Positions 1 to 64,000 of a stretch of 64,000 nt of DNA are shown in pieces. The stretch comes from Myxococcaceae bacterium (GTDB lineage: Bacteria; Myxococcota; Myxococcia; Myxococcales; Myxococcaceae), in NCBI GenBank assembly GCA_016793095.1, contig JAEUJQ010000009.1, positions 1 to 64,000 on the forward strand. The letters run 5' to 3'. The position numbers were made by a program, and so were the translations under genes. The notes under the pieces are model-generated. The model saw nothing but the letters and a program-made list of their open reading frames with translations, made no database searches and was not told where the DNA came from. Position 1 is the first letter of the stretch. Each line of letters begins with the position of its first letter.

Positions 1-735
1 GACACCGACGGCATCTGGGACCACCTCGACAACTGCGCCTTCAACGCCAACTCGAACAACGCGGACCTCGACCGCGACGGCCAGGGCGACGTGTGCGACC
101 TCGACATGGACGGCGACGGCATCAACGACAAGCTGCCGGACCTGACGGTGTCGGGGAAGGACAACTGCTCGGCGGTGCGGAACCGCAACCAACTCGACGG
201 CGACTTCGACGGCGAGGGTGATGCGTGCGACGCGAAGTTCTGCCTCGTCATCGACCCGTCGGACAAGGCCGACTGCCTCGACCCGAACGGCCCGTTCAAG
301 GTGCACGCTGGCGGCCTCGTCACCCTGAAGCGCGGTGAGAAGTTCCGCCTGCCGCTGTTCGCCAACCGGAACGGCGCGGCCATCGAGTACACGTGGACGG
401 TGGTGTCGCGTCCGGCCGGCAGCACCGCGGCGGTCGAGAACCCGACGGGCAGCGCCACCATGTCGCGCAACTACGCCTACGCCTACACGGACGACAACGT
501 CCCCACCTTCACCTCGGACGTGGACGGCGAGTTCAGCATCCAGCTGCAGGCGAAGCTGGCGTTCCCGGACCGCGCGTACCCCGAGAAGCGTGACAGCGTC
601 TCGTCGCTGAAGATGACGGCGACGCCTGACGGTGGCGCGCCCAACAAGCCGGGCAGCTGCAGCGTCGCGGGCTTCGACGCCTCCATCGCCGGCCTCGGCC
701 TCGCGATGCTGGCCCTCATCCGCCGCCGGCGCTGA
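1..735 (+). CDS. Thrombospondin type 3 repeat surface protein, MYXO-CTERM-like tail (5' partial)
   Basis: The frame is open from base 1, so the N-terminus lies outside the window. The first ~75 residues hold Asp/Asn/Gly-rich calcium-binding repeats of the thrombospondin type 3 kind (DLDMDGDGINDK, DNC spaced with DACD), seen directly. A beta-rich region of about 130 residues follows (AAIEYTWTVVSRPAGS, resembling a PKD/Ig-like fold). The end is a Cys-Ser motif, a hydrophobic helix (GLGLAMLALI) and four arginines, the layout of MYXO-CTERM sorting signals removed by myxosortase in myxobacteria. The product is therefore inferred to be exported and anchored at the cell surface. A strong hairpin terminator follows the stop codon. 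Confidence 0.8.
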   Translation, partial: DTDGIWDHLDNCAFNANSNNADLDRDGQGDVCDLDMDGDGINDKLPDLTVSGKDNCSAVRNRNQLDGDFDGEGDACDAKFCLVIDPSDKADCLDPNGPFKVHAGGLVTLKRGEKFRLPLFANRNGAAIEYTWTVVSRPAGSTAAVENPTGSATMSRNYAYAYTDDNVPTFTSDVDGEFSIQLQAKLAFPDRAYPEKRDSVSSLKMTATPDGGAPNKPGSCSVAGFDASIAGLGLAMLALIRRRR

Positions 736-789
736 GTCTTCGCGCCACTGGCGCACATCCTTCGTCTCCCGCTGGGGAACGAGTCCATG

Positions 790-834
790 CCGAGGCCCGG
801 TCATCCATGGGGGATGGTCGGGCCTCGGTGTTTT
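790..834 (+). terminator. Rho-independent terminator after the TSP3 gene
   Basis: A 17-base arm (790-806) pairs with 812-828 with only two adjacent mismatches around a short ATGG-type loop. It is followed by TGTTTT. It sits 55 bases after the stop of the first gene and before the convergent gene ending at 949, so it could also act on the opposite strand. Confidence 0.75.
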
Positions 835-948
835 CGGCGCATCTGCGTTCTGCGGTGAGCCACCTCGAGCTTGCCTGGAGCTCGTGCGCCGGACCCTCGA
901 GCATCACGGGCCTCCTTGCGCGGGAGCGAGCGGGGTGAGGACGTGGGT

Positions 949-1908
949 TCAAGGCGTGGTGATGGTGCCCTTCGCTGGAATGCGCTCGTCGGTCTTCCTC
1001 GCAGGGCACGTGCTCGCGTCGCCCTCGAGGCCGTTGGCGGTGAAGTCGAGTGAGAGCCGGCTGCACCCGACCTTCGGCGCAGATGCCACGTTCGCCGCGT
1101 CGTTGAGCTTCGCCAGCTCGGCGTTGATGCTGTTGATCTCAGGCTGAACGGCGGCGAAACACGGCCCCATCTTCTCGGGCTTGAGCTTGCCGCATGGGTC
1201 CATCTTCTTCATCGCGGCCTGCAGACGAGCGTCGAGCGCCTTGCGCTCGGGTGACTCCAGCGAGGCCATCATCGTCTTCACCTGGGCCTCTCCCTCATCC
1301 GGGGTGGCGCGCCGCTCGAGGTTGATGCTCTCGACTCCAAGGGACACGGTGTACGTCGACGAGCCCAACGGCTTGCCGCCCTTCGACCACTCTCCCGGAG
1401 CTTCGAGCGACGAGCGCCCGGTGGTGAAGTCCAGCTTCACCGTCAGCCGAGCGCCGTCCGTGTCGACGACGAGAGTGTGTTTGCAGCCGAGCAGGAATCG
1501 CCCGAGCGAGGCCTCACGCCCGCTGGTGCCATGCACGCCGCGAAGGTCGAAGGGGCGGGGAAGAGCGACGGGCCGCGCGCTCAGGGTCGCGGTCCAGACA
1601 CCGTTCACCAGCTTGTCGTTCGAGATGGCCACGTCATCGCTGGTCGCCACGAAGAGGCTGCCGGCCGGCAGGTTCGTCTTCAGCTTCACCTCGACCTTCT
1701 GACCGGGGCAGAGCACCACCAGGCCGTTGGCGGCAGGCTCGGTGACGAAGGCGAGCTCGGGAGTCCCCGTCGGCTCGTTCTTCAAGCCCAGCTTCTGTCG
1801 CTGCTCCCGCGCGTTCGAGCGGAAGTCCGACACCTTCTTCTGCCAGGCACTCTCAGCCGTCGCGCTCGCGGCCAGCAGCAGCAGCGCGCTCGTCGCCACG
1901 TTTCTCAT
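949..1908 (-). CDS. Secreted protein of unknown function
   Basis: 319 residues from the ATG at 1908, chosen because GGGGAG lies eight bases upstream and the protein then opens with a signal peptide (MRNVATSALLLLAASATAES). A longer reading to 1947 would bury the signal. The mature part starts with a Lys/Arg-rich helix, continues as a predicted beta-rich region, and ends with a helical Met/Lys-rich stretch and six Cys (PCGKLKPEKMGPC, VGCSRL, STCPAR) that could form disulfides. No family recognised. It is convergent with the TSP3 gene and lies downstream of a kinase gene on the same strand with a gap of about 190 bases. Confidence 0.6.
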   Translation of the reverse strand: MRNVATSALLLLAASATAESAWQKKVSDFRSNAREQRQKLGLKNEPTGTPELAFVTEPAANGLVVLCPGQKVEVKLKTNLPAGSLFVATSDDVAISNDKLVNGVWTATLSARPVALPRPFDLRGVHGTSGREASLGRFLLGCKHTLVVDTDGARLTVKLDFTTGRSSLEAPGEWSKGGKPLGSSTYTVSLGVESINLERRATPDEGEAQVKTMMASLESPERKALDARLQAAMKKMDPCGKLKPEKMGPCFAAVQPEINSINAELAKLNDAANVASAPKVGCSRLSLDFTANGLEGDASTCPARKTDERIPAKGTITTP

Positions 1909-2101
1909 GCCCGCTCCCCGGTTCATGGTGATGTGACCACTGGCCACATGAACTCCAGCCGTCAGCCTACCTCACGGCCGATGGCATGCGGGCCATCTTC
2001 CGGACCCGCCTCCACCACCGCGCAGGCCGTCGTCGTTGGGAAGGGGAAGCAAGCCGGCGCGGGCGCTGAGCAGGAGCCCACCGTTCAGGGGCTCCTCCGC
2101 C

Positions 2102-3616
2102 TCAGCCGAGCAGAATCCACAGCAACAGCGCGATGACGAGCACCGAGCCGCCACCAATGGCTGCATAGACCCAGGACGGAGTGGGCTCCGCATCAGCGGG
2201 GACCGGCCGCGGCCTCGGGCCAACCGCGACCTTCTCGAGCGAGTTCTCGGTCTGGCCGACAGGAATCGCCGGTGCGCTCGGGTCAGTGCTGGCCTCGACG
2301 GGCTGCATCGAGGCGAGCGTCTTCGACGAGTCCGGGACGGGATTCGGCGTCACGTCCGACACGGCTGACAGTGTCTGCTGAGACGGAGCGCCGATCGTGT
2401 CGAGGCCGACGAGCGTCTTCGCCGACTCGGTCGTCTTCCGGGCAACCACCGCGGGCGCCTCGACGACGGTCGGCCGCGCGGACGTGTGCTTCACCGGCGC
2501 CGGCACCGCCTGATGCGCGACCTCGGTGCTCTGCTGCACCTTCTCGGCGTCGCGGCGCGCCCTCGTCCGGGCAGACACCGTCGCCTCGTCGTCGTCGTCC
2601 TCCAGGCGGGCGCGCCGCGAAGAGGCGCCTGGAGATTCGGCGCGGGTCGCCTCGGGCTCTTCGAGCGGCTTCTGTTTCCCCGAGTCGCCCTTCTTCGCGA
2701 CCGCGGCGCGGGCGGACACCGGCACCGGCACGACCATCGTTTGAGAGACCGCCGTCGCTTCGAGCAGCTGAGCCATGAACTCAGCGACCGTCTGGTGTCG
2801 AGCCGCGGGCTTCTTCTCGAGCGCCTTCAGCAGCACGTTCGACACGGCAGGGGGCACCATCGGGTCCAGCTCGTGCGGTGGCGTGGGCTTCTTCTCGAGG
2901 TGCGCCAGCAGCGTCGCGTGGGCATCGGTCTCGGCGAACGGCCGCTTGCCGGTCAGCAGCTCGGTGATGAGCACGCCGAGTGTGTAGACGTCCGAGCGGG
3001 CATCGACCGTGCCTGCGATGGCCTGCTCAGGCGACATGTAGAACGGACTGCCGAGCGCGACACCCGGCCGCGTCAGCCCCGTGTCCACCGAGCGGATCAG
3101 CCCGAAGTCGAGCAACGTCACGTGGCCTTCGTCGCTCACCATGACGTTGCCCGGCTTCAGGTCGCGGTGCACATAGCCACGCGTGTGGAGCGCGGTGAGC
3201 GCGGCTCCCATCTGCCTGATGAGGGGCATCGCCTCGGACAGCGGGACCTTCACCTGATCACGGATCAGCTTCGCGAGCGTTCGACCGGTGACGTACTTCA
3301 TCACCAGGAACGGCACCTCGCCATCGCGCTCGACCCCGAACAGCGTCACCAGGTTCGGGTGGTCCACCCTGGCCATCACCCGCGCCTCCTGCTCGAAGCG
3401 GGCGCGGTACTCGGTCTCGGCGACCAGCGCCGGCTGGAGGAACTTCAACGCGACGGGCCGGTCCACCGTGAGGTCAGTCGCGAGGTACACCGTGCCCATG
3501 CCGCCGGAGCCCAGGCGCTTCTCGATGCGCCACTTGCCCGAGAGCGTGCGACCGATGAGCGAGTCATCGAGGCCAAGTCGCGGCTGCTCACTGTTCACCT
3601 GCTGCGTCATCGGCAT
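2102..3616 (-). CDS. Ser/Thr protein kinase with C-terminal transmembrane anchor
   Basis: Eukaryotic-type (Hanks) kinase, 504 residues. The kinase domain is at ~28-290: glycine loop GSGGMGTVY, invariant Lys58 in VALKFL, alpha-C Glu in FEQEAR, catalytic loop HRDLKPGN, DFG in LLDFGL, and SPEQ, so it is predicted active. A long Pro/Ala/Glu-rich low-complexity linker (~300-478) follows. A single membrane helix lies at the extreme C-terminus (~480-503), placing the kinase in the cytoplasm as a tail-anchored protein with no extracellular sensor. ATG at 3616 is preceded by AGGG at a suitable distance; ATG at 3610 is an alternative. The next gene upstream on the strand is a second kinase. Confidence 0.93.
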   Translation of the reverse strand: MPMTQQVNSEQPRLGLDDSLIGRTLSGKWRIEKRLGSGGMGTVYLATDLTVDRPVALKFLQPALVAETEYRARFEQEARVMARVDHPNLVTLFGVERDGEVPFLVMKYVTGRTLAKLIRDQVKVPLSEAMPLIRQMGAALTALHTRGYVHRDLKPGNVMVSDEGHVTLLDFGLIRSVDTGLTRPGVALGSPFYMSPEQAIAGTVDARSDVYTLGVLITELLTGKRPFAETDAHATLLAHLEKKPTPPHELDPMVPPAVSNVLLKALEKKPAARHQTVAEFMAQLLEATAVSQTMVVPVPVSARAAVAKKGDSGKQKPLEEPEATRAESPGASSRRARLEDDDDEATVSARTRARRDAEKVQQSTEVAHQAVPAPVKHTSARPTVVEAPAVVARKTTESAKTLVGLDTIGAPSQQTLSAVSDVTPNPVPDSSKTLASMQPVEASTDPSAPAIPVGQTENSLEKVAVGPRPRPVPADAEPTPSWVYAAIGGGSVLVIALLLWILLG

Positions 3617-3754
3617 CGACCCTGGCTCCCGAACGCGAGGGCGACGGACCCTAGACGCGAGCAGGGATGAAGGGAGGACGGCAGCGTGAAGTGAAACCCT
3701 CGCGTGACGGTGCTGCCTCGCACTGGCACGGAAGACCTCATCGTCGCGAGTCTC

Positions 3755-5485
3755 TCACTGAACGGGAATCTCCCCAACGTCGAGCCGCAACGACGTCTTC
3801 TTCGAAGCCTCCGCACGGACCGACAGCGTCCGCTTCGCGCCGTCGGGCCCGACGATGGTGAGCACGTGCGAGCCGGCCGGAAGGCTGAACGAGACGAGTC
3901 GCCCCTTGCCCAGCTCCTGCTTCCCCTTCAGCACGGTCGCGCCATCGGGCAACAGCGCGAGGACGAACTCCCCCGAGCCGGCAACGACCGGAGTCACTCT
4001 CGGCTTCTTCGTCTCCTTCTTCACCTCCACGGCCTCGGCGGGAACGACGATCGGCCGCGTATCGACGCTCGTGCCGTCCGGCTCATCGGGGGCGCTCGAC
4101 TCCGCACCCGGAATCGCGTCTGGTGCTGCCGACGCGGGCGCGGCTTCCTTCGGGCGATCGGGCGTCTCCTCCTCGGGCTCGCCTTCCCACATCACGAGGC
4201 CGCTCGAGCTGATGCGCTTCTCGGGGAAGACCAGCTTGTTCGCGACAGAGAGCCCGAGGACGACGAGGAGGCCGATGATCAACGGCCCGGTCCACGTCCT
4301 CTTCGGCTCGTGGGCGCTCGCGTCGATCGCCACCTGGTCCACCTTGATGGCCAGCTCGAGCAGCTTGTCGTCTTCAGCGGTCCGCTGCTTCGGCTTCTTC
4401 GCGGCGGGACGATGTCGCTCACCCCGGTCCTTCACCGGCTTCAGCACCGGCTGTGACATCGCGCTCTCCTGCAGGGAGCGCGCGAGCTGACGGACCTCCT
4501 GCTCGGCCGTGTTCGACTTCGCTTTCGAGAGCTCGAACAGCTTGCGGGTCTGATCGATGCGATCGCTGAACAGCTCTCGCATGAACTGCGAGCGCTCCTC
4601 GAGCTCGATGATGAGCTCCGGGCAGCGGGTGGTGAGCGCGCGCGACAGCTCCTTGCAGGAGCCGAATCGGTCACTGGGCTCCCGCGAGAGGGCCTTCATG
4701 ATGATGTCGCCGAGCGCCGGAGGAACCACGGGCTCGAGCTCGTCGGGGCGCTCGACCTTCCCGTCGAGGATCAACTTCATCTCGGCGAGCTCGCTGTCGC
4801 CAGCGAACAGCCGCTGACCGGTCGCCATCTCCCACATGACCACTCCGAGGGAGAAGACGTCGCTGCGGCCGTCGACGGGTTTGCCCGTGACCTGCTCGGG
4901 TGACATGTAGCCGGCGGTGCCCTTGACGGTGCCGACCTTCGTGCGGGAGAGCGTGTTCGCAGCCTTCGCGATGCCGAAGTCGAGCAGCTTGGTCTGGCCG
5001 TCCCAGCCCACCATGATGTTCTTCTGCGCGACGTCGCGATGCACGACAGGGTAGGGCTCGCCCGAAGGCTTCACGTACGTGTGCGCGTAGTGAAGTGCCT
5101 GCGCGCAGTCGTTGAGCACCGAGAACGAGAAGCCAAGCGGAAGAACGTGCTGCTTTTTCGCGCACACCGAGACGACCTGGTTGAGGTTCTGTCCGGCGAT
5201 GAACTCCATCACCACGTAGAGGCCCTGCTCGTCTTCTCCGAGGTCGTACACCTGCGCGATGTTCGGGTGCGAGAACCCGGCGGTGATGCGCGCCTCGTCG
5301 AGGAACATGCGCATGAAGTTCTCGTCTCTCGAGGCATCCGGGAGAATGCGCTTGATGACGACGTGCTTCTGGAAGCCGCCTGGCCCGATGGTGCTGCCCA
5401 GGAAGAGCTCGGCCATTCCACCGGAGGTGAGGGGCGTCAGGATCTCATACTTGCCGACCCGATCCCCACGCGCGGGCGTCGTCAT
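3755..5485 (-). CDS. Ser/Thr protein kinase with TM helix and PEGA-like C-terminus
   Basis: 576-residue Hanks-type kinase. The kinase domain is at ~10-275: TSGGMAELFLG glycine loop, Lys in VVIKRIL, Glu in FLDEAR, DFG, SPEQ. The catalytic loop reads HRDVAQKN rather than HRDLKPxN; the catalytic Asp and the metal-binding Asn are kept. A juxtamembrane Lys/Arg-rich segment is followed by one helix near residue 405 (PLIIGLLVVLGLSVANKL). An acidic/Pro-rich stretch then leads to a ~70-residue PEGA-like beta domain (PDGATVLKGKQELGKG), inferred to be periplasmic. It is divergent from the lipoprotein gene at 5782 across a 296-base region holding several repeats. Confidence 0.93.
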   Translation of the reverse strand: MTTPARGDRVGKYEILTPLTSGGMAELFLGSTIGPGGFQKHVVIKRILPDASRDENFMRMFLDEARITAGFSHPNIAQVYDLGEDEQGLYVVMEFIAGQNLNQVVSVCAKKQHVLPLGFSFSVLNDCAQALHYAHTYVKPSGEPYPVVHRDVAQKNIMVGWDGQTKLLDFGIAKAANTLSRTKVGTVKGTAGYMSPEQVTGKPVDGRSDVFSLGVVMWEMATGQRLFAGDSELAEMKLILDGKVERPDELEPVVPPALGDIIMKALSREPSDRFGSCKELSRALTTRCPELIIELEERSQFMRELFSDRIDQTRKLFELSKAKSNTAEQEVRQLARSLQESAMSQPVLKPVKDRGERHRPAAKKPKQRTAEDDKLLELAIKVDQVAIDASAHEPKRTWTGPLIIGLLVVLGLSVANKLVFPEKRISSSGLVMWEGEPEEETPDRPKEAAPASAAPDAIPGAESSAPDEPDGTSVDTRPIVVPAEAVEVKKETKKPRVTPVVAGSGEFVLALLPDGATVLKGKQELGKGRLVSFSLPAGSHVLTIVGPDGAKRTLSVRAEASKKTSLRLDVGEIPVQ

Positions 5486-5781
5486 TCCGGCAGCGACTCT
5501 ACAACTTCACCCTGTGGATTCGCTGTGAACTCCGTCGGGGAATGCGCTCTCAGACTTCTGAGCCATGTGGGGAAACGACCTCCACCCGAGTCCGGTGTGG
5601 GTTCGTCTTCGGAACTGGCGAAGCTCTCCACACGACCAGACGGCTCATCTGCTTGACCTTCCTGGAGATTTGACCTTCTCCACAGGAAAACCGGCCCCTA
5701 CTGCTTCCACTGTTGATCTGAAGATCATTCACACAGCAGACCGTCGCCGGGTGGCACGGGGCTCGTAAGCCTCAGGGCTGG
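5486..5781. promoter_or_regulatory. Divergent regulatory region between kinase and lipoprotein genes
   Basis: 296 bases of lower GC than the flanks. It holds a 14-bp palindrome TGATCTGAAGATCA at 5714-5727. It also holds two copies of TTGACCTTC at 5653-5661 and 5670-5678, 17 bases apart, which could be direct operators or -35-like elements. Several DnaA-box-like words occur (TTCTCCACA at 5676-5684; TGTGGATTC near 5505). Promoter positions are not resolved. Confidence 0.45.
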
Positions 5782-8013
5782 ATGACAGAATCGTGGCAGG
5801 TGCACTCCCGCATTCCTGGCCGTCTGGTGCCTGGCTGGCTGGTGCTGGTGGCCGTCGGTGTATCGCTGCCGGCATGCAGGGACGACCGCCTCGAACAGAC
5901 GACGAACCAGCTCCGGTTCGTGCCCGATGCCGTGCGCTTCGAACCCGTCTTCGCCGATGGGCGCGCGCGAAGGCTCGAGGTCGTCATCATCAACGATGGT
6001 CGCTCCTCGGCGCCGGTCACCTGGCAGCAGCCTGACGAGCCCATCTCGCTGCTCGATGCACCCGACGTCCTGCCGGTTGGCGAGAGTCAGTTGACCCTCG
6101 AGTTCGTTCCACGAACGGCTGGCCGGCTCTCGAGGACGCTCTCGGTGACGACGGGCGGCAGTCGGCCCGTGGTGTTGTCAATCGACGCGTCAGCGCGGCC
6201 GATTCCTGCCTGCACGCCCACCTCGACCTGCGCGACCGCGGCGTTCGACCTCACCCTGCAGCGGTGCGTGGAGCAGAACCTCCCCGACGGCACGACGTGT
6301 GACCCTCAGAGCGCCTGCATCACGGGAGCGACCTGTCAGGCGGGCCGCTGCATCGGGGCGCCGAAGAGCTGCGATGACGGCAACAAGTGCACCATCGACG
6401 TGTGCAACGCAACCCTCGGTTGTGAGTTCCTGCCTGCGCCTCCGTGCCCGGGAGACGGCAAGTGCATGCAGGGCGTCTGCGACCCTGGCACCGGCTGCGG
6501 ACTCGAGGCAGTGCCCGACGGCACGACGTGCGGAACGGTACAGAGCTGCCGAGCGGCGGAGATCTGCATCGAAGGCCAGTGCGTCGTCAGAGACCCTCCC
6601 GAAGGCTACGTGTGTGCGCAGGCATCGCCGTGCCAGGACCGCGGAGTCTGCGTGAACGACACCTGCGTCCGTCCCCCGCCAACGGCGCTGGTCGCGCGGT
6701 GGAGCTTCGACAGCGCGACGGTGGACGGAGGAGCGGTCCAGCTCCACGACTTCGTGATGGAGCCCACGGGCGCGATGACCCTCGGGGGCTTCTTCCAGAC
6801 CCCCGTCGTGCTGCGCGCCAACACGGAGCAGGCGAAGGTGACTCCGCTCGGGGTCTCGCGGCGCTGCATCCTCTGGGGTCCGCGGCTCGTGTGCGCCGAC
6901 TACCCCGCCAGCCCGAACGGGCGCGTCACCGCCATCGACCCGGGAACGGGCGCCACGCAGTGGAGCTTCGACGTGCGCTCGGAGCGCCCCGACTTCCTCA
7001 TGGTGGCCTCGCAGATCTTCCTCGCGCGCCTCGTCGTGCAGACGAGCGACCGCATGGCAGCGTTGTTCGAGGCCTACCCGAACTCGACCAGCTCGAACCC
7101 CAACACCCAATGCCGGCGCTACTTCATGGTGACGCTCGACGCGCAGGGCCACGCCATCAACGGGCAGCGCATCGAGGATCCGCTCCTCGACGTCTGCAAT
7201 CACCCGCACCCCTACGGCGTCGCGGCGGACGCGGTCGGCAACGTCTTCATCGCCTTCTCGCCCACCACTTCACAACAGGCGCCCCTCAAGCCGGGCACGC
7301 CCACGCTCTTGATGAGCTACACGCGCGATGGCGTCTTCCGATGGAAGCTGACCGACCCGTCGATGCCTGGCGGTGAGCTGGCGGTCGCGCGGGGCCTGCT
7401 CTACCCCGAGAACGGAACCGTGGCCCTGCTCGCCGCGACTGGTGCTCCAGCGTTCTCGCTCCCGTCTGCGCTGGGGCGCATCGTGGTGTCAGATGCGCGG
7501 TTCATTCCCGCGCCGGTCGCTGGCGCACAGTCCATCAGCGGCTACGAGGCAGGGCTCAACACGCTGCGATGGACTCACCAGCTCCAGGGCGGCGAGCGCT
7601 TCTGGTCTGATCAACTCCGCCTCGCCTCGTGGCGGGTGACCCAGGGCTCACGCACCGTCGCGCTCACCTTCGTCGAGAACCCTGCCGATCCGCTCACGCC
7701 CATCTGGCTCCGCGCCATTCACGTCAATGACGGCAGTGAAGCCTTCTCGTGTCCCCTGCTGATGATGCCGCGGACCCCCACGCAGCTCTTCGAGCTCGGC
7801 GCGAACACGATGGGCCTCATGGAAGGCGCGCTCAACGAGAGCGGCGGGCCTGGGTGCGGGAAGTGCGACCCGCCGTTCGCCGGAAGCTCAGCCGCGTTCC
7901 GTCAGTTCGTGCTGCCTGGCATCGGGGTGCCTGCAGAGCCGTGGATCGGCACCTTCGGCGGCCCCGGGCACGACCACCGCGAAGAGGTGCCGGCGAGCGT
8001 CGGCCCGAACTGA
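5782..8013 (+). CDS. Lipoprotein: ASH-like domain, Cys-rich repeats, beta-propeller
   Basis: 743 residues. The signal peptide ends in the lipobox SLPAC (Cys32), predicting an outer-membrane or periplasmic lipoprotein. Residues ~40-135 resemble ASH/choice-of-anchor beta domains (RSSAPVTW, LEFVPRTAGRLSRTL). Residues ~140-300 are Cys-rich repeats of the slime-mould type (CDDGNKCTIDVC). Residues ~305-743 look like PQQ-type propeller blades (VTAIDPGTGATQWSFD). The first ATG is used; GTG at 5800 or 5827 would shorten the n-region and cannot be excluded. It is flanked by kinases on both sides and stops two bases before a convergent kinase. Function unknown; a binding or sensory role is inference. 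Confidence 0.8.
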   Translation: MTESWQVHSRIPGRLVPGWLVLVAVGVSLPACRDDRLEQTTNQLRFVPDAVRFEPVFADGRARRLEVVIINDGRSSAPVTWQQPDEPISLLDAPDVLPVGESQLTLEFVPRTAGRLSRTLSVTTGGSRPVVLSIDASARPIPACTPTSTCATAAFDLTLQRCVEQNLPDGTTCDPQSACITGATCQAGRCIGAPKSCDDGNKCTIDVCNATLGCEFLPAPPCPGDGKCMQGVCDPGTGCGLEAVPDGTTCGTVQSCRAAEICIEGQCVVRDPPEGYVCAQASPCQDRGVCVNDTCVRPPPTALVARWSFDSATVDGGAVQLHDFVMEPTGAMTLGGFFQTPVVLRANTEQAKVTPLGVSRRCILWGPRLVCADYPASPNGRVTAIDPGTGATQWSFDVRSERPDFLMVASQIFLARLVVQTSDRMAALFEAYPNSTSSNPNTQCRRYFMVTLDAQGHAINGQRIEDPLLDVCNHPHPYGVAADAVGNVFIAFSPTTSQQAPLKPGTPTLLMSYTRDGVFRWKLTDPSMPGGELAVARGLLYPENGTVALLAATGAPAFSLPSALGRIVVSDARFIPAPVAGAQSISGYEAGLNTLRWTHQLQGGERFWSDQLRLASWRVTQGSRTVALTFVENPADPLTPIWLRAIHVNDGSEAFSCPLLMMPRTPTQLFELGANTMGLMEGALNESGGPGCGKCDPPFAGSSAAFRQFVLPGIGVPAEPWIGTFGGPGHDHREEVPASVGPN

Positions 8014-8015
8014 GC

Positions 8016-10103
<2,088 letters not shown>

Positions 10104-10123
10104 CCCGAGGGAGCCGCGATGCG

Positions 10124-11056
10124 TCAGCGCTGTTCATCTGCCGTGGCGGTCGAAGGCGATTGTCGGACGAGGGGGCCCGTTGGTTTCCACAGCCCGAGCA
10201 GCACCCCGCCCACGCACAGGAGGGCGCCCAGCGCGGAGAGGAGGCCGAGGGGCTCGTGCAGCACCGACACTCCCAGGACCCACGCCAGCACGGGCACGAG
10301 CTGCGTCGTCGCGCTCCCGGAGGCGGCGGTCGTGTAGCCCATGCCCCAGGTGAAGAGCAGCTGGCCGCCTATCGAGAGCAGGCCCATCACCAGGCACTGC
10401 CACGCGAGCTCGCCGTCGAGCGGGACCCAGCCGACGACGCCGAAGACGAGCGGGGTGCTGATCAACAGCCCGACGCCCGAGAACGCCGAGAAGACGGTGA
10501 AGGCGTTGGTGTCATGGCGGAGGGAGCGGATGACGGTGATGGCGGCTCCACCCAGGGCGCCTGACGCGATGCCGGCGAGCCCGCCGAGGCCAGGCTCGAG
10601 CGGCGTCGAGAACTCGCCGGTGGCCCACGTCACCAGCGCTGCGCCGATGGTGGCGATGCCGAGCCCGACACGGGCGGGTCCGCTCGGCCGCTCGTTCAGA
10701 AAGAGGCTCGCGAAGAGCGCCGCGTAGAGGGGTGAGCAGTAGTTGAGCACGGTGGCCGGCCCGCTCCCGAGGCGTTGAATCGCCACGAAGTAGGTGAGGA
10801 CCGCGCCAGTGCCGAAGAGGCCACGCAGCAGCAGCTTTCGTGGGTGTCGCAGGTCAGGCCCCTCGCGCCGCGCGATGAAGACGAGGCCCATGGCGACCGA
10901 GCCGATGGCGAAGCGGATGAAGGAGAGCTGGAAGGCAGGCACCTGCTTCGAGAGGTGGCGCGCGAGCACGGCCATCACGGCGAAGAAGATGGACGAGAGG
11001 ACGATGAGCCAGGTGCCACGGCGCGACTGCACGGCCCTCGAATAACCGGTCGTCAC
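10124..11056 (-). CDS. EamA/DMT-family permease
   Basis: 310 residues from GTG 11056, chosen because GTGA makes a 4-base overlap with the purK stop codon; the open frame runs further upstream but only antisense-like residues are added. About ten hydrophobic helices are arranged as two EamA repeats (RRGTWLIVLSSIFFAVMAVL; FNERPS-type loops such as SLFLNERPS). The family comprises drug/metabolite transporters exporting small molecules across the inner membrane; substrate is unknown. It forms an operon with purE and purK, which does not by itself show a purine role. Confidence 0.85.
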   Translation of the reverse strand: MTTGYSRAVQSRRGTWLIVLSSIFFAVMAVLARHLSKQVPAFQLSFIRFAIGSVAMGLVFIARREGPDLRHPRKLLLRGLFGTGAVLTYFVAIQRLGSGPATVLNYCSPLYAALFASLFLNERPSGPARVGLGIATIGAALVTWATGEFSTPLEPGLGGLAGIASGALGGAAITVIRSLRHDTNAFTVFSAFSGVGLLISTPLVFGVVGWVPLDGELAWQCLVMGLLSIGGQLLFTWGMGYTTAASGSATTQLVPVLAWVLGVSVLHEPLGLLSALGALLCVGGVLLGLWKPTGPLVRQSPSTATADEQR

Positions 11057-12189
11057 CCCTGCATCAACGCGGCACGGAACGCACGGGCGAGGTCCGCCGC
11101 CTCGGTGGCGGTCGCTCCGTGCACCACGAAGTGCCCCATCTTCCGCTTCGGGCGCGCCTCGCGCTTGCCGTACAGGTAGACGTCCACGACCTGGGGGAAC
11201 CGCTCCCAGGCCGAGAGGTCGAGCGGCCCGCCCGTGCGCCCTTGAGCGAGCCAGACGTCCCCCAGCAGGTTGCCCATGCACCAGCCGCCGGGGTGCAGCT
11301 CAGGCGGGGTGACGGGCACGCCCGAGGTGATGCGCGCCAGCACGTCGAACTGGCTCACGGTGCACGCCTGTCGCGTCACGTGGCCAGAGTTGTGGACCCG
11401 CGGCGCCAGCTCGTTCACGAAGAGGCGGCGCTGCCCGTCACGGCCTGCCCCGACGAAGAACTCCACCGTCAGCAGGCCCACCACACGGAGGGCGGCGGCG
11501 AGGTCGAGCGCCACGCGCCGGGCCTCGTCCTGCAGGGCCACGTCCACCCTCGCTGGCAACACCGTCACGTCCAGGATGTGCGCGGTGTGCACGTTCTCGA
11601 AGACGGGGAAGGTGAAGGCCCGGCCCGCGGCGTCACGGGCGACGATGCACGAGACCTCCTGCTCGAGCGTCAGCACCTCCTCCAGCACCCACTCGCCCCC
11701 GTTCGACGGCAGGGTCGCGAGGTCCTCCTCGGTGCGCACCCGGAACTGGCCCTTGCCGTCATAGCCGCCGAGCGACGACTTCACGATGCACGGCAGCCCG
11801 AAGCGCCGCACCGCCTCGTGCAACGAGTCCGAGGACGTGACGACGGCGAAGTGCACCGGGCGGAAGCCGTGCGTCGAGAGGAACGTCTTCTCTGCGGCGC
11901 GGTGCTGGGACACGCGCAGCACCTCGAGCGAAGGCGCGAGCTTGCTGGCCCAGGGCGCGAGCGGCGCCGACGGAATGTTCTCGGAGTCGTAGGTGACGCG
12001 GTCGCAGCGCGAGAAGAAGTCCGTGAGCGCCCGGGCATCGTCGAGCGGCGCCTCCACCACGCCGGCGAGTCGCTGGGCGCAGGGCGCCTCGTCGTCGGGC
12101 TCGAGCACCAGCACCGGCGTGTCGAGCTTGCGGAGCGCCTCGGCCAGCATCAGGCCGAGCTGCCCCCCGCCGAGGATGCCGACCGTCAT
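11053..12189 (-). CDS. purK: N5-carboxyaminoimidazole ribonucleotide synthase
   Basis: 378 residues, normal for PurK. It is an ATP-grasp enzyme that carboxylates AIR with bicarbonate and ATP to N5-CAIR in de novo purine synthesis. Visible: N-terminal [12 protein letters not shown] (residues 4-15), central ATP-grasp with [16 protein letters not shown]-like [15 protein letters not shown], and [10 protein letters not shown] in the C-terminal part, typical of the family. ATG at 12189 overlaps the purE stop by four bases (ATGA), and its own stop overlaps the permease start, so all three are probably translationally coupled. Confidence 0.96.
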
Positions 12190-12728
12190 GACCTGGCCTT
12201 CTTCGGCTTCTCGTCATCGAGGGTGAGGGCTCCCGTCGACGCCTTCGCCTTCTCCGCGTTGTCCACGCGGTACGCCTCGAGCCGCTTGTGCAGCCCCTCG
12301 TCCTCGAGCGCGAGCAGCCGCACGGCGAAGAGCGCTGCGTTGGTGGCGCCCGACGGGCCGATGGCGAAGGTGGCGGTCGGCACCCCGCCTGGCATCTGCA
12401 CGATGGAGAGGAGCGAGTCGACGCCCGCCAGCATCTTCGACTGCACGGGCACCCCGAGGACGGGCAGCGAGGTCAGCGCCGCCACCATGCCTGGCAGGTG
12501 GGCCGCGCCGCCGGCGCCCGCGATGATGACCTTCACTCCCCGAGTCCGCGCTTCCTTGGCGAAGTCGAACATCAGCTCGGGGGTGCGGTGCGCGGAGACC
12601 ACGAGGCGCTCACACGGCACGTCGAAGCGCCGCAGCGTCTCGACCGCGTGCTTCATGGTGTCCCAGTCAGACGAGCTGCCCATGATGACCGAGACCATCA
12701 CCGGCGCGCGAGAGGTACGAGGTGCCAT
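12186..12728 (-). CDS. purE: N5-CAIR mutase (class I PurE)
   Basis: 180 residues. Converts N5-CAIR to CAIR, the step after PurK. Family motifs: MGSSSDW (res 16-22), SAHRTPE, and the glycine-rich [14 protein letters not shown] that binds substrate; [22 protein letters not shown] is also conserved, as in class I enzymes that work with PurK. A Lys-rich C-terminal tail extends past the usual end. First gene of the purE-purK-permease operon; divergent from a small gene at 12816. Confidence 0.97.
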
Positions 12729-12815
12729 CGGAGCCGCGCACGCTATACCGCTCCCGCCCTGCGCCTCACGTCACTTTTGCGGCGGAGCGCGGTAACGTCG
12801 GACGCGGGAGGTCTC

Positions 12816-13025
12816 GTGGGAAAGGTCAAGACGCTGGAGGAGCGGTTGTGGGGCGCGGCGGTGCTGAAGATGAGCTTCCGCCTGCGCGGCGCGGAGGACT
12901 CGCCAGCGTTCCGCGGCATCTACCCGGGTGTGCTGCGCGACCTCGAGGTGGAGGACGAGGCCGTCGAGGCGTTCATCACCGCCAACAAGGAGCGCGTCGA
13001 GAAGGCCGCGCGCGGCGCCCCTTGA
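12816..13025 (+). CDS. Small conserved-looking protein, unknown function
   Basis: 69 residues from GTG 12816, supported by GGGAGG five bases upstream and strong GC3 bias. The sequence is charged and largely helical (LEERLWGAAVLKMSFRLRGA; EDEAVEAFITANKERVEKAA), with no signal peptide or Cys. No family recognised. It is divergent from purE and convergent with the nuclease-like gene six bases away. The longer open frame reaching to 12288 is antisense to purE and is not used. Confidence 0.6.
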   Translation: MGKVKTLEERLWGAAVLKMSFRLRGAEDSPAFRGIYPGVLRDLEVEDEAVEAFITANKERVEKAARGAP

Positions 13026-13031
13026 AGCGGG

Positions 13032-13757
13032 TCACTTCAGGCAGTCGGGCTTGTTCTTGTACCGGCGCTTGAAGGGCACGTACGTCATGCACGACTCGTC
13101 GCCGTCGGTCGTCTCACACACCTCCTGGCACGTGTCGTAGCGGCGCTGGTGGGGCCGCTTCATGGCGGCGCCAGTCCGCGTGTCCACGACGCGGTTGTAG
13201 GCCTTGCCGTCGGCGTCGTCGCCGTCTTCGCCCACCGAGTGGAGGCTCGTCAGGACGCCCTTCACCACGCCCTTCGCCCAGATGCCCCGGCCGCTCGCCA
13301 TCGCTTCCCGCTGGGCGTCGAGCAGCGGCTGGGGCGACGTGCCTTCGACCGCGAAGGCCAGCGCGTGGCCCTGGCGGATCATCTCCTCGGAGAGCTCGGG
13401 GCAGTCCACCAGCAGTCGCCCGTAGCCGTCGGCCTTGCCGTCTGTCGTGCACGACCACTCGCGGGACGCGGCGATGCCCGACGACGCCTTCGCGACGTCG
13501 AACAGCTCCTGCGGTGTCCACGTGCCCCAGCGGTGCACAGGGCCGTACGCCTCGAGCGTGTTGAAGCCGACCAGGCGGGTGCCGCGACCTTCATGCGGCC
13601 CAGACTGAATCTTGAAGGAGTCGCCGTCGCTCCAGCGCACGCGCGTCACCTCGCCGTTGAGGAGCAGGGAGCCCTTCGCGGTGTGGCCCTTCTTCTTCTT
13701 GCCCTTCGCGAACGCGGGACACGCGACCAGCACGGCGACGAGCAGCAGGCGCAGCAT
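13032..13757 (-). CDS. Secreted thermonuclease (SNase)-like protein
   Basis: 241 residues from ATG 13757, preceded by AAGGTG, with a signal peptide (MLRLLLVAVLVACPAFA). An SNase-like beta-barrel spans ~30-170: DGDSF, TRLVGFNTLEAYG aligned to the family's RLxGIDTPE, and GYGRLLV aligned to KYGR. The Arg and Glu equivalents of nuclease residues 35, 43 and 87 appear present, but the Asp of IDTPE is Asn and Pro is Leu, so metal-dependent activity is doubtful. A C-terminal ~70-residue region has four Cys (TCQEVCETTDGDESC, PDCLK). Open frame upstream to 14822 is antisense to a kinase. Confidence 0.78.
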   Translation of the reverse strand: MLRLLLVAVLVACPAFAKGKKKKGHTAKGSLLLNGEVTRVRWSDGDSFKIQSGPHEGRGTRLVGFNTLEAYGPVHRWGTWTPQELFDVAKASSGIAASREWSCTTDGKADGYGRLLVDCPELSEEMIRQGHALAFAVEGTSPQPLLDAQREAMASGRGIWAKGVVKGVLTSLHSVGEDGDDADGKAYNRVVDTRTGAAMKRPHQRRYDTCQEVCETTDGDESCMTYVPFKRRYKNKPDCLK

Positions 13758-13844
13758 CAAGCGCACCTTACGTCTGCTGGGCGCGCGATGGCACCAGGCC
13801 CCGGCCTGTCGTAGAGGTGTCGCGCCTGTCTGGAGGCCGCCGGC

Positions 13845-15314
13845 ATGTTCTGGAACAAAGACGACCCGAACGCGCTCAACCAACCCATCCCGCCGGGCTG
13901 GCACATCACCGAGCTGGGCATGCTGGGCAAGGGCGGCATGTCGCGAGTGTTCCGCGTGCGCGACGAGAGCCTGGGCCGCGAGGTGGCGCTCAAGGTGCTG
14001 CGGCCCGAGCTGATGAAGGACGACGACGCCCTCGAGACGTTCGTGGACGAGGCCCGCATCACCGCGCAGCTCGACCACCCGAACGTGCCGCCGCTCTACG
14101 CGCTGTCGGCGGACAAGAAGCGCTCGACCTGCTTCACGATGAAGGTGCTCGAGGGCCACACGTTCCAGCAGATGCTGGACAAGAACAAGGCGGGCGGCAT
14201 CGAGGCGCTCTTCGCGGCGCTCGAGGTGATGATCCGCGTGTGCGACGCGGTCTCGTTCGCGCACTCGAAGGGCATCATCCACTGCGACCTCAAGCCCGGG
14301 AACGTGATGGTGGGCGACCACGGGCAGATCTACGTGGTGGACTGGGGGCTGGCGCGGCGGAAGACGGACCTGCCGAAAGAGAGCGAGGACGACCAACGCG
14401 CGGTGGGCACGCCGGCGTACATGGCGCCGGAGCAGGCGCGCGGGCAGAACCACCTCATCGACGAGCGCACCGACGTCTTCCTGCTGGGCGGCATGTTGTT
14501 CCGGGTGCTGGCCAGCAAGCCGCCGTTCGTCGCGCCCACCGCGGAGGAGACGCTGGAGATCGCCCGCAAGGCGCACGTGCCTCCGCTCGAGCAGGTGGTG
14601 CCGGCCGGCCGGCCGATGCCGCCGCGGCTGCTGGCCATCGTGCGCAAGGCGCTGGCCCCCGCGAAGGAGCACCGGTTCCAGACGGTCGCGGAGCTTCGCA
14701 AGGAGCTCGAGGAGTTCATCCACGGCATCGCGCGGCTGCCCGAGCAGGTGTTCCAGCCGGGCGACGTCATCATCCACGAGGGTGAGCCGGGCGACTGCGC
14801 GTACATCATCCTCGACGGGCACTGTCAGGTGACGCGCGTGGTCGCGGGAAAGAAGGAGAACCTCCGGCTGCTGGGGCCGGGCGAGATGTTCGGCGAGGCG
14901 GCGGTGCTGACGAACAACCCGCGGCTCGCGACGGTGACGGCGTTGATGGAGACGCGCGTCGCCGTGGTCGCGCGCGCGTTCCTGCAGGACGAGATGGAGC
15001 GCACCTCGCTCATCTCGCTCGCCATCCGCGCGGTGGCCTCGTCATTCCTCGACCTGAACGGGCAGACGGCCGCGCTGCTGCAGGACCAGGTGGTGGCGAA
15101 GGCCTGGGAGCTGGTGCTGCGCGAGGTCGCGTTCATGGGTCGCACCGAAGCCGACGGGGGCCGGTCGATTCCGTGGACAGCGACGCTGCAGCGGGTGGCC
15201 GAAGAGACCGGCGTCGACCCCGAGCTCATCACCAAGCGCGCGCTGCGGCAGAAGGGCGTGCGCATCGACGACGTGCAGAACCGGTTGGTGCTGAGCCCCA
15301 TGTCACGGGCGTGA
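13845..15314 (+). CDS. Ser/Thr kinase fused to a CRP-like cNMP-binding module
   Basis: 489 residues. Kinase domain ~19-290: GKGGMSRVF, Lys in VALKVL, Glu in FVDEAR, APEQ. The catalytic loop is HCDLKPGN and the metal motif DWG, so the HRD arginine and DFG phenylalanine are replaced while Asp and Lys are kept. A cyclic-nucleotide-binding fold at ~300-385 has a phosphate-binding cassette (GEMFGEAAVLTNNPRLATV) with its Arg. The last ~100 residues resemble the CRP dimer helix and winged helix (LQRVAEETGVDPELITKRAL ... RLVLSP). No membrane helix. Inferred: cytosolic kinase gated by cAMP, cGMP or a related ligand. Confidence 0.9.
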   Translation: MFWNKDDPNALNQPIPPGWHITELGMLGKGGMSRVFRVRDESLGREVALKVLRPELMKDDDALETFVDEARITAQLDHPNVPPLYALSADKKRSTCFTMKVLEGHTFQQMLDKNKAGGIEALFAALEVMIRVCDAVSFAHSKGIIHCDLKPGNVMVGDHGQIYVVDWGLARRKTDLPKESEDDQRAVGTPAYMAPEQARGQNHLIDERTDVFLLGGMLFRVLASKPPFVAPTAEETLEIARKAHVPPLEQVVPAGRPMPPRLLAIVRKALAPAKEHRFQTVAELRKELEEFIHGIARLPEQVFQPGDVIIHEGEPGDCAYIILDGHCQVTRVVAGKKENLRLLGPGEMFGEAAVLTNNPRLATVTALMETRVAVVARAFLQDEMERTSLISLAIRAVASSFLDLNGQTAALLQDQVVAKAWELVLREVAFMGRTEADGGRSIPWTATLQRVAEETGVDPELITKRALRQKGVRIDDVQNRLVLSPMSRA

Positions 15315-15547
15315 GTCGGGCAGGCGCACCACGCAGCGCCCGGTGGACGCCCGCAGCACGTGCCCATCTTCACGCGCGGGTCCTCGAGCAGGCCGAAGGC
15401 GTCTGCTTCGCTGCTGAGGCTCCCGGTCGCCAGTCGTTCCTCGAGCCGCGCAGCGCGGGCGCACGACGTTCGCGCCAGCTCGCCGCCGAGGCCGTCGAGC
15501 GACTGGAGCGCGCGGTAGTCGTTGGTGACGAAGACGACGCCGCCCAC
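15303..15547 (-). pseudogene. Frameshifted 3' remnant, possibly of a C45-type hydrolase
   Basis: Two adjoining minus-strand frames each have myxobacterial codon bias. The upstream frame gives GGVVFVTNDYRALQSLDGLG ... ADAFGLLEDP; the bias then moves to another frame giving EDGHVLRASTGRCVVRLP and a stop at 15303, which overlaps the end of the kinase gene. The join is near 15360-15372. The TNDYR...L...R..RLEERL pattern recalls the C-terminal part of C45/linear-amide hydrolases (TNHFR), a weak resemblance. Either a decayed fragment or a one-base sequence error in a small gene. Confidence 0.35.
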
Positions 15548-15686
15548 CGCATCGACTGGTGAGCGCCGTCTGTGCAGCTCGCTTCACACCCGCTCCGTTT
15601 CCTTGCACAGCCCTTGAGGCGCCTGCCCGCAGCCGGGCGGAATCACGAGCCCGCTGGCTGGCCCGAGACGTGCCTTGGCAGCACGC

Positions 15687-16688
15687 ATGGTCCGAATGGC
15701 ACTCCTCGTCTTCGCCGTCCTCACGACTGGCTGTGGTCGGCTGAACAACGGCGCGTACGACAAGCTCACGATGAACGTCCGCGGCGCGGTGTTCGCACAG
15801 AACCCCAGCCGTCTCTCCGTCACCCGGCACGACCCGAGCACCGCGGTGGGGACCTATCGCGCGCGCTCGCTCAGCTGCAGACCGGGCTGCGAGGCGGAGG
15901 CGTTGCAGGGCACGGGGCCGACCGCCGAGTTCCTCGTCACCTTCAACGCCCCCGGCCCCTTCGTGCTCGAGGCAGTCGTCCAGCGGGTTGAAGACCAGGT
16001 GCTGTTCGCAGACGAGTTCGAGCTCGAGGTGATCGAGGCCGGCCCACCGAAGCTCGAGCTGGTGTTGAACAGTGTCGCGCAGCCGGTCTCCACGATTTCG
16101 CTGGTGCGTGATGGTTCAGCGCTCGTCTGTGCATCGACGGTCTTCAACAACACCACCATCAGCGCGACGCTCCACGACGACGACGTCCAATTCGTGGTCG
16201 AGGCCCCTCAGGTGCTCTCCGTGAAGCCGGAGCAGCAGTCCGTTCAGCGGGCCTGTCGCCGGGTGTTCGGCAAGACCCATGGCAGCTCACGAATCGACGC
16301 GACCCTCGGCGGAAAGACGACCGCCGTTCAGGTGAGCGTGGTGGAGCCGCAGCGCCTCACCGGGTTCTCTCTGGTCGAGCTCAGCGGCGTCACTGTCAGC
16401 GCCCGCCTGGTGGGACCGGCCCGTGAGCCGATCGCGGCGGGTACGAGCTCACGCCTGTCCGTCTTCAAGCTCGAGGCCACGACGGATGATGGGCGCACGG
16501 TCTCCATCGAGCCACGGTGCCTCACCGTGAAGGACGGCGAGCTCTTCCCCGCCAGACCCACCTGGAACGCGGAGCCGATCGTGGTGGAGGCCTTCACCTT
16601 CTCGGCGCGCACGGCGTCGGTGCTCGAATGGAACACCCGGGTGTGTGGACAGGTCGGCGTTCCGTTCTCCGTGAGAGTGGTGCCCTGA
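15687..16688 (+). CDS. Predicted lipoprotein, unknown function
   Basis: 333 residues from ATG 15687 (TTG at 15675 and ATG at 15696 are alternatives; no clear Shine-Dalgarno). The signal peptide ends in lipobox LTTGC (Cys16). The rest is beta-rich with scattered Cys, resembling stacked Ig-like or bacterial surface domains (FLVTFNAPGPFVLEAVVQRV; SSRIDATLGGKTTAVQVSVV). No catalytic motif. It is convergent with the gene ending at 16720. Family not recognised. Confidence 0.7.
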   Translation: MVRMALLVFAVLTTGCGRLNNGAYDKLTMNVRGAVFAQNPSRLSVTRHDPSTAVGTYRARSLSCRPGCEAEALQGTGPTAEFLVTFNAPGPFVLEAVVQRVEDQVLFADEFELEVIEAGPPKLELVLNSVAQPVSTISLVRDGSALVCASTVFNNTTISATLHDDDVQFVVEAPQVLSVKPEQQSVQRACRRVFGKTHGSSRIDATLGGKTTAVQVSVVEPQRLTGFSLVELSGVTVSARLVGPAREPIAAGTSSRLSVFKLEATTDDGRTVSIEPRCLTVKDGELFPARPTWNAEPIVVEAFTFSARTASVLEWNTRVCGQVGVPFSVRVVP

Positions 16689-16719
16689 GGCGCGAGCGCC
16701 ATCGAGCACCCGGTCGAGG

Positions 16720-17763
16720 TCAGTTTGCGGACGCAGAGACCGGGTGCCAGCGCGCCTCGAAGCGGATGGCCTGAGCGAAGGCCTGCTTCTCGATGCCGAG
16801 GCCCACGCCGAAGGAGATGACCTGGTCGGCGCTCGCCTCGAGCTCTTTCGCCAGCGCCTCCTCGCCCTGCGCCCGGGCGGCGCTGATGCCGAGCGCGCTC
16901 GCCGCGACGCCGATGCCCAGCACGATGGGCCCCGAGTCCACGTCACCGCTGCGGTCGATTCCGGGAGGCCACTCCCGGAAGCCGATGACGCCGAACGGGA
17001 GTCGCACCAGGTATTGAGCGCGATACGTCTTCCACCAGGCCGCGGTGCGCACCGGGTCCACCTCCGCGAGGTAGCGGCTGATGAAGGCCTGCGCGCAGCC
17101 CCGTGGGTACTTCGCGCCCGGGCCCTTTCCCGTCACCTCCGACTTCGGCAGCCCCGAGGGGTGAAGGCCCTTCTCGTCGAGGTACGTCGTGAACGCCTCG
17201 AGCGGTCCGGTGTGCGTCTGCGTGCCATGCGCGACATCGGCGCGGTGCAGGGCGGCGATGAGGGCCGACTGATCCGCCGGCCACCGCAACGGGAACGCGC
17301 GGTACGACGGCACGTGCGCGAAAGGGTCGGCGGTCGACGCGGCCTCGAGCCCCGCTGCGAGGCGCTCGTGCAGGAGCGGATCAGCACACGGGCCCAGCAC
17401 GTCGGCAGCACCCATCACGAGCACCAGGTGCGCGAGCGCGAGCGGGTTCTCGGTGGTCAGCAGCGCGTCAGCGTCGCAGCGGCGCACGCCGTCCACCCGG
17501 GGACACGACTTCGGAGCGAGGTCCTGCCAGCGCTCGAAGGCCCTGCCGACGCAAGCGCGGGCCGCGTCGGTGCGCTCCGGGTGCTGCTGGGCCTGCCAGA
17601 CGCAGCCATCTGCGACGTGCGAGAGCGCGATGGCGCGGAAGCCTCTCGGCGTGAGGCCGTAGTCCCCGTGGTCCAACATCCGCTGCAGGCCGGTTGAGAG
17701 CCCCAGCGTCTTCCACTCCGACGACGGCGTAGCGGTGAGCAGCAGGGCGAGCATGAGGGGCAT
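16720..17763 (-). CDS. Exported (alpha/alpha)-type protein, unknown function
   Basis: 347 residues from ATG 17763, chosen over TTG 17781 because it gives a compact signal peptide (MPLMLALLLTATPSS). The mature protein is helical with Trp/Arg-rich turns (WWKTYRAQYLVRLPFGVIGF) and a Gly-rich segment PPGIDRSGDVDSGPIVLGIG followed by GVAASALGISAARAQG, which recalls alpha/alpha-barrel proteins of the linalool dehydratase/isomerase-like type; that link is tentative. It lies downstream of the vWA-like lipoprotein on the same strand with a gap of about 100 bases. Confidence 0.6.
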   Translation of the reverse strand: MPLMLALLLTATPSSEWKTLGLSTGLQRMLDHGDYGLTPRGFRAIALSHVADGCVWQAQQHPERTDAARACVGRAFERWQDLAPKSCPRVDGVRRCDADALLTTENPLALAHLVLVMGAADVLGPCADPLLHERLAAGLEAASTADPFAHVPSYRAFPLRWPADQSALIAALHRADVAHGTQTHTGPLEAFTTYLDEKGLHPSGLPKSEVTGKGPGAKYPRGCAQAFISRYLAEVDPVRTAAWWKTYRAQYLVRLPFGVIGFREWPPGIDRSGDVDSGPIVLGIGVAASALGISAARAQGEEALAKELEASADQVISFGVGLGIEKQAFAQAIRFEARWHPVSASAN

Positions 17764-17862
17764 GGGTGGACGATGCGTCAACCAGGCCCGGTGAGCGCAC
17801 TGGCCTGGACGAGGCGTCGCGCGGTGCGGCTGAGCGGTCGCGTCCAGCCGCGAACGGTCCGT

Positions 17863-20070
17863 TCAATAGCAGGCAGGCAGGTAGGTGACGGTGAGCACGT
17901 GCGGCATTCCGTCGACGAGCGACGGGTCGAGGGCAAGGTGTTGGTATGAACTGAGCGACCAGAGCCTGCCTCCGTCGGTGGCCACCGGAGGCAACGCGAC
18001 ACCGTCGAGCAGCACGGTGAGGGGAACCGAGGGGTCGGGCCTCGAGGACAGGTGGTATCTGGTTTGAGGGAGCAGAGGCCCCGTCAACCCGAAGAAGGCG
18101 GCCCACCAGTTCTCCACGCAGACATCGGTACGTTCACCGTTGAAGGCGCGCCGCACGGGCTCGTGGCGACTCCCAGGCGACTCGACCGAACAGGACCCTG
18201 GCGCCGCCCCCGCGACGACGAAGTATGCAACTCCACCGTCCATCGCCTCTCCGAGCCGGGCGATGCCGCCGTCGAGGTCGTCTGAGTTCTCGTCGGCGTC
18301 CGTCACGCACACCAGCATAGGGAAGGCGCCCGGCCGCCAGAAGCCCTGAGTCCCCGTGAGCTCGTCGATCAGAGGAGGTGTTCGCGAGCGCACCGCCGCC
18401 TCGAGACACGATTCATCCTCAGAGCCGCCGTCACGCATGGCTGCGAGCGCGGCGACGTCGGCGCTGAACGCGGGGCTCCGTGACGAGGTCCAGCGCGCGC
18501 CCGAGGCGAGCGTGCGCAGGCGTCCGGCCCCGGGGTTTCGGGTTCCACTCGTCATCCCCACGCGGGCGTCGAGGAAGTCGATGGACGCGCGCCAGGCAAA
18601 TTGGGCGAGCGCTGCCTCGGTACGCGCCTGATGAACGGCGAAAGACGGCGAATCATCGAGCAGGAAGAGGAAGTCGACCTTCTGTGCGACCTGGAGCGGA
18701 ATCGTGTCCGTGCGGGGCAATCGTGGCAGCGCTTCGCCCACCACCGGAATGCTGACGGACCCTCCGACGCCGCGCGCCTCGGCCGTGCCCGAGAGGCGAC
18801 CCACTCCCGGCCCTGGAGTGAGGGCGATGGTGAACTGCGCCCCGGCTGCGACCAGCCCTCGTGCCGGAGCGACCCGCACGCCGCCGGTCGTCACCACGCC
18901 CTGCAGCAGCACCGGCCCGTCGCACGTGTTCTGGAGCGGGAAGTCCCGCGCGCCGACGGGACAGGAGTCGCGCCAGGTTCCCAGGTTGAGCTCGGCCCGC
19001 CCGAAGCTGAGACAGGAAGCCACCGGGCTGACACGGAACTGCAGCGGCACCACGAGCGGCGGCGCGGCTCCCGCCAGTCGCGCGATGAGCTCGGCCGTGA
19101 GCGGGTCATCGACGGTCCCGAGGGTGCCCACGAGCGTCAAGTCCAGTCGCTCACCGGGCCCCAATCTGCGGCGCGGCGCCGGAACCGTCATCAAGCGAAT
19201 GGACGCGCTCGTCGTTGTGACGGAGTCGACCAGACAATCCGTGGCGCCGTTGTTGGCGAGGCGAAGAGACCTGGTCTCGGTCGGCGGAGTGAACTCGAGG
19301 AGCCGCGCGTCTGGCGCGAGCAGACAGCCGTTGGTGTCGATGACAAGGGCCGTGAGGCGAACGACCTTCGTCGGCTCGCCGAACTCGGACGAGCGCAGCG
19401 TCACCAACCACTCACGCGGTCCCGGCACGGTAACCCGAAGGTGAACTGCCAGGGCGCGCGCGCGGTCGACGGTGGTGCGCTCAGGTTCGCAGCTCGCTCC
19501 GTTCCACCGACCCACACAGAGCTCAGCCGCGCTCGAGCCGGGGCTTGCGGCCACGATGCTCACCACCTCGACGTCGAGCCTCGTGTCGACCGTGCCGGTG
19601 TTGCGGACCACCAGCGACCGCGGCGCCGCTTCGCCGATCGCTACCAGGCCGAGAGACAGGTCGTTCGCCTCGAGCCGGGGTCCCACCCCGACGCCCCGCA
19701 GCGGCACCGAGAACGTCGTGTCGTCGACCTGGCCGCTCAGGACCGCGTCATGCAGCCCGGGCGAGCGGGGCGCGAACGACACCGGCACTTCGAGGACTCC
19801 AGGCGCCTCACAGGTTCCGCTCGGAACGACCAGCGGCTCGCCAGGCATCGACAGCTCGAACGACGCCTCGCCGCGAACGGAGAGGCTGCTCACCGCGATC
19901 GGCGCGTCGGTGGGGTTTCTGAAGGCCGCAACCAGTCGCTGTTGCTGGCCGACCAGCACCTCGAGCCGAGCCGGCGCAACGTCGACGATGACGCTGCACG
20001 TCGGGAGTGGTGGCTGCAGCGCGGTCGGGCAACCGAGGACCACGAGGGCACAGAGCAGCACGAGGCGCAC
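17863..20070 (-). CDS. Lipoprotein: ASH/choice-of-anchor repeats with vWA-like domain
   Basis: 735 residues from GTG 20070; the open frame extends upstream through osmC but only from here does a signal peptide with lipobox appear (VRLVLLCALVVLGC, Cys14). Residues ~20-500 contain several HYDIN/ASH-like beta domains (ARLEVLVGQQQRLVAAFRNP; SLVVRNTGTVDTRLDVEV). Residues ~500-690 look like a vWA domain: KVDFLFLLDDSPSF at the place of the DxSxS motif (here DDSPS), then LVCVTDADENSDD. The C-terminal ~50 residues are beta-rich. Inferred role: cell-surface adhesion or binding. It follows osmC by 32 bases. Confidence 0.8.
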   Translation of the reverse strand: MRLVLLCALVVLGCPTALQPPLPTCSVIVDVAPARLEVLVGQQQRLVAAFRNPTDAPIAVSSLSVRGEASFELSMPGEPLVVPSGTCEAPGVLEVPVSFAPRSPGLHDAVLSGQVDDTTFSVPLRGVGVGPRLEANDLSLGLVAIGEAAPRSLVVRNTGTVDTRLDVEVVSIVAASPGSSAAELCVGRWNGASCEPERTTVDRARALAVHLRVTVPGPREWLVTLRSSEFGEPTKVVRLTALVIDTNGCLLAPDARLLEFTPPTETRSLRLANNGATDCLVDSVTTTSASIRLMTVPAPRRRLGPGERLDLTLVGTLGTVDDPLTAELIARLAGAAPPLVVPLQFRVSPVASCLSFGRAELNLGTWRDSCPVGARDFPLQNTCDGPVLLQGVVTTGGVRVAPARGLVAAGAQFTIALTPGPGVGRLSGTAEARGVGGSVSIPVVGEALPRLPRTDTIPLQVAQKVDFLFLLDDSPSFAVHQARTEAALAQFAWRASIDFLDARVGMTSGTRNPGAGRLRTLASGARWTSSRSPAFSADVAALAAMRDGGSEDESCLEAAVRSRTPPLIDELTGTQGFWRPGAFPMLVCVTDADENSDDLDGGIARLGEAMDGGVAYFVVAGAAPGSCSVESPGSRHEPVRRAFNGERTDVCVENWWAAFFGLTGPLLPQTRYHLSSRPDPSVPLTVLLDGVALPPVATDGGRLWSLSSYQHLALDPSLVDGMPHVLTVTYLPACY

Positions 20071-20102
20071 GCGGGCACCCGACCAGAGGGTCGCAGGACA
20101 AG

Positions 20103-20573
20103 TCAACACCCCGCCAGTCGCCGCCCCTCGACGCGAATCGCGCACTTCACCGAGCGCGAGATGAAACAGTCGTGGTGCGCGCGCTCGTGCAGCGCCTCGA
20201 CCTGCACCGGCGTCGGACCGCGTCCCTCCGCCCACTGAATGATGGGCCGCAGCACCACCTCGGTGATGGCCTGTCCGCCGCCATCGCCGGCCAGTACGCC
20301 AACGGCCTCGTCCTCGTAGGACTCGCAGACGAAGCCGTCGTTCGCGGCGAGGAAGAGGAACGTCAGCATGTGACAGCTCGAGATGGCGGCGACGAGCGCC
20401 TCCTCGGGATCCACCGCCGCCTCGACGCTCCACGGCTTCGGCACCACCAGCGGAGACGCCGACGCCGGCACCTCGATGCCTCCGTCGAAGCGCCACGTGT
20501 GGCCCCGGTGGTACTTCTTGCGCGCGAAGTCGCCCTCGCGCCGCCAACGAATGGTCGCCGTGTGCCGGGACAT
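20103..20573 (-). CDS. OsmC family peroxiredoxin-like protein
   Basis: 156 residues, normal for OsmC/Ohr proteins, which reduce organic peroxides with a Cys pair. The two expected Cys are present: AAISSCHMLTFLFL in the central helix and HHDCFISRSVKC near the C-terminus. The N-terminal RWRREGDFARKKYHRGHTW with FDGG is typical of the sugar-named OsmC subgroup. Upstream lies the duplicated 3' end of the neighbouring gene, so its promoter is probably inside or next to that repeat. Confidence 0.9.
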   Translation of the reverse strand: MSRHTATIRWRREGDFARKKYHRGHTWRFDGGIEVPASASPLVVPKPWSVEAAVDPEEALVAAISSCHMLTFLFLAANDGFVCESYEDEAVGVLAGDGGGQAITEVVLRPIIQWAEGRGPTPVQVEALHERAHHDCFISRSVKCAIRVEGRRLAGC

Positions 20574-20635
20574 GCCCCGATGGTAGCGCGTGGAGACACC
20601 AGGAACCTTGCCGTCCTCAAGACGTTGGTGCCGCT

Positions 20636-21015
20636 CGCTCTCAGCGTGCTGAAGGTGGCGGCGAAACTGTCCGGGCGGCGGGTGACCGCAGCCCCAGCCC
20701 GAGGCTCGACGCTACACTCTGGCCGCTCGCGCTCAGCGTGCTGCCCGGGGCGTTGCGAGACGCTCAGCGCTCGGCAGGAACCGGCTCGGAGCTCAGGCTT
20801 GGGCCCGTGGCCGCGGAGCGCGCGCGCTCAGCGTGCCGAAGGTGGCGGCGAAGCTGTCCGGGCGTCGGGTGACCGCAGCCCCAGCCTGAGGCTCAACGCT
20901 CGACACTCTGGCCGCTCGCGCTCAGCGTGCTGCCCGGGGCGTCGCGAGACGCTCAGCGCTCGGCAGGAACCGGCTCGGAGCTCAGGCTTGCGCCCGTGGC
21001 CGCGGCGCGCGCGCG
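20636..21015. repeat. Two-copy ~189-bp tandem duplication carrying a gene 3' end
   Basis: Two direct copies (about 20636-20824 and 20825-21015) with a few substitutions and small indels; offset is 187 bases at the left edge and 189 further right. The right copy contains the last ~20 codons and stop of the minus-strand gene at 20953-21264; the left copy is a noncoding echo of the same end. Short CAGC-GT-GCTG inverted repeats occur in each copy. Confidence 0.9.
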
Positions 21016-21264
21016 CTTGTCGAGGTGCCGCGCCCACGCGGTGCGGATGAGGCCCGCTCCCAGCAGGGTGGGGGTGGCTACCACGCAGAGGGGACACACG
21101 GCTCCGGCCACTGCGCCGAGCACACCGACGGCTCCGATGCCGAGGCCGGCGGTGAGCCACTGCTTGCCCTGCTCCTTCGCGACGCGGCTGTCTCTCATCA
21201 ACTCCGATGGGCTTCGTGAAGACATGTGGTGGAGAGCCCACAACCCCACAAAGAGGTTCAGCAC
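20953..21264 (-). CDS. Small membrane protein with CPLC motif
   Basis: 103 residues from GTG 21264, with GGAAGAGG just upstream; ATG 21225 would give a 90-residue product. The N-terminus is amphipathic. A Gly/Ala/Leu-rich hydrophobic stretch (residues ~38-74) probably forms two short helices around VCPLCVVATPTLLG, where a Cys-Pro-Leu-Cys pair sits at a bend. Such a CPxC pair could bind metal or undergo thiol exchange, but no function is known. The 3' end is duplicated downstream. Confidence 0.65.
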   Translation of the reverse strand: MLNLFVGLWALHHMSSRSPSELMRDSRVAKEQGKQWLTAGLGIGAVGVLGAVAGAVCPLCVVATPTLLGAGLIRTAWARHLDKRARAAATGASLSSEPVPAER

Positions 21265-21358
21265 GTCCTCTTCCGCTCGCCCGAAATGACGAGCATCCTG
21301 CCCCGCCCTGCGACCTCTCCTTCGAGGCGCGAACGAGCCCGAGGTGGCTGGAGGGGTG

Positions 21359-22408
21359 ATGTCAGCTCTTCAACCAGGAGCGTTGGTCGTCGTCGCCAGC
21401 GAGGGCCCGGGGCGCGTCGTCTCGGCGTCCGGCGCGACAGCGCAGGTGCTGCTGCTGTCGTCGCGCAAGGTGGTGACGCCTGCTCCGGAGCGGCTCCGCC
21501 CAGTCCTCGAGGCCGGGCGCGCTGAGGCGCTGCTCGAGCGGCTCGCCCAACCCGTGAGCCTGACGAACGCTCCGCCTGCCGTGAAGGAGGCCATGTCGCT
21601 CGTCGAGACGTCGCTGGACGCAGAGGCGCTGGCAGAGGCCTTCCGCGCGCTGGTGGCGACAGGCTCCGTCGAGCCCGAGGTGGAGACCGCGAAGCTGTAC
21701 CTCGAGGCGATGTTCGGAGCCGAGCTCGCGGCGGTGTTGAAGCTGAACCGCAGCGTGGTCGCGAGCCGCATCGTTCGTGAGCCGCAGCGTCCCGACTCCG
21801 GAAGTCCCTCGTGGCTCGAGGCGCTCATCAAGGCGGGGGCAGTGCCTGAAGAGGCGAAGCCGCTCGACGACCCCATGCGCCCCATCCCGATCTCGAAGGC
21901 GAAGGCCTGGACAAGCTGGCGGCTGGCGTTCGACGCGCTCGAGCGCTTCCGGATGTACCCGTTGATCGTCGAGGCCCGCTTCCTGGGCCGGGAACCGAAC
22001 GAGGACCTCGCGAAGCTCGGGCGGCGCCTCCGACCCGACGTGCTGAGTCGTGGCGCCTGGCCCGAGACGGTTCAGTTCTCGCTGGAAGAGCCCATGCTCG
22101 TGGTGGCGCCGCATCGCGCACCCTGGCTGACGGCCGCCTGGCTCCGCTTCGGGGGCGTCAATGGGTGCCCTCCCCCAGAAGAGAACGCCCGCGTGCTGCG
22201 CAAGCTCCATGACGAGTGGAGTGCGTTCCCCATCGTCTACGACGAGCTGTCCCTCGAGCTCGTCGTGCGTGACCCACCGAAGACCCCAGCCGACGTGCGG
22301 CGCGCGATGAAGGCACAGCTCTCGTGGTCCGAGGACACCGCGTTGGCGAGCAGGGCCAGTCTGGAGCGAGCGACCCGCAGCGCGCATTGGACCCTGTGGT
22401 GGGATTGA
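21359..22408 (+). CDS. CarD-like N-terminal domain fused to DUF4253
   Basis: 349 residues from ATG 21359, preceded by GGAGGGG. Residues ~5-60 resemble the CarD/TRCF RNA-polymerase-interacting domain (LQPGALVVVASEGPGRVVSA ... RLRPVLE). Residues ~75-130 resemble the CarD helical part (AEAFRALVATGSVEPE ... AELAAVL). The C-terminal ~170 residues match DUF4253: GGVNGCPPPEENARVLRKLH, then VVRDPP, and an end in TLWWD. No signal or membrane segment. DUF4253 is often met in proteins of unclear function. It is divergent from the CPLC gene. Confidence 0.7.
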   Translation: MSALQPGALVVVASEGPGRVVSASGATAQVLLLSSRKVVTPAPERLRPVLEAGRAEALLERLAQPVSLTNAPPAVKEAMSLVETSLDAEALAEAFRALVATGSVEPEVETAKLYLEAMFGAELAAVLKLNRSVVASRIVREPQRPDSGSPSWLEALIKAGAVPEEAKPLDDPMRPIPISKAKAWTSWRLAFDALERFRMYPLIVEARFLGREPNEDLAKLGRRLRPDVLSRGAWPETVQFSLEEPMLVVAPHRAPWLTAAWLRFGGVNGCPPPEENARVLRKLHDEWSAFPIVYDELSLELVVRDPPKTPADVRRAMKAQLSWSEDTALASRASLERATRSAHWTLWWD

Positions 22409-22505
22409 CCAACTGGGACGAGATACGAAGACGTTGGTGCGGGATGGCAATGACGTGGAGCGCCGTTGGATCAGCTAACCTCGAGCTCCTCCGGGAGGTC
22501 CTGCC

Positions 22506-22844
22506 GTGAAGCGCCTCGTTCTCGTCGCTGTGGTTCTCTCCTGCCTCTCGACAGGTTGCGCCCATGGCCCGCTCATCAGCGAGCCGGCCGCGAAGTCGCT
22601 CGTCGAGCGCGGGGCCCTGCTGGTCGACGTCAGGACGCCGGAGGAATACGGCTCCGGCCACCTCATCGGCGCGCGCAACATCCCCCTCCACGAGCTCGAG
22701 TTCCGCAAGGACGAGCTACCGCGCAACACTGACATCGTCCTCTACTGCCGGAGCGGCTCCCGGAGCGCTCGCGCCCGCGCCATGCTGCGCGCCGCTGGCT
22801 TCTCGAGGGTCCACAACCTCGGGGCCATGTCGAACTGGAAGTAG
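22506..22844 (+). CDS. Rhodanese-domain lipoprotein
   Basis: 112 residues from GTG 22506 with GGGAGG upstream. Signal peptide with lipobox LSTGC (Cys18), then one rhodanese domain: LLVDVRTPEEYGSGHLIGA and the active loop YCRSGSRS with catalytic Cys. Single-domain rhodaneses carry sulfane sulfur as a Cys persulfide. The last eight residues (LGAMSNWK) are identical to those of the next gene, indicating tandem duplication. First of a rhodanese-rhodanese-YeiH run. Confidence 0.92.
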   Translation: MKRLVLVAVVLSCLSTGCAHGPLISEPAAKSLVERGALLVDVRTPEEYGSGHLIGARNIPLHELEFRKDELPRNTDIVLYCRSGSRSARARAMLRAAGFSRVHNLGAMSNWK

Positions 22845-22909
22845 TCACGAATCCTCCTGGCTGGGGTATGGCTCACAGGCCCCGAACCCCCGATTCCGGA
22901 GTCCGACCC

Positions 22910-23260
22910 ATGAAGCGCGTCCTGCTCGTCCTCGTCCTGGCCCCGCTGCTCGTCTTCCTCGCCAACACTGCGTTCGCGACAGGCGCGGTGATTGGTGGCG
23001 GCGAGGCGAAGGCGCTGGTGCAGAAGGGCGCCGTCCTGGTGGACGTGAGGACCCCTGAGGAGTTCGCCGCGAGCCACCTGGCCGGCGCCCTCAACATCCC
23101 CGTGCAGGAGCTCGACGCCAGGAAGGGTGAGCTGCCGAAGGACAAGGACATCGTCGTCTACTGCCGCAGCGGCGCGCGGAGCGCCCGGAGCCGCGACCTG
23201 CTGCAGGCGGCCGGCTTCGCGAAGGTCTACGACCTCGGCGCGATGTCGAACTGGAAGTGA
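22910..23260 (+). CDS. Periplasmic rhodanese-domain protein
   Basis: 116 residues from ATG 22910 (GGAG upstream). Signal peptide MKRVLLVLVLAPLLVFLANT ending near AFATG, no lipobox, so soluble periplasmic or signal-anchored. Rhodanese domain: VLVDVRTPEEFAASHLAGAL, loop YCRSGARS with catalytic Cys. About 60-65% identical by eye to the preceding lipoprotein over the domain. The stop overlaps the yeiH start (GTGA), which suggests a shared role in sulfur handling. Confidence 0.92.
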   Translation: MKRVLLVLVLAPLLVFLANTAFATGAVIGGGEAKALVQKGAVLVDVRTPEEFAASHLAGALNIPVQELDARKGELPKDKDIVVYCRSGARSARSRDLLQAAGFAKVYDLGAMSNWK

Positions 23261-24189
23261 CGCGGCGGGTCCTCTTCTTCGCGCTCGCAGCGGGCGCGCT
23301 GCTCCCCTGGGTGCCGACCTGGGTGGCCCTGCTCGCCGGCCTCGCCTTCGGCCTGTCTGTCGAGCACCCGTTCCCCGACCAGGCGAAGAAGGCGCAGACG
23401 TACCTCCTCCAGGCGTCCGTCGTCGGGCTGGGCGCGTCGATGAACCTCGCCGTCGTCCTGCGCGTCGGCGTGCAGGGCATCGGGCAGACGCTGGTCGCCA
23501 TCACCGCGACGCTGCTGGCGGCGCTCGGGCTCGCGAGGCTCTTCAAGACGGAGCAGGTGACGTCGCTCCTCATCGGCGTGGGCACCGCCATCTGCGGAGG
23601 CTCGGCCATCGCGGCGGTCGCCCCGGCCATCGGCGCGAAGCCCCACCAGACGAGCGTCTCCCTGGCCGTCGTGTTCCTCCTCAACGCCGTCGCGCTGGTG
23701 GTGTTTCCGCCCATCGGGCACGCCGCCGCCCTCGACGCGCCGCAGTTCGGCCTCTGGAGCGCGCTCGCGATTCACGACACCTCGTCGGTGGTCGGCGCGT
23801 CGATGCAGTTCGGCGAACAGGCGCTGCAGGTGGGCACCACCGTGAAGCTGACCCGCGCCTTGTGGATTGTCCCGCTCACGCTCGTGCTCGCGCGCCTCGC
23901 GAAGGCCGAAGACGGCGGGAAGAGCACGAAGAAGCCCTGGTTCATCCTCGGCTTCCTGGCGGTGGCAGCCCTCGTGACGTGGGTGCCCGCGCTGACGGAG
24001 CCCGGTCAGGTCGTCGCCCGCGTCGCCCGCCAGGTGCTGGTGCTGACGCTCTTCCTCATCGGCGCGAGCGTGAACCGTGCTGCGCTCAAGGCGGTTGGCG
24101 TGCGGCCGCTGGTGCTGGGGGTCGTGCTCTGGCTGCTCGTCTCGGTGACGACGCTGTGGCTCATCCACCGCGCCGTGCTCGCGACGTAG
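23257..24189 (+). CDS. YeiH/UPF0324-family putative sulfate exporter
   Basis: 310 residues, GTG start in a 4-base overlap with the rhodanese stop. About nine to ten membrane helices; family signatures LLQASVVGLGASMNL near residue 55, GVGTAICGGSAIAAVAPAI at ~106-126, and HDTSSVVGASMQFG. The family is annotated as putative sulfate exporters, an assignment that rests on few experiments. Coupling to rhodaneses here fits export of oxidised sulfur made during persulfide or taurine-type metabolism (inference). It abuts the thioredoxin-like gene stop to stop. Confidence 0.9.
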   Translation: MTRRVLFFALAAGALLPWVPTWVALLAGLAFGLSVEHPFPDQAKKAQTYLLQASVVGLGASMNLAVVLRVGVQGIGQTLVAITATLLAALGLARLFKTEQVTSLLIGVGTAICGGSAIAAVAPAIGAKPHQTSVSLAVVFLLNAVALVVFPPIGHAAALDAPQFGLWSALAIHDTSSVVGASMQFGEQALQVGTTVKLTRALWIVPLTLVLARLAKAEDGGKSTKKPWFILGFLAVAALVTWVPALTEPGQVVARVARQVLVLTLFLIGASVNRAALKAVGVRPLVLGVVLWLLVSVTTLWLIHRAVLAT

Positions 24190-24756
24190 TCAGAAGAGCG
24201 TGCGCAGCAACAGCCCGAACGTCGTCGTGTAGCCGACTACGCTGCCCTTGATGTGTCCCTGCTCGTCGAGGAAGTACACGGTCGGGAACGTGTTGATGTT
24301 GAGCGCCTCGGCCAGTCCGGTTTCGTCGAGCAGCACCGGGTAGTCGACGCCGTTGCGCTCGACGTACGCCGTCACCTGGCCCGGCGAGCTCCACGCGGTC
24401 GCCACCGAGAGCACGTTGGCGCGGTCTCCCGCGAGCGAACGCGCCCAGCCCAGGTTGCGTGACTCGGTCTCACAGACGGTGCACCACGGCGCCCAGAAGG
24501 CGAGCAGCGTCGGCTTGCCCGAGAGGCTGGCCGACGACACCTCAGGGCCCGCCAGCGCGCGCAGGGTGAACGCCGGCACCGGACCGCCCTTCACGTGGGC
24601 GCGCGTCTGCCACAGCCCCACGCCTCCGAGGATGACGAGGAGGAGCGCGAGGTCGAAGGCCCAGCGCAGCGGCGCGTGCCGGTCGTACGCGGCCTTCGCG
24701 CGGCCGAAGAGGCCGGGAGGACGGACAGGGGCGGTCTCGGGCGCGGGCGTCGACAT
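24190..24756 (-). CDS. Membrane-anchored thioredoxin-like (TlpA/DsbD-like) protein
   Basis: 188 residues from ATG 24756 with GAGGAG six bases upstream. A Pro-rich N-terminus, one membrane helix (~29-48, FDLALLLVILGGVGLW), then a periplasmic thioredoxin fold: FWAPWCTVCETE active site with Cys-Thr-Val-Cys and cis-Pro in NTFPTVYFL. Likely reduces or oxidises protein thiols in the periplasm, possibly including the neighbouring rhodaneses. Convergent with yeiH. Confidence 0.88.
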   Translation of the reverse strand: MSTPAPETAPVRPPGLFGRAKAAYDRHAPLRWAFDLALLLVILGGVGLWQTRAHVKGGPVPAFTLRALAGPEVSSASLSGKPTLLAFWAPWCTVCETESRNLGWARSLAGDRANVLSVATAWSSPGQVTAYVERNGVDYPVLLDETGLAEALNINTFPTVYFLDEQGHIKGSVVGYTTTFGLLLRTLF

Positions 24757-25267
24757 GAAGCTCCTCGACGGGTGCATAGTGTCGGGCCTGCGCGCCGTCG
24801 AGTCAGCGGGCCTGCCCGTTGTCAGGACGCTCATGAGCCCGGTCCTCGCGCCGACGATTCCACGCGAGCCGACTTTCCACAGAGGCCCGGTGCCGCAGTC
24901 GTCGAGCTCACCGACGTGGCTCGGCACGAACGAGCTGGGGCAGCGCCGAGCGCTCCTGCCAACCACGAGGAGCTGCCCGTCGTTCTCGAGCCGCCGTCGA
25001 AGTGTTCGCCGAAGTCCTCAAAGACGACCGCATCAAGCGCCCGAGGAGGACTCTTTGCCTCGTGAGACCACCGCGTCTGCGCGAACCCACGTGGTTTCAA
25101 CGAGGACGGATGAGCGCGATGGGGAACGGGCCTTGCTCAACCCGCGCGTCGTGTTCATCTGACTCCAAGTCCCTGAAAAGACGAAGTGTCATGCACGGGT
25201 GACAACTTTTGACGCGGCACGTCGATACTTGAGGTGAGACAATGTGGGCCCGGGTGGGTGAGCGGTC
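24757..25267. other. 511-base divergent intergenic region
   Basis: No open frame here has convincing codon bias. An inverted repeat CTCGACGG/CCGTCGAG lies at 24764-24771 and 24795-24802. Near the kinase, GTGACA at 25200-25205 and GATACT at 25225-25230 are a weak -35/-10-like pair with a 19-base spacer. Nothing else is recognised. Confidence 0.3.
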
Positions 25268-26803
25268 ATGAACTCCGATTCGACCAGCCTCGACATGATG
25301 ACGCCGGAAGCAGGCATGCCTGCGCTTGCCCGCGAGCAGAAGCGGCCCCACACTTCGCGCCTCATGTTGCAGGAGCCGACGCCGGAAGCGCCGCTGCCGT
25401 TCGGGCGCTACCAGCTGATCCGCCGAATCGGGGCGGGTGGCATGGGAGAAGTGTTCCTCGCCCGCGAAGGCGGAGAGCACCCGCGCGCCTGCGTCGTGAA
25501 GAAGGTGCTGCCGAACCTGGTGGCGAACCGGGCCTTCGTGGGCCGCTTCCTCGACGAGGCGAAGGTCGTCGTCCGGCTCAAGCACAACAACATCGCGCGC
25601 GTGTACGCGATGGGCGACGTCGGCGGCGAGTACTTCCTGTCGATGGAGTACGTGCAGGGCAAGACCGTCAGCCGTTTCACCAAGCGCCTGCGCGACCGCA
25701 AGGCCGAGATGCCGCTCGGGCTCATCCTGCTGCTCGGCGAGAAGGTGTGCCAGGGCCTGCAGTACGCGCACGAGGCGAAGGACGAGACGGGCAGCCCGCT
25801 GCACCTCGTGCACCGGGACCTCTCGCCCGCGAACGTCTGCATCAGCTACCGCGGCGAGGTCAAAATCATCGACTTCGGCGCCGCCCAATCGACGCTGAAG
25901 GAGGAGCAGACGGCTCCGCGGGTCGTCATCGGCAACCTCACGTACATGGCGCCCGAGCAGGCGAAGAAGCTCATCGTGGACGGGCGCGCCGACGTCTACT
26001 CGTGCGGCGTGATGCTGTGGGAGCTGCTCGCCTGGCACGCGCTGCCGCAGAAGGGCGACCCCATCGAGCGCTGGCGCCGCGCCGCCAACCCGGTCTGGGA
26101 CCCGCCGAGCAAGAACAACGCGGCCGTGCCGAAGGACGTGGACGAGCTGGTGCTGAAGGCGCTCAAGAAGGAGCCGGGCGAGCGCTGGACGAACGCGGCG
26201 GAGTTCGGCGAGGCGCTCAAGAAGGCCCGCCTGCGCCACGCGCCCGACGTGAAGGAGCGCGACCTCGGCGACCTGCTCTCGCGCGTCTTCCACAAGGAGA
26301 AGTCCAGCGAGGACTACGTGCTGCAAGAGGTCGTCTACGGGAAGACCGTGACGCCGCTGGCGAGCGAGAAGACGCGCCGGGTCGCGCTGGTGCCGCCGAC
26401 CGCGCTGGCGTTCGAGCACACCGCGGTGATGGCGCCCGCCGACATCCTCAAGGCGAACGAAGACATCACCGACCCGGGCCGCCCGGAGCCAGTCGCCGAA
26501 GCCGATGACGGCACGCCCACGCCCGCGAAGGACCCACGGCTGACCAGGCCCATCGACCCACTCCTGCTCGAGTCGCGGAAGAGCTTCGGGCTCACCTTCG
26601 GAGACATTCACGAGCCCATCATCGAGGCGAGCCTCATTCAGGAGATCGAGGCGACCGGCGACGAGGAGCCGTACATCTCGGGCGAAGGCCACACCGCCGC
26701 GTACCAGGGACCCACGGGTTGGCAGAAGGTCGCGCTGTTCGGCAGCATCTTCTTCGTCGCGGTGGGCCTCGGCTTCCTCGGGGTGTGGCTCGCGCTGCGG
26801 TAG
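25268..26803 (+). CDS. Ser/Thr protein kinase, tail-anchored
   Basis: 511 residues from ATG 25268. Kinase domain at ~44-325: GAGGMGEVFLAR, Lys in CVVKKVL, Glu in FLDEAK, HRDLSPAN, IDFGAAQ, APEQ, so predicted active. The activation segment is short. A ~150-residue acidic/Pro-rich linker follows, then a single membrane helix at the very C-terminus (ALFGSIFFVAVGLGFLGVWL). No extracytoplasmic domain. Followed 45 bases later by the Uma2 gene. Confidence 0.93.
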   Translation: MNSDSTSLDMMTPEAGMPALAREQKRPHTSRLMLQEPTPEAPLPFGRYQLIRRIGAGGMGEVFLAREGGEHPRACVVKKVLPNLVANRAFVGRFLDEAKVVVRLKHNNIARVYAMGDVGGEYFLSMEYVQGKTVSRFTKRLRDRKAEMPLGLILLLGEKVCQGLQYAHEAKDETGSPLHLVHRDLSPANVCISYRGEVKIIDFGAAQSTLKEEQTAPRVVIGNLTYMAPEQAKKLIVDGRADVYSCGVMLWELLAWHALPQKGDPIERWRRAANPVWDPPSKNNAAVPKDVDELVLKALKKEPGERWTNAAEFGEALKKARLRHAPDVKERDLGDLLSRVFHKEKSSEDYVLQEVVYGKTVTPLASEKTRRVALVPPTALAFEHTAVMAPADILKANEDITDPGRPEPVAEADDGTPTPAKDPRLTRPIDPLLLESRKSFGLTFGDIHEPIIEASLIQEIEATGDEEPYISGEGHTAAYQGPTGWQKVALFGSIFFVAVGLGFLGVWLALR

Positions 26804-26848
26804 TCGCCGCGTGGCCGCCTGCGGCTCGACGTGCGATGCTGACGCTGC

Positions 26849-27415
26849 ATGAACGCGCAGCCGAAGGAGAAGATGACGTATGCCGAGTACCTCGCGCGCG
26901 AGGCCGCTTCGGACGTCAAGCACGAGTTCATCGCCGGCGAGGTGTTCGCGATGGCCGGCGGCACGGTGGAGCACGGCGCGCTGGCGGTCGCGTTCGGCGC
27001 AGAGCTCCGCAACGCGCTCTCGGGCAAGCCCTGCCGCGTGTTGAACTCCGACGTGCGGGTGCAGGTCCGGTCGACGGGCGCGGCGTTCTACCCCGACGTC
27101 AGCGTCGTCTGCGGGAAGCTCGAGACGGCGGCCGACGACCCGCACGCCGTCACCAACCCGGTGGTGCTGGTCGACGTCCTCTCGGCGTCGACCGAGGGCG
27201 ATGACCGCGGCGCGAAGGCCGCCCACTACCGCCGCCTCGACTCCCTCAGAGAGTACGTGCTGGTGAGCCAGGGCGAGCGGCGCGTCGAGGTGCAGCGGAG
27301 GAACGAGCGCGGCATCTGGGAGCTGCACTTCTCGGGGCCCGGCGAGCGCGTCGAGCTGACGTCCCTCGGCGTCTCGCTGGCAGTCGACGCCGTCTACGCG
27401 AACCCGCTCGCATGA
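26849..27415 (+). CDS. Uma2-family putative endonuclease
   Basis: 188 residues. Uma2/DUF820 proteins share a PD-(D/E)xK nuclease core; function is mostly unproven. Visible: MTYAEYLAREAASDVKHEFI at the N-terminus, FYPDVSVVC with the first Asp, VVLVDVLSASTEG where the usual Glu (VIEVLS) is Asp, and RGAKAAHYRRLDSLREYVLV with the Lys. The Glu-to-Asp change may still bind metal. The stop overlaps the next start (ATGA). Confidence 0.88.
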   Translation: MNAQPKEKMTYAEYLAREAASDVKHEFIAGEVFAMAGGTVEHGALAVAFGAELRNALSGKPCRVLNSDVRVQVRSTGAAFYPDVSVVCGKLETAADDPHAVTNPVVLVDVLSASTEGDDRGAKAAHYRRLDSLREYVLVSQGERRVEVQRRNERGIWELHFSGPGERVELTSLGVSLAVDAVYANPLA

Positions 27416-28197
27416 CGGAGAAGACGCGCTCAGCGGCGAGGCCGGGCGAGGCGCAGAGCTTCGACGAGCGCGAGGTGGCCGAAATCCTCCGGCGCGCGTC
27501 GGCGCTCGACCAGAAGCGCAAGCTCGAGCGGCCCACCCTCACGCTGGCGGAGATCGAGTCCATCGCGAAGGAGGCTGGCCTCGACCCGGCCCTCGTGCGC
27601 CGCGCCGTCGACGAGCTGAAGCACGAGCCCGAGCAGTCGGTGTGGACGAAGCTGGCCGGCGCGCCGCTCTCGCGCACCATCGAGCGCGTCGTCGATGGAG
27701 AGCTCACCACCGACGACCACGAGGCGCTGGCGGTGGCGATTCGCGAGGCGCTGGGCCAGCCGGGCGGCTTCCCGGTGCAGCTCTCGGCGCTGGGGCGCTC
27801 TTTGTCCGTCACCACCTTCAGCACCGCCGGGCTGGTGGACGTGCAGGTGACCCCGAAGGACGGCGTCACTCGCGTGCGCGTGACGGTGAACGCGCGGCAG
27901 GTCGCGGGCGGGCTGTTCGGCGGCCTCATCGGCGGCGTCGGCGGCGGGCTCGGCTCGAACGTCGCGTGGCTGGTGCCGCTGTGGCTGACGAAGGCCGGCT
28001 ACGCGCCCGAGCTCGGCGTGCTCGGCGGAGTCGTCGGCCTGCTCACGACGGTGGCGGGCGCGTACTCGTTCGCCCGGTGGCTCTTCGTGGGGCGCGCGAA
28101 GGCGATGCACGCGCGCGCCGAGCAGCTCGCCGAGACGCTGGAGTCGCAGCTGCGAACGGCCCTCGCAAAGCGCGCCGGCGTCACCCCGGTGACTTGA
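27412..28197 (+). CDS. Membrane protein with glycine-rich helices, unknown function
   Basis: 261 residues, ATG overlapping the Uma2 stop. Residues 15-70 are helical and charged, resembling an N-terminal regulatory segment (SFDEREVAEILRRASALDQK). Residues ~75-165 are mixed alpha/beta. Two hydrophobic segments follow (GGLFGGLIGGVGGGLGS; LGVLGGVVGLLTTVAGAYSF), then a helical tail with many Ala/Arg. No enzyme motif. Related architecture is common in myxobacteria as 'hypothetical'; family not recognised. Confidence 0.75.
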   Translation: MTEKTRSAARPGEAQSFDEREVAEILRRASALDQKRKLERPTLTLAEIESIAKEAGLDPALVRRAVDELKHEPEQSVWTKLAGAPLSRTIERVVDGELTTDDHEALAVAIREALGQPGGFPVQLSALGRSLSVTTFSTAGLVDVQVTPKDGVTRVRVTVNARQVAGGLFGGLIGGVGGGLGSNVAWLVPLWLTKAGYAPELGVLGGVVGLLTTVAGAYSFARWLFVGRAKAMHARAEQLAETLESQLRTALAKRAGVTPVT

Positions 28198-28203
28198 GCT
28201 GGT

Positions 28204-28872
28204 TCACCGCCGGCCCACGGCGAGGGGGCACCGCGGCCGGAGCTGCTCCTGGCTCGTCGTCAGCACCCGGCTCAGCGCGTCCGAGGACGTCCCGGTGCCC
28301 GTCAGGTCGGCCCTCAGCAGCGCGCCGCACACGCCGACGACACCGAACTTCCGGTGAAGCACAGGCTCGCCGGGCAGAAGTCTCGACGAGTCCTCGGTGA
28401 TGCGAACGCTCTCGACGACGGCCTGGTCCGTCAGCGGCGCCTCGATGGTGAACCAGAGGTCATCGACCGTCTCTCGTCCCCACAGCTCGACGTGTCGACC
28501 GCAGCGACCCTTGCCGACGTTGGTGAAGGTGAAGCGGGTGACGGCCTCGAGGCCCGTCATCGCCGAGAGCTCTGCGTCTCGAGGCAGCGCCGCGCAGTCA
28601 GACAGCGCGAAGGCGGCGACCTCGAAGAGACGCTTCGCTGGCCACGCGAGCGCCACGGCGAGCGGCAACCCCACGGCGCACACCAGGGTGAAGACGTACA
28701 TGCGCCGGACGAAGACCGGCTCTGCGGGCTGGCCTGCGCGCGCGCGGCCGTCGAGCCTCGAGTAGCGCGCGGTCAGCCCGAACCGGAGCGCCTGATGGAG
28801 GCGCCGGTAGTGCAGCGCGTAGATGACGATGGCGATGTAGGCGACTGCGGCGTGCAGGCCCGCGCAGAGCAC
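28204..28872 (-). CDS. Two-helix membrane protein, unknown function
   Basis: 222 residues from GTG 28872, three bases after the SDR stop, so probably translated from the same mRNA. Two membrane helices (~7-20 and ~58-78: MYVFTLVCAVGLPLAVAL) enclose a short basic loop; the C-terminal ~130 residues are probably outside the membrane, with four Cys (SDCAALP, GRCGRH, GVCGALL, RPRCPL). No recognised domain. Confidence 0.65.
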   Translation of the reverse strand: MLCAGLHAAVAYIAIVIYALHYRRLHQALRFGLTARYSRLDGRARAGQPAEPVFVRRMYVFTLVCAVGLPLAVALAWPAKRLFEVAAFALSDCAALPRDAELSAMTGLEAVTRFTFTNVGKGRCGRHVELWGRETVDDLWFTIEAPLTDQAVVESVRITEDSSRLLPGEPVLHRKFGVVGVCGALLRADLTGTGTSSDALSRVLTTSQEQLRPRCPLAVGRR

Positions 28873-28875
28873 CCG

Positions 28876-29616
28876 TCAGCTCCGCGCGAGCGCGTCGACG
28901 TCGGCCCAGGAGGTGAGGCAGACCACCTGACCCTTCTGCTTGCCGCGCGCGATGGCGAGGAAGGCCGGCGCGAGGCCCAGGGTGTCACGCTCGGCGGGCA
29001 GGCCGAACTGGTTCTGCCGGCCGCCGATGGGCGCGACGCCGAAGTGGATGCAGACGGTGTTGACGCGCACGTGGTCGCGGGCGGTCTCGGCGGCGAGGCC
29101 GAAGGTGAAGGCGTTCACCGCGGCGTTCTTGAGCGTGCCCATCCACATCGCGGCGTCGGGCGGGGGCGCGTGCGCGAGACCGCCGCTCACCATCGTGAAG
29201 GACGCGGGGCGCTGCTTGATGCCTGGCAGCAGCGCCTTCGCCGCGTGGAAGTTGACGAAGAGGCCGTCGTCGAGGGCCTCCTGCAGTTGGTGGGCGGTCG
29301 TCTGCGTCGCCGGCGGGCCGAACTTCACGAAGCCCTGCGCCGAGACGACGTGGTCGATGGACCGGCCCGCGAGCGCCTTGTCGATGGCCGCCGTCGCGAG
29401 CGCGGCGGTCGAGTCGTCCTTGAAGTCACCCACGGCGGTCGAGAAGGCCTCCCCGGGCCTCACCTCGAGCGTCTGCTTCAGCGCGTCGAGCTTCTCGGCG
29501 CTCCGTGACACGCCGACGACGAACGCGCCCGCGTCGAGGAACGCGCGGCAGACGCCAGAGCCGACGACGCCCGTGGCGCCGACAACGACGATGGTCTTTC
29601 CCTGGAACGACGACAT
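28876..29616 (-). CDS. Short-chain dehydrogenase-like protein lacking catalytic Tyr
   Basis: 246 residues. Rossmann nucleotide-binding motif GATGVVGSG (res 13-21) and the VSAQG strand (91-95) in place of NNAG. Ser144 of MVSGG aligns with the catalytic Ser. Lys163 (MGTLKNA) aligns with the YxxxK lysine, but the Tyr position is Met159. Without Tyr, normal SDR redox chemistry is unlikely; it may bind NAD(P) only, or use another residue. The membrane protein gene follows three bases later. Confidence 0.85.
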   Translation of the reverse strand: MSSFQGKTIVVVGATGVVGSGVCRAFLDAGAFVVGVSRSAEKLDALKQTLEVRPGEAFSTAVGDFKDDSTAALATAAIDKALAGRSIDHVVSAQGFVKFGPPATQTTAHQLQEALDDGLFVNFHAAKALLPGIKQRPASFTMVSGGLAHAPPPDAAMWMGTLKNAAVNAFTFGLAAETARDHVRVNTVCIHFGVAPIGGRQNQFGLPAERDTLGLAPAFLAIARGKQKGQVVCLTSWADVDALARS

Positions 29617-29682
29617 GGGGTGACTCCGTGTGGTGAGGGCGCCCGGATATCACGGCGCCTCGAGGCGAACGCTCGGACTTCG

Positions 29683-30417
29683 TCAGGGGCAGCGGCCGCC
29701 ACCTGCGACAGGGTAGGGCATGCAGGAGGCGCAGGTCAGACAGCGGCCTCCGAGGGTGCCGCAGGCGCTCGGCTGAGTGCCGGGCTGGCACACGTCGGCG
29801 ACGTCGCAGCACCCTGAGGTGCAGGTGGACTCGCACGTACCGCCGGCGTCGCTGGCCATGCCTCCGTCGACGGGCGTGCACAACCCCATCAGGCACGCCT
29901 CGCGGGGCTGACAGAGGACGCAGCTCTCGCCCATGCGACCGCAGGCCTGCACCGTCGTGGTGGTGATGCACTCGTTGTTGCGGCAGCAGCCGTTGCAGTT
30001 GGAGGGGCCGCAGGGCGCCTGACACCGGCCCGCGACGCAGGTCCGGTTCTGGGCGATGCAGTCCACGCAGACGCCTCCATCCACGCCACACGCGGTGGCC
30101 ATCGCTCCCGAGCGGCAGACGCCGTTCTGACAGCAGCCGCGGCAGTTGACGCAGCCTGTGCCTGCGTCGGTCCCGTTCATCGAGCCGGCATCCGCCGAGG
30201 TGCACACCCCGGAGACGCACGCGCCCTGCCCGCAGGTGCTGCACGACGCCCCGTTGGTGCCACAGGCGGTGGCTTCGGCGCCGGACACGCAGGCGCCGGT
30301 CGCGTCGCAGCAGCCGTTGCAGGCGCCCGGGGCGCAGCGGTTGGTGGGGCCGCACGCGACGAAGGAGGCGACGAGGACCGCCCCGAGGGCGAACACGACG
30401 AGGTGGAGACGGCTCAT
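29683..30417 (-). CDS. Cys-rich repeat lipoprotein
   Basis: 244 residues with signal peptide and lipobox SFVAC (Cys22). The mature part is composed of five or so repeats with a C..GxCC pattern followed by C..G..C..C (CNGCCDATGACVSG, CRGCCQNGVCRSG, CNGCCRNNECIT, CTSGCCDVADVC). Over 40 Cys in all; disulfide-stabilised, extracytoplasmic. Similar repeats are frequent in myxobacterial surface lipoproteins; ligand unknown. Confidence 0.82.
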   Translation of the reverse strand: MSRLHLVVFALGAVLVASFVACGPTNRCAPGACNGCCDATGACVSGAEATACGTNGASCSTCGQGACVSGVCTSADAGSMNGTDAGTGCVNCRGCCQNGVCRSGAMATACGVDGGVCVDCIAQNRTCVAGRCQAPCGPSNCNGCCRNNECITTTTVQACGRMGESCVLCQPREACLMGLCTPVDGGMASDAGGTCESTCTSGCCDVADVCQPGTQPSACGTLGGRCLTCASCMPYPVAGGGRCP

Positions 30418-30613
30418 GCGGGCGCGTTGAAACCCGTTCCTCCGCGGGCGTGAAGCAGAAAACGACGGGCCAGTCGGCTGAAGTCGAAAGACGTGCAGGC
30501 CGTGGCCGGGGTGGCCGCCGCACGGCGCTTCTCACCTCGACGCCTGCGAGTCGTGGCCCCACGGCGCTGCTGATGCAGGGAGGTCCGCAAGCTCGAGGGC
30601 GCGCGATGGCAAC

Positions 30614-31435
30614 TCAGCGCGAGTCGAGCACGCGCCGCAGCAGGTCTGGCCGGTCCGTCATGAGGCCGTCGACGCCGGCGTCGAGGAGCGCCCGCATCTG
30701 CGCCTCGTCGTCGATGGTCCACACGAGCACCGCGATGCCGTGCGCGCGGGCCCGCTGCATCAGCTCGGGCGTGATGAGCGGCAGCCCCTCGTACTCCGCG
30801 GGCATGTCGGCGACGTGGAAGCGCGGGTCGGGCGGCGTCTCGTCGCCCTGGAAGGCGCCCATGACGAAGGCGGTGAGCGCGTCGCGCGGGAAGAAGTGGC
30901 AGGCGTCGGGAAGCGCCTCGAGCAGCCGCTCCGCGATGGCGTCGGACTCGCTGCCGAGGCACAGGCGCGGCACGGCGTTCAGCGCGCGGAGCTCGTCGGC
31001 CAGCGCCCGCTCGATGCCGGGCACGGCGGGCTTCACCTCGAGGTTGACGCGCACCTCGGGCAGCGTCGTCAGCACCTCGCGCAGGGTGGGAATGCGTACG
31101 CCCTGGCCGCGCCGGGGGAAGGTGGCGCCGTCGGGCGAGAACCGGAAGCCGGCGTCGAGGCGCTGGAGCTCGGCCACCGTGAGGTCCGCGAGCGGGCCCG
31201 TGCCGTCGGTGCAGCGGTCGACGGTGGCGTCGTGGTGCACCACCAGCACGCCGTCGCGCGAGAGGTGCACGTCGAGCTCGAGCACGTCGGTGCGGAACTC
31301 CGTCACCGCGCGCGAGAAGGCGGCGAGGGTGTTCTCGGGCTCGAGCTTCGCGCCCCCGCGGTGGCTGACGTGGGCGGGCCGGGGGAGCATCTCGGCGTAG
31401 CGGTGCCTGAGGGTCACGCGCGGCACCATACTCAC
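30614..31435 (-). CDS. Glycerophosphodiester phosphodiesterase
   Basis: 273 residues (GTG 31435; ATG 31429 also possible). GDPD hydrolyses glycerophosphodiesters to glycerol-3-phosphate and an alcohol. TIM-barrel motifs: SHRGGAKLEPENT (His-Arg and Glu), LELDVHLSRDGVLVVHHD (Glu, Asp, His), NLEVKP (Glu, Lys) and the C-terminal VWTIDDEAQM. No signal peptide, so cytoplasmic. No close partner gene; upstream spacing is 305 bases. Confidence 0.94.
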   Translation of the reverse strand: MSMVPRVTLRHRYAEMLPRPAHVSHRGGAKLEPENTLAAFSRAVTEFRTDVLELDVHLSRDGVLVVHHDATVDRCTDGTGPLADLTVAELQRLDAGFRFSPDGATFPRRGQGVRIPTLREVLTTLPEVRVNLEVKPAVPGIERALADELRALNAVPRLCLGSESDAIAERLLEALPDACHFFPRDALTAFVMGAFQGDETPPDPRFHVADMPAEYEGLPLITPELMQRARAHGIAVLVWTIDDEAQMRALLDAGVDGLMTDRPDLLRRVLDSR

Positions 31436-31740
31436 TTCGGGACCCGCGGCCCTCGATGAGCGACCAGCCGTGGTCGAGCGCGCTCACGTTCCGGCGTGTG
31501 CCGCTCGAATCAGCCACGAGGTCGCCGGTCACGACGCGGAGTGCCGTCACCCGCGAGGCGAGTCGGTGGCCCGGCTGGCGAAGGCGCCTCCGCGGCTCTG
31601 ACGACGGCGAATCACGGGCACAGGCAGGCGATGCAGTCGAAGCCAGCGCCCGAAAGGCCGCACTCCGAGTTCCGGTAGCCGCCCGGAAGCTGATCGGGGT
31701 CGGAGGTCGTGCCGCCAGGACCCACGACGCGTCCCTCGCG
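31436..31740. other. Intergenic region with in-frame extension of the RCC1 lipoprotein
   Basis: Directly after the stop of the gene at 31741, the same minus-strand frame stays open for about 41 codons and has GC3 bias, encoding GGYRNSECGLSGAG and FDCIACLCP before the next stop near 31618. It may be a lost C-terminus or part of another small gene. No promoter or terminator seen. Confidence 0.3.
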
Positions 31741-34263
31741 TCAGCGGCTCACCTTGAGCGGCACCGCCGAGCTCATCAACGCCGGCACGCCAAGCTGGCC
31801 GGAGAGGTTCGAGCCCCAACAGCGCACCCTCCCCGACTCGAGCTGTGCGCAGAAGCCGCTCTCCCACATGAACTGCTCGAGCTTCTTCACCGGCTCCTCC
31901 ATCGGAATCGGCAGGGCGACCGGCGAGCGGCCCGGCGCTGCCCGGCCGAGCTGGCCGAGCATGTTCTCGCCCCAACACTGAACGCCGTTGAGCCCGATGA
32001 CGGCGCAGCCGCTCCGGAGCGAGCCGACGACCTGTCGGACGGGCCAGCCGAGCCCTGGAATCGTCTGCGCGGGCGGGCAGACGGCGGCCGCGCACGCGAG
32101 CGACCAGCAGCGCACCTCCAGGTTCTGCATGAGAGCGCACCCTCCGCTCCAGCTGGCGGAGACGGCCCGCGCGGGCCCCGGCAAGGGCACACCCACCAGT
32201 TGGCCCGGGCTGGAACCGGAGCTGTCCTTGCACCGCACCGCCCCGTCGGCGTCCAGGACACAGGCACCGCTGGCCTCGATGACGTCGGGCGCCTGCTCCG
32301 CTGAAGTCACCCACAGGCCACCGTCGTGCAGCACCGCCGGAAGCTCGCCGGTCGTCATCGCCACGCGGCTCTGGAACCTGGCGAGGCCCAGCGCGTCACC
32401 GCTCCACACGCGCCGGAGCTGGGGCCCCACGTCGTCGTCGTTGCGAAAGCCCCAGCAGTCCATTCCGCGACCGTCGGCGTAACAGGGCCCGGCGATGCCG
32501 CCGGCGAGGGCTCGCACGTCCGGGACGCGGCCCAGGAGGAGCGGCGTCCCGCCCGAGGCGATGGAGCCCCCATCGAAGAGGGGAAGGCGCTCGAACGACA
32601 GGGTCCACATGCCGCCCCAGGCCCACAGCTCGTCGCCGCTCATCACCAGCCCGTAGCCGTTGCCCAACGCCATCAGCCGCGCGGGCGGCAGTCGAAGGTC
32701 GACGGGATGGCTGGGAAATGGGCTCGGCTCGGCCAGCTGCCCGTGGCGATTGGTGCCCCAGCTCGTGCCCCAGCAGTAGACGTCGCCCGCCGTACTGAGG
32801 GCGCAGAGATGTCGGGCTCCACGCGAGGTGAGCTGCACGACCCCGTCGGGGACCTGGACCGTGGCGACCGCCTGCGACTGTTGCTCGACACAGCTCACCG
32901 TGCCGTCGGCTCCCGCCAGACAGAGCTGCGGTGGGTCGAACACCGGCGAGATGCCGCCCATCGCCACCACTCCGCCGGGCGGTGTGGGAGGAAGGTGGAG
33001 CGCGCCGCCGGAGAGCCCGTGGCACTCGACGGCGCCGCTCGCCAGCACTCCGCAGACCGAGCCCGGCGTGGGCGAGTCGATTCGACGAGGAGCCTCGCTG
33101 AAGCCGACCGGCGCCAGCGTGGCGCTGCCGCAACCGACCCCACCATCGCGGAAGAGGACGCACGTGCCCGCAAGGTCCTTGACGTTCCCCACCGCGTTCG
33201 TCTGCCCAGGCCCCCACGAGACGACCATGCCGCCGTCCAGCAGGGCGCGGCCCGGCACCAGCCGTTCGATGGCCTGGGGGAAGGCGGCGTTGACGCGAGC
33301 ATCGGCGCAGACCAACCGCGAGCCCGCTGCCACGCACAGCTCGCCCTCCGAGAGCTGCGTGACGTTGATGAAGCCCCCGTCCATGAAGGCGGGCATGTTG
33401 TGCTCTCGCGGGCCGGGCTCCTGGCCCCAACAGCGAACCTTGCGGCTGCGGGTGAGCGCACAGGTGCCCCAGGGCAGCGCGGCCACTGCGGTGTACTTGC
33501 AGTCCACGTCGGCGTTCGGCCTGGTGAGCCGACGGCACGCGCCGCTCACGCAACGGGCCACGGTGGCGCAGTCGTCCTCGCCGCAGGGCGTGTCGTCGTC
33601 GACGGGCTGGGTGAGGCAGCCTGCGTCGGCGTCACACCAGGCGACCTGGCAGGGGTCCGGAACGGGACACGCGCGCGGGCTGCTGACGCAGCGCCCGTCT
33701 GCGCCGCACCCGTCCACCGTGCACGCATTCCCGTCGTCGCACGTGGTGCTCTCTCCAACGCACACCCCGCCGGCGCAGCGCCCACCACTCAGACACGCGC
33801 TCGCGCACGCCTCGCCGTCGGCGGCCAGCGAGAGGATGCAGGCCTGGGCAGGCTCGTGCCAGGTGCTGAGGCGACACGGCTCGGTCGAGGTGCAGGCAGG
33901 CACGCCGACGCCGGTGAGGGAGACCTGCCGAGCTGCGGAGCCACTCGGACGAACCTCGGCGGTCGCGCTCGCGGCTCCCTCCACGGTGGGCGCGAAGGCG
34001 AGCGGCACGGCGCGGGAATCCCCTCCCTCGATGGTGAGCGTGTCGATGCTGGTCGAGAAGGGCGCGGGCGCGACGACGGAGACCTCGATGGGCGCACGCC
34101 CGGTGTTGGTCAGTTCGAGCGAACGGCGTCCGACGGCCTGGAGGGGCACGGCCCCGAAGTCGAGCGTGTCGCTCACGCGCAGCTCACCGTTCGTCGGCTG
34201 AACGGACGTGGAGCACCGGCACGCTCCGGTCAACGCGATGACACCGGCCAGGAGGAGGCGCAC
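31741..34263 (-). CDS. Lipoprotein: ASH domain, Cys-rich repeats, RCC1 repeats
   Basis: 840 residues. Signal peptide with lipobox LTGAC (Cys15). Residues ~25-120 are an ASH/choice-of-anchor beta domain (DTLDFGAVPLQAVGRRSLEL). Residues ~125-245 are slime-mould-type Cys-rich repeats (CDDGNACTVDGCGADGRC). Residues ~250-840 are RCC1-like propeller repeats (CWGENMLGQLGR, CWGSNLSGQLGVP, CALTRSRKVRCWG). The same three-part plan occurs in the lipoprotein at 5782, with a different propeller. Extracytoplasmic; ligand unknown. Confidence 0.85.
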   Translation of the reverse strand: MRLLLAGVIALTGACRCSTSVQPTNGELRVSDTLDFGAVPLQAVGRRSLELTNTGRAPIEVSVVAPAPFSTSIDTLTIEGGDSRAVPLAFAPTVEGAASATAEVRPSGSAARQVSLTGVGVPACTSTEPCRLSTWHEPAQACILSLAADGEACASACLSGGRCAGGVCVGESTTCDDGNACTVDGCGADGRCVSSPRACPVPDPCQVAWCDADAGCLTQPVDDDTPCGEDDCATVARCVSGACRRLTRPNADVDCKYTAVAALPWGTCALTRSRKVRCWGQEPGPREHNMPAFMDGGFINVTQLSEGELCVAAGSRLVCADARVNAAFPQAIERLVPGRALLDGGMVVSWGPGQTNAVGNVKDLAGTCVLFRDGGVGCGSATLAPVGFSEAPRRIDSPTPGSVCGVLASGAVECHGLSGGALHLPPTPPGGVVAMGGISPVFDPPQLCLAGADGTVSCVEQQSQAVATVQVPDGVVQLTSRGARHLCALSTAGDVYCWGTSWGTNRHGQLAEPSPFPSHPVDLRLPPARLMALGNGYGLVMSGDELWAWGGMWTLSFERLPLFDGGSIASGGTPLLLGRVPDVRALAGGIAGPCYADGRGMDCWGFRNDDDVGPQLRRVWSGDALGLARFQSRVAMTTGELPAVLHDGGLWVTSAEQAPDVIEASGACVLDADGAVRCKDSSGSSPGQLVGVPLPGPARAVSASWSGGCALMQNLEVRCWSLACAAAVCPPAQTIPGLGWPVRQVVGSLRSGCAVIGLNGVQCWGENMLGQLGRAAPGRSPVALPIPMEEPVKKLEQFMWESGFCAQLESGRVRCWGSNLSGQLGVPALMSSAVPLKVSR

Positions 34264-34335
34264 GCGTCTGCAGAACCCATGAGACGTGGTTCAGGTGCAA
34301 GGCCTCTCGCTGATGGACTTCGCGCGGCACAACAC

Positions 34336-34890
34336 TCACTTCGGGAACCGCAGCCCCTCGGCGAGCGTGCAGTCGTTGTCTTCGTACTGGTACTCGAGGA
34401 CCTTGCCGGGCACGAACGTCAGGCGCCGCTCGTCGTCGGGGCTCGTCTGGCACTCCAGCACGCTCACCTTCCGCGGCTGCTTGCTCCGCACACGCACGAA
34501 GCCGCCGTCGCACTCGTGCTCGGGGCCGAGGAAGCGCATGTCGGAGGAGTGGACGACCGCCCGCTGCTTCACGCAGCGCCAGTCGAGCTTCGTCGTGCCG
34601 GAGACCGCGGGCTCGGTGGGCGCGGCGGCCTCGAAGCGCGACACCGTCTTCTCGCCGTCCTTCTTCGGCGGATCCGAGACCCGGAGCTCCTCGGACGTCG
34701 AGGTGCGCTCGACGTCGATGACGGTCTTCGGGCCGGTGCGCGTGACGCGGTAGTTCGTGACGACGCGTGAGCCCTTCTTGTTGTTCGTGTCGAGGTGGCG
34801 CAGCTCGGTCGTGCCCTCGGGGAAGAGCGACCAATCGAGCTTCGGCTGCGGCGGCGCGGCGAGCACGACCGCGACGAGGAGGACCGTCAT
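34336..34890 (-). CDS. Secreted protein of unknown function
   Basis: 184 residues with a short signal peptide (MTVLLVAVVLAAPPQP). Mature part beta-rich, Lys/Glu/Arg-rich, three Cys (DWRCVKQR, EHECDGG, VLECQTS) plus a fourth near the end (NDCTLAEG). No family recognised. The start is the only ATG before the signal. The next gene downstream on the strand is the RCC1 lipoprotein, 72 bases away. Confidence 0.65.
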   Translation of the reverse strand: MTVLLVAVVLAAPPQPKLDWSLFPEGTTELRHLDTNNKKGSRVVTNYRVTRTGPKTVIDVERTSTSEELRVSDPPKKDGEKTVSRFEAAAPTEPAVSGTTKLDWRCVKQRAVVHSSDMRFLGPEHECDGGFVRVRSKQPRKVSVLECQTSPDDERRLTFVPGKVLEYQYEDNDCTLAEGLRFPK

Positions 34891-35064
34891 GGAGCGAGCG
34901 TACCCCGCCTGCTTCCGTGACTGACGGGCCTGCCCGCTGCAACGAGCCAGGCGACCACGAGCGCATCAGCGCCGGGCACGACCAGGTCCTTGCGCGGCGG
35001 CGGAGCAGCTCAGCCAGGAGCGTCGGCCGTGGGAGCACCCTGTCCTGCAAGGAGAGAGCGACGC

Positions 35065-35433
35065 CTACGCCTGGCGCGGAATCAGCGCCTCCATCGGGAT
35101 GTGCAGCTCGTCGAACAGCCGACGGATCATCTCGACGGTCAGCCCGCGCTTCCTGTTCATCACCTCCGAGACCCTGCTTCGAGAGCCGAGGATGGAGACG
35201 AGGTCTTTCTGCTCCATGCCGGCCTGCTCGAGTCGAAAGCGGATGGCAGCGACCGGGTCGGGCTCCTCCATGGGGAACATCCGCCTCTCGTAGTCCTCGA
35301 GCAGCAGGGCGAGGACCTCCAGCGCGTCGTGGGCCTCCGAGCCCGGCCTGGCGTCCCAGAGTTCGTCGACCGCCTTGAGGGCCTGGCGGTACTCCTTCTG
35401 ACTGTTGATGACCTTGAGCTTCGGCTTCTTCAC
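35065..35433 (-). CDS. higA: HigA-type antitoxin (Xre HTH)
   Basis: 122 residues from GTG 35433, which overlaps the toxin stop by four bases and has GAGGAG seven bases upstream. The N-terminal ~60 residues are helical and acidic; the C-terminal half is an HTH_3/Xre domain (RFRLEQAGMEQKDLVSILG, SRSRVSEVMNRKRGLT). HigA neutralises HigB and represses the operon through a palindromic operator, which is visible upstream of higB. Confidence 0.9.
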   Translation of the reverse strand: MKKPKLKVINSQKEYRQALKAVDELWDARPGSEAHDALEVLALLLEDYERRMFPMEEPDPVAAIRFRLEQAGMEQKDLVSILGSRSRVSEVMNRKRGLTVEMIRRLFDELHIPMEALIPRQA

Positions 35434-35777
35434 GTTCGACTCCTCGTCTTCTTCTGCGTCTTCTTCACGGCTGCCAGCCCGACCTTCGTCACGTCGATGG
35501 AGTCGTATTCGTCGTGTGTCCCCACCCATTTGATGAGGACGAGCTCGATGCTGTACTTCACCCACACCACGAGCCGGTACTTGTTGCCGCCGATGTTGAA
35601 GACGATGCGGCCATCGCCGACGACGTCGGCACTTCGGTAGCGCTGCTTCACCTCGGCGGGGCTCTTCCAGCTGGCTGCCTCGACCTCCTTGAACCACGCC
35701 AGGAGCGGCTGCTTCGCGTCCGCGCAGCCGGCGCGTTCCCAGAGCTTGCGGAGAAGGGCTCGCGAGATGACCTTCAC
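35430..35777 (-). CDS. higB: HigB-type toxin (mRNA interferase)
   Basis: 115 residues from GTG 35777 (KVISRALLRKLWERAG start typical of the family). HigB/RelE-type fold: RIVFNIGGNKYRLVVWV, then VLIKWVGTHDEYD, and a basic C-terminus. This is the HigB subfamily of ribosome-dependent mRNA interferases (PF09907-like). Toxin-first order matches higBA operons. Open frame beyond 35777 needs a TTG start inside the palindrome and is not preferred. Confidence 0.92.
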   Translation of the reverse strand: MKVISRALLRKLWERAGCADAKQPLLAWFKEVEAASWKSPAEVKQRYRSADVVGDGRIVFNIGGNKYRLVVWVKYSIELVLIKWVGTHDEYDSIDVTKVGLAAVKKTQKKTRSRT

Positions 35778-35792
35778 CGCTCGAGAATGCCA

Positions 35793-35811
35793 TGTTCCCA
35801 ATCTGGGAACA
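35793..35811. promoter_or_regulatory. Palindromic operator of higBA
   Basis: Perfect inverted repeat TGTTCCCA-ATC-TGGGAACA with 8-base arms, 16 bases upstream of the higB start. The position and symmetry fit a HigA autoregulatory operator. It also lies 81 bases upstream of the divergent hydrolase gene. Confidence 0.75.
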
Positions 35812-35891
35812 AGAACCGGGACCCATGGCCTCGCACTGGCCCTCTGTCCAGCTGATGGACTTCACCCGTCGCCGCGCATACGTCCTCCCGG

Positions 35892-37667
35892 GTGCGTCGT
35901 CTGTTCCGCTGGGCGCTGGTGCTGGCCGCGATCGCGGGCTTCGTCGTCCTCAGCGCCGCCATCTTCCGTGACGAGCTGTTCCGCCGGCAGGCGAAGCTGC
36001 CGCCCTTCACCAGCGAGTTCGGCGGCAGCGAAGAGGTGATGGTGCCGATGCGCGACGGCGTGAGGCTCCACACCGAGGTGTTCCGCCCTCTGGGCCTCGA
36101 GAAGGCGCCCACCATTCTGGTGCGCAACCCGTACATTCCGCTGCGCACGCTCGAGCGCTTCCAGTGCCGCGTGATGACGAGGTACGGCTACGCGTGCGTC
36201 CTTCAGTCGGTGCGCGGGCAGATGGACAGCGAGGGCGAGTGGCAGCCCATCGTCAACGAGCGCAACGACGGCGTCGACACGCTCACCTGGCTCGCGAAGC
36301 AGCCCTTCGTCGACGGGAACATCGGCATGCGCGGGCCCAGCTACCTCACGTGCACCCAGCTCACCGTGGCCGACGTCGCGCCGCCCGAGCTCAAGACGCT
36401 CATCCCCAGCGTCTTCGGCGTCGACTTCCGCCTCGCGACGTACGAGCGCGGGCTGCTCCGCCACGACCTGCTCACCGCCTGGGCCACGTTGATGCCCGAG
36501 CGCGGCATGCGCCTCACCGCCGGCAGCGACTACCTCGACGCCGCAGCCTTCCGGCCCGCGCTCGAGGCCGACGAGAAGTTCATGACGAAGAAGCTGCCGT
36601 GGTACCGCGACGTGCTGAGCGCGCCCGCGCCCGGCGACCCGTACTGGCACGACGAGCGCCAGCGGGTGTTCCGAGCGGTGCCAGAGCAGACGAAGGTGCC
36701 CATGCTGCTGGTGGGCGCCTTCTTCGACCCGTTCTTCGCCGCGCAGCTCGACGTGTGGAGCCGGCTGGCGACCCGCAAGGACAGCGTCTTCGTCATCGGC
36801 CCGTGGAACCACCTCAACATGACGAGCGGTGACGTCGCGTACGAGGTGGACACCGGCCGGCTCACGCCCTGGCCCCTCATGCTCGAGTGGTTCGACCACC
36901 AGCTCAAAGGCAAGCCGCTCACCACCTTGAAGGCAGGCACCGTGCAGACGCTCGGCCCCGGCGACCACGCCTGGCGCACGCACGAGGCCTGGCCCGACCC
37001 CGCGACGACGCCGACCGTCCTTCAGCTCGGCGACGCGCCCGCGAGCCAGTCGTGTGAAGGCGGAACGCTCGCGGCCACTCCCACGCCCTCGTCGCAGACG
37101 ACGTACCGGTTCGACCCGTCGAACCCCGTGCCCACCCGGGGCGGAGCTTCGCTGCTCTCCTTCGCCTTCTTCCGCACCGTCGGCGTCACCCCGGGGCCGG
37201 TGGACCAGGGCGACAGCTGCGCGCGGGAAGACGTGTTGACGTTCAAGGGCGCGCCCCTCGACGTCGAGACCCGGCTGTCGGGCGCGGCCCGCCTCACCTT
37301 GCGCGTGGCCTCGTCCGCGCCCGACACCGCCTTCGTCGCGCGCCTCATCGCCGAGCAGGACGGAAAGGCGCTGCTGGTGCGCGAGGCCGCCGCGACGCTC
37401 GCGTTCCCCACCGCACGGACGCAGACGGCGCAGGTCTCCCAGCCCGGCACTCCGACGACGGTGGAGCTCGACTTCTGGCCCATCGAGTGGGCGCTCCCGA
37501 AGGGCGCGAGGCTGCGGCTCGACGTCACCTCGTCCAGCTTCCCGGTGCTGCACACCCACTCCAACCGCGCGGGCCCGTGGGCGACGCAGACCGGCGCCGA
37601 CGTCGCCACGCAGACCGTCATCGTGGGCGACGGCGTCTCCACCTTGTCGCTGCCCCTCATCCCCTGA
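35892..37667 (+). CDS. CocE/NonD-family hydrolase (S15-like)
   Basis: 591 residues from GTG 35892 with an N-terminal membrane helix or signal anchor (ALVLAAIAGFVVLSAAIF). Alpha/beta-hydrolase domain ~45-330: MVPMRDGVRLHTEVFRP opening strand, catalytic Ser in MRGPSYLTCTQ, probable Asp in GAFFDPFFAAQLDVW and His in GPWNHLN. The C-terminal jelly-roll domain typical of the X-Pro dipeptidyl-peptidase/CocE group covers ~370-585. Likely a periplasmic-facing esterase, amidase or peptidase; substrate unknown. Divergent from higBA. Confidence 0.9.
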   Translation: MRRLFRWALVLAAIAGFVVLSAAIFRDELFRRQAKLPPFTSEFGGSEEVMVPMRDGVRLHTEVFRPLGLEKAPTILVRNPYIPLRTLERFQCRVMTRYGYACVLQSVRGQMDSEGEWQPIVNERNDGVDTLTWLAKQPFVDGNIGMRGPSYLTCTQLTVADVAPPELKTLIPSVFGVDFRLATYERGLLRHDLLTAWATLMPERGMRLTAGSDYLDAAAFRPALEADEKFMTKKLPWYRDVLSAPAPGDPYWHDERQRVFRAVPEQTKVPMLLVGAFFDPFFAAQLDVWSRLATRKDSVFVIGPWNHLNMTSGDVAYEVDTGRLTPWPLMLEWFDHQLKGKPLTTLKAGTVQTLGPGDHAWRTHEAWPDPATTPTVLQLGDAPASQSCEGGTLAATPTPSSQTTYRFDPSNPVPTRGGASLLSFAFFRTVGVTPGPVDQGDSCAREDVLTFKGAPLDVETRLSGAARLTLRVASSAPDTAFVARLIAEQDGKALLVREAAATLAFPTARTQTAQVSQPGTPTTVELDFWPIEWALPKGARLRLDVTSSSFPVLHTHSNRAGPWATQTGADVATQTVIVGDGVSTLSLPLIP

Positions 37668-37712
37668 CGCGCTTCGTTCGACGGGCGGCGTTGGCGAGGC
37701 GAACGTCAGCCA

Positions 37713-37994
37713 TCACGTGCTTCGAAGCAGCAGAACGCCAGCGACGCACACGAGCGCCACCGCGCCCAGCACCCAGCCACGGCGTTGCGCTTTCACCGCT
37801 GCGGGATGTCGTGGAACGTGCGCGAGGATTCGGATGCCCCTGCGGTACCAGTGCGCGTCTGGATCGCCGTCGAAGTACAGCGCCTGCTGGAACGAGACGG
37901 AGCTCACGACGGCTGACACCGCCCCCACCACCATCAACGCCTGCTGGAGCAGCTCCACGGCCTGGAGGACGGGCGGTGGAGAGCTCGCTTGCAC
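37713..37994 (-). CDS. Small two-helix membrane protein
   Basis: 93 residues from GTG 37994. GC3 is high in this frame. Two hydrophobic segments (ALMVVGAVSAVVSSVSF; GWVLGAVALVCVAGVLLL) flank a polar loop with DGDPDAHWYRRGIR. No family recognised. Convergent with the hydrolase gene (45 bases) and divergent from the LysM gene. Confidence 0.6.
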   Translation of the reverse strand: MQASSPPPVLQAVELLQQALMVVGAVSAVVSSVSFQQALYFDGDPDAHWYRRGIRILAHVPRHPAAVKAQRRGWVLGAVALVCVAGVLLLRST

Positions 37995-38101
37995 CCAGAC
38001 GGATGTGGGGTCTGACCGCGATGCCTACACCAGAATACCTGTGTCAAATCGTTTGCCGCCAGGGCGCCGCTCGTTTTCGCGCCTGGGTGCGACAACCAGC
38101 C

Positions 38102-39658
38102 ATGGACTACCGCATTCGAAGTGGTGACACGCTCACCGCGCTCGCCAGGAAGTTCGGGACCACCGTCGAGAAGCTGGCCCAGGCGAACGGCATCGCCGAC
38201 CCGAACAAGATCTACGCGGGCCGGACGCTGAAGATCCCCGACGGCTTCGACCCCGAGCGCCCGCCCGAAGCACCGAACGGTGAAGATCGCGTCACGGACG
38301 GCACTGAGCAGCGCGTGCCCGCCCCGAGCGGCCCGGCAGTCGATTCCAACGGCCGACAGCACCCGACGACGAGTGACGGCACACCGATGTACCGGCAGGG
38401 CGACCCGGAGTGGGGAAGTCGTGCGCTGGGTACTGGCTCCTCAGTCGCGCGCGCCGGGTGCGCGATGACGGCGACCGCGATGGCCCTCAGCCGCATCTCG
38501 GGCCAGACCATCACGCCCGGCCAGCTCGACCAGTACCTCGACCGGAACGGCGGCTACTCGGGCAACGGCCTCAACTGGGACGTGGCGGCGCGTGCGGCCG
38601 GCCTCACCGCCAACCGCCCCGCGTGGAGCCTGGACACCATCAACCGCAACCTCGACCAGGGTCGGCCAGTGGTGGTGGGCGTGGACTACAAGGCGGGCAG
38701 CCGCGGCGGCGCGAACGGCACCGACCACTGGGTCACCATCACCCGCCGCGAGCGCGACGCGCAGGGCAACAGCGTCTACGTCGGCGTGGACCCCGCCAAC
38801 GGCCGGGAGTTCCGCATGCGGGAGCAGGGCGGACGGCTCGTCGGCGACAGTGGCAACAAGACGTACCGCACCACGGGCGAGCTGCGCACGTTCTCGGGCG
38901 GCAACCCGCGGCCGGTGGACCAGACCCCTGCGAGCCCCACCACGCCCGGCACGCCACTGACCCCTGGCGGCCCGAACCGGCCTGATCAGACCGGCCCGCG
39001 TCCCGGCGACGGGGGACCGACCGACATCTCGCGGCTCGGCACGCTCTCGGCGCGCTACGAGTCGAACGGCGACCCCGGCACGGTCTCCTCCGGACGTGGC
39101 GACCGCGGCGGCGTCAGCTACGGCATGTACCAGTTCGCCACCAACACCGGCTCAGCGCGCTCCTTCGCAGACTGGCTGGGACGCGCACACCCGCAGCTCG
39201 GCCAGCGCCTCCGCGGCCTCAACCCCGGCACGCAGGAGTTCTCGAACGCCTGGCGCGCCATCGCCCGCGACAACCCGCAGGCCTTCCGCGACGCGCAGCA
39301 CGAGTACATCGCCGGCCGGTTCTACGAGCCCGCGCGCCGCAACGTGGAGCGCGCCGTGCCGGGCCTCGACTTCGGCAACCGCAGCCGGGCCCTCAACGAC
39401 GTGCTGTGGAGCGTCGCGGTGCAGCACGGCCAGGGCGGCGCGGCCACCATCTTCGGTCGCGCGCTCGCGGGGAAGGACGTGTCGCGCATGAGCGACGAGG
39501 AGCTGATCCGCGCGGTGTACCAGGAGCGCGGCAAGCGCACGCGCGGTGGTGAGCTGTACTACTTCACCTCGAGCTCGGCCGACGTGCAGCGGGGCGTGGC
39601 CAACCGCTTCCGCAACGAGCTGCGCGACGCGCTCGCAGCGCTGGGCCAGGAGCGCTGA
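38102..39658 (+). CDS. LysM / C39-like peptidase / lytic enzyme, three domains
   Basis: 518 residues from ATG 38102; no signal peptide at this start (an upstream in-frame ATG near 38020 gives none either). LysM at 1-46 (YRIRSGDTLTALARKFGT). A C39/papain-like domain at ~95-245 has candidate Cys120 (AGCAMTA), His209 (TDHWVTI) and Asp230 (GVDPANG). A Pro/Thr/Gly linker (~262-308) precedes a lytic domain to the end with candidate Glu320 (ARYESNGDPG), resembling phage tail-associated or VgrG-linked peptidoglycan hydrolases. Inferred antibacterial or cell-wall role, possibly exported by a contractile system. Confidence 0.85.
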   Translation: MDYRIRSGDTLTALARKFGTTVEKLAQANGIADPNKIYAGRTLKIPDGFDPERPPEAPNGEDRVTDGTEQRVPAPSGPAVDSNGRQHPTTSDGTPMYRQGDPEWGSRALGTGSSVARAGCAMTATAMALSRISGQTITPGQLDQYLDRNGGYSGNGLNWDVAARAAGLTANRPAWSLDTINRNLDQGRPVVVGVDYKAGSRGGANGTDHWVTITRRERDAQGNSVYVGVDPANGREFRMREQGGRLVGDSGNKTYRTTGELRTFSGGNPRPVDQTPASPTTPGTPLTPGGPNRPDQTGPRPGDGGPTDISRLGTLSARYESNGDPGTVSSGRGDRGGVSYGMYQFATNTGSARSFADWLGRAHPQLGQRLRGLNPGTQEFSNAWRAIARDNPQAFRDAQHEYIAGRFYEPARRNVERAVPGLDFGNRSRALNDVLWSVAVQHGQGGAATIFGRALAGKDVSRMSDEELIRAVYQERGKRTRGGELYYFTSSSADVQRGVANRFRNELRDALAALGQER

Positions 39659-39763
39659 CGGCTCACGCGGCTCCCGGCTGGACGGACGAAGACGGGCGGC
39701 ACGAACGCGGGACCGAACGGCGCGCCGTCGAGCTCGGACTCGCGCGAGAGCCAGGAGGACGGC

Positions 39764-41410
39764 TCACGGCGCGAGCGTCACCCGCACCACGCGCCACTGC
39801 CACACCGCCTCCGCCCGCGTCGCTGCGAGCAGGAAGCGCCGGCTCGGGATGCTCGTCTGGAAGGCGCTGAAGGACTGGCTGTCGGTCACGCGCAGGCCCT
39901 CCGCCTCGAGCAGCTCGTTCGGCACCTCGGGTGCGAGCACGACGCTGCGAACGGCGCCGCCGCCCTGCGCCTGAAGCCGCTCGCGCACCTGCGCTGGCGT
40001 CACCATCTCGAGGTCCCGCTCGGCGTAGTACGGCAGCGAGTGCGTCGGCCGGGCCCCGATGGCCAGAATGGCGCTGGCTCCCGGCTCCTGAGACTTGATC
40101 AACCTCGCCATCGCCTCGAACGGTTGGAACTCGAGGAGCGACCGGTGAAACGAGCCGTGGAAGAAGACGAAGAGGCTGGCGCCGACCACTACCCAGCTGC
40201 CCAGCACGCGCTCGGGCGCCGCGGCGTCTCGGACGAGCCACCAGCCGCCCACCTGCACCGCGGCGACGACCACCAGCCACAGGGGGCTGGCCGGGAAGAG
40301 CCACCTCGACGAAGCCCACACCGCCACCACCACCGCGACGCCGAAGACGACGGCAGCCGTGCGCCACCGCCGGCCGGCTGACTCCGAGAGGAGGCTGAGC
40401 TCACGTGCAGCCAGCAACGCCGCCGGCGCCACCAGCCAGTAGACGTACTGCGGCAGCTTGTAGGTGGAGACCGAGATGGCGACGAAGGGAATCACCAGCC
40501 ACCACAGCGCGACGCGCTCCACCGAGCCGGGCAGGGCGCGGGCCTTCACCGCCGCGACCGCTCTCCGGCTCAGCGCGACGAGGAGCCACAGCGTCATCGG
40601 GAAGAAGGCCCACGCCCCCGTGTGCACGAAGAAGAGCGGCGTGGTGTCGTCGCTCCACCCGCTGCTGCCGGTCAGCCGCCCGAACCCTTGGCGCACCAGC
40701 AGGTACATCGCGGCGTCGGCGCCGCTGCGCTGGTACACCACCACGTAGAAGGGCACCGTGATGGCCGCGACGATGAGCGCCCCGCGGAGCAGCTTCATCG
40801 CCTTGAAGCGTTGCCAGAGCGTCGTCCCCGGCAGCCAGCTCTCGCGAAGCAGCTCGGGCCCCACGGCCGCCATCGGCAACACCACGCCGAGCGGCCCCTT
40901 CGACAGCATCGCCAGCCCTGCAGCCACCCAGGCGACCCACACCGCGCCCGGCCGCCGCCGCGACACCAGCAGCGCCGCGATGCTCGCCGTGCTGAAGGCC
41001 AGGAGCGGCATGTCCACCTTCGGGTCGGCCACCATGTGCTGAAACGCGACCGACGCGCCGACGCCGATGGCCGCGAGGTTGCCGGTGCGCTCGTCCCAGA
41101 GCTCTCGCCCGGCCACCCGCGTCGCCGCCATCGCCAGCAGGCCGAAGAGGAGAACGGGGAGCCGCGCGGCGAACGACGTCACGCCGAACACCGCCATCGC
41201 CAGCGCCTGGGCCCACATCGTCACCGGGGGCTTGTTGGTGAAGGGCGCCTCGGAGTCGCGCAGGTCGAGCCACTCGTTCGACGCGAGGATGCGCCTGGCC
41301 ACCTCGGCGTACTGCGACGGGTCGTAGTCGTGAAGCTGGTTCGACAGGCCGAGCAGCACCGGCCCCACCGCGACGCCCGCGAGCACCCACGCCACGCGAT
41401 TCCCGCTCAC
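39764..41410 (-). CDS. ArnT/GT39-like glycosyltransferase
   Basis: 548 residues, GTG start overlapping the O-ligase-like stop (GTGA). About twelve membrane helices; the first periplasmic loop has the acidic motif LHDYDPSQYAEVARRI with the DxD-like pair, as in lipid-sugar-dependent mannosyl/aminoarabinose transferases. Next to an O-antigen-ligase-like gene, so a role in cell-envelope glycan or lipid A modification is inferred. Acceptor unknown. Confidence 0.9.
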   Translation of the reverse strand: MSGNRVAWVLAGVAVGPVLLGLSNQLHDYDPSQYAEVARRILASNEWLDLRDSEAPFTNKPPVTMWAQALAMAVFGVTSFAARLPVLLFGLLAMAATRVAGRELWDERTGNLAAIGVGASVAFQHMVADPKVDMPLLAFSTASIAALLVSRRRPGAVWVAWVAAGLAMLSKGPLGVVLPMAAVGPELLRESWLPGTTLWQRFKAMKLLRGALIVAAITVPFYVVVYQRSGADAAMYLLVRQGFGRLTGSSGWSDDTTPLFFVHTGAWAFFPMTLWLLVALSRRAVAAVKARALPGSVERVALWWLVIPFVAISVSTYKLPQYVYWLVAPAALLAARELSLLSESAGRRWRTAAVVFGVAVVVAVWASSRWLFPASPLWLVVVAAVQVGGWWLVRDAAAPERVLGSWVVVGASLFVFFHGSFHRSLLEFQPFEAMARLIKSQEPGASAILAIGARPTHSLPYYAERDLEMVTPAQVRERLQAQGGGAVRSVVLAPEVPNELLEAEGLRVTDSQSFSAFQTSIPSRRFLLAATRAEAVWQWRVVRVTLAP

Positions 41411-42630
41411 GTCTGGCCTCCCTCAGTCCGTGTCGCAGGGGCACGCAGCCCGGCGCCCAACGCGAGCACGATGGCCATCGAGAAGGTCGGCTGGAAGAGC
41501 GGGTCGTGCGCGAGGGAGAGGCCGACGAAGAGCGTGAGGGCCGAGAGCGTCAGCACTCCGTCCGGGGTCTTCCAGGCGCGCCAGGCGAGGCTCGCCAACA
41601 GCAGGCAGAAGAGCACGGCGCCGGGCACGCCCACCTCCGCCGCCATCGACAACAGCTGGTTGTGCGTCTTCCCCGGGTTGTCGAACACGTGCTGGGGCAT
41701 CTCGGCGCTGGGGAACTTCGAGGGCCGGAACTGGCCGAGGCCGACGCCGACGAGCGGGTGCGACTCCACCGCGCGCACCCCTGACGCGAGCAGCTCGCCG
41801 CGATGGCCACCACCTTCCACGGTGAGCGCGCTCGCGAGGCGGTCCCGCACCGAGTCCACCACGACCGCCGTCGCCACTGCCGCCGTGATGAGGAGCGCGA
41901 CGAGGCCCAGCGCGAGCCGTCGTCGGGGCGACAACAGGCCCACCGCCACCAGGAGCGCGCCGAGCAGCGCCAGCGACGCCATCCTCGCGTGCGGGAAGAC
42001 CCAGACGCAGCCGGTCGCGAGCGCGGCCAGCCCCCAGGCCAGCCAACGGTCGCGTCGAGACCCGGCGCGCGCGCCCGCGACCGCCAGCGCCACCACCGCG
42101 AGGGCGCTGACGTGCGCGAACTTGAGCCGGTGGAAGATGAGGCCGCCGGCCATGAAGCGGCCCTCGCTGCCGGGGACGGGCTCGTACACCCGCTCGAAGG
42201 GCAGCTTCGTCCACCGCCAGGGCTCGAAGGCCTCGAGCGGAGGCCAGGCGCCGACATGCTGGAGGCCCGCCACGAGACACGAGAGCGCGAGGGTGACGCC
42301 GAGCGCGAGGACCAGCAGCCGCCGCGACGGAACGGTCCACACGGCGTAGCCCACCAGCGGCAGCGCCACCCAGTCGAGGGCCCGGGCCACTCCGGTGCCG
42401 GTCGGGAAGGCGCCGGTCAGCGAGGGCACGACGAGGCTCCACCCGAGCCAGGCGCCGAGCGGCCACCAGCCCCGCCAGGCGATGCGCCGGAGCTCGGGGA
42501 GGACCGAGAGCGCGGTGACGACGAGCCCGACGGTCGCGAGCGCTTCCAGCGTCTGGACACCGACGACCCACGCGACGAGCCCGGCCAGGCGAACCCGGAG
42601 CCACGCCGAGGGGAGAACCGTCGACTTCAC
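41407..42630 (-). CDS. O-antigen ligase (Wzy_C)-like protein
   Basis: 407 residues from GTG 42630, since the longer reading to 42720 adds residues that do not resemble the family. About ten to twelve membrane helices; the large periplasmic loop contains GHRGELLASGVRAVESHPLV with GVGLGQF, followed by KTHNQLLSMAAEVGVPG, the Wzy_C/WaaL signature region with its Arg and His. Probably joins or polymerises sugar chains on a lipid carrier. Coupled to the GT39-like gene; divergent from a PIG-V-like gene 58 bases away. Confidence 0.9.
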   Translation of the reverse strand: MKSTVLPSAWLRVRLAGLVAWVVGVQTLEALATVGLVVTALSVLPELRRIAWRGWWPLGAWLGWSLVVPSLTGAFPTGTGVARALDWVALPLVGYAVWTVPSRRLLVLALGVTLALSCLVAGLQHVGAWPPLEAFEPWRWTKLPFERVYEPVPGSEGRFMAGGLIFHRLKFAHVSALAVVALAVAGARAGSRRDRWLAWGLAALATGCVWVFPHARMASLALLGALLVAVGLLSPRRRLALGLVALLITAAVATAVVVDSVRDRLASALTVEGGGHRGELLASGVRAVESHPLVGVGLGQFRPSKFPSAEMPQHVFDNPGKTHNQLLSMAAEVGVPGAVLFCLLLASLAWRAWKTPDGVLTLSALTLFVGLSLAHDPLFQPTFSMAIVLALGAGLRAPATRTEGGQT

Positions 42631-42688
42631 GCGGTCCGAGTAGCATGGTGACGGAGCGCACCAAAGCGCGCGGGAGCACGTCGGAGGC

Positions 42689-43816
42689 ATGGACCGGAGT
42701 CCCAGCTCGTGGGCGCACATCCTCTGGCGCTACCCCGCGGTCAGCGTGGCCATGATGGCGCTCGGCTCCCTGGCCATCGCCTTCATCGGCGTTCGAGGCG
42801 GTGGGCAGACGGCTCCGGGGGTGCTCGACGGGTTGCCCTTCTTCGACATGTGGATTCGCTGGGACGCGGGCTGGTACCGGCAGATCGCCGAAGACGGCTA
42901 CACGTACTCGCCCTCGGCGCAGAGCTCGGCGGCGTTCTTCCCCGTCTACCCGCTCGCCATTCGCCTGGTGATGCGGGTGACGGGTCTGCCCGTGTTCATC
43001 GCCGGCATCGTCACCACGTGGGTGTTCGGCTTCACCTGCTGCCTCACGTTCTTCGCGTGGGCGAAGGGCCGCGCGGGACCGGTCGTGGCCAGCCGGGCGC
43101 TCTGGCTGCTGATGGCGTGGCCGTTCTCGTTCTTCCTCTTCGGCGCGATGTACGGCGACGCGGCCTTCCTGGTGTTCATGTCGTGCGCGTTCCTCTTCCT
43201 CGAGCGAGACCGGCCGTGGCTCTCGCTGGGCTTCGGGGTGCTGGCGACGGCGACGCGCCCGCTCGCGCCGGCGGTGGTGCTGGGGCTGCTGGTGCGGTCG
43301 CTCGAGCGTCGCCGCCGCGCCGGGGCGCCGTTGAGGCCCATCGACTTCCTGCCGCTGGCCGCCGTGCTGGGCCTGCTCGGCTACATGGTCTTCCTGCACC
43401 GCGAGTTCGGAGACGCCTTCGGCTTCGCCACCACGCAGAAGGGCTGGAGCCAGCTCTCGGGGCTCGCCTCGGTGCTGAAGGTCGAGGCGCTCTCGAAGTT
43501 CAAGCCGGCGGACCTGGTCTTTCCACTCATCCACGCGGTGTTGGCGGGGCTGTGTCTGGTGCTGGGCTGGCGCCTGCGGCGAACGCTGGGCCTCGGGTAC
43601 GCGGTCTATGTCCTCGTCGTGGTGGGGATCCCGCTGATCAGCTCGCGCGACTTCATCGGGCTGGGCCGCTACGCGCTCGCGGCGTTCCCGGTCTTCCTCG
43701 AGCTCGATGGCTGGCTCGGGCAGCGCCCCGGCGCGCGGACGATGTGGTTCGTTGCCAGCGCCTTGCTGCTCGGGTGGATGACGGTGCGCTTCGCGATGGC
43801 GTTCTACGTGTCGTGA
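42689..43816 (+). CDS. PIG-V-like/GT-C mannosyltransferase
   Basis: 375 residues. About ten helices; the motif FFDMWIRWDAGWYRQIAEDG near residue 50 matches the WDxxxY signature of PIG-V-type dolichyl-phosphate-mannose transferases, and AFFPVYPLAIR is also family-like. Uses a lipid-linked sugar to glycosylate an acceptor at the periplasmic face. Forms a divergent cluster with the O-ligase-like and GT39-like genes. GGAGG is placed just before the ATG, which is close but usable. The repeat array begins 36 bases after the stop. Confidence 0.88.
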   Translation: MDRSPSSWAHILWRYPAVSVAMMALGSLAIAFIGVRGGGQTAPGVLDGLPFFDMWIRWDAGWYRQIAEDGYTYSPSAQSSAAFFPVYPLAIRLVMRVTGLPVFIAGIVTTWVFGFTCCLTFFAWAKGRAGPVVASRALWLLMAWPFSFFLFGAMYGDAAFLVFMSCAFLFLERDRPWLSLGFGVLATATRPLAPAVVLGLLVRSLERRRRAGAPLRPIDFLPLAAVLGLLGYMVFLHREFGDAFGFATTQKGWSQLSGLASVLKVEALSKFKPADLVFPLIHAVLAGLCLVLGWRLRRTLGLGYAVYVLVVVGIPLISSRDFIGLGRYALAAFPVFLELDGWLGQRPGARTMWFVASALLLGWMTVRFAMAFYVS

Positions 43817-43851
43817 GCGCCTCGTCGCGCCGGCGACCGCTCGTGTGAGAC

Positions 43852-44400
43852 GAGGGGTTCCGCGTCACGTGCGGCCGAGGAGCGCAGGCCGAGCGAAGTC
43901 GACCGGAAACGCGTGAGACGAAGGCGGAAGTGAGAGCGGAGTCGAGGGCTTCGTCACCGCGTCACCTGTGGCCAAGGAGCGCAGGCCGAGCGAAGTCGAC
44001 CGGAAACGCGTGAGACGAAGGCGGAAGTGAGAGCGGAGTCGAGGGGTTCGTCACCGCGTCACCTGCGGCCGAGGAGCGCAGACCGAGCGAAGTCGACCGG
44101 AAACGCGTGAGACGAAGGCGGAAGTGAGAGCGGAGTCGAAGGCTTCGTCACCGCGTCACCTGCGGCCGAGGAGCGCAGGCCGAGCGAAGTCGACCGGAAA
44201 CGCGTGAGACGAAGGCGGAAGTGAGAGCCGAGTCGAGGGGTTCGTCACCGCGTCACCTGCGGCCGAGGAGCGCAGGCCGAGCGAAGTCGAACCGGAAACG
44301 CGTGAGACGAAGGCGGAAGTGAGAGCGGAGTCGAGGGGTTCGTCACCGCGTCACCTGCGGCCGAGGAGCGCAGGCCGAGCGAAGTCGAACCGGAATCGCG
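43852..44400. repeat. 97-bp tandem repeat, six copies
   Basis: Copies begin near 43852, 43944, 44041, 44138, 44235 and 44333; spacing is 97 or 98 bases except the first (92, missing five bases), and the sixth is incomplete. Copies differ at only a few positions. Each carries GTCGAC and ACGCGT (one A insertion breaks GTCGAC in the last two). 97 is not a multiple of three and no long shared frame exists, so it is noncoding. Confidence 0.95.
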
Positions 44401-44637
44401 AGCCGAAGCCAGGCAGCGGGCGGAAGGTCGCCGGTCTGCGCAGGCGAGCCGTGGCCGTGGCGACCGGACCGCACGGTGTGTCGGGCGCGCCACGTGGCCG
44501 GGCCGGGAGTGCCGCGCAGGATCCGCCCCATCGTGCGGCATCCCTGTGCAGGCGGCGAGGTGAAGCTGGGAGCGGCGCGCAGAACCGCCGTCGCGCGCCA
44601 GGAACGATGGCGCGCCGCGTGCTGTCAGATGCGGGTC

Positions 44638-45408
44638 ATGAATGGCACGCTCGCGATGCTCGCCGTCGTCCTCGCAGGAGCGCCCTGGCCCGCGGGGGAG
44701 GCCCAGCTCACCGTGCTGCCGCTGCCGCCCCCGGCCTCGCGCATCCGCATCGTGGTGGACGCAGGGCACGGCGCCCCGGGGAACACGGGCAACCATGGTT
44801 GTCATTGTCAGAGCGAAGCGGACGAGACGCTGGTCGAGGCGCGCGCGCTGGCGGAGCGGCTCTCGGCGCTGGGCTTCGAGGTGCTCGAGACGCGCACGAC
44901 GCCGGTGGGCACGCGCTACCCGCAGCGCATCGCAGCCATCGAGCGCTTCAAGCCGCACCTCGTGGTGAGCCTCCACACCGACGCGCGGGCCGAGGCGTGG
45001 CCGCACGAGGTCGGCGCCGACGGCACCATCTGCTGGGGCAACGCGAGCGACCCGGGCTTCTCGGTGCTGTGGAGCGACGAGGGTCCGCGGTCCGTCGTGA
45101 AGGCGCGCGAGGCGTGGGGCCGCGCGGTGAGCCGTGAGCTGCGCGCGGCCGGGTTCTTCCCGTACTCCGGTGAGGACTACGGCAGCCTGTACCGGACCGA
45201 CGACGAGCCCGCGTGCTTCATCGACGCGCGGCCTCCGAAGCAGCGCGTGTTCTTCTTGCGCGCGACGACGGTGGCGCCGGTCGTCATCATCGAGACGCAC
45301 CACGCGCTCGACGCGAAGGAGGTGGCGCGCTGGCGTGAGCCCGCCACGCACGACGCCTTCGCCGCCGCCATCGCCAGCGCCGCGCTGGCCGTCATCGAGC
45401 ACCGGTGA
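44638..45408 (+). CDS. N-acetylmuramoyl-L-alanine amidase (Amidase_3)
   Basis: 256 residues from ATG 44638 (ATG 44629 is an alternative), with a signal peptide (MNGTLAMLAVVLAGAPWPAG). Zinc amidase motifs: VVDAGHGAPG with His, NHGCHCQSEADE with the Glu, VVSLHTDA with the second His, and IIETHH near the end, in the order seen in AmiC-type amidases. An insert around 110-190 carries ICWGN and PACFIDARPPKQR. It cleaves the peptide from MurNAc in the periplasm, so cell separation or recycling is likely. The 97-bp repeats end 240 bases upstream. Confidence 0.93.
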   Translation: MNGTLAMLAVVLAGAPWPAGEAQLTVLPLPPPASRIRIVVDAGHGAPGNTGNHGCHCQSEADETLVEARALAERLSALGFEVLETRTTPVGTRYPQRIAAIERFKPHLVVSLHTDARAEAWPHEVGADGTICWGNASDPGFSVLWSDEGPRSVVKAREAWGRAVSRELRAAGFFPYSGEDYGSLYRTDDEPACFIDARPPKQRVFFLRATTVAPVVIIETHHALDAKEVARWREPATHDAFAAAIASAALAVIEHR

Positions 45409-45470
45409 CGTCACGGCGCGTGCAACCGTGGGAGAAGCAGGCCCTCTCACGTGGTATCCGTCGGGTCGGC

Positions 45471-45779
45471 ATGGTCCTTCACTCCCGCGAGTCGCGCACG
45501 CGGCCTCTCGTGCTCCTCCTCGCGGTTCTGCTCGAGGGGTGTCTCTGCGGTCCTGGCGCCGCGGGAGAGCCGTGCCAGGTCGGCTGCTCCACGCTGGGGT
45601 GCCGCGACTGCCTCGCGCCGAGCGTGTGTCAGGTCGAGTCGAGATGCGTGCTGACCGGCAACTTCCCCCAGTGTGGTGGAACCTGCGGCTCCTGCGAAGT
45701 GCCGGGCTGCTCGTGCAGAATCATCTCTCCGGGCGTCTGTGGATGCCGGGCGCTCGACGGTGGTTCCTGCCCGATTTGA
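45471..45779 (+). CDS. Small Cys-rich lipoprotein
   Basis: 102 residues from ATG 45471; signal peptide with lipobox LLEGC (Cys24). About fifteen Cys in 80 residues (CLCGPG, CSTLGCRDC, CGGTCGSCEVPGCSC), pointing to a disulfide-knotted extracytoplasmic domain. It follows the amidase by 62 bases on the same strand and converges on dnaA. No family recognised. Confidence 0.72.
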   Translation: MVLHSRESRTRPLVLLLAVLLEGCLCGPGAAGEPCQVGCSTLGCRDCLAPSVCQVESRCVLTGNFPQCGGTCGSCEVPGCSCRIISPGVCGCRALDGGSCPI

Positions 45780-45820
45780 TTCACAGCTCGACGTCGTGAA
45801 GCCGCCGCCGGACGCTGTCG

Positions 45821-47176
45821 TCACTCAGCAGCGGGCACGAGCTTCTTCGTCAGCTCCCCGAGGTCGAGCTGGAGCTGCGCGTCGGCGCCCTTGAGCTGCT
45901 CGATCTTCCGCACGCTCGCGAGCACCGTCGAGTGGTCCTTGTTGAACTTCTTGCCGATCTCCGGGAGCGACGAGGTCGTCAGCGTGCGCACGAGGTACAT
46001 CGCCACCTGGCGCGCGTGGGCCACCGGCTTGAGGCGCCGCTCGCCGCGCAGGTCGTCCACGTTCAGCTTGTAGAAGCGCGCGACCTCTCTCTGAATCATC
46101 TCGGCGTCGAGCGAGACCTTCTGCGGCAGCAGGTCGCCGAGCACCTGCGCGCACAGCTCTTCGGTGAGCGGCTGCCCGGTGAGCGCGTGCACCGCGGTCA
46201 CCTTGATGAGCGCGCCCTCGAGCTCTCGCACGTTCTTCACCACCACCCGCGCGATGAAGTGCGCCACCTTGTCGGTGATGGCGATGCCGTCCTGGGTGGC
46301 CTTCTTTTTCAGAATCGCGACGCGCGCCTCGAAGGTCGGCTCGTGCACGTCGGTGATGAGGCCCATCGCGAAGCGGCTGCGCAGGCGCTCCTCGAGGCCG
46401 GGGATCTCGCTGGGCACGGTGTCGCTCGTCATCACCACGGCCTTGCCGAGCTGGTGGAGCGCGTTGAACGTGTAGAAGAACTCGTTCTGCGTCTCCTGCT
46501 TCTTCCCCAGGAACTGGATGTCGTCGATGAGCAGCACGTCGCACTCGTCGCGGAAGCGGCGACGGAACTCGGTCATGCGCTGGTCGCGCACCGACTCGAT
46601 GTACTGGTTGGTGAACTCCTCGCTCGACAGGTAGGTCACCCGGAACTGCGGGTTGCGCGCGAGCGCCCGGTTGCCGATGGCGTGCAGCAGGTGGGTCTTG
46701 CCCAGCCCCGTGCCGCCGTAGATGAAGAGCGGGTTGTACGCACGGCCAGGGTTCTCGGCCACGGCGTGCGCGGCGGCCGCGGGCAGCTGGTTCGCCTCGG
46801 ACACGACGTAGCTGTCGAAGGTGAACTTCTCGTTGAGCCGCACGGGGTGCCGCAGGTGATTGACTGGGGGTGCTGACGGCAAAGTCGCCCGCGCGACGCT
46901 CCGCTCGATCTTCTCCCACGCCAGCTTCGCCGTCTGTCCCGACGCCCGCTCGATGGCGGTCACCAGCAGGTGCCCGAAGTGGTCCTCCACCCAGTCGCGG
47001 AAGAACAGATCATCCACGCCCATGGTGAGGGCCCCGTCCGCGAACCGGAGAGGCACGAGCTGCTGGACCTGGGTAACGACGAAGTTCTGGTGGTCGCGGC
47101 GCAAGACATCGAGCGCGCCTTCCCAGAGATTCCGTGCGGTTGCCGTCGATTCGGCCTGTTCGACGAAAGCGGACAA
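45821..47176 (-). CDS. dnaA: Chromosomal replication initiator DnaA
   Basis: 451 residues, full length for DnaA. Domain I ~16-85 (LWEGALDVLRRDHQNFVVTQ), a short domain II, AAA+ domain III with Walker A GGTGLGKT (154-161), Walker B LLIDDIQFLG, box VII RLRSRFAMGL, and domain IV with the signature DHSTVLASVRKIEQ for DnaA-box binding. The start is TTG 47176, because TGA lies five codons upstream in this frame and GAGGGG is eight bases before TTG. Not next to dnaN or gyrB in this window. Confidence 0.97.
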   Translation of the reverse strand: MSAFVEQAESTATARNLWEGALDVLRRDHQNFVVTQVQQLVPLRFADGALTMGVDDLFFRDWVEDHFGHLLVTAIERASGQTAKLAWEKIERSVARATLPSAPPVNHLRHPVRLNEKFTFDSYVVSEANQLPAAAAHAVAENPGRAYNPLFIYGGTGLGKTHLLHAIGNRALARNPQFRVTYLSSEEFTNQYIESVRDQRMTEFRRRFRDECDVLLIDDIQFLGKKQETQNEFFYTFNALHQLGKAVVMTSDTVPSEIPGLEERLRSRFAMGLITDVHEPTFEARVAILKKKATQDGIAITDKVAHFIARVVVKNVRELEGALIKVTAVHALTGQPLTEELCAQVLGDLLPQKVSLDAEMIQREVARFYKLNVDDLRGERRLKPVAHARQVAMYLVRTLTTSSLPEIGKKFNKDHSTVLASVRKIEQLKGADAQLQLDLGELTKKLVPAAE

Positions 47177-47424
47177 AGACGTGACCCCTCACCAGACTGC
47201 GGACCAGAACTCAGAAGGGCGATGCTCTTAGCGATGGCCGCTGGAGATGATCAAGAACGAAAGCGAACGCCTTGAGAAACCAGAGGTTTCATCGAACCAC
47301 GACGCCTTGTGGAAAGCGGTCGCCGGAGCGCAGCGCGTTTTGCGGGGTGGCCTTTGGAGGACATGACTGAAAGTACGTGCTGCCGCAAAGCCACGCGGAC
47401 AGTCGCGGGGTGCAGTCCGACTGG

Positions 47425-47433
47425 TTTTCCACA
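47425..47433 (+). promoter_or_regulatory. DnaA-box-like site TTTTCCACA
   Basis: One mismatch to TTATCCACA. First of four same-strand sites with spacings 33, 20 and 23 bases. Confidence 0.55.
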
Positions 47434-47457
47434 ACAGGCGCGCGGCACTGCGCGGGG

Positions 47458-47466
47458 TTCTCCACA
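47458..47466 (+). promoter_or_regulatory. DnaA-box-like site TTCTCCACA
   Basis: One mismatch to the consensus, identical to the next site. Confidence 0.55.
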
Positions 47467-47477
47467 AGCCCACAACG

Positions 47478-47486
47478 TTCTCCACA
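47478..47486 (+). promoter_or_regulatory. DnaA-box-like site TTCTCCACA
   Basis: Second copy of the same word, 20 bases after the previous one, about two helical turns. Confidence 0.55.
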
Positions 47487-47500
47487 GGCCCCGTGACGGG

Positions 47501-47509
47501 TTCTTCACA
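47501..47509 (+). promoter_or_regulatory. Weak DnaA-box-like site TTCTTCACA
   Basis: Two mismatches to the consensus; kept because spacing and strand match the other three. Confidence 0.35.
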
Positions 47510-47559
47510 GTGACGGGAAGTGAGCCGTCTCCCTCTGGCGCGAAAAACGCGGAATCGCT

Positions 47560-48276
47560 TCACCACACATGGGGGATGAGTCGGAACCGCGTGCGCAGCG
47601 CGTAGGCCTCGTAGCCGGGGAGGTCACGACGGAGCGTCCGGTCCTCGAGCCACGTTCGCACGACGAGGACCCCGATGGCCGCGGCCGCAGGAACCAGCGC
47701 CCAGGCGGAGCCGAGGAGGAGGGCGAGGGCAGGGTACTGGAGCAGGAGCCCGGCGTAGAACGGGTGCCGGACCCACCGGTAGGGGCCTCCGGTCGCGAGG
47801 GCGTGCCCCGAGGACTCGACGCGAACGGTGGTGGCGAGCCGCGCGTTCGCGACCATCGCGGCCGCGGTCGGGACCATCGACAGCAGGTACAGCACACCGC
47901 CCAGCACCCACCAGCCCCACCCGAGCGGCGACCAGCCCTGGCGCGCATCGAGTCCCGCCACGAGGAAGACGGCGAAGGTGGTCAGCGTCATCATCAGCAC
48001 CATCACCTTGTCGAAGCCCTTCGTGTCCTTGTGGAGCTTCGCGCGCTCCGCCACGACCTCGGGGTTGCGGGGCAGCACCCAGGCGCCCATCAGCACCAGC
48101 GCTGCCAGGGCCACGCCGAGGTACAGCCAGCCGTTGACCCAGCGCAGCGAGCCGGCGGTCGCGAAGAGGATGACGGTGATGATCACCAACTGAACGCCGA
48201 GCTGCACGAAGCGCACGACGACGCCGCGAACGACCTCACGCGAGACCTTCGTCGATGGCAGGGGGGCGGTCATCAT
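47560..48276 (-). CDS. Isoprenylcysteine carboxyl methyltransferase/PEMT-like protein
   Basis: 238 residues from ATG 48276 (a second ATG is next to it). Six or so membrane helices; the C-terminal signature ATGGPYRWVRHPFYAG and a following Glu (RTWLEDRTLRR) match the SAM-binding part of ICMT/PEMT-type membrane methyltransferases. Substrate unknown; phospholipids or isoprenoids are the usual ones. Divergent from the TonB-type receptor. Longer open frame upstream is antisense. Confidence 0.88.
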   Translation of the reverse strand: MMTAPLPSTKVSREVVRGVVVRFVQLGVQLVIITVILFATAGSLRWVNGWLYLGVALAALVLMGAWVLPRNPEVVAERAKLHKDTKGFDKVMVLMMTLTTFAVFLVAGLDARQGWSPLGWGWWVLGGVLYLLSMVPTAAAMVANARLATTVRVESSGHALATGGPYRWVRHPFYAGLLLQYPALALLLGSAWALVPAAAAIGVLVVRTWLEDRTLRRDLPGYEAYALRTRFRLIPHVW

Positions 48277-48404
48277 GCGGACCTCCCCCATCGGATTTGC
48301 ATCGACCATGCCCGTGCTCTCGCGAGGAGCACCCCTCGTGACGGCGCAACCGGTGCGTCCGGTGGTGACTCGCGCTCGCCTCCTGCCCCCCCTCGACGCA
48401 GAGT

Positions 48405-50909
48405 GTGGCACCGGTGGCCTCGTCGCGACTCGTGCTCCTCGTCGTCCTGCTCGGCGCTGGCCTCGCGCGAGCTCAGGTCGGCGCTGTCCGGTTTCCCTCG
48501 GACGGCGGGTCCGCACCATCGGAGTCGGGGGCCGCCCTGCGCTCGGACGGCGGGTCCGCATCATCGGAGTCGGGGGCCGCCCTGCGCTCGGACGGCGGCT
48601 CCACGTCACCGGAGTCGGGGGCCGCACCGCGCTCGGACGGCGGCTCCACGTCACCGGAGTCGAGGGCCGCACCGCGCTTCGACGGCGGCTCCACGTCACC
48701 GGAATCGAGGGCCACACTGCACTCTGACGGCGGCTCCGCATCATCGGAGTCGAGCGTCGAATGGGACGCCGGCCTGCCTTCCCCGATCGCGTCACCAGCC
48801 GAGAGCGCCGCCGAGTTCGAGACCCAGGTGACGAGCGACCGGAACGCGGTGCCCTCGGACCGTGCCTCGACGGTCGTGCGCCGCGCCGATCTCGATCGGC
48901 GCCTGCCCCGGAGCGCGCCCGACGCGGTGCGGTTCGAGCCGGGCGTCTTCGTCCAGCGCACCGCGCACGGACAGGCCTCGGTCTTCATCCGCGGCCTCAC
49001 CGGCCAGCAGACCGTGCTGATGTTCGACGGCGTCCGGCTCAACACCTCGACGTGGCGGCAGGGGCCGAACCAGTACTTCTTCACGCTCGACTCGGCGACC
49101 ATCGAGTCGCTCGAGGTGCTGCGCGGTGGCGCATCGACCTGGTTCGGCACTGACGCGCTGGGCGGCGTCGTCGCAGTGCAGCCACAGGACGCGCCCGACG
49201 GACGCGCCGCGCCGGTGCTGCGGCCCACCGCGCTCTTCAAGACGGCCAGCGCCGACAACGAGCTGCTTGGCCGCGCGCAGGTGGAGGCGGCGGCTGGCCC
49301 CATCGGCTTCATCGGCGGTGTCGGGGGCCGCACCGCGGGGCTCCTCGAGAGCGCTGGCCCCGTCGGCAACCTCGCCGGTGGCGGCGTGCCCGACGTGCCC
49401 CGCCTCGCCCCCGATGGCCGCACCCAGCTCGGCACCGGCTTCAAGGAGCTCACCTTCGACGGCCGCGCGACGCTGCGCCTCAGCGACACGAACACGCTCA
49501 CCGCGGCGCTCTACGGCTACCGCCAGTTCGACGCGCCGCGAACGGACCAGTGCCCGCCCCCCGGCGCGCGCTTCGACGAGTGCCTCACCATCACCGAGCA
49601 GTTCCGCACGCTCGCCTACCTGAAGTGGAGCCTCGTCACGCCCGCAATGTCCCTCGACGTCACCGGCTCCTGGCAGCGGCAGCTCGAGCGTCGCGAGGGC
49701 GTGCGGCCAGCGTCCTTCGTGGCGTCGACGGGGCGTGACGTCGTCGACTCCTTCGGAGGCTCAGCGCGGCTCGTCTCGCGCGACTTCACGCCGCGGCCGG
49801 GCATCACCCTCAAGCTGCGCGCCGGCGCCGACACCTGGCTCGACCTCGTGGAGTCCCGCGCGTGGCTGGGCTTCACCGACCTCGGCCTCACGCTCGAGCG
49901 GACCCGCGGGCAGTACCTCGACGGCTCGCGGGGCCTCACCGGCGGCGCCTTCAGCGAGCTCGAGGCCGCGGTGCCCTTCGACGTGCGGCTGCGCGCGGGC
50001 GGGCGCGTCGGCTGGGCGGCGGTCAACGCGCCGGGCGACGCCGAGTCGGGCTCGTCGGTCGTCGCGCGCTCGTGGCTGCCCTTCGCTGCGACCGGTGGCG
50101 TGCAGTGGCGCCCGGTCGAGCTGCTCACGCTGCTGCTGCACGCCGACCACAGCTTCCGCGCGCCGAACCTCGACGACCTCACCTCACGCCAGCAGACCGG
50201 CCCCGGCTTTCAGTTCGAGAACCCCGCCCTCGCGCCCGAGACGGCCACGACCCTCGAGGTGGGCGCGCGGCTCCGCACCGCTCCCGTCACCGTGGACGTG
50301 TGGGCGTTTCAGACGTGGCTCGGCGGCGCCATCGTCAAGCAGCCGCGCGCGCTCGCCGACTGCCCCCCGAACACGCCCGCCTGCAGCGCGTCGTGGAACC
50401 GCCTGCAGCTCGTCAACGCGCCCGGGCTGTCGGACCTGCGCGGCGTCGAGGTGAGCGCGCGAGCCAGGTTGCCGCTCGGACTCGGCGCGCGCGCGACGAT
50501 GAACGCGACGTGGGGAGACGGCCCCACCACGCTCCCGCAGCCGACGGACCCCTCGATTCCCTGGCAGCCCCGCGTGCCGCTCTCGCGCATTCCCCCCATC
50601 AACGGCGTCGCCGAGGTGTCGTGGACGCACGCCGGCGCGTTCACCGCTGCGGCCTCCCTGCAGTGGGCCGGGCCCCAGTCGCGCCTCGCCCTCGCTGACC
50701 AGTCCGACGCCCGCATTCCCGTGGGCGGCACGCCCGGCTTCCTCGTGATGGACCTGCGCGCCTCGGTGCGCCTGTCGCCACAGGTCTCGGCGTCGCTCGT
50801 GGTCGAGAACCTCTTCGACAGCCCTCATCGGACGCACGGCTCGAGCGTGAACGGCCCCGCTCGCGGGGTGCTGCTGGGGCTGATGGGCGGCTGGCCCACG
50901 GTGCGGTAG
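48405..50909 (+). CDS. TonB-dependent receptor with repeated N-terminal insert
   Basis: 834 residues from GTG 48405 (GTG 48414 also possible). Signal peptide ends near LARAQ. Six tandem 15-residue repeats (SDGGSTSPESRAA type) occupy ~32-121. A plug domain follows (VFIRGLTGQQTVLMFDGVRL; ESLEVLRGGASTWFGTDALG), then a 22-strand-type barrel ending LLGLMGGWPTVR, which lacks the usual final aromatic residue. Presumed uptake of a siderophore, cobalamin or oligosaccharide; ligand unknown. Confidence 0.92.
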   Translation: MAPVASSRLVLLVVLLGAGLARAQVGAVRFPSDGGSAPSESGAALRSDGGSASSESGAALRSDGGSTSPESGAAPRSDGGSTSPESRAAPRFDGGSTSPESRATLHSDGGSASSESSVEWDAGLPSPIASPAESAAEFETQVTSDRNAVPSDRASTVVRRADLDRRLPRSAPDAVRFEPGVFVQRTAHGQASVFIRGLTGQQTVLMFDGVRLNTSTWRQGPNQYFFTLDSATIESLEVLRGGASTWFGTDALGGVVAVQPQDAPDGRAAPVLRPTALFKTASADNELLGRAQVEAAAGPIGFIGGVGGRTAGLLESAGPVGNLAGGGVPDVPRLAPDGRTQLGTGFKELTFDGRATLRLSDTNTLTAALYGYRQFDAPRTDQCPPPGARFDECLTITEQFRTLAYLKWSLVTPAMSLDVTGSWQRQLERREGVRPASFVASTGRDVVDSFGGSARLVSRDFTPRPGITLKLRAGADTWLDLVESRAWLGFTDLGLTLERTRGQYLDGSRGLTGGAFSELEAAVPFDVRLRAGGRVGWAAVNAPGDAESGSSVVARSWLPFAATGGVQWRPVELLTLLLHADHSFRAPNLDDLTSRQQTGPGFQFENPALAPETATTLEVGARLRTAPVTVDVWAFQTWLGGAIVKQPRALADCPPNTPACSASWNRLQLVNAPGLSDLRGVEVSARARLPLGLGARATMNATWGDGPTTLPQPTDPSIPWQPRVPLSRIPPINGVAEVSWTHAGAFTAAASLQWAGPQSRLALADQSDARIPVGGTPGFLVMDLRASVRLSPQVSASLVVENLFDSPHRTHGSSVNGPARGVLLGLMGGWPTVR
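48498..48767 (+). repeat. 45-bp in-frame repeat, six copies
   Basis: Encodes six 15-residue units such as SDGGSAPSESGAALR, SDGGSASSESGAALR and SDGGSTSPESRAAPR. The third position varies little, so the DNA copies are nearly identical in places, pointing to recent slippage. Located between signal peptide and plug domain of the TonB-type receptor. Confidence 0.92.
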
Positions 50910-50960
50910 CCGATCGTGCTCAGGGGTCGTCCAGCAACCTGCTAGGCTGCGCGACCTCGC

Positions 50961-52505
50961 ATGGGCATTCCCTTCGGCCGCTACGAGTTGCTCCGCAAGA
51001 TCGCCGCCGGCGGCATGGGGCAGGTGTTGCTCGCGCGGAAGGGCGCCGAGGGCTTCGAGAAGCTCGTCGTCATCAAGCGCATCCTCCCGCACCTGGTCGA
51101 GGATGAAGAGTTCTTCACCATGTTCATCGACGAGGCGAAGATCACCATGCGCCTCGACCACCCGAACATCGCGCGCATCAACGAGTTCGGGGTCGAGAAC
51201 GGGGTGCACTTCATCGAGATGGAGTACGTCCAGGGCGAAGACGTACGCCGCCTCGACAAGCGCTCGCGGCTCGCCAACACGCCGGTGCCGCTCGGCGTCA
51301 TCCTGCGCATCATCGCGGACGCGGCGGCGGGCCTCGACTTCGCGCACAAGGCGAAGGACTCGAAGGGCAACCCGCTGAACCTCGTGCACCGGGACGTCTC
51401 GCCGCAGAACGTCCTCGTGGGCTTCGACGGCTCGGTGAAGCTCATCGACTTCGGCGTGGCGAAGGCCGCGGGGCGCGCGCAGCACACGGCGACCGGCATC
51501 CTCAAGGGCAAGTTCCCGTACATGTCGCCAGAGCAGGCCGACGGGCTCGACATGGACGGCCGCAGCGACGTCTTCGCGCTCGGCATCGTCCTGTGGGAGT
51601 TGCTGACCGGGAAGCGGCTCTTCAAGGGTGAGAACGACCTGATGACGCAGCGGCTGGTGAAGGCCTGCCAGGTGCCGCCGCCGTCGCAGGTGGAGCCCTC
51701 GCTGCCGCCAGCGCTCGACGCGGTGGTGCTCAAGGCGCTCGCGAAGGAGCCGAAGGACCGCTACGCCGACGCGGCCGCGTTCCGAATGGCGCTCGAGGAC
51801 TTCGCCTTCAAGAACGCCATCCCCGCGTCGAACGCGCACCTCGTCGAGTTCATGCAGGCGCTCTACGCCGAGCGCATCGCGAAGGAAGCCGACCCGCGCT
51901 CGCTCGAAGAGGACTCGGGGCTCACCGACCTCGACGCCGGCGGGCTGCCGAAGAACGCGCAGGGCGCCACCACCATCGACCGCCACAAGCAGGGCGGGCA
52001 GGTCTTCCCGCAGGGCGCCACCACGGGCAAGCACCAGACCGAGGCGGTGCAGAACCCTGCCGGGTCCTCACGCACGGGCCTGTGGTTGGGCCTCGGGCTC
52101 GTCGCGGCCGTCGTCATCGGCGTCGGTGGCTACGTGGTGAAGAGCCGGACGGGCGGCGAGACACCGCAGCCGAACGTGCCCGTCGTGGTCACCCCGCCGA
52201 CGCCGAAGGACCCGGTGAAGGTCGAGCCCCCGCCGCAGGTCATCGAGTACGTCACCTTCACGCTCTCGTCCGAGCCGGTCGGTGCGGAGATCGAGCTCGG
52301 CGGAGACAAGAAGGGCCTCACGCCGCTGGAGCTGAAGCTCGAGAAGTCGAAGCTGCCGGTGCTCTTGAAGCTGACGAAGGACGGCTATGAGGCCTTCCAG
52401 ACGACGCTGACGGACTCGACCGAGCCGTCGGTGGCAGCGACGCTCAAGAAGCGCGCGACCGTGAAGGTCGGCCCGAAGCCCAGCGACATCAAGACGACGC
52501 GTTGA
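50961..52505 (+). CDS. Ser/Thr protein kinase with TM helix and PEGA domain
   Basis: 514 residues. Kinase domain at ~7-270: AAGGMGQVLLAR, Lys in VVIKRIL, Glu in FIDEAK, HRDVSPQN, DFGVAKA, SPEQ. Juxtamembrane linker, helix at ~374-394 (LWLGLGLVAAVVIGVGGYVV), Pro-rich stretch, then a PEGA domain (~432-505, SEPVGAEIELGGDKKGLTP). PEGA domains in kinases are extracytoplasmic, so a sensor role is inferred. The degenerate tandem repeat begins 80 bases after the stop. Confidence 0.94.
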   Translation: MGIPFGRYELLRKIAAGGMGQVLLARKGAEGFEKLVVIKRILPHLVEDEEFFTMFIDEAKITMRLDHPNIARINEFGVENGVHFIEMEYVQGEDVRRLDKRSRLANTPVPLGVILRIIADAAAGLDFAHKAKDSKGNPLNLVHRDVSPQNVLVGFDGSVKLIDFGVAKAAGRAQHTATGILKGKFPYMSPEQADGLDMDGRSDVFALGIVLWELLTGKRLFKGENDLMTQRLVKACQVPPPSQVEPSLPPALDAVVLKALAKEPKDRYADAAAFRMALEDFAFKNAIPASNAHLVEFMQALYAERIAKEADPRSLEEDSGLTDLDAGGLPKNAQGATTIDRHKQGGQVFPQGATTGKHQTEAVQNPAGSSRTGLWLGLGLVAAVVIGVGGYVVKSRTGGETPQPNVPVVVTPPTPKDPVKVEPPPQVIEYVTFTLSSEPVGAEIELGGDKKGLTPLELKLEKSKLPVLLKLTKDGYEAFQTTLTDSTEPSVAATLKKRATVKVGPKPSDIKTTR

Positions 52506-52584
52506 CGCGAGCTGCGAGGCGCAGTCACGGCACGTCACCGCAGCGCTGCCTCCCAGGGCGTGCCGTCTCGAGCTGGCGCCGGAC

Positions 52585-52902
52585 GCAGTCGCGGGCGTCG
52601 TGGTGCCGACGAGCTTCGTCTCGACGTCGCGAATCAGCTCGTGCCGTGAACGGAGGCGCTACTTTCGCAGCTTGCGGATCTCGGCGTGCAGTCGCGGGCG
52701 TCGTGCCGACGAGCTTCGTCTCGACGTCGCGAATCAGCTCGTGCCGTGAACGTCGCCGGTGCGCTCGCCGCTACTTTCGCAGCTTGCGGATCTCGGCGCG
52801 CAGTGCCGACGAGCTTCGTCTCGACGTCGCGAACAGCTCGTGCCGTGAACGGCGCCGGTGCGCTCGCCGCTACTTTCGCAGCTTGCGGATCTCGGCGCGC
52901 AG
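52585..52902. repeat. ~100-112-bp tandem copies carrying a gene 3' end
   Basis: Three copies; the anchor GCCGACGAGCTTCGTC occurs at 52605, 52705 and 52805, and CTACTTTCGCAGCTTGCGG at 52659, 52771 and 52870. The last copy is the true 3' end (codons for RAEIRKLRK plus stop) of the minus-strand gene at 52870; the others are noncoding echoes. GACGA-GCT-TCGTC in each copy can fold into a hairpin. Confidence 0.9.
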
Positions 52903-53292
52903 GTCGAGGCGGGTCTGGTCGAGCAGGCGACGCAGCCGGTTCTGCTCCTCGCGCGCGATCTCGAGCTCGCGGCGCGCGCGCACGGCCTCGCGGTCCTTCA
53001 CGTCGAGCTCCTGGTTGGCCCCCACCAGCTCGCGCTTGAAGAGCGCGTTCCGATTCTGCAGCGACACCACCAACGTCACGAGGTCCTCGACTGACAGCTC
53101 CGCGAGCTGACCGCCCGAGGCCGAGGCAGCTTCGTCGAGGACGCTGAGTCGGCGGTGGGCCTCTTCGAGCTGCGCCTCGAGCTCGGACAGCTCCTGCTCG
53201 AGCACGTCGATGGTCTCGACCTCCTCGCGCAGCTGCCGGTTCTCGACCTGGAGCCGCTCGACGAGCGCACGCAGCTCACGGTCCTCGGTCAC
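52870..53292 (-). CDS. Coiled-coil protein downstream of glgX
   Basis: 140 residues from GTG 53292 (GTGA overlap with the glgX stop). Nearly all of it is predicted heptad-type coiled coil (LVERLQVENRQLREEVETID; VLEQELSELEAQLEEAHRRL), with a short hydrophobic break (VEDLVTLVVSLQ) in the middle. Soluble; probably a scaffold or dimerisation protein. Function unknown, though coupling to glgX suggests shared expression. Confidence 0.8.
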   Translation of the reverse strand: MTEDRELRALVERLQVENRQLREEVETIDVLEQELSELEAQLEEAHRRLSVLDEAASASGGQLAELSVEDLVTLVVSLQNRNALFKRELVGANQELDVKDREAVRARRELEIAREEQNRLRRLLDQTRLDLRAEIRKLRK

Positions 53293-55391
53293 GCAGGCGC
53301 TCCAGCGCGCATCGCCAGCACGACGACCGACCGGCCCATGACGACGAAGCGCGCGCCACAGGCGTACTCCTTCCCTTCGAGCTCGAGCGCCGTGTCCAGG
53401 CTCACCTGCCAGCGCGCGCCCCACTGCTTGCCCGGCAGCGTCACCGGCAGGTCGTCCGCCGAGGCGTTCAGGTAGATGAGCAGGCTGTCTCCGACGAGCT
53501 TCCGGCCCTCGGGGTCGCGCGTGCCGATGGCGTCACCGCCGAGGAACCACGCCATGTACTGGCGGGCTGCCTTCCAGTCAGCGGGCTGCATCTCGGCGCC
53601 GTCGGCGTTGAACCAGACGAGGTCGTGGAACTTCGAGTCGTCGAGCGTCTGACCGAGGAAGAAGTTGCGGCGCTGCAGCACGGGCTGGTGGCGGCGGAGC
53701 TCGGCCAGGCGCCTGACGAAGGCGAGGTGCGCGGCGCCCTCGGGGGTCAGCTTCCAGTCGTGCCAGAGCAGCTCGTTGTCCTGGCAGTAGGTGTTGTTGT
53801 TGCCGCGCTGCGTGCGGCCCAGCTCGTCGCCGGCGTTCAGCATCGGCGTGCCGACCGAGAGGAAGAGCGTCGCGAGGAAGTTCCGCTGCTGCCGGGCGCG
53901 CAGGGTGTTGATGGCGGCGTCGGTCGTCTCGCCCTCGACCCCGCAGTTCCACGAGTGGTTGGAGTCGTTGCCGTCCTTGTTGCCCTCGAGGTTCGCGTCG
54001 TTGTGCTTCTTCGAGTAGCTGACGAGGTCGCGCAGGGTGAAGCCGTCGTGCGCGGCGAGGAAGTTGATGCTGGCGGTCGGTCGCCGCCCCGAGAGCTTGA
54101 AGAAGTCGGACGAGCCGGTGAGCCGGTAGCCGAGCTCGGAGGCCTGCCACTGGTCGCCCTTCCAGAAGTGGCGAATCGAGTCGCGGTACCGGTCGTTCCA
54201 CTCGGCGAAGAGCGCGGGGTACTGGCCGAGCCGGTACCCCTCATGGCCGAGGTCCCACGGCTCGGCGATGAGCTTCACGCGCGAGAGCACCGGGTCCTGG
54301 TGAATGGCGGTGAGGAAGGGCGCGTTGGGCTGGAAGTCTCCGTTGCCGGAGCGCGCGAGGGTGGTGGCGAGGTCGAAGCGGAAGCCATCGACGTGGAACT
54401 CCGTCACCCAGTGGCGGAGCGAGTCGAGCACGAGCTTGAGCACCCACGGGTTGCCCAGGTTCAGGCTGTTCCCGCAGCCGGTGAAGTCGCGGTACTTCGA
54501 GCGGTCGGCGTCCTGCAGCCAGTAGGAGCCCCGGTTGTCGAGGCCCTTCCACGACAGCATCGGCCCCAGGTGGTTGCCCTCGCAGGTGTGGTTGGGTGCC
54601 ACGTCGAGGATGACCTCGAGCCCCGCGTGGTGGAGCGCCTTCACCATCGTCTTGAACTCGTGGACCGCTCCCCGACCGGTGGCGGACGCGAAGCGCGGAT
54701 CAGGAGCGAAGAAGCCGAGCGTGTTGTAGCCCCACGCGTTGGTGAGCCCCTTCGCGACGAGGAAGCCCTCGACGACGCTGTGCTGCACGGGCAGCAGCTC
54801 GACGGAGGTGACGCCGATGGTGCGCAGGTGCTCGATGACGGCCGGGTGCGCGAGGCCCAGGTAGGTGCCGCGATGCTCGGGCGGGACCTCGGGGTGCCGG
54901 GCGGTGAGGCCCTTCAGGTACACCTCGTAGATGACGGTACGGCGCCAGATGACCTCGGGCCGCTTCTCGTGGGCCCAATCGAAGTCATCGCGCACCACGA
55001 GGCTGCGGGGCACGAACGGCGCGCTGTCGCGTGGGTCTGGCGCGGCGCCCTGGAATGGAGAGAGCGGCCCGGTGTGGGTCACCTGGCCTTTGAGCGCGCG
55101 GGCGTAGGGGTCCACCAGGAGCTTCGACGGGTTGAAGATGAACCCTTCGCCGGGGTTCCAGGGCCCATGGGCGCGGAAGCCGTAGGCCTGTCCCGGTCGC
55201 AGGCCGGGCACGTAGCCGTGCCAGACGCCGTTGGTGACCTCGGTGAGGGGCGCGCGGTGCTCGACGCCGTCCTCATCGAAGAGACACAGGTCGATGCCCG
55301 TGCCCGAGGAGAGGACCGCGAAGTTGACGCCGTGCCCGTCGAAGGTCGCGCCGAGGGGGTAGGGGACACCGGGTCGGAGTGGGAACGTCAT
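53289..55391 (-). CDS. glgX: Glycogen debranching enzyme GlgX
   Basis: 700 residues from ATG 55391, the first Met before the CBM48 domain; ATG 55457 would add an unlikely N-terminus. CBM48 at ~1-100 (FDGHGVNFAVLSSGTGIDLC), then a GH13 barrel: DVAPNHTCEG, nucleophile Asp in GFRFDLATTL, acid Glu in LIAEPWD, and NFLAAHDGFTL. C-terminal beta domain. It hydrolyses alpha-1,6 branch points of glycogen limit dextrins. Divergent from the repeat-rich lipoprotein. Confidence 0.95.
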   Translation of the reverse strand: MTFPLRPGVPYPLGATFDGHGVNFAVLSSGTGIDLCLFDEDGVEHRAPLTEVTNGVWHGYVPGLRPGQAYGFRAHGPWNPGEGFIFNPSKLLVDPYARALKGQVTHTGPLSPFQGAAPDPRDSAPFVPRSLVVRDDFDWAHEKRPEVIWRRTVIYEVYLKGLTARHPEVPPEHRGTYLGLAHPAVIEHLRTIGVTSVELLPVQHSVVEGFLVAKGLTNAWGYNTLGFFAPDPRFASATGRGAVHEFKTMVKALHHAGLEVILDVAPNHTCEGNHLGPMLSWKGLDNRGSYWLQDADRSKYRDFTGCGNSLNLGNPWVLKLVLDSLRHWVTEFHVDGFRFDLATTLARSGNGDFQPNAPFLTAIHQDPVLSRVKLIAEPWDLGHEGYRLGQYPALFAEWNDRYRDSIRHFWKGDQWQASELGYRLTGSSDFFKLSGRRPTASINFLAAHDGFTLRDLVSYSKKHNDANLEGNKDGNDSNHSWNCGVEGETTDAAINTLRARQQRNFLATLFLSVGTPMLNAGDELGRTQRGNNNTYCQDNELLWHDWKLTPEGAAHLAFVRRLAELRRHQPVLQRRNFFLGQTLDDSKFHDLVWFNADGAEMQPADWKAARQYMAWFLGGDAIGTRDPEGRKLVGDSLLIYLNASADDLPVTLPGKQWGARWQVSLDTALELEGKEYACGARFVVMGRSVVVLAMRAGAPA

Positions 55392-55476
55392 CAGGCCGTC
55401 CAGAGCGTAGCGCGACTGCCGGGCGCTCCGAACTTCGCTTGCACACGGGTGGGCCATGGTGTGTCAGCACGCTGCC

Positions 55477-58464
55477 ATGCGCCTTCTCACCTCCTTCGCC
55501 TTCTCTCTGGTCGTCATTCTCACGGGTTGTGGTCCCTCGACGCCGCCGCCGATGAACGAGTGCTCCGACGGGTGCTTCGCCTCGAGCGGCTCGTGCATCA
55601 AGGCTGCTGATCAGATCGACACCCTGTGTGGCTTGAGCGGTGGCGGCCAGTGTCAGAACTGCGTCTCGCAGGGCCTCGTCTGTCAGAAGGGGTTCGGCTG
55701 TACGCGCGGCTCAACCGGCGGGGGCTCTGCGGCGGGTGGCTCGGCAGGCGGTTCGACGGCGGGCGGCTCTGCGGCAGGCGGTTCTGCGGCAGGCGGTTCT
55801 GCGGCAGGCGGTTCTGCGGCGGGTGGCTCCGCGGCGGGTGGCTCCGCGGCGGGTGGCTCCGCGGCGGGGGGCTCCGCGGCGGGTGGCTCCGCGGCGGGTG
55901 GCGCTGCGGCGGGTGGCGCTGCGGCGGGTGGCGCTGCGGCGGGTGGCGCGGCGGCGGGTGGCGCTGCGGCGGGTGGCGCCGCGGCGGGTGGCGCTGCGGC
56001 GGGTGGCTCCGCGGCGGGCGGCTCCGCGGCGGGTGGCGCTGGTGGCGGCTCAGCCTCGTGCGTGAACCTCTGCTCGGGCACCGTCAGCATCTGCGACTCG
56101 GCGGGCGTGCGGACCTGCACCCTCGACGCGATGACGGGCTGCCGGGTCTTCGGAGCTCCCGTCGCGTGCCCGATGACGCAGAGCTGCAGCGGTGGCTCCT
56201 GCCAGGCGACCTGCACCAACCAGTGCACCCTCAACGCCACCCAGTGCGCCTCGTCGGGTGCGCCGGTGCGCTGCCAGACCCTCTCGAACGGCTGCACGGA
56301 CTGGGTGCTGCAGGCGACGTGCTCGCCGGGCCAGGTGTGCAGCGGCGGCTCGTGCGTCACCTCGTCGACCTGCACCAACCAGTGCACGGTGGGCGCCACG
56401 CGCTGCACGGCGGGAGGTCAGCAGCAGACCTGCGTGACGCTCGCGTCCGGCTGCACCGACTGGTCGTTGCCCATCGCGTGCATGGCGGGCCAGACGTGCT
56501 CGGCGCCAGGGACGACGTGCCGGGTGCCGCAGTGCACGGCTGGTCAGCGTCGCTGCACCCTGTCCGGAGCGCCCGCCGTCGAGACGTGTGATGCGCAGGG
56601 CAACTGGTACGTCACCTCGCAGTGTCCGCAGGCGTGTGCGACGGGCGCGTGCACCGCGTCGGCGGCCTGCAGCGCGGGCACGGTGCGCTGCAACGGCACC
56701 AACATCGAGATCTGCAACGCCTCCGGCACGGCATGGCTCTACAACCAGACCTGCGCGGTCTCGTGCTCGAGCGGCGTCTGCACCGGGCCCTGCACGCCGA
56801 ACCAGAAGCGGTGCAACGGCAATGTGCCAGAGACGTGCAATGCTGGCGGCTCCGCCTGGGTGGCGGCGCAGTCGTGCATGAACGAGTGCTACAACGGCGA
56901 GTGCACGCAGAACGATCTCATCATCGACGGCACGACGCAGACGCTCGAGGGCGACCTCAAGTTCTCGAACAGCGTCATCATCCGCAACCAGGGGCAGCTG
57001 CGGGTCGGCGCGACGGGCGTGCTCAAGCTTCGCGCGCGCACCATCACCGTCGAGAGCAACACCACCATCAACGCGAACGACCAGGGGACGGAGACGCGGG
57101 GTGAGGGCGGCTCGCGGTCGGGCAGTTGCACGAGCTGCAGCTACACCCGGAGCGGCACCTACAACGTCGGGTCGAGCTACGGCACAGCGGGCGCGAGCGG
57201 CTCCTACTTCTCCCCGTACTACTGCTGCTCGAGCTGCACGAACAGCTGCACCATCTCGGGCCCGGCGCCCGGCACCTACGACCAGGACGACGACCTCTCC
57301 ATCAGCATGGGGAGCCAGTACAACGGCTCGACGCGCGGCGGTGGCCTCGTGCAGCTCATCGCCGACACCGTGACGCTCAACGGACAGATCACCGCGAACG
57401 CCACCAACGCCGGCGCTTCAGGCGGTGGCGTGCTCATCGCGGCGAACCAGATCAGCGGCACCGGCGTCATCCAGACCTCGGGCGCGGCGACGTCTCCGAC
57501 GGGCGGCAACGGGCGCGTGAAGCTGCTTCGCGGCACGGCGAACAACTTCTTCAGCGGCAACATCACCGGCAACAGCCGCACCTCGCCGATGCCGGCGCTC
57601 GACCTCGTCTCGGGCAGCCACCCGGATCAGTCGAAGTGGTACAACGACGGCCTCGGCGATTGGTTCCTCGCGTGGAGCCGCCCGTTCCCGAGCCTCACCG
57701 GCTACTACTGGAAGCTCTCGACGTCGGCCTCGACGCTGCCCTCGGCAGCGATGGGCAATGGCACGCTGACCCAGGCGGAGTCCCTGCAGATCCCCGCGGC
57801 CCAGCTCGTCCAGGGCACCAACTACGTGCACCTCGTCTCGGTGGACTCGGCCTTCAACGTGGGCACGGTGAAGGCGACCGCGACGGTGCGGGTGAACACC
57901 GTGCCGCCCAGCATCACCTCGACGAGCCACCCCTCCCAGCGCACCTGGGGCGGCTCGAACGCGCTCTTCCTCTCGTGGACGAACCCGCAGGCGGACTCGA
58001 ACTTCGACGGCTACTACTTCACGCTCGACCGCTACGCGGACACGGTGCCGGCGGCGACGCCGACGAACTTCACCTCGAACAAGCAGGTGCTGCTGGCGAA
58101 CACGCCGGACGGCATCTGGGGCTTCCACGTGGTGAACCGCGACACGCGCGGGGCCACCACGAAGGCCGCGGCGCACTACATCATCTACGTCGGCGCGAAC
58201 CCCGGCTCGGGGAACGTCTCGGGCAGCGTCTTCGACGGTTCGATGGGCAACGCGACGTTGTCCGGCGTGACGCTCACCATCAACCGGGGCTTCTTCTCGC
58301 AGACGACGGCGTCGAACGGCACGTACACCTTCGGCAACACGCTGCCTGCGGGCACCTGGGAGCTGACCGCCTCGAAGACCGGCTACATCTCGCAGACGCA
58401 GATGGTGACGGTGGCGGCGTCGGGCTCGGTGAACCAGAACTTCACGCTGCTGCGGTCACCCTGA
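55477..58464 (+). CDS. Large repeat-rich lipoprotein with carboxypeptidase-regulatory-like end
   Basis: 995 residues from ATG 55477 (ATG 55456 would spoil the signal peptide). Lipobox ILTGC (Cys18), a Cys-rich head, then about 110 residues of SAAGG/AAAGG repeats. Residues ~190-480 are Cys-rich modules (TNQCTLNATQCASSGAPVRC; TNQCTVGATRCTAGGQQQTC), then a beta-helix-like region (NNFFSGNITGN), fibronectin-like segments, and a CarboxypepD_reg-like end (GSVFDGSMGNATLSGVTL). Probably a long surface-exposed structural or adhesive protein. Confidence 0.85.
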   Translation: MRLLTSFAFSLVVILTGCGPSTPPPMNECSDGCFASSGSCIKAADQIDTLCGLSGGGQCQNCVSQGLVCQKGFGCTRGSTGGGSAAGGSAGGSTAGGSAAGGSAAGGSAAGGSAAGGSAAGGSAAGGSAAGGSAAGGSAAGGAAAGGAAAGGAAAGGAAAGGAAAGGAAAGGAAAGGSAAGGSAAGGAGGGSASCVNLCSGTVSICDSAGVRTCTLDAMTGCRVFGAPVACPMTQSCSGGSCQATCTNQCTLNATQCASSGAPVRCQTLSNGCTDWVLQATCSPGQVCSGGSCVTSSTCTNQCTVGATRCTAGGQQQTCVTLASGCTDWSLPIACMAGQTCSAPGTTCRVPQCTAGQRRCTLSGAPAVETCDAQGNWYVTSQCPQACATGACTASAACSAGTVRCNGTNIEICNASGTAWLYNQTCAVSCSSGVCTGPCTPNQKRCNGNVPETCNAGGSAWVAAQSCMNECYNGECTQNDLIIDGTTQTLEGDLKFSNSVIIRNQGQLRVGATGVLKLRARTITVESNTTINANDQGTETRGEGGSRSGSCTSCSYTRSGTYNVGSSYGTAGASGSYFSPYYCCSSCTNSCTISGPAPGTYDQDDDLSISMGSQYNGSTRGGGLVQLIADTVTLNGQITANATNAGASGGGVLIAANQISGTGVIQTSGAATSPTGGNGRVKLLRGTANNFFSGNITGNSRTSPMPALDLVSGSHPDQSKWYNDGLGDWFLAWSRPFPSLTGYYWKLSTSASTLPSAAMGNGTLTQAESLQIPAAQLVQGTNYVHLVSVDSAFNVGTVKATATVRVNTVPPSITSTSHPSQRTWGGSNALFLSWTNPQADSNFDGYYFTLDRYADTVPAATPTNFTSNKQVLLANTPDGIWGFHVVNRDTRGATTKAAAHYIIYVGANPGSGNVSGSVFDGSMGNATLSGVTLTINRGFFSQTTASNGTYTFGNTLPAGTWELTASKTGYISQTQMVTVAASGSVNQNFTLLRSP
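55722..56052 (+). repeat. 15-bp repeat encoding SAAGG/AAAGG
   Basis: About twenty units of GCGGCGGGTGGC-type 15-mers with Ser or Ala at one position; copies are nearly identical and in frame with the lipoprotein. Likely slippage-prone, giving length variation of a flexible linker. Confidence 0.92.
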
Positions 58465-58568
58465 GCATGCGGCGCTTGTGACGGAGCGTCGTCGCGGACC
58501 ATCGGCGACCGTCGCGCATTGTCTGGCGACGGCCTCGCGGTGCGCCGCGTCGGCGGTGGCCATCGCTG

Positions 58569-58760
58569 CTCAGCGACGGCTGCGTCCTGACGCTTCGTCG
58601 GTGGGCACGCTCCTGCGCCGGCGATACTCAGCGACGGCTGCGTCCTGACGTCGGTGGCTTCGCCGGGCCAGGAGCTTGCTCAGCAACGGCTGCGCCCTGA
58701 CGCTTCGTCGGTGGCCATCGCGAGGGGATGTTGCTCAGCGCCGGCTGCGCGGTGTGCGGG
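58569..58760. repeat. 52-58-bp tandem copies carrying a gene 3' end
   Basis: Four degenerate copies starting at 58569, 58627, 58679 and 58734 with the core CTCAGCGACGGCTGCGTCCTG, spaced 58, 52 and 55 bases. The last is the 3' end of the PHP gene including its stop codon (complement of 58735-58737). Confidence 0.85.
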
Positions 58761-59718
58761 CCCGACGCGACGTCGCCGCGCGTCGTCGGACCGGAGGCTT
58801 CAGGGCGCCACCGAGAATGCGCTCGACGGTCGCGCGTGGTGTCCCGGACGGAGGGGGACGGTAGGGCCGCTGCCGCGGGTGCTGGTGGTCGTCGGTCGAC
58901 GCGGTCCAGTGCTTGCCCTTCGCGGTCGCGTACTCGAGGAACTTCGCCGAGACGGTCTCGCTGTGCCGTGAGGTGTAGACCTCGACGCCCTGGGCGTACT
59001 CGAGCACCCGCTCCATGCGTGCCGTGTCGCGAATGCGGTTCGGGTGCGCCACCACGTCGAAGGCGCCGTCGGCGCGAATGGCGTCGATCATCTCCTCGGG
59101 CGACCACGAGAAGAACGCCGGCTGCTCGGTCCAGAAGCGCACGTGGTGGCGGTGGAAGGCGGTGACGATGGGCTCACGGGTGGCGATGCGTGCGCGGGCG
59201 GCCTCCGCCGTCTCGTCGGGGCGGCGCCCCTCGCCCATCAACTGCCCGAGGAAGACGGCCAGGCCGGGGAACTCAGCGGCCGAGAGCCCGTGGAGGGCGT
59301 CGTCGGGGTCGACGGTCTCCCGGTCCTGGGCAGGGAGCGCGTCCATCCAGGCGAGCACGAAGGTGCGCCACGACTCCACGAGGCGCTGGCCGCGCTGGTA
59401 CAGCGTCGTCTTCTCCAGCGCGTCGGACTCGAGCATCGCTGGCGGGAAGTAGGCGAGCACGTGCACCTGCTCGGCGTCGGGCGTGCCGAAGTGAATGAAG
59501 CTGCTCGTCTCCATCGCGGGCACCAGCGTCAGCCCGCGGCGCCGGGCCACCTTCGCCGCCTCGCGCACGCCCGACAGGATGTCGTGGTCGGACAACGCGA
59601 TGACCTCGAGGCCCTCGTCGGCGCGCGCGTTCACGTAGTCGGCGGGCGTCGTGAGGCCGTCGGACAGCCGCGTGTGGCCGTGCAGGTCGGTGCGGACGAA
59701 GTCGCTTCGGCGGGCCAT
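58735..59718 (-). CDS. PHP-domain phosphoesterase
   Basis: 327 residues. Metal-binding PHP motifs: DLHGHTRLSDGLTTP (His residues and Asp), ALSDHDILSG, AMETSS, FHRHHVRF, AHPNRIRD and STDDHQH. The family hydrolyses phosphate esters (histidinol phosphate, nucleoside 3',5'-bisphosphates). The C-terminal Arg-rich tail is unusual and is the part echoed downstream. No signal peptide. Confidence 0.9.
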   Translation of the reverse strand: MARRSDFVRTDLHGHTRLSDGLTTPADYVNARADEGLEVIALSDHDILSGVREAAKVARRRGLTLVPAMETSSFIHFGTPDAEQVHVLAYFPPAMLESDALEKTTLYQRGQRLVESWRTFVLAWMDALPAQDRETVDPDDALHGLSAAEFPGLAVFLGQLMGEGRRPDETAEAARARIATREPIVTAFHRHHVRFWTEQPAFFSWSPEEMIDAIRADGAFDVVAHPNRIRDTARMERVLEYAQGVEVYTSRHSETVSAKFLEYATAKGKHWTASTDDHQHPRQRPYRPPPSGTPRATVERILGGALKPPVRRRAATSRRARTPRSRR

Positions 59719-59795
59719 GTGCCGAGCGTCGCACGGCCGCGGGCGCGCCGCATCTCGTCCGTCGTGTCAAGAAGGCGAGTGGGTCACGCCGGGCT

Positions 59796-60920
59796 CTACA
59801 AGTCGTCGTATGCGCAACGAAAGCCCACGTACCAACTGACGAAGTCGTTCACGTTCATCGAAGTCGTCGGACCGGGTCGAACGCCAAACCAACTACTCGT
59901 CAGCTCCATCGCCGCCTGACGGTGCGCGCCTGCATAACGCACCTCAAAGGGAATGAAGGTATCGGCTGAGACGACCATCAGCGCTGGTGCCGAAATGAAC
60001 CCAAGACTCGCACGCGTTGACCACGGACTTCCGAAGAACCCAATCGCTCGACAGTCATTGCGAAAGCGTCGTCCCGGCGGAGAGAGGGTCGCGAGCTCTT
60101 CGCCGCACTCAGAGACGAACTCCGACGCGTTGGCCGAGAGGCCGAAGTGCCCCGCAGGGCCGCGGCCCTTCGTCGCCTCTCGGACGAAGCCAAGACCAGG
60201 TCTGGGCTGACGCCCCAGGACCTCGACCGTGACGTACTCCCGCCATTCCGGCATGGGTATGATGTCGTTCGGGTCGACTCCGTCATTGCCCCACGGGAAG
60301 CGCCTCGTGTCTGGCCTCAGCGCTCGTGCGGCGCGAAAGAACTCAGCGACGAGCGGAAGTCGTCCACCGCGCTTCGCACAGAATGCGCTGGCCTCAGAAC
60401 GAGACACGCAGACAACGGGAACGTCGAGCGAACCACCGTCGACTGCGGGTGCGGGCCGTTGTGCAACTGTTCGATAGGGCTCGTCATCAATGTCGTAGTC
60501 CAACCAACCGCCACAGTCTGTCGGTGGCTGGAACCCGGCATCTTTGTATTCCGCGACGGTCACTTCCGCGTCGTCGAGCCAGAACGGAGGGAGACTCCAT
60601 GGCACGAGTGGCTCGCTTTGCACCCCACCGTCACCAGAATACCGGATGGGGACGTGCCGAAACGTGCTCCACGTCGAGAGCAGAAACGGGCCTCCCTCGA
60701 CACAGAGCGCACCTGGACTGGGCGGCGCCTTTCGACACGGAACACCGACGACAGGTTCTCCAGCATCAATACCAGCGTCGGAGTTGGTGCCCGAATCGGT
60801 GTTGGTCCCCGCATCCATGAGATCGGTCGAGGCATCGCGTACCCCAGCGTCAGCGGGTCCGACCGGCTGACAGTTGCACGATGCCGACCCGATGAGTGCG
60901 AGCAACGCCCAGTACTTCAC
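59796..60920 (-). CDS. SUMF1/FGE-like lipoprotein
   Basis: 374 residues. Lipobox GSASC (Cys15), an Asp/Thr/Gly-rich spacer, then a formylglycine-generating-enzyme-type (SUMF1) domain ~65-370: WLDDAEVTVAEYKDAG, GGRLPLVAEFFRAAR, FPWGND, and GFRC at the end. The two Cys used by true FGE are not clearly in place, so a non-catalytic or Tat-independent lectin-like role is as likely. GC and codon usage are lower than in the neighbours, hinting at recent transfer. Confidence 0.82.
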   Translation of the reverse strand: MKYWALLALIGSASCNCQPVGPADAGVRDASTDLMDAGTNTDSGTNSDAGIDAGEPVVGVPCRKAPPSPGALCVEGGPFLLSTWSTFRHVPIRYSGDGGVQSEPLVPWSLPPFWLDDAEVTVAEYKDAGFQPPTDCGGWLDYDIDDEPYRTVAQRPAPAVDGGSLDVPVVCVSRSEASAFCAKRGGRLPLVAEFFRAARALRPDTRRFPWGNDGVDPNDIIPMPEWREYVTVEVLGRQPRPGLGFVREATKGRGPAGHFGLSANASEFVSECGEELATLSPPGRRFRNDCRAIGFFGSPWSTRASLGFISAPALMVVSADTFIPFEVRYAGAHRQAAMELTSSWFGVRPGPTTSMNVNDFVSWYVGFRCAYDDL

Positions 60921-61111
60921 GGCAACGCCCCGATTCGACAGTACACGACGGGGTCAAAGACCCTCGTCCGGCCACTGGGCAACGGTTTGCCAACAACTCG
61001 AAGGCGGAACCCAGGCACCACTCCTGGAGTGAGTTGCTGGCAGATTCTTCGTTGAAACGGACCGAAGACGGAGAGCTCGGAGTCGGGACCGCGTTTGTGA
61101 CAGGTTGCGCC

Positions 61112-61127
61112 ACCCGCCCGGGCGGGT
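61112..61127. promoter_or_regulatory. Perfect 16-bp palindrome
   Basis: ACCCGCCCGGGCGGGT, with no spacer, 134 bases upstream of the MaoC start in a 341-base gap. Possible operator or part of a hairpin; no known regulator recognised. A 15-base tandem duplication ACGACGCACGACCTC follows at 61151-61180. Confidence 0.4.
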
Positions 61128-61261
61128 CAAGACTCAACTCGGTGTTGGGAACGACGCACGACCTCACGACGCACGACCTCGCGGTGAAATCGGTCGACTC
61201 GGGTCTCCCGTCTGAGTGCTATGCGGTCGACGCGCCCGGCTCATCGGGTTCTGGAGGCCAC

Positions 61262-61723
61262 ATGGCACGCACACGCATCAGCGGACCCGCAGGAGTGAAG
61301 GCGCTCGCCGGCAAGCCGCTCGGCACCTCGGACTGGCAGACGATGCGCTACGAGGACATCAAGGCGTTCGCCGACGCGACGGGCGACCACCAGTGGATCC
61401 ACGTCGACCGCGAGCGGTGCGCGAAGGAGTCTCCCTTCGGCGCGCCCATCGCCCACGGCTACCTGAGCCTCTCGCGCATCGGCGGCCTCTTCTTCGAGGT
61501 GCTCGAGTTCGACGGCATGAAGCACATCCTCAACTACGGCCTCAACAAGGTGCGCTTCCCCAACCCGCTCAAGGCCGGCGCGCGGTACCGCCTCGTGCTC
61601 GCGATGGGCGAGGTGAAGGACGTTCAGGGCGGCGTCGAGGCGCAGTTGCTGGGCACCATCGAGCTCGAGAACGAACCGAAGCCGGCCTGCGCGGCGGAGA
61701 TCATCTTCCGCTTCTTCGGCTGA
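61262..61723 (+). CDS. MaoC-family dehydratase
   Basis: 153 residues from ATG 61262. Hotdog fold with the R-hydratase motif FADATGDHQWIHVD (catalytic Asp and His) and SPFGAPIAHGYLSLS. Hydrates enoyl-CoA substrates reversibly. Followed by a radical SAM gene four bases later, likely one transcript. Open frame upstream to 60896 is not conserved-looking. Confidence 0.92.
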   Translation: MARTRISGPAGVKALAGKPLGTSDWQTMRYEDIKAFADATGDHQWIHVDRERCAKESPFGAPIAHGYLSLSRIGGLFFEVLEFDGMKHILNYGLNKVRFPNPLKAGARYRLVLAMGEVKDVQGGVEAQLLGTIELENEPKPACAAEIIFRFFG

Positions 61724-61727
61724 GCTC

Positions 61728-62798
61728 GTGGGTCGCTCCGTCCTCACGCAGCTCGACACCGCGTTCCGTCGCGCCACGGAGCGACTGCGAACGCCCCCGA
61801 CACGCTTCTTCCTGAACCTCACCGAGCGCTGCCAGCTGCGCTGCGCGCACTGCATCACCCATGCGCCCACCAGGACCGCGGACGGCTCGGCCCGCACCAT
61901 GAGCGAGGCGGTGCTCGACGCGTTGACTCCGCACCTCGCGCACGCGCACTACGTCGGCCTCACCCACGCCGGCGAACCCACGCTCGCGCCCCTGCTCGAC
62001 CCGCTGCTCGAGCGGCTGCGGCGCGCGAGGAGAGGGCGCGCCACGGTGGTGCACGTGGTGACGAACGGCATGGCGCTCACCGAGCGGCGCTTCGAGCAGC
62101 TCGCCCGCGCTGGCATCACCTCGTGGTCGTTCTCGCTCGACGGCGCGACCCCTCAGACCAACGACGCCCTGCGACTTGGCGCGAAGGTGGTGGTGCTGAA
62201 GCAGCGCCTCGCGGCCTTCTCTGCGCTCCGCCAGCGCGAGGCGCTCGACGTGCGGCTCGGCGTCTCCTGCACCCTCACCCGGTCGAACGTGCACGAGGTC
62301 GAACGGGTCGCGCACCTCGTCGCCGAGGCCGGCCTCGATTGGCTCAAGCTCGAGGAGACGTTCCCGGTCAACGCGCGGGGCGAGCGCGAGGTCATCTCTG
62401 ACGCGGCGGTGGTGGAGGCGGCGGTGGGGCGCGCGAAGGCCGTCTGCGACGCCACCGGCGTGCGCCTGGTCGACCACACGAAGGACCGGCAGGTCTGGAA
62501 GTGCCGGCCACCGGTGATGAGCGAGGACGACGCGGCGTTCTCGGCCGCTGACGACTTCGCCAACCGCTGCGACATCAACCCCTGCCGCGCCCCGTGGGAG
62601 GTCGTCTGCGTCGAGCCCGACGGCGCGGTGAAGCCCGGCGACTTCCATCAGCCGGCCGTCGGTTCGCTGCTCGACGCCGATCTGCTCTCGCTGTGGAACG
62701 CCACGCCCCTGCTTCGTCGCCGTGCGTACTCGGCCGCCCACCGGCGCTGCGAGGGTATGCCGACGTGTCGCGCCGACCCGGGTCCCCGGCGCTGGTGA
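61728..62798 (+). CDS. Radical SAM protein with SPASM-like C-terminus
   Basis: 356 residues from GTG 61728. CxxxCxxC at Cys35, Cys39 and Cys42 (CQLRCAHC) binds the [4Fe-4S]-SAM cluster; GLTHAGEPTL and SFSLDGATPQ are family strands. The C-terminal part has more Cys (NRCDINPCRAPW, VVCVEPDG, RCEGMPTC), consistent with a SPASM-type auxiliary cluster. Such proteins often modify peptides or other enzymes; no small precursor peptide is visible next to it. Downstream of maoC. Confidence 0.9.
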   Translation: MGRSVLTQLDTAFRRATERLRTPPTRFFLNLTERCQLRCAHCITHAPTRTADGSARTMSEAVLDALTPHLAHAHYVGLTHAGEPTLAPLLDPLLERLRRARRGRATVVHVVTNGMALTERRFEQLARAGITSWSFSLDGATPQTNDALRLGAKVVVLKQRLAAFSALRQREALDVRLGVSCTLTRSNVHEVERVAHLVAEAGLDWLKLEETFPVNARGEREVISDAAVVEAAVGRAKAVCDATGVRLVDHTKDRQVWKCRPPVMSEDDAAFSAADDFANRCDINPCRAPWEVVCVEPDGAVKPGDFHQPAVGSLLDADLLSLWNATPLLRRRAYSAAHRRCEGMPTCRADPGPRRW

Positions 62799-62871
62799 GG
62801 TCCGACAGGCACTGGCGCGACCGGGGGTCATGTGCCAGACCGTGCCCTGAACCGCTGCTCCCGGAGGTCTC

Positions 62872-63285
62872 ATGGGTAACAAGATTCTTCCCCGCTACAA
62901 CGCTGCGACCCACGCCAACGTCTCGGCCACCACGAAGCCGAACCGCAAGACGCCCACCTCGGTGCGGCTCGAGGTGTCGGTGAATGACAAGGCGCTCCGG
63001 AAGACCGGTCACGACTTCGACGGCCTCGAGCAGGCGTTTGCGCTGGTGCCGACGCGCAACAAGAAGAACCAGATCGAATGGAAGCGCGTCGAGATTCCCT
63101 TCGCGAACCGCTACTCGGACCGCGGCGGCAACATGTACGACATCCACTCGGTGAGCATCAAAGGCACGGGCATTCGCACCGAGGACCTGAAGAACCTCGG
63201 CGTCGCGTACGGCCTGAAGACCAACTCCGGCGAGGTGTGGCTGCAGTACGCCGACGACAACTACAAGCTCCCGGGCGGCCGCTGA
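62872..63285 (+). CDS. Protein of unknown function upstream of DcrB-like gene
   Basis: 137 residues with GGAGG four bases before ATG 62872. Beta-rich and basic (RLEVSVNDKALRKTGHDFDG; NRYSDRGGNMYDIHSVSIKG), no signal peptide, no Cys. The stop is one base before the next start, so it is part of an operon with the DcrB-like gene. Family not recognised. Confidence 0.7.
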   Translation: MGNKILPRYNAATHANVSATTKPNRKTPTSVRLEVSVNDKALRKTGHDFDGLEQAFALVPTRNKKNQIEWKRVEIPFANRYSDRGGNMYDIHSVSIKGTGIRTEDLKNLGVAYGLKTNSGEVWLQYADDNYKLPGGR

Positions 63286-63286
63286 G

Positions 63287-63751
63287 GTGAGCACGGCGTC
63301 GCTGCACGGCGTGACAGTCGGCGTGCCTGAAGGGTGGGTCGACAACTCCATCCTCCGCTTCATGTCGCCGGCTGACGAGTCAGACCCGGTGCTGTCCCAG
63401 GGCTTCACGCAGAACGTCGTGGTGTCGAGCCACGCGGTGCCGCCGTCCGTGCCGATGGCGCGGGTCTTCGAAGCGCCGAACCGTGCGGCGAAGGAACAGA
63501 CCAGCGACTTCGAGGTGCTCGCCGCCGGTGAGTGCCAGTACCTCGGGCAACCAGCCGTGTTCCAGGACGTGACCTTCTCCGACCCGCGGGTCAACACGGT
63601 GCTGTGCCAGCGGCAGGTGGCGCTGCGGTCCGAGAACGGGCTCGTGGTCATCCTCACCCTCACCTCCGACAAGAAGCGCTTCAAGAAGGCCACCGCAGAC
63701 GTGCCAGTCGAGCCGGTGAAGGAAGCGAAGGCCTCGAAGAAGGACCGCTGA
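63287..63751 (+). CDS. DcrB/DUF1795-like protein
   Basis: 154 residues from GTG 63287. The N-terminal VTVGVPEGWVDNSILRFMSP and the following beta strands (QNVVVSSHAV; GQPAVFQDVTF; VNTVLCQRQVAL) match the DcrB-related fold, often found beside type VI secretion or Rhs genes; none of those is in the window. A Lys-rich tail follows. No signal peptide. Confidence 0.78.
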   Translation: MSTASLHGVTVGVPEGWVDNSILRFMSPADESDPVLSQGFTQNVVVSSHAVPPSVPMARVFEAPNRAAKEQTSDFEVLAAGECQYLGQPAVFQDVTFSDPRVNTVLCQRQVALRSENGLVVILTLTSDKKRFKKATADVPVEPVKEAKASKKDR

Positions 63752-63754
63752 GCC

Positions 63755-64000
63755 GTGCCCCGCGTGGGCACGCCAGCGCGTCGGGTGCCCGTGGTGTTCC
63801 GCTACCGGGGAGCGCCGGGCCGGCGCGTCGAGCTCTTCGGTGACTTCCCCACCTGGGACCGCTCGCGGCTGATGGAGGAAGAAGGCCCGGGGCTGTACGA
63901 GCTGACGCTCGAGCTCGCGCCAGGCCGCTACCGCTACAAGTTCCTCGTCGACTGGAGGCGCTGGGAGCGCGACCCGGACGCCCAGGTGGACTGGACCGAG
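63755..64000 (+). CDS. CBM48/AMPK-type glycogen-binding domain protein (3' partial)
   Basis: 82 codons from GTG 63755 to the window end. One CBM48/E-set domain: PVVFRYRGAPGRRVELFGDF, then WDRS, GLYELTLELAPGRYRYKFLV and DWRRWERDPD. The rest of the gene lies outside; it could be a branching-enzyme relative or a stand-alone glycogen-binding protein. Confidence 0.75.
   Translation, partial: MPRVGTPARRVPVVFRYRGAPGRRVELFGDFPTWDRSRLMEEEGPGLYELTLELAPGRYRYKFLVDWRRWERDPDAQVDWTE

Follow-up and report, generated by a model that had tools for sequence, protein, structure and literature searches.

The window, that is, the whole 64,000-nucleotide stretch analysed here, comprises positions 1-64000 of contig C86 in a myxobacterial draft genome of 8.81 Mb (93 contigs, 98.7% complete). 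Within it, two minus-strand genes, encoding a coiled-coil protein and a PHP-domain protein, each end in an array of degenerate copies of their own 3' end. The features at the two loci are as follows.

50961..52505, plus strand: Ser/Thr protein kinase with a PEGA domain, the convergent neighbour of array A
52585..52902, minus strand: array A, three tandem copies of about 100-115 bp
52870..53292, minus strand: coiled-coil gene call, 140 aa, whose 3' end is echoed and whose start overlaps the end of glgX
53289..55391, minus strand: glgX-like glycogen debranching enzyme with CBM48 and alpha-amylase domain, upstream of the coiled-coil gene
55552..58464, plus strand: large Gly/Ser/Ala-repeat, Cys-rich protein with a CarboxypepD_reg-like C-terminal domain, the convergent neighbour of array B
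58559..58750, minus strand: array B, four degenerate copies of 51-59 bp with the PHP stop context GCTGAG
58735..59718, minus strand: PHP-domain gene, whose 3' end is echoed

Two gene ends repeated in tandem

The unit of array A consists of the last 33 bp of the coiled-coil gene, including its stop codon, together with downstream sequence. The minus-strand TAG (CTA on the plus strand) recurs at 52659, 52771 and 52870, spaced 112 and 99 bp apart, and the CTA at 52870 is the actual stop of the gene. Self-alignment of the array gave 87% identity over 221 columns (224 bits), and the copies differ by few substitutions and by block indels. Apart from one weak 30-bp match elsewhere, array A is confined to this locus in the genome. 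The echo was absent from the orthologues of the coiled-coil gene in G006, G003 and G004; the gene itself matched no Pfam family.

In array B, CTCAGC (GCTGAG on the minus strand, with the TGA stop inside) occurs at 58569, 58628, 58679 and 58734, with spacings of 59, 51 and 55 bp, and the pieces are 69-79% identical to each other (54-61 bits). The copy at 58734 is the PHP gene's own stop, so that the array takes in just 16 bp of that gene. No second copy of array B was found anywhere in the genome, and the echo was absent from the PHP orthologues in G006, G003 and G002. The C-terminal tail of the PHP protein, about 20 residues long and rich in Arg (window 58735-58800), ends in array B and is missing in the G006 and G003 orthologues.

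The tandem copies with their minus-strand stop codons, described in an earlier sequence-only reading, proved real. They scored 61-224 bits, whereas no near-tandem self-hit exceeded 33 bits in 317 kb of sequence simulated with matching composition. Neither array was listed by Tandem Repeats Finder at a score of at least 30, presumably because of the indels between copies. The hairpins into which the copies were said to fold turned out to be nothing special. Relative to dinucleotide shuffles, the copies of array A, which has no palindrome, gave folding z-scores of -0.36, +0.35 and +0.90, and the pieces of array B gave +0.13, -1.11 and -0.40. When a double unit of array B (110 bp) was folded with G-U pairing off, one phase reached z = -4.2, indicating that this array is partly palindromic.

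The gene at 55552-58464 separates glgX from the PHP gene here only; in G006 the two are close neighbours. The nearest named database relatives of the window glgX are Myxococcus/Myxococcaceae metagenome bins. Coding Gly/Ser/Ala-rich linker repeats with units of 15-60 bp are present at window 55716-56041, C34:26822, L061:4963, C14:1-227 and many other loci. Such linker repeats were found genome-wide and in congeners; they also make up the first or last stretch of several draft contigs.

Noncoding arrays at gene ends in the sampled part of the genome

We scanned 1.61 Mb, or 18% of the 8.8-Mb genome, for near-tandem self-alignments, together with 756 kb of three congeners (all drafts, about 80% identical in protein to the studied genome), 400 kb of two other relatives from the same family or order, and 1.37 Mb of other bacteria. 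Genes were called in the same samples by a purpose-written hexamer caller, which recovered the expected genes of the window and whose start codons in particular are its own estimates. Coding repeats were dropped by model, and 15 more listed loci (coding repeats and tRNA pairs) were dropped by eye, post hoc.

Of the resulting 40 curated noncoding tandem arrays, 18 spanned a 3' end and another 18 lay inside spacers; three spanned stop/start junctions and one a 5' end only. The asymmetry between 3' and 5' ends (18 vs. 1, p = 8e-5) compares with almost equal chances of 3.8% and 3.9%, respectively, for one unit placed at random, and it was still about 10 to 1 among the strongest arrays (at least 80 bits). 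The suggested recurrence of gene-end echoes was thereby supported in the 18% of the genome covered; extrapolated to all 93 contigs, the count would come to roughly 100 arrays over 3' ends. Array-bearing ends were mostly convergent (13 of 19 vs. 32%). Clear examples of 3'-end arrays include C63:144665 and C14:74740, where a gene end finishing in CTGCCGACCTGA is repeated many times. Two of the stop/start-junction arrays, G000:C9:4656-5104 (about four copies of 122 bp) and C85:172320-172527 (two copies of 100 bp), lie between co-directional neighbours.

Unit lengths of arrays spanning a 3' end showed no restriction to multiples of three, as expected for noncoding DNA. Those of arrays spanning a 5' end in the raw list were nearly all multiples of three, which marks them as coding repeats. 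The units of 3'-end arrays were mostly private, being unrelated to other sampled sequence. Copy identities ranged from about 62 to 99%, which, together with the absence of the echoes from orthologues, points to independent, lineage-specific births of different age. Among the substitutions between copies, C/G transversions were the commonest single class, a pattern that GC bias or misalignment can also produce.

Over the 756 kb of congeners, no array covered a 3' end alone (p = 0.0015), so that the difference in density is significant, if imprecise. The congener drafts did contain coding arrays. GC-rich controls yielded one such 3'-end array in 659 kb. Within the studied genome, arrays were distributed unevenly over contigs (p = 0.017), and array-rich contigs showed no correlation with gene score or orthologue share.

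Within the window itself, where three cases had been counted from the sequence, the scan found four noncoding arrays at or near gene ends, starting at 20632, 43860, 52585 and 58559. Arrays A and B stand as echoes of gene ends; the other two are less clear cases, one lying over a weakly supported gene and one belonging to a dispersed family.

20632..21017, minus strand: two-copy array of 187 bp, 94% identical, covering the 3' end of an 82-aa gene call (20953-21198) that has weak support
43860..44400, no strand assigned: 97-bp unit in 5.6 copies, in a spacer, a member of dispersed family III and in this unlike arrays A and B

Dispersed repeat families

Dispersed repeats of this genome form at least three families that are nearly private to it; families I and II were compared with the congeners. 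Match counts may be lower bounds, with 40 candidates scored for each family and tandem neighbours counted separately. Family I is palindromic, about 67-90 bp long and often tandem, with at least 38 matches here and at most one or two weak matches in congeners. Family II is strongly palindromic and about 95 bp long, with at least 36 matches here and one in the congeners, in G002; one copy folds at -77.6 kcal/mol, and three of six sampled copies lie between convergent genes. Family III has at least 47 matches in this genome, is tandem at several sites and includes the window array at 43860-44400.

Family I copies: L043:10998-11137 (G000:C86:74998-75137), C63:131104, C14:33939, C14:73470 and others
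Family II copies: L065:3271-3449 (G000:C17), C63:60833, C9:38749 and L070:15278

Many sampled copies of families I and II lie at stop codons or 0-30 bp from them, and the upstream gene takes its stop codon from the opening A/GCTGAG of the element in several copies of family I. One 3'-end array, C63:172118, holds family II.

A tolerance model accounts for array positions

To compare the observed positions with those left by selection against gene damage, we cut each array back to one ancestral unit (60-210 bp) and placed it at random, forbidding only damage to genes, to start codons and to the 50 bp upstream of starts. Only ancestral spacers no longer than 400 bp entered the model, and 26 arrays were compared. 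It predicted that 59.2% would lie over 3' ends, and 15 of 26 did (p = 1). Convergent positions were expected for 46% and observed for 11 of 26; divergent positions were expected for 6% and observed for none of the 26. Without the spacer limit an excess near stops was left over, which disappeared once the limit was applied; in the unlimited model the spacer class is inflated by very long spacers in which genes were missed.

The scan for repeats over stop codons proposed in the sequence-only reading, run here on 18% of the genome, therefore has a divided outcome: the excess over random placement is there, and it vanishes under the tolerance filter, so that no mechanism specific to 3' ends is needed. 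Likewise, since the share of convergent positions matches the model, the convergent excess is no sign of a mechanism tied to convergent genes.

These results suggest that the arrays are probably private, minisatellite-like sequences that arose from short tandem duplications and whose position was set by what the genome tolerates. A short duplication (about 60-210 bp) would have one boundary within a gene's final codons and the other beyond the gene, downstream. The first copy would retain the full reading frame and stop codon, leaving the gene intact and adding echoes to the spacer only, so that a duplication at a gene end would be close to neutral. Copies could then multiply further by slippage or unequal exchange and decay through substitutions and small indels. 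Duplications that shift the frame within a gene, cross a start codon or fall in a promoter would be eliminated, presumably by purifying selection, and this filter alone would concentrate what remains at 3' ends and in convergent spacers.

Replication slippage in general is the likely origin of the arrays. Slippage at short homologies is the accepted origin of small variable segments (PMC2884548), and de novo tandem repeats in bacteria likewise arise from it (PMC4169377). We infer the same origin here. In arrays of nearly two copies, exact matches between the two ends of the array were slightly longer than random (p = 0.006), a modest effect among 12 arrays, one of which is a dispersed-family member. 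The best reading is that the duplications are neutral and frequent in this lineage. The excess over the congeners (none in 756 kb) lies outside the reach of the filter and needs either a raised duplication rate or weaker selection. Loss of mismatch repair was considered as a candidate and rejected, as MutS is present, as it is in relatives. Nor is an enrichment of GCTGAGC at array stops predicted by a blind process.

Alternative explanations

This enrichment bears on an alternative that we consider unlikely, in which a lineage-specific mobile or copying process acts at stop codons and the private echoes are by-products or founders of families I and II. GCTGAGC was found at the stop codon of 6 of 19 array-bearing genes vs. 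4.6% (nominal p = 2e-4, for a motif picked post hoc), and the process would fit the abundance of families I and II here and their near absence from congeners, the stop codons supplied by the A/GCTGAG start of family I copies, and the inclusion of family II in array C63:172118. However, GCTGAGC is lacking at 13 of the 19 array stops, and in a search for a shared motif no 6-mer survived correction for 1004 tests. Neither array A nor array B has copies dispersed through the genome, and the array positions are already accounted for by the tolerance model. A RAYT transposase was rejected as the driver because the genome has no Y1/RAYT gene. A slightly more doubtful variant is that a lineage process copies DNA at stop codons without a REP-type transposase, the echoes being its first products and families I-III the few that spread.

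The sequence-only reading had offered two mechanisms of its own. In the first, polymerase would stall at the terminator hairpin after the stop codon, slip and duplicate the gene end. DNA hairpins do promote slippage, and the double unit of array B is palindromic in one phase. Yet hairpin strength at array-bearing 3' ends was that of ordinary gene ends (mean z 0.23 vs. 0.07, p = 0.37), folding of whole units was no better than ordinary either (p = 0.62), and the copies in the window fold like their own shuffles, which makes this mechanism very unlikely. The second, a functional bidirectional 3'-end element such as a terminator or 3'-end stabiliser whose copies are held by selection, would agree with the preference for convergent gene pairs; this preference is, however, the one that the tolerance model produces. 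The arrays share no common sequence and no surplus structure, no relatives of A, B or most other 3'-end arrays turned up in the rest of the genome or sample, the copies are missing at orthologous gene ends, and the window has no Rfam match. We regard such an element as marginally less probable still. False duplication during assembly is scarcely credible, even for a 93-contig draft with coding repeat arrays at the termini of several contigs, given that most copies carry their own substitutions and indels, which assemblers do not invent, and that the congener drafts have coding arrays yet lack 3'-end arrays.

Comparison with known repeat systems

Like bacterial minisatellites (VNTR), small variable segments and RecA-independent tandem duplications (PMC2884548; PMC4169377), the arrays consist of units tens to hundreds of bp long set head to tail, with sequence private to the locus and restriction to a lineage. 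Short homology at the edges may be a further common trait, in view of the weak excess in 12 arrays. Arrays A and B both have copies beyond chance and a unit specific to their locus. Unlike in minisatellites, a large share of the arrays here runs across a stop codon, with the gene end itself as the repeated sequence, and array density is well above that of the sampled congeners.

MIRU of Mycobacterium tuberculosis form one dispersed family of tandem units, 40-100 bp long, with termini that overlap the stop codons of flanking genes. The overlap with stop codons is shared by the arrays described here, whereas A and B each have a private sequence, show no relation to one another or to other arrays, and belong to no single dispersed family; families I-III resemble MIRU more than A and B do.

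The tandem repeats of Borgs offer another likeness, as they form a genome-specific burst of independently formed repeats, some of which begin in the final part of a reading frame (PMC9879509). The likeness extends to noncoding units free of multiples of three; Borg units are, however, perfect and A-rich, while those here are longer, GC-rich and degenerate (PMC9879509). Certain REPs are found no more than 15-20 nt downstream of stop codons (PMC12306157), and family I and II copies also sit at or near stop codons. In contrast to REPs, which have many dispersed copies and form stable palindromic hairpins, the arrays lack both dispersal and consistent palindromes: A and B each occupy a single site, and only B is palindromic, in part. 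Terminators, too, differ from the arrays, whose hairpins are no stronger than those of ordinary gene ends.

Overall, the counts made here give an example of bacterial minisatellites whose placement tolerance alone can explain: a duplication at a 3' end survives because it costs nothing there. The echoes strew stop codons and gene ends through noncoding DNA and may alter the C-terminal tails of proteins. They also turn the many more 3'-end arrays in one species than in its congeners into a testable question.
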